17,735 nt of DNA from Pavlovales sp. CCMP2436 (taxonomy: Eukaryota > Haptophyta > Pavlovophyceae > Pavlovales). The stretch is taken from NCBI GenBank assembly GCA_026770615.1, contig MU631553.1:112197-129931 (forward strand), written 5' to 3'. The notes beneath the pieces are model-generated. The model was given only the letters and a program-made list of their open reading frames with translations, did not search any database and was not told the DNA's origin. Below are positions 1 to 17,735 of the stretch, one piece after another (position 1 is the first letter of the stretch; the number at the start of each line of letters is the position of its first letter). The position numbers were made by a program, and so were the translations under genes.

Positions 1-560
1 GGGGGGGTGGATTACCTCAGCATCGAGTGCCGCGAGTGCATCTGCCACGCCATCGCGGAGGGGCGGGGGAGGGACAGCCCTGCCCTGGATCACAGCTCTC
101 AGAAGCCTGCGCTGCAACGCGGGCCTAATTGTGTGAACATTTATTTTAGAAACAGGCTGAGGGGGGTAGGAGTTACAAGGATGCAAGGAAGGGGTAGGGG
201 TAGGGGTTACTCAGACTGATTGTGTGAAAGAAAGGGTTCAGGGATAGGGGAAGAAGAGGTGTCACGGTATATGGAGGTAGGTGTGAACCTGATGAGGGTC
301 CTTCCACCTAACACGCTGTGGGAAGGGGGGTAGGGATGCAAGGATAGGGGTGTATGGGTTACAAGGATGTTAGGGGTAGGGGCAGGGTTGCTCAGAATCC
401 TGCGCTGCAATGCGGGCTTGATTGTGCGAAAGAAGGGGGGGTAGGGGGTAAGGGGTGTCACGGGATATGGGGTAAGGGATCCAAGGATAGGGGTGCTTCC
501 ACCCAACACGCTTTGGGTAGGGGGGTAGGGGTGAAAGGATAGGGGAGTAAGGAGAGGGAT
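1..560. repeat. G-rich, telomere-like degenerate repeats with a ~190-bp repeated unit
   Basis: The stretch is dominated by short G-rich words such as taggggtagggg and aaggataggggt. A longer unit is visible at least twice: the block ggtgtcacgg followed by an atatgg word occurs near 257 and 445, and the cttccacc-aacacgct block occurs near 301 and 493, so the offset is about 190 bp. The block cctgcgctgcaa appears near 107 and 400. The short open frames are composed of these repeats and show no protein signature. I read it as satellite-like or subtelomere-like DNA without a gene. Confidence 0.6.
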
Positions 561-2330
561 GGGGTGCAATGAATATGGGTGCCAGGCATGTCACACAGTG
601 CAAGGGGGGGAGGACAGCAGTGCCCCGAATCTCCCCAAGGAATCTCAGCTGCACAAGGTTTCACACTCATTCGATATTCGTTTGCAGCTGCCTTTGTTTG
701 GCAGTTGCCCCGGATTCGGCCCAGTCCGGATTCGAATTAGTCTGCTGTCACGAGTTGTTACACATTCGTATTCGCCCCAATACAACAAATAGGATCTCTG
801 TGTATGTAGGGGGGGGAGGGGGAATACCTCGATCCGACGTGTTTGCTGCTCAGCTCTGTGAGGAGGCCTGATACCTTGCCGCCCAATTCACCCACCGAGC
901 GCGGCAACCCGTACCTACGCAGGGGTGGGGTGGGGGGAGGGGGGGGGGATCGGACAGTCAGCACACATATGGGGAAGGAGGGGGAGGGGAGAGTGGGAGA
1001 GGAAGCGGTCAGCAAACAGACAGTGGCATTGGGCATTCAAGATAAAACGCAAAAATGCTAATATGCAACAACAACAAAAAAGGGTCATCACATAGGTGCT
1101 AATTCCGTGTCCGATTACATTGAGATCCAGCCTCCTTTAAGGGGATAATACTTATGAGTGGTGAGACGGAAATTGCCGGGATCCTGTGTCCGACTTTGGC
1201 CGCTGGGTCTGGATCAGTTAATCCGGACAGGAATTTAGTAGTCTTACGCACGTTAGTTCCTATTTATTGTCGACAAAGAGTTTAGTGCCAAAAGCAGCTG
1301 CAAGTCGGACTCGATAATTCTGGTTCAATTTGCAAGTCGGAGTCGAAGTCGGACGCGAGGCGCGCGGCGACGGCCACCTCGGGATGAAGGAGGCCGCCGC
1401 GGCTGGCGCTGCCAGCAGCAAACCTGCCCGAAACCCCGCCGACCCAGGCGACGTGCCGCGTCAGCCGTCCTTGTCGCCGCTGCAGCGCGCCTGACCCGCC
1501 TACGATGCCGAGTTCGCCTGACGCCGCCCGCCTCGATGAGCCGCGTGCACCGCTGAGGGGCGCGCAGGCGCCGCGCGCGGTGCGGAGCCATCAGGGTGGC
1601 TACCTGAGACAATCCCTCCGCGCGCCGGCCCCGCGCGCAGCTACCGCCGATTGCTGGGCCCGTCCGAGTCGTGGTCGGTGGTGGGCCTTCAATTGAACGC
1701 CTAGCGGTCGGCGCGACCGCGTGGCGGGCGGCAGGCGACCGCGCGGCCCCGCCAAAGGGGCCGACCGCTCCGGATGACCACCATGGGCGGTCGGCACGCC
1801 GGCGCCGAGCGCTGCCGCCCACTTCCTGACTCGGATGAAGGTGGCCGCACTGCTTGCCGACAGCAGGTAACGCAGGTGGCAACTCAGAGCAGCGCGAGCG
1901 CGCCAGCTAAGCGCCAGCTACACGCCAGCTACGCGCCAGCTACGCGCACGGATCTCACCGCCTTCTCCGGATGGAGATATTTAGCCGGTGGCTGCGCGCG
2001 GCCAGTGCGCTGAGATATTTTACGGGTCAAAGCTATGTTCCCACGCTCTGCTCTCGATGCAGAGCCATTACGACGGAGGCCTGCTGAGGACGCTTGGAGG
2101 CCGTGCAACGCTGCTCGGACGACTCGGCGGCACGATTAGTCTCAGCAGGCCGTGCACATTCTCCGTCGCCGCCGCTCAGCCACCATCCACCTTGCCCACT
2201 CCCGGTCACTGTTCACTACACAGGCGCACACGCCGAACCGCCATAACCCGTACGTTCAGCAAGGGGGTTCGTTATACAATAAACGAAGAAATAGGGCCGG
2301 GTGAGAAGCTAGCCTCCCCACCAAGCTTAC
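561..2330. other. Region with no convincing gene; GC-rich block and small repeats
   Basis: 561-1330 is mixed-composition DNA with a G run near 931-948 and no supported gene. 1330-2030 is very GC-rich; it gives arginine/alanine-rich open frames on both strands, typical of GC bias and without a recognisable domain. An 11-bp tandem repeat (core cgccagcta) runs four times at 1899-1942. A perfect 11-bp inverted repeat (ggcctgctgag) lies at 2078-2088 and 2141-2151 with a 52-nt loop. An unrecognised short exon in the GC-rich block cannot be excluded. Confidence 0.4.
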
Positions 2331-2739
2331 GGGTCGAAATCCGAATTAGTGGCGCGATTCCGCACTGGGGAGGGGGAAAAGTGGTGACCGGGACGAAAAA
2401 GTAGACATTGGTCACCCCTGCGCGCTAAGTGTCGATAGCTGATGTCAAATAAAGCCCTCCTCGACGGTCGGAGCCCACCTCGTGTGCCTCTCAGGTGCCT
2501 CTAGGGTCAACAACATACTGAAGGTAACTAACTTCAGCGTTCGGAAGCGGAAAGAAAGTCATGGTTCCCTAAGGGGTGCAGCGGAGTTGGTGGCAGATTC
2601 GCAAATGGGGCGCCGCCCCATTCACGAATCTGCACTAACTCTTCTGCACCCCAGCTAGTTCGTGAGTTGCTCCGGAGGAAAATCACTGGAATTTTTGTGA
2701 AATTCCCCCAGGACTTGGCACTAATTCGGATTTCGACCC
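2331..2739. mobile_element. 409-bp MITE with GGGTCGAAAT... terminal inverted repeats
   Basis: The left end gggtcgaaatccgaattagt is mirrored at the right end as cactaattcggatttcgaccc, ending at 2739. The four bases ttac occur immediately outside both ends (2327-2330 and 2740-2743), a good target-site duplication. It carries no open frame. The right ~120 bp (words cacgaatctgca, tgagttgctccggagg, cactaattcgga) match the right end of the larger coding transposon at 13958-15776, so this is probably a non-autonomous relative mobilised by that element's enzyme. It lies ~240 bp upstream of the AAA+ start codon. Confidence 0.85.
2573..2652. repeat. Foldback palindrome inside the MITE
   Basis: Two arms of about 38 bp are complementary with a few mismatches around a centre near 2612. 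The left arm starts ggggtgcag and contains gcagattcg; the right arm contains cgaatctgc and ends ctgcacccc. The right-arm sequence is also present near the right end of the large transposon (15654-15676), where it overlaps the last codons of the transposase-like gene. It may be a subterminal protein-binding site of the family. Confidence 0.7.
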
Positions 2740-2880
2740 TTACCATTGCTCAACTTCCCGTATATTTTATTCCCGGTATGTTTTACTCTTCTTGCGTTCT
2801 GAGTCTTTATCGGACAGGGTCAAGAGCCAGACCTTCGATCCAGACCCCGCCTTTATTTAATTATCACCAGGGGGGTAACC

Positions 2881-2890
2881 TATAAAATTA
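2881..2890 (+). promoter_or_regulatory. TATA-like sequence upstream of the AAA+ gene
   Basis: The sequence tataaaatta lies ~95 bp before the ATG at 2980 in an otherwise unremarkable leader. The only support is the match and its spacing; whether this organism uses TATA boxes is not known from the window. Confidence 0.2.
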
Positions 2891-2979
2891 AAATGACGTG
2901 CGGCTAATGCACAACTCACCTAACCGCCCCCTTGCCCTTGCAAAAGGGGGCCCGCAATTCGTTTTAAAAAAGCGGAGCA

Positions 2980-5900
2980 ATGGCAGACCCGCTCGCCGCC
3001 ATCCGAGCCACCTTCGCGGGGAGCGAGGAGGTGGTCGCGCACATCGTGCTGCGGATTATCACGCTCGCGCGGCTGGGCGAGCGAGGCGCCGGCTTCCTCG
3101 TGCACGGCGGCTCGGGCACGGGCAAGAGCACGCTCGCCGCCGCGCTCGCGCTCGCGCTGTTGCCGCTGCTGCCCGCGCGCGTGCTGCACGGGCGCGAGGA
3201 AGGCGCGCTCGAGGCGGCTATCGAGGCTCTCGAGCTCGCACAGCTACCGGCGAGCGATGATCCCACTACCGTCGTGGCGCGGCTGCTGCTGCTCGACGAC
3301 GTCGACGATATGGCGCCGCGCACCGCGCGCTCGCCCGAGCATGGCGCGCACCGCGTGGCGCGGCTGTGCGCGCTGCTCGACGGCTCGCTCGCGCGGGCGG
3401 GCGCTTCCATCTTCGTCGTTGGCTTCTGCGTGGAGCCTGCCGCAGTCGCACCCGCACTCTGCCGCGCCGGCCGGCTGCACCGCCAGCTGCTGCTGCGCCT
3501 GCCCGCGCCGGCCGAGCGCGCGGCCCGCGCGGCGCGCACCGCCGCGCCGCTGGTCGCCGCGGGCGCCTGCAGCGAGGAGGACGTGCGTGAGGCCGCGGCC
3601 GGCGCGCATGGGCTCACCATCGCTGAGATCGACGGCGCGCTGGCGCGCGCCGCGCACGCGGCCGTGCGCGCGCGCGCTGGGCAACTAGCGTCGGTGCCCT
3701 CCGCGGCAGCCGGTACGGCGGAGGCCGCCCTCGCTGCACTCACGCTCTCGGGTGGCCCGGCCGCGCCGGTGCTGCGGTTGAGCCGAGAGGCCCTCGCCGA
3801 GTGCATGCGCGCACAGCGGCGCGGGCGGCTGCTGCAGGTGCGCGGGGCTGACAACGCGCAGCCAGACGCAACCGACGACCTCTCTGACGACGCGCAGCCG
3901 CGCAACGCCGCCACAGGCGCAGGCGCAGGCTGCGCCGCGGGCGACAAGCTAGCAGCCAGACTGCCGCTCGACCGCCTACCCGGTCTCGAGGCAGTGGCTG
4001 CCTCACTGCGCCGGCGAGTGGTGTTACCCGTGCGCTCGCCTGAAACCCTTTTAAAGTGGGGCGTGCGCCCCTCGCGCGGCGTGCTGCTCTACGGGCCGTC
4101 CGGGTGCGGCAAGAGCGCGCTCGCGCATGCAGCGGCTTTAGAGAGCGGCGCCAACGTGCTCTCTGTGCAGGCCGCCTCCCTGCTAGGGCCAGTAGTCGGC
4201 GAGTCGGAGGTGATTTTAAAAAAAAAATGATGTACCTTTATCCCCAACCCAATTCACAACCCAAGCCGAGGCCCAAGGCCTTATATGAACCCCAGCTCTA
4301 GCCCTAGCCCTAGACCCGACCTAAAGCTCTAGCCCATCCCCAACCCCATCACCAAACCTAGCTATAGCCTATCCCTAATATTAACCCCAACCCTAATTTA
4401 ACTTTGACCCCCTATCTCTGGCCCTAGCTCCCATCGTACGGCGCTGCCCAAGATAGACGTCTGATTTTCACTTCGGGCCCATAGAGATTTCGAGACGAGA
4501 TTAAACGATGATGTTGGCCAAATGCCCGTTCAAATGGTTTAAGCTGGTTAGATCCACGAATGAAGAAACGCACGTGGAGAATAATGACGCGCATGCATTC
4601 GTAGCCCTAGTCCTGGGACCCCAAAGCCTAAGCCCGAATCTTGACCCCCTAGTAATAACTCAATCTCCCAACCCGGCCCTAGCAAACACTTGCCCCGAAC
4701 CCAATCCTAACCCCAACCCCGATCCTAAGCAGGCGGCGGTGCGCGCCCTGTCGTCTTACTTTTCTTATGGTATTTATGATTACTTTATTACTCATGTTAT
4801 TCTTTTGAAATACCCGCAGGCGGCGGTGCGTGCTCTCTTCGCAAAAGCGCGCGCAGCAGCTCCGTGCGTCCTCATCCTCGACCAGGTAACCTTTTTTGAA
4901 ACTGCGCCTTACTTAATAGGAAGACAGGCCGCAGCAGTCAGGCAAATCCAGTGTGTGGACGGGCTCAGCCGGGTTACCTTTTTTTTACCTTTTTGCTGCC
5001 AAACTGCTAGTAGCAACAGCAGCAGTAGAAGTAGGAGTAGGAGTAATAATAGGAGTAGGAAAAATAATGATGATGATGATGATGATGATAATGATGATAA
5101 TAATAACAATTATACTACGACTACTACTACTACTACTACTACTAATAATAATAATAATAAAATTTATTCTATTGTTTTATTTGCAGCTCCAGTCCCTCGC
5201 GCCCACACGCGGTGTGGACACATAAGAAGAAGAATAATAATTCTTCTTTTTCTTCTTCTTCTTCTTATTACTATTATTATTATAGTTTTAGTTATTTTCT
5301 ATTGTTTACAGCTCGAGTCCCTCGCGCCCACACGCGGTGCGGAAACATAATAATAAGAATACTAATATAATAATAATAAGAAGAATTTGTTTTTATTTGC
5401 AGCTCGAGGTCCTCGCGCCCACACGCGGTGCGGACACATAATAATAATAATAATAATAATTTATTATTATTTACAGCTCGAGGCCCTCGCGCCCACACGC
5501 GGTGCGGACACGATAATGATGATAATAATAATAATAACTTCTTCTTTTTTCTTCCTTTTTCTTCCTTTTACAGCTCGAGGCCCTCGCGCCCATACGCGGT
5601 GCGGACACGAGCAGCGAGCAGACACTCGACCGCACACTCAGGTGATTTTTTTTTTAATAATAGTTCTTTTAACGTCCCCCGACTTTGGAAAATAGATACG
5701 ATCAAATAGATAAGATACGATATGTTTGGTTCAAGAGAATTGTCTACGTAAAGATAAGGCACGCAGCAGGCAATGGGCGACGCAGCGCTCAGACCAGCAT
5801 AACATTTAGAACAATCAGACACCAGCTTGAATCCCTATAAGTAATGTAAAAGATAAGGACACCCGACCGGGTCTGGCGAGTGCATTCGTGTGCTCTGCTA

Positions 5901-7790
5901 AGGTCCCTTGATCCGAGTGTTTTCTCAGCGCTTGGGTCCTGTGGAGACCTGTCATGGAACGGACGTATTTCTAGATATTTGCACATTACCGTCTAACATA
6001 TTCCGCTCGTTCGACCTCTCATCGACGTCGGTTCATAACGACGTCACTTTTGCAAATGAATTCGCCGTGAGCTGGCGTCTGACTGTCCTGAAAGTTGTGC
6101 TGGTCTGAGCGCTGCGTCGCCCATTGCCTGCTGCGTGCCTTAGTCGGCTGCGCTGGCTTGGGCGCCACTGCGCATGCCGATGGAATTCCGGAAGTACACT
6201 TGTTTAATGCCAGCACTGATAAAAATAAGAAGATACTCTGAGAGAGAGAGAGAGAGAGAGAGGGAGATGGAGAGTTGCGAGCAGACAATTTAAATAAGGT
6301 TCGCACCAGGTAAATACTTTGAAAGAAGGCGCGCTTCCTTAATTTCTCGACTTCTCGGGCAGCCAGACCACCGGCCACAGGGGTATAAAACTATAAATCG
6401 AATGATAGTTATTTAAGGGGTAGCTGTCTAGCGGTGTGGCTGCCCAAGCTTCTTCTTTTTTTTCTTTCTTTTTTTTGAGCTTATTATTTGGATGCTATTG
6501 TAAGTAAGCCCCACTACCTTCATCTAATTATGTGGAGACTGGCACCTTTAATAATCGACTCTGGAAACAAATGTAATTGAAGAAACCCCGCTTTATGAGA
6601 ATGGTTTCAGATGTGTGTTCATATATCAAGCGCCCCCGTTTCCTGCAGAACCCGTTTCCCCGGACCTGAACAAATAAACTTTTTGTGTGCGTACTATTCA
6701 AAATTGGATGAATGATAATAGTGCCTCAGCGTGCAAGTGTTTGCATGCATGCGCGTGTGCATGCACGTGTGCGTCTTGCCCTAGCGCTTGTAATTTTTTG
6801 TCAGTGGTGGACTTTTAGCGAATGGATGCAGTTGGAGGTACCTGCTGGCACGGCGGGTTCACTCCTCGGAGTGACGTCGTTATGAACCAACGACGATGAG
6901 GGGTCTCGAGTGGAAATTGAATAAAATACCCACGCCCCAAGCGTACGCCCAGCATGACGCTAGCACACTCACCCAAATTTCGGATTTAAGACAAACCTTA
7001 GCCCCGACCCCCCCCCACCCTTCACCCTTTTCCCCCCCTCCCCTTAACGCAGCACGCTACCCTCAGAGATGGACAATCCTAATAATATACTGGTAACAAG
7101 TCGCACAATCATGAGCAAAAACACCCGAACAGTCAAAAGTAGCACTCAATCAATCAATCAATTAATCAAACAAAAACAAAAAAATCAGCACGCTCCTCTC
7201 TGAGATGGACGGCGTTGGCACCGCGCACCTGCAGCCCGCCGACCACGAGGCGGACGGCGGCGCGGCGGCAGAGCTCGAGTTGGTGATCGTCATCGCGATT
7301 TGCACCGAGCGGGGCGCGCTCGACTCCGCCATCCTGCGGCCCGGCCGGTTGGATGAGCATCTGCCTGTCCCACCGCCCGCCGTTGCCGCGCGCGCACAGA
7401 TCCTGCGCGTGCACGCGGCGGGGATGGCGGTGGGCGCGGACGTGGACTTCGGGGCGCTGGCGGCGGGCACGGAGGGGCTGAGCGGCGCGGAGCTGCGCAA
7501 CGTGTGCCGCGAGGCGGTAATAATTAAAAAAATTAAATAATATTTATTCTTTTTATTGTTACTACTACTATTATTATCATTACACCTACAATTTTACGAA
7601 ACGAATACGACTACGATTACGAATACAAATGATAATGCTAGAAAAAATTAAAAAATAATAATAGGGGCTCTGCTGCGTGCGCGATGAGATTGGCGGGCGC
7701 GGCGGCGGCGTGGTCACCGCCGCGCATTTTGGCGCTGCGCTCGCACGCTCGCACAGCGTCGGTCGCGCGCCCGACCGGGCCGGCCGATGA
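2980..7790 (+). CDS. Two-module AAA+ ATPase, AFG2/SPATA5L1-like, five exons
   Basis: Joining exons 2980-4209, 4820-4885, 5574-5641, 7189-7516 and 7665-7790 gives a 605-aa protein; all introns are GT-AG and phases match (0, 0, 2, 0). Module 1 has Walker A GGSGTGKST (residues 43-51) and Walker B LLLLDD (102-107). Module 2 has GPSGCGKS (372-379), VGESE, the AAVRALFAKAR helix, Walker B VLILDQ (427-432), LSEMDGVG, ILRPGRLD with the arginine finger (503-510), and LSGAELRNVCREA. The C-terminal helix ends near VTAAHFGAAL. Module 2 looks most like AFG2/SPATA5L1, which act in pre-60S ribosome maturation; module 1 is degenerate and recalls PEX1 D1. The usual N-domain is absent. Odd points: the Walker B Glu is Asp107 in module 1 and Gln432 in module 2, and the sensor-1 Asn position is Thr494. 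ATPase family is certain; subfamily is not. Introns 1-3 carry decoy exon heads. Confidence 0.88.
4210..4732. repeat. C-rich telomere-like degenerate repeats filling intron 1
   Basis: Much of intron 1 of the AAA+ gene consists of short C-rich words such as agccctagccctag, ccccaaccctaa and cctaaccccaacccc. They resemble diverged telomeric (CCCTAA-type) repeats, complementary in style to the G-rich DNA at 1-560. The open frames through it are compositional. Confidence 0.55.
4733..4753 (+). repeat. Truncated copy of AAA+ exon 2 head with acceptor AG
   Basis: The 15-nt stretch caggcggcggtgcgc plus gccct, with acceptor CAG at 4730-4732, nearly repeats the true exon 2 start at 4820 (GCGGCGGTGCGTGCTCT). 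The copy decays after ~17-20 bases and is followed by a pyrimidine-rich 66-bp stretch leading to the true acceptor. The offset is 87 bp. Confidence 0.75.
5026..5163. repeat. Trinucleotide microsatellites in intron 2
   Basis: Runs of gtaggagta, gatgatgat, actactact and aataataat follow one another. On the + strand they read as poly-Asp/Asn/Thr open frames that are not genes. They sit directly upstream of the first decoy copy of exon 3, and further (ttc), (tta) and (aat) runs separate the later copies. Confidence 0.9.
5187..5608 (+). repeat. Array of five exon 3 heads, four decoys plus the real one
   Basis: A 35-bp core encoding L-E-A-L-A-P-T-R-G-A-D-T, always preceded by CAG, occurs at 5187-5221, 5312-5346, 5403-5437, 5477-5511 and 5574-5608. 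Offsets are 125, 91, 74 and 97 bp. Only the last continues into further coding sequence and a donor (5641/5642); the first three run into TAA soon after the core, while the fourth stays open but out of frame with the true exon. The cores differ by a few substitutions: copy 1 reads LQSLAPTRGVDT, copy 4 differs from the real exon by one base (ACA versus ATA). AT-rich triplet repeats fill the gaps. Confidence 0.92.
5757..6140. mobile_element. 384-bp MITE with TA target-site duplication, inside intron 3
   Basis: The left end aggcacgcagcaggcaatgg is mirrored by the right end ccattgcctgctgcgtgcct; the inverted repeat extends ~75 bp, with diverging inner parts. TA flanks both sides (5755-5756 and 6141-6142), as for Tc1/mariner-type insertions. 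No protein of its own is seen. Related fragments lie at 7904-7980 and 8957-9060. Confidence 0.8.
6241..7048. other. Remainder of intron 3: simple repeats and an element fragment
   Basis: A (GA)n run lies at 6241-6263. An alternating purine-pyrimidine stretch (gcatgcatgcgcgtgtgcatg) lies near 6742-6772. 6868-6904 is an inverted copy of 6015-6050 from the MITE (words ggttcataacgacgtcac and its complement). A C-rich tract is at 7009-7043. No gene is seen. Confidence 0.5.
7053..7074 (+). repeat. Truncated copy of AAA+ exon 4 head with acceptor AG
   Basis: CACGCTACCCTCAGAGATGG (starting at 7053 and running to 7074) repeats the first 22 bases of exon 4 at 7189-7210 with 3 mismatches, and is preceded by GCAG like the true site. 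It then decays into aatcctaataat. The offset is 136 bp, and a (caat)n/A-rich stretch lies between the copy and the real acceptor. Confidence 0.8.
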
Positions 7791-7903
7791 GCGACTCCGA
7801 GCGAGGGGGCCTGGGGCACGTCAGGTCCAGAGACCTATCAGAAACGGGTTAAATAGGTGCTTAACTGGCGGAGACTGATCCGCAAACTAGTTCATATTTC
7901 TGA
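7791..7903. other. 3' flank of the AAA+ gene with an inverted repeat
   Basis: Just after the stop codon an 11-bp inverted repeat cctatcagaaa (7834-7844) and tttctgatagg (7897-7907) could form a hairpin. The word gcaaactagtt(c/t)atat occurs at 7881 and again at 7980, on both sides of the solo element end at 7904-7980. Confidence 0.4.
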
Positions 7904-7980
7904 TAGGGATTCAAGCTAGCGTTTAACTGTTCTGAATGTTGTGCTGGTCTGAGCGCTGCGTCGCCAATTGCCCGCTGCGT
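7904..7980 (-). mobile_element. Solo terminal fragment of the TA-type MITE
   Basis: About 77 bp ending gctggtctgagcgctgcgtc and then ccgctgcgtgc match the reverse complement of the left end of the MITE at 5757-5842 with several mismatches. The partner end is not seen nearby, so this is a remnant or a solo end. It is bounded by the direct repeat gcaaactagtt. Confidence 0.7.
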
Positions 7981-8176
7981 GCAAACTAGTTTATATCATT
8001 TACTTTACTTTACTTCGCTTTACTTTAAGAGATACAGACCTTTTCTGGGGCCGGACATTTTCGTAGATATTACTCAGTTCGTATAAAGATAGCTGTTTTT
8101 TGACCTGTGTGCTCCGGCATTCATTGGCTGCTACTTAAATAATCTCCGCAAAAACGGAAAAACGCGCAATATAAAC

Positions 8177-8356
8177 GTGCACAGTTTTGCAAACATGGCT
8201 GATCAGATGGGTTTCGGGAGATGGCGGGTTTCGGAACTTTTAAAAAAAATCCATCTCCCGTTTTATGTGTTACCCATCTCCCATTTATATCAAAACCAAG
8301 AAGAAAACGTTAAGCAAGTACCAACTCACATCTTGGCCATACATAAGTCATACCCC

Positions 8357-8399
<43 letters not shown>
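8177..8399. other. Hairpin sequence followed by a 40-nt poly(A) run
   Basis: A 10-bp inverted repeat (cgggagatgg at 8215-8224, ccatctcccg at 8251-8260) lies upstream of an uninterrupted run of 40 A at 8360-8399. The arrangement recalls a retroposed transcript with its poly(A) tail, but no clear flanking duplication was found, so a simple homopolymer expansion is equally possible. Confidence 0.3.
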
Positions 8400-8401
<2 letters not shown>

Positions 8402-8956
8402 GATTCCGAACCGCGTTTGGTGGGGGAGATTATTTGTCAAAGTGTGCCTTGCCTTCATCGATGGAGATGACACATATCTTCCTTCCTCCGTTGCGCGAAT
8501 CCGCGATAAGCTCAGGTAAGGATTTTGCGTTAGCTCCAGGCCGGGCAGGCCGGGCTGTCCACCCATTACTGTTTCCGCTGTATGGAGAAAGTCCGCGTTC
8601 AGTGGCTCAGCGCGGTACATAGCGATGAAGTTATGGACTTGCCTCTGCTATACAATCTCTTGATCAGAACCACCTCCTTGCCTACGCATGTGGCGATGCC
8701 GTGGAGCATGTTATCTTTTATCCATGCTGCTTTATTTGGTTCGAAGTGTGGCTGCCCGTACTTTGCAGTTTGCTTGCGCTTCGATTGGCCAAACGTTACT
8801 CTGACTGTGATCAAGGTTGTTAGTGTTACCCATAGGGACACCTACATTCTCCGGTCTGCGTAGCCTCAACTCCTCCTGGATGTGCTGTGGGAGGCGGCGG
8901 GCATTTGTGGTTGCCGCTTCTCGTTGTGCTATGGCTGCCTCCAGATACATACTGCG
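8400..8956. other. No recognisable gene
   Basis: Short minus-strand frames (8950-8732 and 8841-8599) show protein-like composition in places but overlap in different frames, lack a recognised domain and have no introns that would join them. They could be remnants of a transposon protein. Nothing firmer can be said. Confidence 0.3.
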
Positions 8957-9060
8957 TGTAAATATCTAGAAATACGTTCGTCCCCTGACAGGTCTCTACC
9001 GGACCCTAGCGTTGAAAAATCTCTCGGATCAAGGGACCTTTGCAGAGCACACGGATACCG
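8957..9060 (-). mobile_element. Internal fragment of the TA-type MITE family, inverted
   Basis: The words aaatatctagaaatacgt, gacaggtctc and cggatcaagggacctt match in order the reverse complement of 5868-5990 inside the MITE at 5757-6140. Neither terminal repeat is attached, so this is a truncated or related longer element. Confidence 0.7.
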
Positions 9061-9530
9061 TCCCTGGCACCGCTAAGCTGATCAGACACACGACAATCGA
9101 CGACTCTCTGACTGACGCGCTGACCGGCCACTGCTGCCTCTCGCTCGTCTCAAAATGCAGCTCGCCTGCGCACATGCCGCACCGGTGGCACATAATAAAC
9201 AGACGAATAACCTTCGGCAGCCTGTATCCCACAGACCACAGTGTGATTCTTGTCCACGAGGGGCACGAATCACACGGTGGGGGGCTCATTGTGGTCCCGG
9301 TCTACCCCTCCCCCTCAGGAAGGTGGGCCTCGGGCTCAATATGTTGGGGTGTGCTCTCGTGGCATTGCTCCTCCCTTTTGCGCTTTTGGTTCGCCTCTGC
9401 TCGCTGCTGAGCGGTGTGTGGCGGGCTCGTTGCTGTGTCGGGCCGCATCCCCGCGAAGATTTTTCGCGCCAAAAGCAAAATTAAAAACAGCTGCGAAGTG
9501 CCGAAGTGCCGTGAATCGTTCGGCGGCAGC
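9061..9530. other. Upstream region of the acidic protein gene; no gene seen
   Basis: Contains a 9-bp inverted repeat gtgtgattc / gaatcacac (9241-9249 and 9267-9275). A short tandem gaagtgcc word (near 9496-9510) lies just before the start codon. No supported open frame. Confidence 0.35.
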
Positions 9531-9953
9531 ATGGCAAAGAAGCAGGCCAAGGAGGGTGGTGCGGAGGACGCAGAGTTCGCACCGAAGGACGGCGCAGGCC
9601 TCGATGACGAGGACACGCTCGCCGAGGAGGAGAGGCTCGATGCCGAGGCCGGCGAGAGCAAGAAGGAAAAGGAGATCTCGCGGCTCGAGGAGGAGGCCGA
9701 CTTGCCCATCGAGGAGGTTCTGCGGCGCATGCAGGAGGGGGCGCCGGCGGGCGACGATGACGAGGAGGAGGAGGAGGCGGAGGAGGAGGACGACGATGAT
9801 GATGATGACGACGAGGACGATGATGACGACGACGAGGAGGGCGAGGAGGGCGAGGAGGGGGGGGACGACGACGAGGAGGGGGGGGGGGACGACGAGGAGG
9901 GCGAGGGTGAGGAAGCTGACGCGAAGCCTCCGGCAAAGAAGAAGAAGCTGTGA
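9531..9953 (+). CDS. Small, highly acidic nuclear-type protein with SWR1/SRCAP-like H2A.Z-binding-type segment
   Basis: 140 aa, single exon; the start is the first ATG of the MAKKQAKEGG frame after a GC-rich leader, and the in-frame upstream extension looks non-coding. Residues 25-34 (DDEDTLAEEE) and 49-67 (ISRLEEEADLPIEEVLRRM) match the spacing and style of the segment found before the ATPase of SWR1/SRCAP/PIE1 remodelers. That segment is known to bind H2A.Z-H2B. Residues 75-130 are almost wholly Asp/Glu/Gly, and the C-terminus PPAKKKKL* is a plausible nuclear localisation signal. I infer a small histone chaperone or remodeler-associated protein. The acidic tract is a low-complexity GAG/GAC repeat and may vary in length. 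It could instead be an unrelated acidic protein; the motif match is by eye. Confidence 0.7.
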   Translation: MAKKQAKEGGAEDAEFAPKDGAGLDDEDTLAEEERLDAEAGESKKEKEISRLEEEADLPIEEVLRRMQEGAPAGDDDEEEEEAEEEDDDDDDDDEDDDDDDEEGEEGEEGGDDDEEGGGDDEEGEGEEADAKPPAKKKKL

Positions 9954-10753
9954 GCGGAGTTCTTGCTCGCAGGTGTTGCGCAGAACTGCATGCGCTGAGC
10001 ACGCGCGACAACGAACATCTCCGGTTGCGCTGAGCAGAGACAACGAGAACCCACGGCTTGGTCTGTGGGTTCGCAGTTCACACCCATGGCGGTCGGCCGC
10101 CGGTTGCGGATCGTCATGGGTGTGGCTCGCTTCCCTGGCGGGTGCGAAGCAACTAGCATCTTCGTCTAGTTTATCTGTCACTGTCAGACCGTCATTGCAG
10201 TAAGCTACTAAGCCATAGCCATGGGTAAAGACCATAGGCATATGTAAGACGATGCTGCTCCCTGCGGCCGTCACGGCAGGGCTGCGGCGGCCGAGGCGGG
10301 GCGTGGGGGCCGAGGCGCACACACTCACACCCTTTGGTGTGAGTGCTGGTGCATGAGGGTTTGGGTCGATCGCTCGACCTCAGCATGACGTCGACCAAGC
10401 CAGTGACAGAAAAACACCTGTTGAAGTTGAACCATGCTGAGCCGCTAATATATATGTAAGTTACGAAGTCTAACTTATTCCTTAGCTGTTAACTAGCTTT
10501 AGCTTATAATGACCGTTCAAAATAATGTGATCCGTGTGCATTATCATCATGCTGGGAAACGCATACTGTCTTATCTAATGCGCGTGCAAGTTCTGGTAAG
10601 CTTCAGCTTGAGACTCAGCGTCTGCGCAGCGATAGTATGCCGCCGAGCGCAGACACGAGCGCCACACACCACTTTGATGACATCGGTTTCGTCGCGCTCG
10701 GGGATCGCGCACGGTCCGTCGCGATATCACCGATAAAAAATCCACGCGCGACA
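9954..10753. other. Intergenic region with two hairpins
   Basis: A 10-bp perfect inverted repeat cacacccatg / catgggtgtg lies at 10079-10088 and 10115-10124. A tight hairpin cactcacacc-cttt-ggtgtgagtg lies at 10322-10345 with a 4-nt loop. Both are downstream of the acidic protein gene and upstream (genomically) of the minus-strand DUF711 stop. No gene is seen. Confidence 0.4.
10322..10345. repeat. Perfect 10-bp stem, 4-nt loop hairpin
   Basis: cactcacacc and ggtgtgagtg pair perfectly around cttt. It lies between the convergent ends of the acidic protein gene (+) and the DUF711 gene (-), so it could act in RNA 3'-end formation of either; this is inference only. Confidence 0.6.
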
Positions 10754-12517
10754 TCAGCGCAAGCCCTCCGCCACGGGCGGGTCAAGCGGCAGCGCGGCCG
10801 AGTCCACGAAAAACGGGCAGCTGAACAGAACGGGGTCCAGCGGATTCGGCGCCGCAGCGGCGGGCCACACGCGCGCTGATAACGGCTTCTTCAAGCGCGC
10901 ACTCATCGACGCAACGTCGCAATAAAGCGCCGCGAGCTGCTCCGCACTCGCCCCGGCAGGCACGATGACTGTGTCGATGCCAGTTCCGCACACGGCTGAG
11001 TTGAGGAGCAGCGAGCTGATCGGCAGCGCACCGCGCGCCGCGAGCTGGGCGAGGCCGGTGTCCTCCGTCTGAGGGAGCACTGCGAGGAAGAGTAGGTCGC
11101 GCGGGGGGGAGGGAGGGAGGAAGAGGGTCAGCTTTTAGCATCTTTAGCAGCTGTAGCAGCAGCGAGGCGGGGTGGGGGGTGGGGGGCAGGAGAGTGGGAG
11201 AGGGGGGGTGTAGGGGGGTGAAGGGGGGGCAGTAGGGTGGGAGAGGGGGCGAGAGCTTGCGCGCACTCAATCCGCAGTAGCCCACGAGTCTGAAGGGCAG
11301 CTGCTTCAGAACGCCAGTCACCAGCGCGCAAAGCGCGAGCGTCCCCGCGCCCCCGAACGGCCCAAGGCCCACCGCCTCGAATGCGACAACCAGCGAGTCC
11401 TCGGGACGTGCCGCGGAGGCGACGGATGAATCGGTGCCTTCGAGTTTTATGCGAAGATTCCAATTTAAGACGTGAAAAATATATATAAAATTTGATTAAC
11501 AGGTGCTAATGTGAATGCAGTAGATTATGACGATGGACGGACTAGTAATGGTTTGGATAATGTACAATTCAACAATATAAACGTACCCGCGAACGTGACC
11601 CCCGGGCACACCCGCTCGAGCCGCAGTCCCAACGCCTCAAGCTGCCCGACAGCATCGCCGAACTCCTTCTCGAGCTCGCGCTTGGCCGCGCTCAGCACCG
11701 TGCCGCCTAGCTGCGGGCTTAGCCGCGCGCAGGGGCTGGCCCCCGGGTCGGCGAGTGCGCGGGCGCGTGAGAAAGCCGTTACGAGCAGATCGGAGTTCTC
11801 GCACGCAAACGCGAAAGCGGGCGTGCGCCAGGCGCTGCCCGCGGGGGAGACACGCAGCGCGTCCTCGCCCAGAGGTGGTGCATACGCTCCAGGGAAGAAG
11901 GGAGAACCCGCACCGAGCCCGCAGGTGATCGCGATTTTAAAACAGAAGGGAGCGCCTGCGAGAGGACCCTCGACCACCTCCCCCCCCGTCGAGCGCGTCG
12001 CCGCGTTGATCGCGAGGACGAGCTGCGCGCACTCGTGCGCGCGGACAAAGTCTGGGAGGCCGTCAGCGCTGCAGTGCATCATCACGCTGGCGAAGAGCCG
12101 GCTCGTCGAAGTGATGGCCTGCACGAGCAAGCCAAGGACAAGGCTGCTGTCGACTTGTCCCAGAGAGGCGATCACCGAAACGCCACCGCCGAGCGCCACC
12201 TCGAGCGCCGCCAGTCGAGCGTCGAGCGCGCGCAGCTGCGCAAGTGCTGCCGCCGGATCCGACGCCGCCCACTGCTCGAACCCGTTGGTAGCGAGGCGCG
12301 CCATCTGCAGATCAACATCCTGCGCGCGCAGCTCGGCGATGGCCGCGCGGAAGAAGTTGGCCGCATCGTCCACGCCTTTGGTCACATCTTCGAAGCTCTT
12401 GGCGCTGATGAAATACGTTACCGCGCGGACCTTTATCTCCCACGACTTTGCAGCGCGTGACCTAAGCCCCTGACCGTGCGAAGCCCTCACGACTTTGCAG
12501 CGCGTTCGCGTGGGCAC
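10754..12517 (-). CDS. DUF711/UPF0210 family protein, three exons (5' end uncertain)
   Basis: On the minus strand, exons 12517-11587, 11437-11267 and 11079-10754 join in phase (1, then 1) through GT-AG introns of 149 and 187 bp to give ~475 aa. The family is recognisable by KVRAVTYFISAKSFED near the N-terminus, LATNGFEQW, SPFFPGAYA, the VSPAGSAW/FACENSDLL stretch, VTFAGTDSSVAS across junction 1, VGYCGLMLPQTED across junction 2, and NSAVCGTGIDTV, LKKPLSARVWP and FSCPFFVDS at the end. The family has a pyruvate-formate-lyase-like fold and no settled function. Full-length homologues start close to KVRAVTYF. No in-frame ATG is found here: the nominal start is a GTG, so a short upstream exon is likely (an acceptor-like ctttcag lies near 12533). 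An 18-bp repeat duplicates the exon head. It is divergent from the VTT gene, 193 bp away. Confidence 0.85.
12441..12505 (-). repeat. 18-bp direct repeat at the head of the DUF711 exon 1
   Basis: The minus-strand word acgcgctgcaaagtcgtg occurs at 12458-12441 and at 12505-12488, 47 bp apart. The inner copy leads directly into GGAGATAAAGGTCCGC, which encodes the start of the conserved domain. If the true acceptor is the AAAG within this word, this is another truncated exon-head copy like those in the AAA+ gene. Confidence 0.6.
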
Positions 12518-12710
12518 GGTGTGAGACTTCTTCTGAAAGCTGTTTTTTAAACTACGACTTCCAGGTGGTTGTGGGGGGGGGCACGGCTAGCAGGCGGGTA
12601 TCTACCCCCTGCTTCGGTTCGCCGCGGGAGCGACAGCTATCTGAAGCTTGGCGCGCCACAGCAGGATTTAAAATGCAAGCGATCTCTCGCTCCGCTCCGC
12701 ACTGCCGAGC
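12518..12710. promoter_or_regulatory. Divergent promoter region between DUF711 and VTT genes
   Basis: The 193 bp between the nominal starts of the two divergent genes must hold the promoters of both, unless the DUF711 gene has an extra 5' exon overlapping the VTT gene. It contains a G10 run (near 12572-12581) and a T-rich/A-rich patch (12542-12551). No specific factor site is recognised. Confidence 0.4.
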
Positions 12711-13625
12711 ATGCGGCAAGCCAACCACCTCGTGGTTGCTGTGTGCGCCGTGTGCGCCGCGCGCGTCTCGGCCTCGCCGGGGCTGAACATCGTTGGGGAG
12801 GGGTCGGGGCAGGGGCCGCCCTCGCTCTCTCTCCGCCGCGGCAAGCCTGCCGTCAGCGGTGCGCCCCCGCCGCGGTCCGCGGCGGGCGCCGAGTGGGAGC
12901 TGGGTAAGGGCGCCGCGGCCGTCGGCACGATCGCGGGCGTGGGCATCGCAAGCGAGATGACGCAGTACGCGAACACGGCGTTGTTGATAGCTTACCTCCG
13001 CCACCGCACCGGGCTTGACGTGCCCGGGCTCGTCGACGCCGCCGTGGCGCGCGCCAAGGCACTCGGCTTCGGCGCGTACGTGTGGTATGGGCTGGCGGTC
13101 GTCTCTTTCCAAGTCCTGCCCTTCCAGCTCTCCGCCTTCATCGCGGTGCTCTTCGCCGGCGTGCTGTTCGGCGTGTGGAAGGGCACGCTCATCGTCACGC
13201 TTGCCTGCGCCACATCGGCGCTCATCTCTCGCTCGCTCGCGCAGACGGTGCAGCAGCGTTGGCCGTCGATCAACCTGGGCATGTTTGGCAAGCGGATGGC
13301 CGCGCTCGAGGCGCGGCTGGGCAAGGCGCACGTCGGCACCGCGACTGCCGTGGTCGCGCTGCTGCGACTGAGTCCCATGTTCCCCTTCGTGCCGACCAAC
13401 TACCTGCTCGGTCTCACGAGCATTGACCCGCGCGCTGTGTTCGCGGGTACCTTTCTCGGCTGCTTGCTGCCGCAGGCCGCGATCGTCTCCGCCGGTGTCG
13501 TCGGCGCGTCCGCCCTCGGCGGGAGCATAAGCGTGCCGCCCAAGCTCGCGGCGATGGGTGCGCTCGCGACGGTGGCGGCGATGTGGCTCCTCGGCAAGCT
13601 CTCCCAGCAGGCGCTCGACTCGTGA
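12711..13625 (+). CDS. VTT/DedA (SNARE-associated Golgi, TVP38/TMEM64-type) membrane protein
   Basis: 304 aa, single exon. Residues 1-21 form a short hydrophobic signal-like segment ending ARVSA. It is followed by a Gly/Ser/Pro/Arg-rich stretch (22-60) that could be a targeting presequence, as in algae with plastids of secondary origin, though this is inference. The VTT domain is clear: FAGVLFGVWKGT (148-159), a second hydrophobic stretch with CATSALISR (166-174), LLRLSPMFPFVPTNY (217-231), GLTSIDPRAVFAGTFLG (234-250) and a final membrane segment (279-294). The family are multi-pass proteins of Golgi, ER, plastid or bacterial inner membranes, linked to lipid scrambling or transport. The start is the first ATG in frame; a 38-codon upstream ORF (12673-12786) in another frame overlaps it and might dampen translation. 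Confidence 0.88.
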   Translation: MRQANHLVVAVCAVCAARVSASPGLNIVGEGSGQGPPSLSLRRGKPAVSGAPPPRSAAGAEWELGKGAAAVGTIAGVGIASEMTQYANTALLIAYLRHRTGLDVPGLVDAAVARAKALGFGAYVWYGLAVVSFQVLPFQLSAFIAVLFAGVLFGVWKGTLIVTLACATSALISRSLAQTVQQRWPSINLGMFGKRMAALEARLGKAHVGTATAVVALLRLSPMFPFVPTNYLLGLTSIDPRAVFAGTFLGCLLPQAAIVSAGVVGASALGGSISVPPKLAAMGALATVAAMWLLGKLSQQALDS

Positions 13626-13957
13626 AGACCTCGAGCGGCTCTGGCCGCAGAGGTGGGCCTGCTCAAGCTGGCCGCGCCCGCACCCGGACACTCGCAACTC
13701 ACCGAGCCATCCAGGTCGGTGCCGAGGCGCGAGCGGCAGCCGGCTGCAGATCCCGACGTTCAGCCTTGCACGCGTCGCCCTCGCTCATACTTGCTGCTAG
13801 CGCCAGCAGTTGGCCCTCGCTCACTTTGCTTACGTAGTTATACTAACGTCTTAACCCTTATCATTGGTCACGTTTTGACATTCAGGTCCTAACTGAGCTA
13901 TATAAGGTCGAGAGAAGGCACTTGATGGCCTACTGGGGGATAGCATGTAGCCTAAAT
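13626..13957. other. Intergenic region downstream of the VTT gene
   Basis: GC-rich for about 180 bp after the stop, then mixed composition up to the transposon end. No gene or clear repeat is seen. Confidence 0.35.
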
Positions 13958-15776
13958 GGGTGTCGAAATCCGAATTAGTGGCTAGTCCGGGGGAATTTCG
14001 AAAAAAGTCCAGTAGATGTTTTGTGAGCAACTCAGGAACCGGAGGTGGTGCTGTCAAGCTGCTGGCGAAGGCACGCTGCGCGTGCATCAAGCCGCGCCGC
14101 TCGGCGGAGTGCGACTGCAAAATCTGCTCGGTCGTGCACCACAACCTGCCCATTTCAAGAAATCGCGGCAAGTATGGCGGAAGCACGCCGCGCAGACGGG
14201 CGTTTGCGCCTGCGGCACCTGCTCGGAGCCCGCCGTGAAGGAGGCGTGGCTCGGCATAACCAAGTCGCTGCGGGCGCTCGAGGCCACGCTCCTCCTGCGC
14301 GGCAAGGTGGTCTACCTACAGATCTCCTCCGCCGAGGGCCCGCCGTTTGCCATGCACCACCGCGCGTGCACGCGCGATGATTGCGGGCACGCCAAGCCGC
14401 TGGCCTTCCGGCCTCTGTGCCCGGGCCGCGCGAATGGCAATGACACGCCGTGCGGCTGGGCGAGAGCGTTCCCCAAGCAGTGCCCGATCGAGTACTCCGA
14501 GAACGAGCGCATGCGCTGGCACGCGTGGGAGCCGCTTCTGAGGGGCACGAGCAAGGACGGCGTCCCGTTTAATTCGGATGAGCTCGTGCCGCGCGACGGC
14601 GCCAGCGCGCAGTTCATGCGCGAGTTCCGCGCAGATGTCGAGACGTACATGCCACACATCTGGGAGGTGCGGCTCATGCGACACGCGGTGTGGCTGTTTG
14701 AGGAGCGCAAGGACCAGGTGACCGCCACGCGCCACAGCGACTGCGCCTCGCATGTGCCTATCGTGCGCGCGAGCACCGCCACGTGCGCGAGCAAGGAGTC
14801 GATCAACAACTGCGTGAGCGTGATCGGCATCAAGCCGCGCAACGTTGAGGTGCCGCTTCGCCGCCAAGCACACGCCGCTGCCGAGGGCGAGCCGAGCACT
14901 CGCACCGCCCGTCGGCAGACCATCCTCATCGCGTTCGGCATGTTTGCCAACACGAACAAGCCCGACGCGCGCTCCTTCAACGTGCAGGCCGCTGACCTCG
15001 ACGTGATCCTTAAGGCCGGCGAGTCCATCCACGGTGAGTGGTTCTACATGGGCAAGCGGCTGCCGGGCGGCAAGCTACGCGCAGAGCTGCCGGCCGCCAT
15101 CACTGACTACGAGGGGCCGCAGCCGTTCTTCCCCGAGATGAAGCGTGTGATGGAGGTGACGGACGGGGCTCTATCGCAGTTCGACAACAGGACGCACTAC
15201 CACCAGGTAACCTCACCCCATCCCTCCCCCCATACCCACCCACACCCACACACCACTCTGACCTATGAAATCACCCCTATTTTATGAATACAGACCGCCG
15301 TGTGGAGGGCACAGTCACACTGGGACATCATCCGCGCTGCCATCAAGCTGGTCACGATGCACGGCAAGAGCGTGTGCGACGGCGTGAGCAACGCGCCCAA
15401 AAACGCGCTCGTGGAGGCGGGCGTCCAGGGCCTGCTCGTCGAGCCAGGCGCGCGCGGCGCCCTGCTATACCTCGCGGAGGCCAAGCAGACGCCGTCCAAG
15501 GCCAAGATCGACGGCGGCGGTTATTGGCAGGCGGACGGTATCCTCTACGGCTACTACGACCCGTCGCTCTTCACCGCTTCGGCCGTCCCCGACGTGGTAC
15601 CGTTCGTTGGTTCGAGCAAGGTGCACATGAGCTGTGGCCTGTGCATAGACGACGATTCACGAATCTGCAACTAACTCCACGGTACCATCTCCGGTTCCTG
15701 AGTTGCTCCGGAGGATTTTCGCCGGACTTTTTTCGAATTTTCCTCCGGACTGGCCACTAATTCGGATTTTGACCCC
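13958..15776 (+). mobile_element. 1.8-kb DNA transposon with long terminal inverted repeats
   Basis: The left end (13958-14010: gggtgtcgaaatccgaatta then gtggctagtccggggg then cgaaaaaagtcc) is mirrored at 15724-15776, with only a handful of mismatches. An inner block continues the inverted repeat: gagcaactcaggaaccggag (14025-14044) matches ctccggttcctgagttgctc (15689-15708). The element encloses one transposase-like gene. The flanks show no clean target duplication (aaat versus atat). The outer ~22 bp are the same as those of the MITE at 2331-2739, which has a ttac duplication. Confidence 0.88.
13960..15674 (+). pseudogene. DDE-like transposase of the element, two exons, one frameshift
   Basis: Exon 15294-15674 joins 5' sequence ending at 15206 via an 87-bp GT-AG intron (phase 0). 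The 5' part has two Cys clusters: CACIKPRRSAECDCKIC (from 14077) and CACGTCSEP (from about 14206). They lie in different frames; the switch falls at 14146-14151, consistent with loss of one C in a CCC run. Candidate acidic residues are Asp at 14739 (RHSDCAS), Asp at 15162 (EVTDGALSQF) and Asp at 15378 (HGKSVCDG). This order and the QF...HYHQTAVW context resemble eukaryotic transposon proteins with DDE/RNase H-like catalytic cores; I cannot name the superfamily. No clear ATG precedes the first Cys cluster, and the upstream frame runs into the terminal repeat. The last codons (DDSRICN) lie in the subterminal repeat shared with the MITE. Probably inactive unless the shift is a sequencing error. 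Confidence 0.7.
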
Positions 15777-16102
15777 ATATTGTGGGTGTTGCCATGAGTG
15801 CCCTTAGAAGCCTGGGCTGCCTGACCTCATTATCCCGTAGAGGCGTAAAAACATATAAAACGGGACGCATATTATTGCCATTGGTCACCAGACACCAGCG
15901 CCCATCCGAGGGCCTGAAGGCCCCTGGCAGCGAAAACTGGCGGCGAGTGGGGGTACGGGGGAACTCTCTCCCGTCACCCCCTGGGTGGGGGCCACGCCTT
16001 TTTGGCCTCCTTCCACTCCGCAATGAAGTCACGGACCAGGTTGTGTAGCCTAGCAGGTGCCCTCCAGCTTGCTCGAGCTCGGCCGCACGCGCAACCACCA
16101 CG
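15777..16102. other. No recognisable gene
   Basis: A minus-strand segment near 16050-15975 translates as LVRDFIAEWKEAKKA and looks protein-like, but it is isolated and its frame upstream enters a palindromic repeat. A short hairpin (gggcc-tgaa-ggccc, near 15910-15925) is present. Nothing further is supported. Confidence 0.3.
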
Positions 16103-16105
16103 CGT

Positions 16106-16266
16106 CCGCCGGCTCTTAGAAAAGGCGTAACGTACGGATATTATCCGCGGGCCCCGTGGGGCCCCGTGGGCCCCCGGGCTATGTGACAAGTTAGTTATAT
16201 GTTAGTCACATAGGCGCCTCCGGCGGGGCCCCCGGGGGCCCTGCGGGGCTTTCTAAGAGCCGGCGG
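16106..16266. mobile_element. 161-bp palindromic element with nested hairpins
   Basis: Perfect 17-bp terminal inverted repeats ccgccggctcttagaaa (16106-16122) and its complement (16250-16266) are flanked by cgt on both sides (16103-16105 and 16267-16269), a possible 3-bp target duplication. Inside, ctatgtgac and gtcacatag form a second inverted repeat around tataact-like sequence, and G/C blocks (gggccccgtg repeated) add further pairing. It has the form of a tiny MITE or a structured RNA/DNA element. Confidence 0.6.
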
Positions 16267-16269
16267 CGT

Positions 16270-16680
16270 CCGGCCATGCGCTCAGCGACCTCTGCGGTGG
16301 TTCGGCAGTTTCACAGACGGGCCTCGCCAGTCCCTTCCCAAAGTCTGGACATTGTTGAGGAACCCTGCTGTACTGCAGGGTCCGGTGCGTCCGCATGCTA
16401 ATGAGCGACGCGAGAGTCTAGACGAGAGTTACATTGAGTTGGCTCAGCGAGCTAAATTTAGAATGAAAAAGGAAAGTGTAATTGCTTTTCCTGTGGAACC
16501 CTTTCTGGCATGTTCCTTACAGCCCGGGAAAGCCCGGACTGGGGACTCGGACTGGCGATAATCGAAGCCCGGATTCCTAGTGGTCGGAATCCTTACTTTG
16601 ACACACCCCCTCGATTGAGCAGGTAGGTGGCCGATGCCGTTGATAACAGGGCATGTTCTTGAACACCAGGTGATGGCATG
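16270..16680. other. No recognisable gene; short inverted repeats
   Basis: An open frame at 16352-16561 (69 aa) has no recognised domain. A small inverted repeat ggattcc / ggaatcc lies near 16571-16592. The word gacacaccccct (near 16600) recurs near 17440 before a similar gca..aggtgg sequence, suggesting a dispersed repeat. Confidence 0.3.
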
Positions 16681-17056
16681 AGCAAGTCCCAGCGGTGGCG
16701 CCAGGATCGAGACGATGAACGAGTCCTAGCGGTGGCGCCAGGATCGCGAGGATTGGTCCTTGAAGAGGATGTGCAGCTGCATCTTGAAGCGGATGTGCGG
16801 CTGGACCTTGGAGAGGATCTGCGGCTGGATGGCGGGAGCCTGTAGCAGCAGCGAGAGCGCGAACGGCTCAGGCGCTGCTACGTCGGAGCGTGCAGCTGCG
16901 AGAGCGTGCCGGTGGCGGCAGAGCGAGCCGGTGACGGCGAAGTGCGTGCCGCTGCGAGAGCGTGCCGGTGACGGTGGAGCGTGCAGCTGCGGGAGCGTGC
17001 CGGTGACGGCAGAGCGCGCTGGTAATGGCGTGCGTGCCGATAACGGCGAAGCCTAA
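16681..17056. repeat. Short tandem repeats (37-bp pair, 24-bp triplet, GC-rich minisatellite)
   Basis: agcggtggcgccaggatcg occurs twice, 37 bp apart (from 16685 and 16722). A 24-bp unit beginning cttgaag/cttggag repeats at about 16759, 16783 and 16807, reading on the + strand as an 8-aa unit LKRMCGW-like. It is followed by an irregular GC-rich array built on gagcgtgccggtgacggc. The + strand stays open to 17056 but this is likely a repeat effect. Confidence 0.7.
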
Positions 17057-17320
17057 AGCGCGTCAGAGCGCGCCGAGGTCAAAGGAGTCGCGTGCATGAA
17101 GTGCAGCGGCGACGAGGCCGTTAGCGCGTCAGAGCGCGTCGAAGCCGAAGGAGTCGCGTGCATGTAGTGCAGCGGCGACGAGGTCGCTAGCGCGTCAGAG
17201 TGCGCCGAGGCCGAAGGAGTCGCGTGCATGTAGTGCAGCGGCGACGAGGCCGCTAGCACGTCAGAGCGCGCCGTCAGAGCGCGCCGAGGCCGAAGGAGTC
17301 GTGCATGTAGTGCAGCGGCG
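17057..17320. repeat. 66-bp tandem repeat array, about four units
   Basis: Units begin at about 17057, 17123, 17189 and 17255 with agcgcgtcagagcgcg-like sequence and contain gtgcatgtagtgcagcggcg. On the minus strand each unit encodes a 22-aa repeat with SSPLHYMHATPSAS. The last unit carries a 13-bp duplication (gtcagagcgcgcc at 17260-17272 and 17273-17285) and a 2-nt deletion near 17300, which break the minus-strand frame. Confidence 0.85.
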
Positions 17321-17735
17321 ACGAGTGCACCGGGAGCGAGGAGCTCTGCGGAGAGATGACCTGCAGCACGGCTGCGGTCAGAGGTGCCGAGGCCAGCAGT
17401 AGCTGGCGCGGCGAGAGCGGATTGTCCAATCGGGATCCTGGACACACCCCCTTTGGGCAAGGAGGTGGTTCTCCAGGCGGGAGAGGGATGGTCTGAAGCG
17501 CCGACAGCGAGAGCATGTCGGCCGCGAGCGCCAACGGCGAGAGCACGTTGAGCGCGAGCGCCGAATGCTCGGCGAGCATGTCGGTCTTAAGCGTCAACGG
17601 CGAGAGCACGTTGAGCGCGAGCACCGACTGCTCGGCGAGCATGTTGGTCTTGGGCGTCAACGGCGAGAGCACGTCGAGTGCGAGCGCCGAATGCTCGGCG
17701 AGCATGTCGGTCTTGAGCGTCAACGGCGAGAGCAC
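17274..17735 (-). CDS. Possible 3' part of a repeat-containing protein gene, running off the window
   Basis: The minus strand is open from the window edge to a stop at 17274. It begins with 21-aa repeats (VLSPLTLKTDMLAEHSALAL, 63-bp period: repeat starts near 17536, 17599, 17662 and 17725), followed by a non-repeated stretch, then part of the 66-bp array. Both array periods are multiples of three and the minus frame stays open, which favours coding, but there is no domain, no start inside the window, and the frame is lost at the 2-nt deletion near 17300. A non-coding minisatellite is an equally fair reading. Confidence 0.3.
   Translation of the reverse strand: MLSPLTLKTDMLAEHSALALDVLSPLTPKTNMLAEQSVLALNVLSPLTLKTDMLAEHSALALNVLSPLALAADMLSLSALQTIPLPPGEPPPCPKGVCPGSRLDNPLSPRQLLLASAPLTAAVLQVISPQSSSLPVHSSPLHYMHDSFGLGAL
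17500..17735. repeat. 63-bp tandem repeat array at window edge
   Basis: Units starting ggcgagagcacg at 17536, 17599, 17662 and 17725 are nearly identical. A partial degenerate unit precedes them from about 17506 (gcgagagcatgtcggcc). The array continues beyond the window. Confidence 0.9.

Follow-up and report, generated by a model that had tools for sequence, protein, structure and literature searches.

Decoy exon heads in an AAA+ ATPase gene of Pavlovales sp. CCMP2436: putative fossils of tandem duplications across splice junctions

Results

Organization of the AAA+ gene and its surroundings

The DNA analysed here, referred to as the window, is the whole stretch of 17,735 nucleotides from contig MU631553.1 (positions 112,197 to 129,931) of the haptophyte Pavlovales sp. 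CCMP2436. A gene on its forward strand is composed of five exons, which are listed below together with intron 2 (evidence in parentheses).

2980..4209, + strand: exon 1, from ATG to the donor GTGATT (Pfam AAA; alignment to P0001-P0003)
4820..4885, + strand: exon 2, AAVRALFAKARAAAPCVLILDQ (alignment to P0001-P0003)
4886..5573, + strand: intron 2, with the decoy array and triplet microsatellites (repeat analysis; gene model alignment)
5574..5641, + strand: working exon 3, with donor GTGATT and an acceptor behind a 20/20 pyrimidine tract (gene model alignment)
7189..7516, + strand: exon 4, STLLSEMDG...CREA (gene model alignment; Pfam AAA lid)
7665..7790, + strand: exon 5, including the stop codon (gene model alignment)

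The spliced model (2980-4209, 4820-4885, 5574-5641, 7189-7516, 7665-7790) encodes 605 residues, and GT/AG borders are present at all four introns. In alignments, the metagenome proteins P0001 and P0002 are about 56% identical to the model and pass its junctions without inserted residues, and P0001-P0003, all from other organisms, are without duplicated residues at the junction of exons 2 and 3. Pfam AAA matches were detected in two stretches of exon 1 and the AAA lid in exon 4, and among the 60 solved chains listed for P0002, VCP/CDC48 ranked at the top and AFG2 next. The gene product is accordingly an AAA+ protein with two such domains and belongs to the CDC48/VCP-AFG2 group; an AAA+ ATPase gene had also been named in a preliminary description of this DNA, and the metagenome homologues support the gene model.

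The Walker B motif of the second AAA domain (4874-4885 plus 5574-5580) is split by intron 2 and reads LILDQ|LEAL, D-Q replacing the usual D-E; at the same position DQ is found in P0001 and P0002, and DH in P0003. The Walker B motif of the first AAA domain carries DD (DN in P0001), and the two ATPase sites both look atypical as judged from these residues.

A VTT-domain protein is encoded beside the AAA+ gene in one open frame, and is 99% identical to MMETSP transcript proteins over 60% of its length, 95% to a Pavlovales sp. CCMP2436 protein over 60%, and 80% to a Diacronema lutheri protein over 85%. Intron 3 and the DNA 3' of the AAA+ gene (5755-5850, 6070-6142, 7891-7982) contain 69-92-nt copies of one element, inverted and direct and 86-92% alike, perhaps members of a short transposon family. 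The segment 16678-17735 contains several minisatellite arrays, whose repeat units include lengths of 24, 37, 63 and 66 bp. A DUF711 gene on the minus strand has, close to its start, an exact 18-bp direct repeat (12441-12458 and 12488-12505), perhaps another junction duplication. Scanning the whole window for Rfam families and tRNAs gave no matches.

Array of exon heads in front of exon 3

The head of exon 3 is present in five in-register copies, starting at 5187, 5312, 5403, 5477 and 5574, of which the last is the working one. Each is preceded by CAG, and the distances from head to head are 125, 91, 74 and 97 nt. The four upstream copies, hereafter called decoys, were characterized by repeat analysis and comparison with the working head.

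5187..5221, + strand: decoy head 1 of exon 3, CAG at 5184-5186, 4/35 differences, stop after 12 codons
5312..5346, + strand: decoy head 2 of exon 3, 3/35 differences, stop after 12 codons
5403..5437, + strand: decoy head 3 of exon 3, 2/35 differences, stop after 12 codons
5477..5511, + strand: decoy head 4 of exon 3, 1/35 differences, 72 open codons, out of frame with the real exon

The number of mismatches to the working head decreases step by step from the far to the near decoy (4, 3, 2 and 1 of 35). When read in phase from exon 2, decoys 1-3 run into a stop after the 12 codons, and decoy 4 stays open for its 72 codons and joins the working exon out of frame; copy 5 reaches the donor, GT following exon 3 directly. 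The score of the intron 2 head was reached by none of 500 Markov-shuffled introns (see below for the shuffle test). The array is in these respects as the preliminary description had drawn it, with 35-nt heads behind CAG 74-125 nt apart, triplet microsatellites as spacers, a donor at the last copy alone, early stops in three decoys and a shifted frame in the fourth.

The spacers consist of AT-rich triplet microsatellite DNA and differ in sequence and length. Decoys 1-3 have a common breakpoint on the exon side, where GGACAC is followed by ATAA... of the microsatellite, and decoy 4 tracks the exon for two bases further. The four decoys are mutually 68-81% alike over 91 nt, intron side included. 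Upstream of the head, decoy 4 and the working copy have just TTTACAG in common, the tract before the working head being different; at the working copy, the intronic portion of the duplicated segment cannot be seen directly. At one site all four decoys carry ACA and the working exon ATA, indicating that one of the two was changed after the copies had been made. Pyrimidines count 20/20 before the working acceptor as against 11-16 before the decoys.

A search of the own-genome DNA with 5170-5640, in which the best candidates were scored, gave 21 matches, namely the locus itself and 20 within the spacers, none of these being in any of the heads. Dispersed similar introns, a trait of introners, were not found for the head array of intron 2 in this genome search, which skips simple repeats and leaves the spacers unjudged.

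Decoy heads of exons 2 and 4

Two further decoys in the same gene, found by repeat analysis, both scored above all 500 shuffles.

4733..4749, + strand: decoy head of exon 2, with its own GCAG at 4729-4732, 87 nt upstream of the real head (4820)
7053..7074, + strand: decoy head of exon 4, behind GCAG, 136 nt upstream of the real head (7189), 19/22 identical

Both had been missed in the preliminary description, and the event is not peculiar to exon 3. Alignment of exon edges to intron 4 and to its shuffles detected no decoy there. The pyrimidine tract of the exon 4 decoy acceptor (7029-7074) is 18/20, as opposed to 4/20 at the working site (7165-7190); choice of the working site by its pyrimidine tract would agree with exon 3 but not with exon 4, and this rule was abandoned. 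The comparison of exons 3 and 4 yielded no rule accounting for the choice of acceptor.

Shuffle test including the CCT1 gene

The shuffle test took up to 60 nt of every exon edge and compared its alignment score in the adjoining intron with the scores in 500 first-order Markov shuffles of that intron. The sample consisted of 13 introns with exons set by homology, giving 26 ends, 4 introns being in the AAA+ gene (the start of intron 3 placed 2 nt off the final model) and 9 in the CCT1 gene on contig C455. Five of the 26 ends scored above all 500 shuffles, that is, the heads of AAA introns 1, 2 and 3, the head of CCT1 intron 6 and the tail of CCT1 intron 7, a proportion biased upward because the AAA+ gene had been picked for its decoys. 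CCT1, taken for the conservation of chaperonins, gives 2 of 18 ends, and two genes are too few for a rate. All five top-scoring matches extend to the splice junction, AG or GT included. Three more ends, the AAA intron 3 tail, the CCT1 intron 7 head and the CCT1 intron 9 tail, gave P values of 0.02-0.032, which is near the chance yield of 26 tests.

Exon 7 of CCT1 is flanked by a decoy head upstream and a decoy tail downstream. The CCT1 protein P0056 (564 residues) comes from contigs no longer than 2,138 bases and, in view of this short length, is probably transcript-derived. It matches the spliced CCT1 model at 99% identity, with neither decoy present. At the start of exon 8, P0056 has YF where the model has NI, so that P0056 may come from another strain. 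Exon 8 (L038, minus strand) begins with NIVEAG, as opposed to YFV in both P0056 and the Diacronema protein P0057; this may represent either a strain difference or a change in the exon edge itself.

Survey of the wider genome

The assembly sampled is 119.35 Mb in 703 contigs. The sample included 25 ten-kb regions, 23 spread over the contigs and two beside the window, 11 of them consisting wholly of N. The ten-kb regions contain 102,814 readable bases, which rise to 159,529 with the other loci and become 155,564 after merging of overlaps; loci L002-L008 had entered through microsatellite similarity to the window and form a biased set.

Candidate AT/GC edges were compared on both strands with the adjoining 600 bp, and a score of at least 26 was obtained for 29 of 193 acceptor-like edges (0.8 expected) and 45 of 408 donor-like edges (1.4 expected), the expected counts being taken from flanks of other loci; such scans are redundant, including the decoys themselves, mirror images, wrong-strand matches and false splice sites, and show a local excess, not rates. 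At a stricter level of at least 18/22, matches on the intron side were obtained for 7 of 106 acceptor-like and 5 of 129 donor-like edges, against 0 and 0 with foreign introns. On the exon side the same level gave three acceptor-like and two donor-like matches, three being the window array and two a single repeat in L032. When the cut was relaxed to at least 15/22, exon-side copies of donor-like edges (18) outnumbered intron-side copies (10), and the two sides were not separated.

By hand inspection a total of 13 junctions in seven loci were accepted, seven with heads and six with tails.

Accepted decoy heads: AAA exons 2, 3 and 4; CCT1 exon 7; L023 9351-9447; L023 8458; L005 1702
Accepted decoy tails: CCT1 exon 7; L023 9351-9447; L023 7328; L002 2664; L004 2390; L014 6213

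Outside the AAA+ gene and CCT1, exons were defined by open frame and splice signals, two of them having sub-threshold Pfam matches (UvrD_C_2 at E 0.035 for an L023 exon; CBS at E 0.089 for an L002 exon), and the helicase and CBS readings, below the curated cut-offs, were set aside as leads. Sites with an undecided working copy were left out (L002 1801, L004 1443, L006 1669, L018 1529, L023 9861 and L025 5253), and L011 1819/1947 was dropped, as masked bases precede it and an exon is not demonstrable.

The decoy pattern recurs across genes, with heads before acceptors and tails behind donors. Accepted cases are present in two (L014 and L023) of the 14 spread regions with readable bases, and the L023 exon 9351-9447, too, is preceded by a copy of its head and followed by a copy of its tail. 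Where a case is younger, the likeness extends into the intron (L023 8458, L004 and L002). The GT of one L002 decoy tail has been lost. Decoys present singly at other exons, both on this contig and on others, are 6 to 24% different from their exons. The L004 segment 2498-2765 contains three decoy tails, each with AG and GT borders, resembling a complete 47-nt exon, the inclusion of which would shift the frame.

Local duplications away from junctions also exist in the sample, for instance at L018 8154-8257 and L027 3927-4212. The rates of junction and interior duplications are not comparable, because exon-anchored copies stay recognisable for longer and the complexity filter loses AT-rich interior duplications.

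Order and divergence of the decoys

Six arrays with two or more decoys were compared, the L018 1529 array being omitted for its undecided working copy. From near to far, the differences from the working exon were 1, 2, 3 and 4 of 35 in the AAA exon 3 array, 2, 2 and 6 of 49 in L004, 2 and 3 of 26 in L005, 1 and 3 of 22 in L014, and 0 and 4 of 26 at L023 8458. The tail array at L023 9351 runs against the trend, with 2/29 for the near copy and 1/25 for the far copy, which stops short of the junction. The least diverged decoy is the nearest one in five of the six arrays, including one tie. A record of intron growth, as had been suggested for exon 3, fits both the gradient in that array and the order in five of six.

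Between the working exon and six single decoys, 24 differences were counted, which fall on codon positions 1, 2 and 3 in numbers of 2, 7 and 15 (one of the 15 being in the intron). This distribution can be reconciled with neutrally evolving decoys combined with synonymous drift of the exons (P 0.09 against an assumed 0.47); if the decoys alone had drifted, so large a share of third positions would be unexpected (P 0.003 against 1/3).

Discussion

Origin of the decoys

The decoys are best explained, with a probability of about 0.7, as fossil exon heads that originated from short tandem duplications straddling the 3' splice junction, the unit for exon 3 being presumably the intron tail plus the first 35 nt or so of the exon. 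The preliminary description had likewise proposed duplication across the junction, lengthening the intron and multiplying its acceptors, and is supported in this by the in-register CAG, the likeness of the decoys on either side of the head, the common breakpoint and the similar cases in other genes.

As read back from its end products, the mutation step would be a simple one: a duplication over an acceptor would leave an intron tail with an exon head before the intact junction, and a duplication over a donor an exon tail with an intron head behind it. Such duplications may persist because the outermost site, that is, the last acceptor or the first donor, still yields normal mRNA; those inside exons, by contrast, would mostly be purged. 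The likeness of the exon 3 decoys over 91 nt, together with their shared exon-side end, suggests that a single founding duplication was followed by expansion of the array, as opposed to four separate events. Copies would be added on the exon side, and the older ones pushed into the intron, by misaligned exchange between the last decoy and the working head, a step that would account for the shared end as well as for the gradient of divergence. The tract before the working head would have been changed or exchanged after copying, and the decoys would be spliced rarely or never, drifting neutrally. Triplet microsatellite DNA, abundant here, may favour breakage or slippage; of the earlier suggestion that microsatellite instability drove the growth, the association stands, and the driving role goes beyond it.

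More tentatively, and with somewhat less than even odds, the same process could operate throughout the genome in the manner of a conveyor belt, in which straddling duplications add fresh exon edges, older ones move inward and decay, introns come to record their own growth in order of time and the spliceosome dependably selects the outermost among the nearly identical sites.

Alternative explanations

The upstream heads could instead be regulated poison acceptors, used in certain conditions so that transcripts are sent to decay and the array tunes the output of the AAA+ gene. All four decoys have kept CAG and their use would end in a stop or a frame shift, and the three L004 decoys are bounded by AG and GT like a whole exon, but decoys of the same kind occur at unrelated junctions, which argues for a general mutational origin, they diverge without clear coding constraint, and one L002 tail is without GT. 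P0056, nearly identical to the CCT1 model and transcript-like, contains no decoy, although it represents another gene and perhaps another strain. Regulation by poison acceptors is judged unlikely, and the regulated mis-splicing or buffering considered in the preliminary description has no support so far.

It is quite improbable that the decoys are scars of intron birth according to the Rogers model, in which an intron arises from a duplicated exon segment bearing AGGT and the decoys would be remains of that birth. By inspection, the signature of this model was recognized in the sample just at L018 4929-5157, an intron-like stretch with TGCGCAG|GTCGAGA at both ends and once mid-way, as predicted; the decoy heads of the window, however, carry an upstream acceptor and do not adjoin a donor, and intron 2 contains no conspicuous copy of the exon 2 tail (P 0.29). 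In none of AAA introns 1-4 did the 3' end prove to hold a copy of the preceding exon's tail (P 0.94, 0.29, 0.02 and 0.60, the third being an 11-nt match in the middle of intron 3).

Dedicated copying of exon edges into neighbouring introns, by local template switching or RNA-templated repair with a preference for such edges, could account for the head copy upstream and tail copy downstream of both CCT1 exon 7 and L023 9351-9447. We consider it improbable: young copies include junction-side intron sequence, as plain tandem duplication predicts, and special copying machinery is not needed since local duplications are also found away from junctions (the L018 and L027 examples above).

An assembly artefact or collapsed haplotypes can hardly be the explanation, even though assemblies are prone to error where short tandem repeats lie in microsatellite DNA, because the copies differ from each other, the spacers vary in sequence and in length (74-125 nt from head to head), and single decoys of other exons, 6 to 24% off their exons, are found on this contig and on others.

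Implications

Intron lengthening is usually inferred by comparison across species. Under the proposed origin by junction-straddling duplication, intermediate copies have apparently been preserved in order of age, anchored to an exon edge that is conserved, so that a single genome could serve to measure how fast, in which direction and in units of what size introns grow. The exon 3 array would also serve as a natural test of 3' splice-site choice, with five acceptors before nearly the same head behind different tracts, and annotation that chooses the first good acceptor would mis-call such genes.

Comparison with known systems

Recurring decoy exon ends, including those at both ends of an intron, were not found among the literature matches listed (titles and beginnings of abstracts, most subscription papers being outside this scope), which is weak evidence for novelty. 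To our knowledge, one published instance of the boundary-straddling type of duplication exists, that of potato RdRp.

Among the known systems, introners are described in the available text of PMC9860276 as dispersed families, some with TSD or TIR; the main text is without mention of haptophytes, Pavlova or Emiliania. They resemble the present case as a bulk change of introns in eukaryotes, but differ in that the decoy heads are local copies of their own exon. For the Diacronema lutheri genome, introns are given as counts in the accessible part of the report (PMC8379373). Tandem genomic duplication is named, in the portion available of PMC3443670, as the sole proposed mechanism of intron gain shown in vivo. 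Novel intron positions in Drosophila, attributed to sliding or tandem duplication (PMC2891723), share tandem duplication near splice sites with the decoys, but that paper, by its title, concerns new intron positions. In the Rogers model, as told in the accessible text of PMC4974935, exonic DNA with AGGT is copied and an intron is created; local tandem duplication reshapes exon-intron structure in both cases, but an existing intron is lengthened here.

The closest parallel is potato RdRp, in which, according to the available sections of PMC4974935, a tandem genomic duplication over an intron-exon boundary made a new intron, the duplicated segment running from the 3' end of an intron into the head of the exon that follows and taking the acceptor and polypyrimidine tract with it. 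The repeat unit described here also holds an acceptor and an exon head in register with the splice site. The copied tract, part of the potato case as reported there, is visible among the four decoys, but not between decoy 4 and the working copy, where the common sequence stops at TTTACAG. Potato RdRp, on the same account, keeps the upstream head as an exon and gains an intron, whereas the upstream heads here would be skipped. Unlike the potato case in that description, the pattern in Pavlovales sp. CCMP2436 includes up to four decoys at one junction, extends to several genes and is mirrored at donors.
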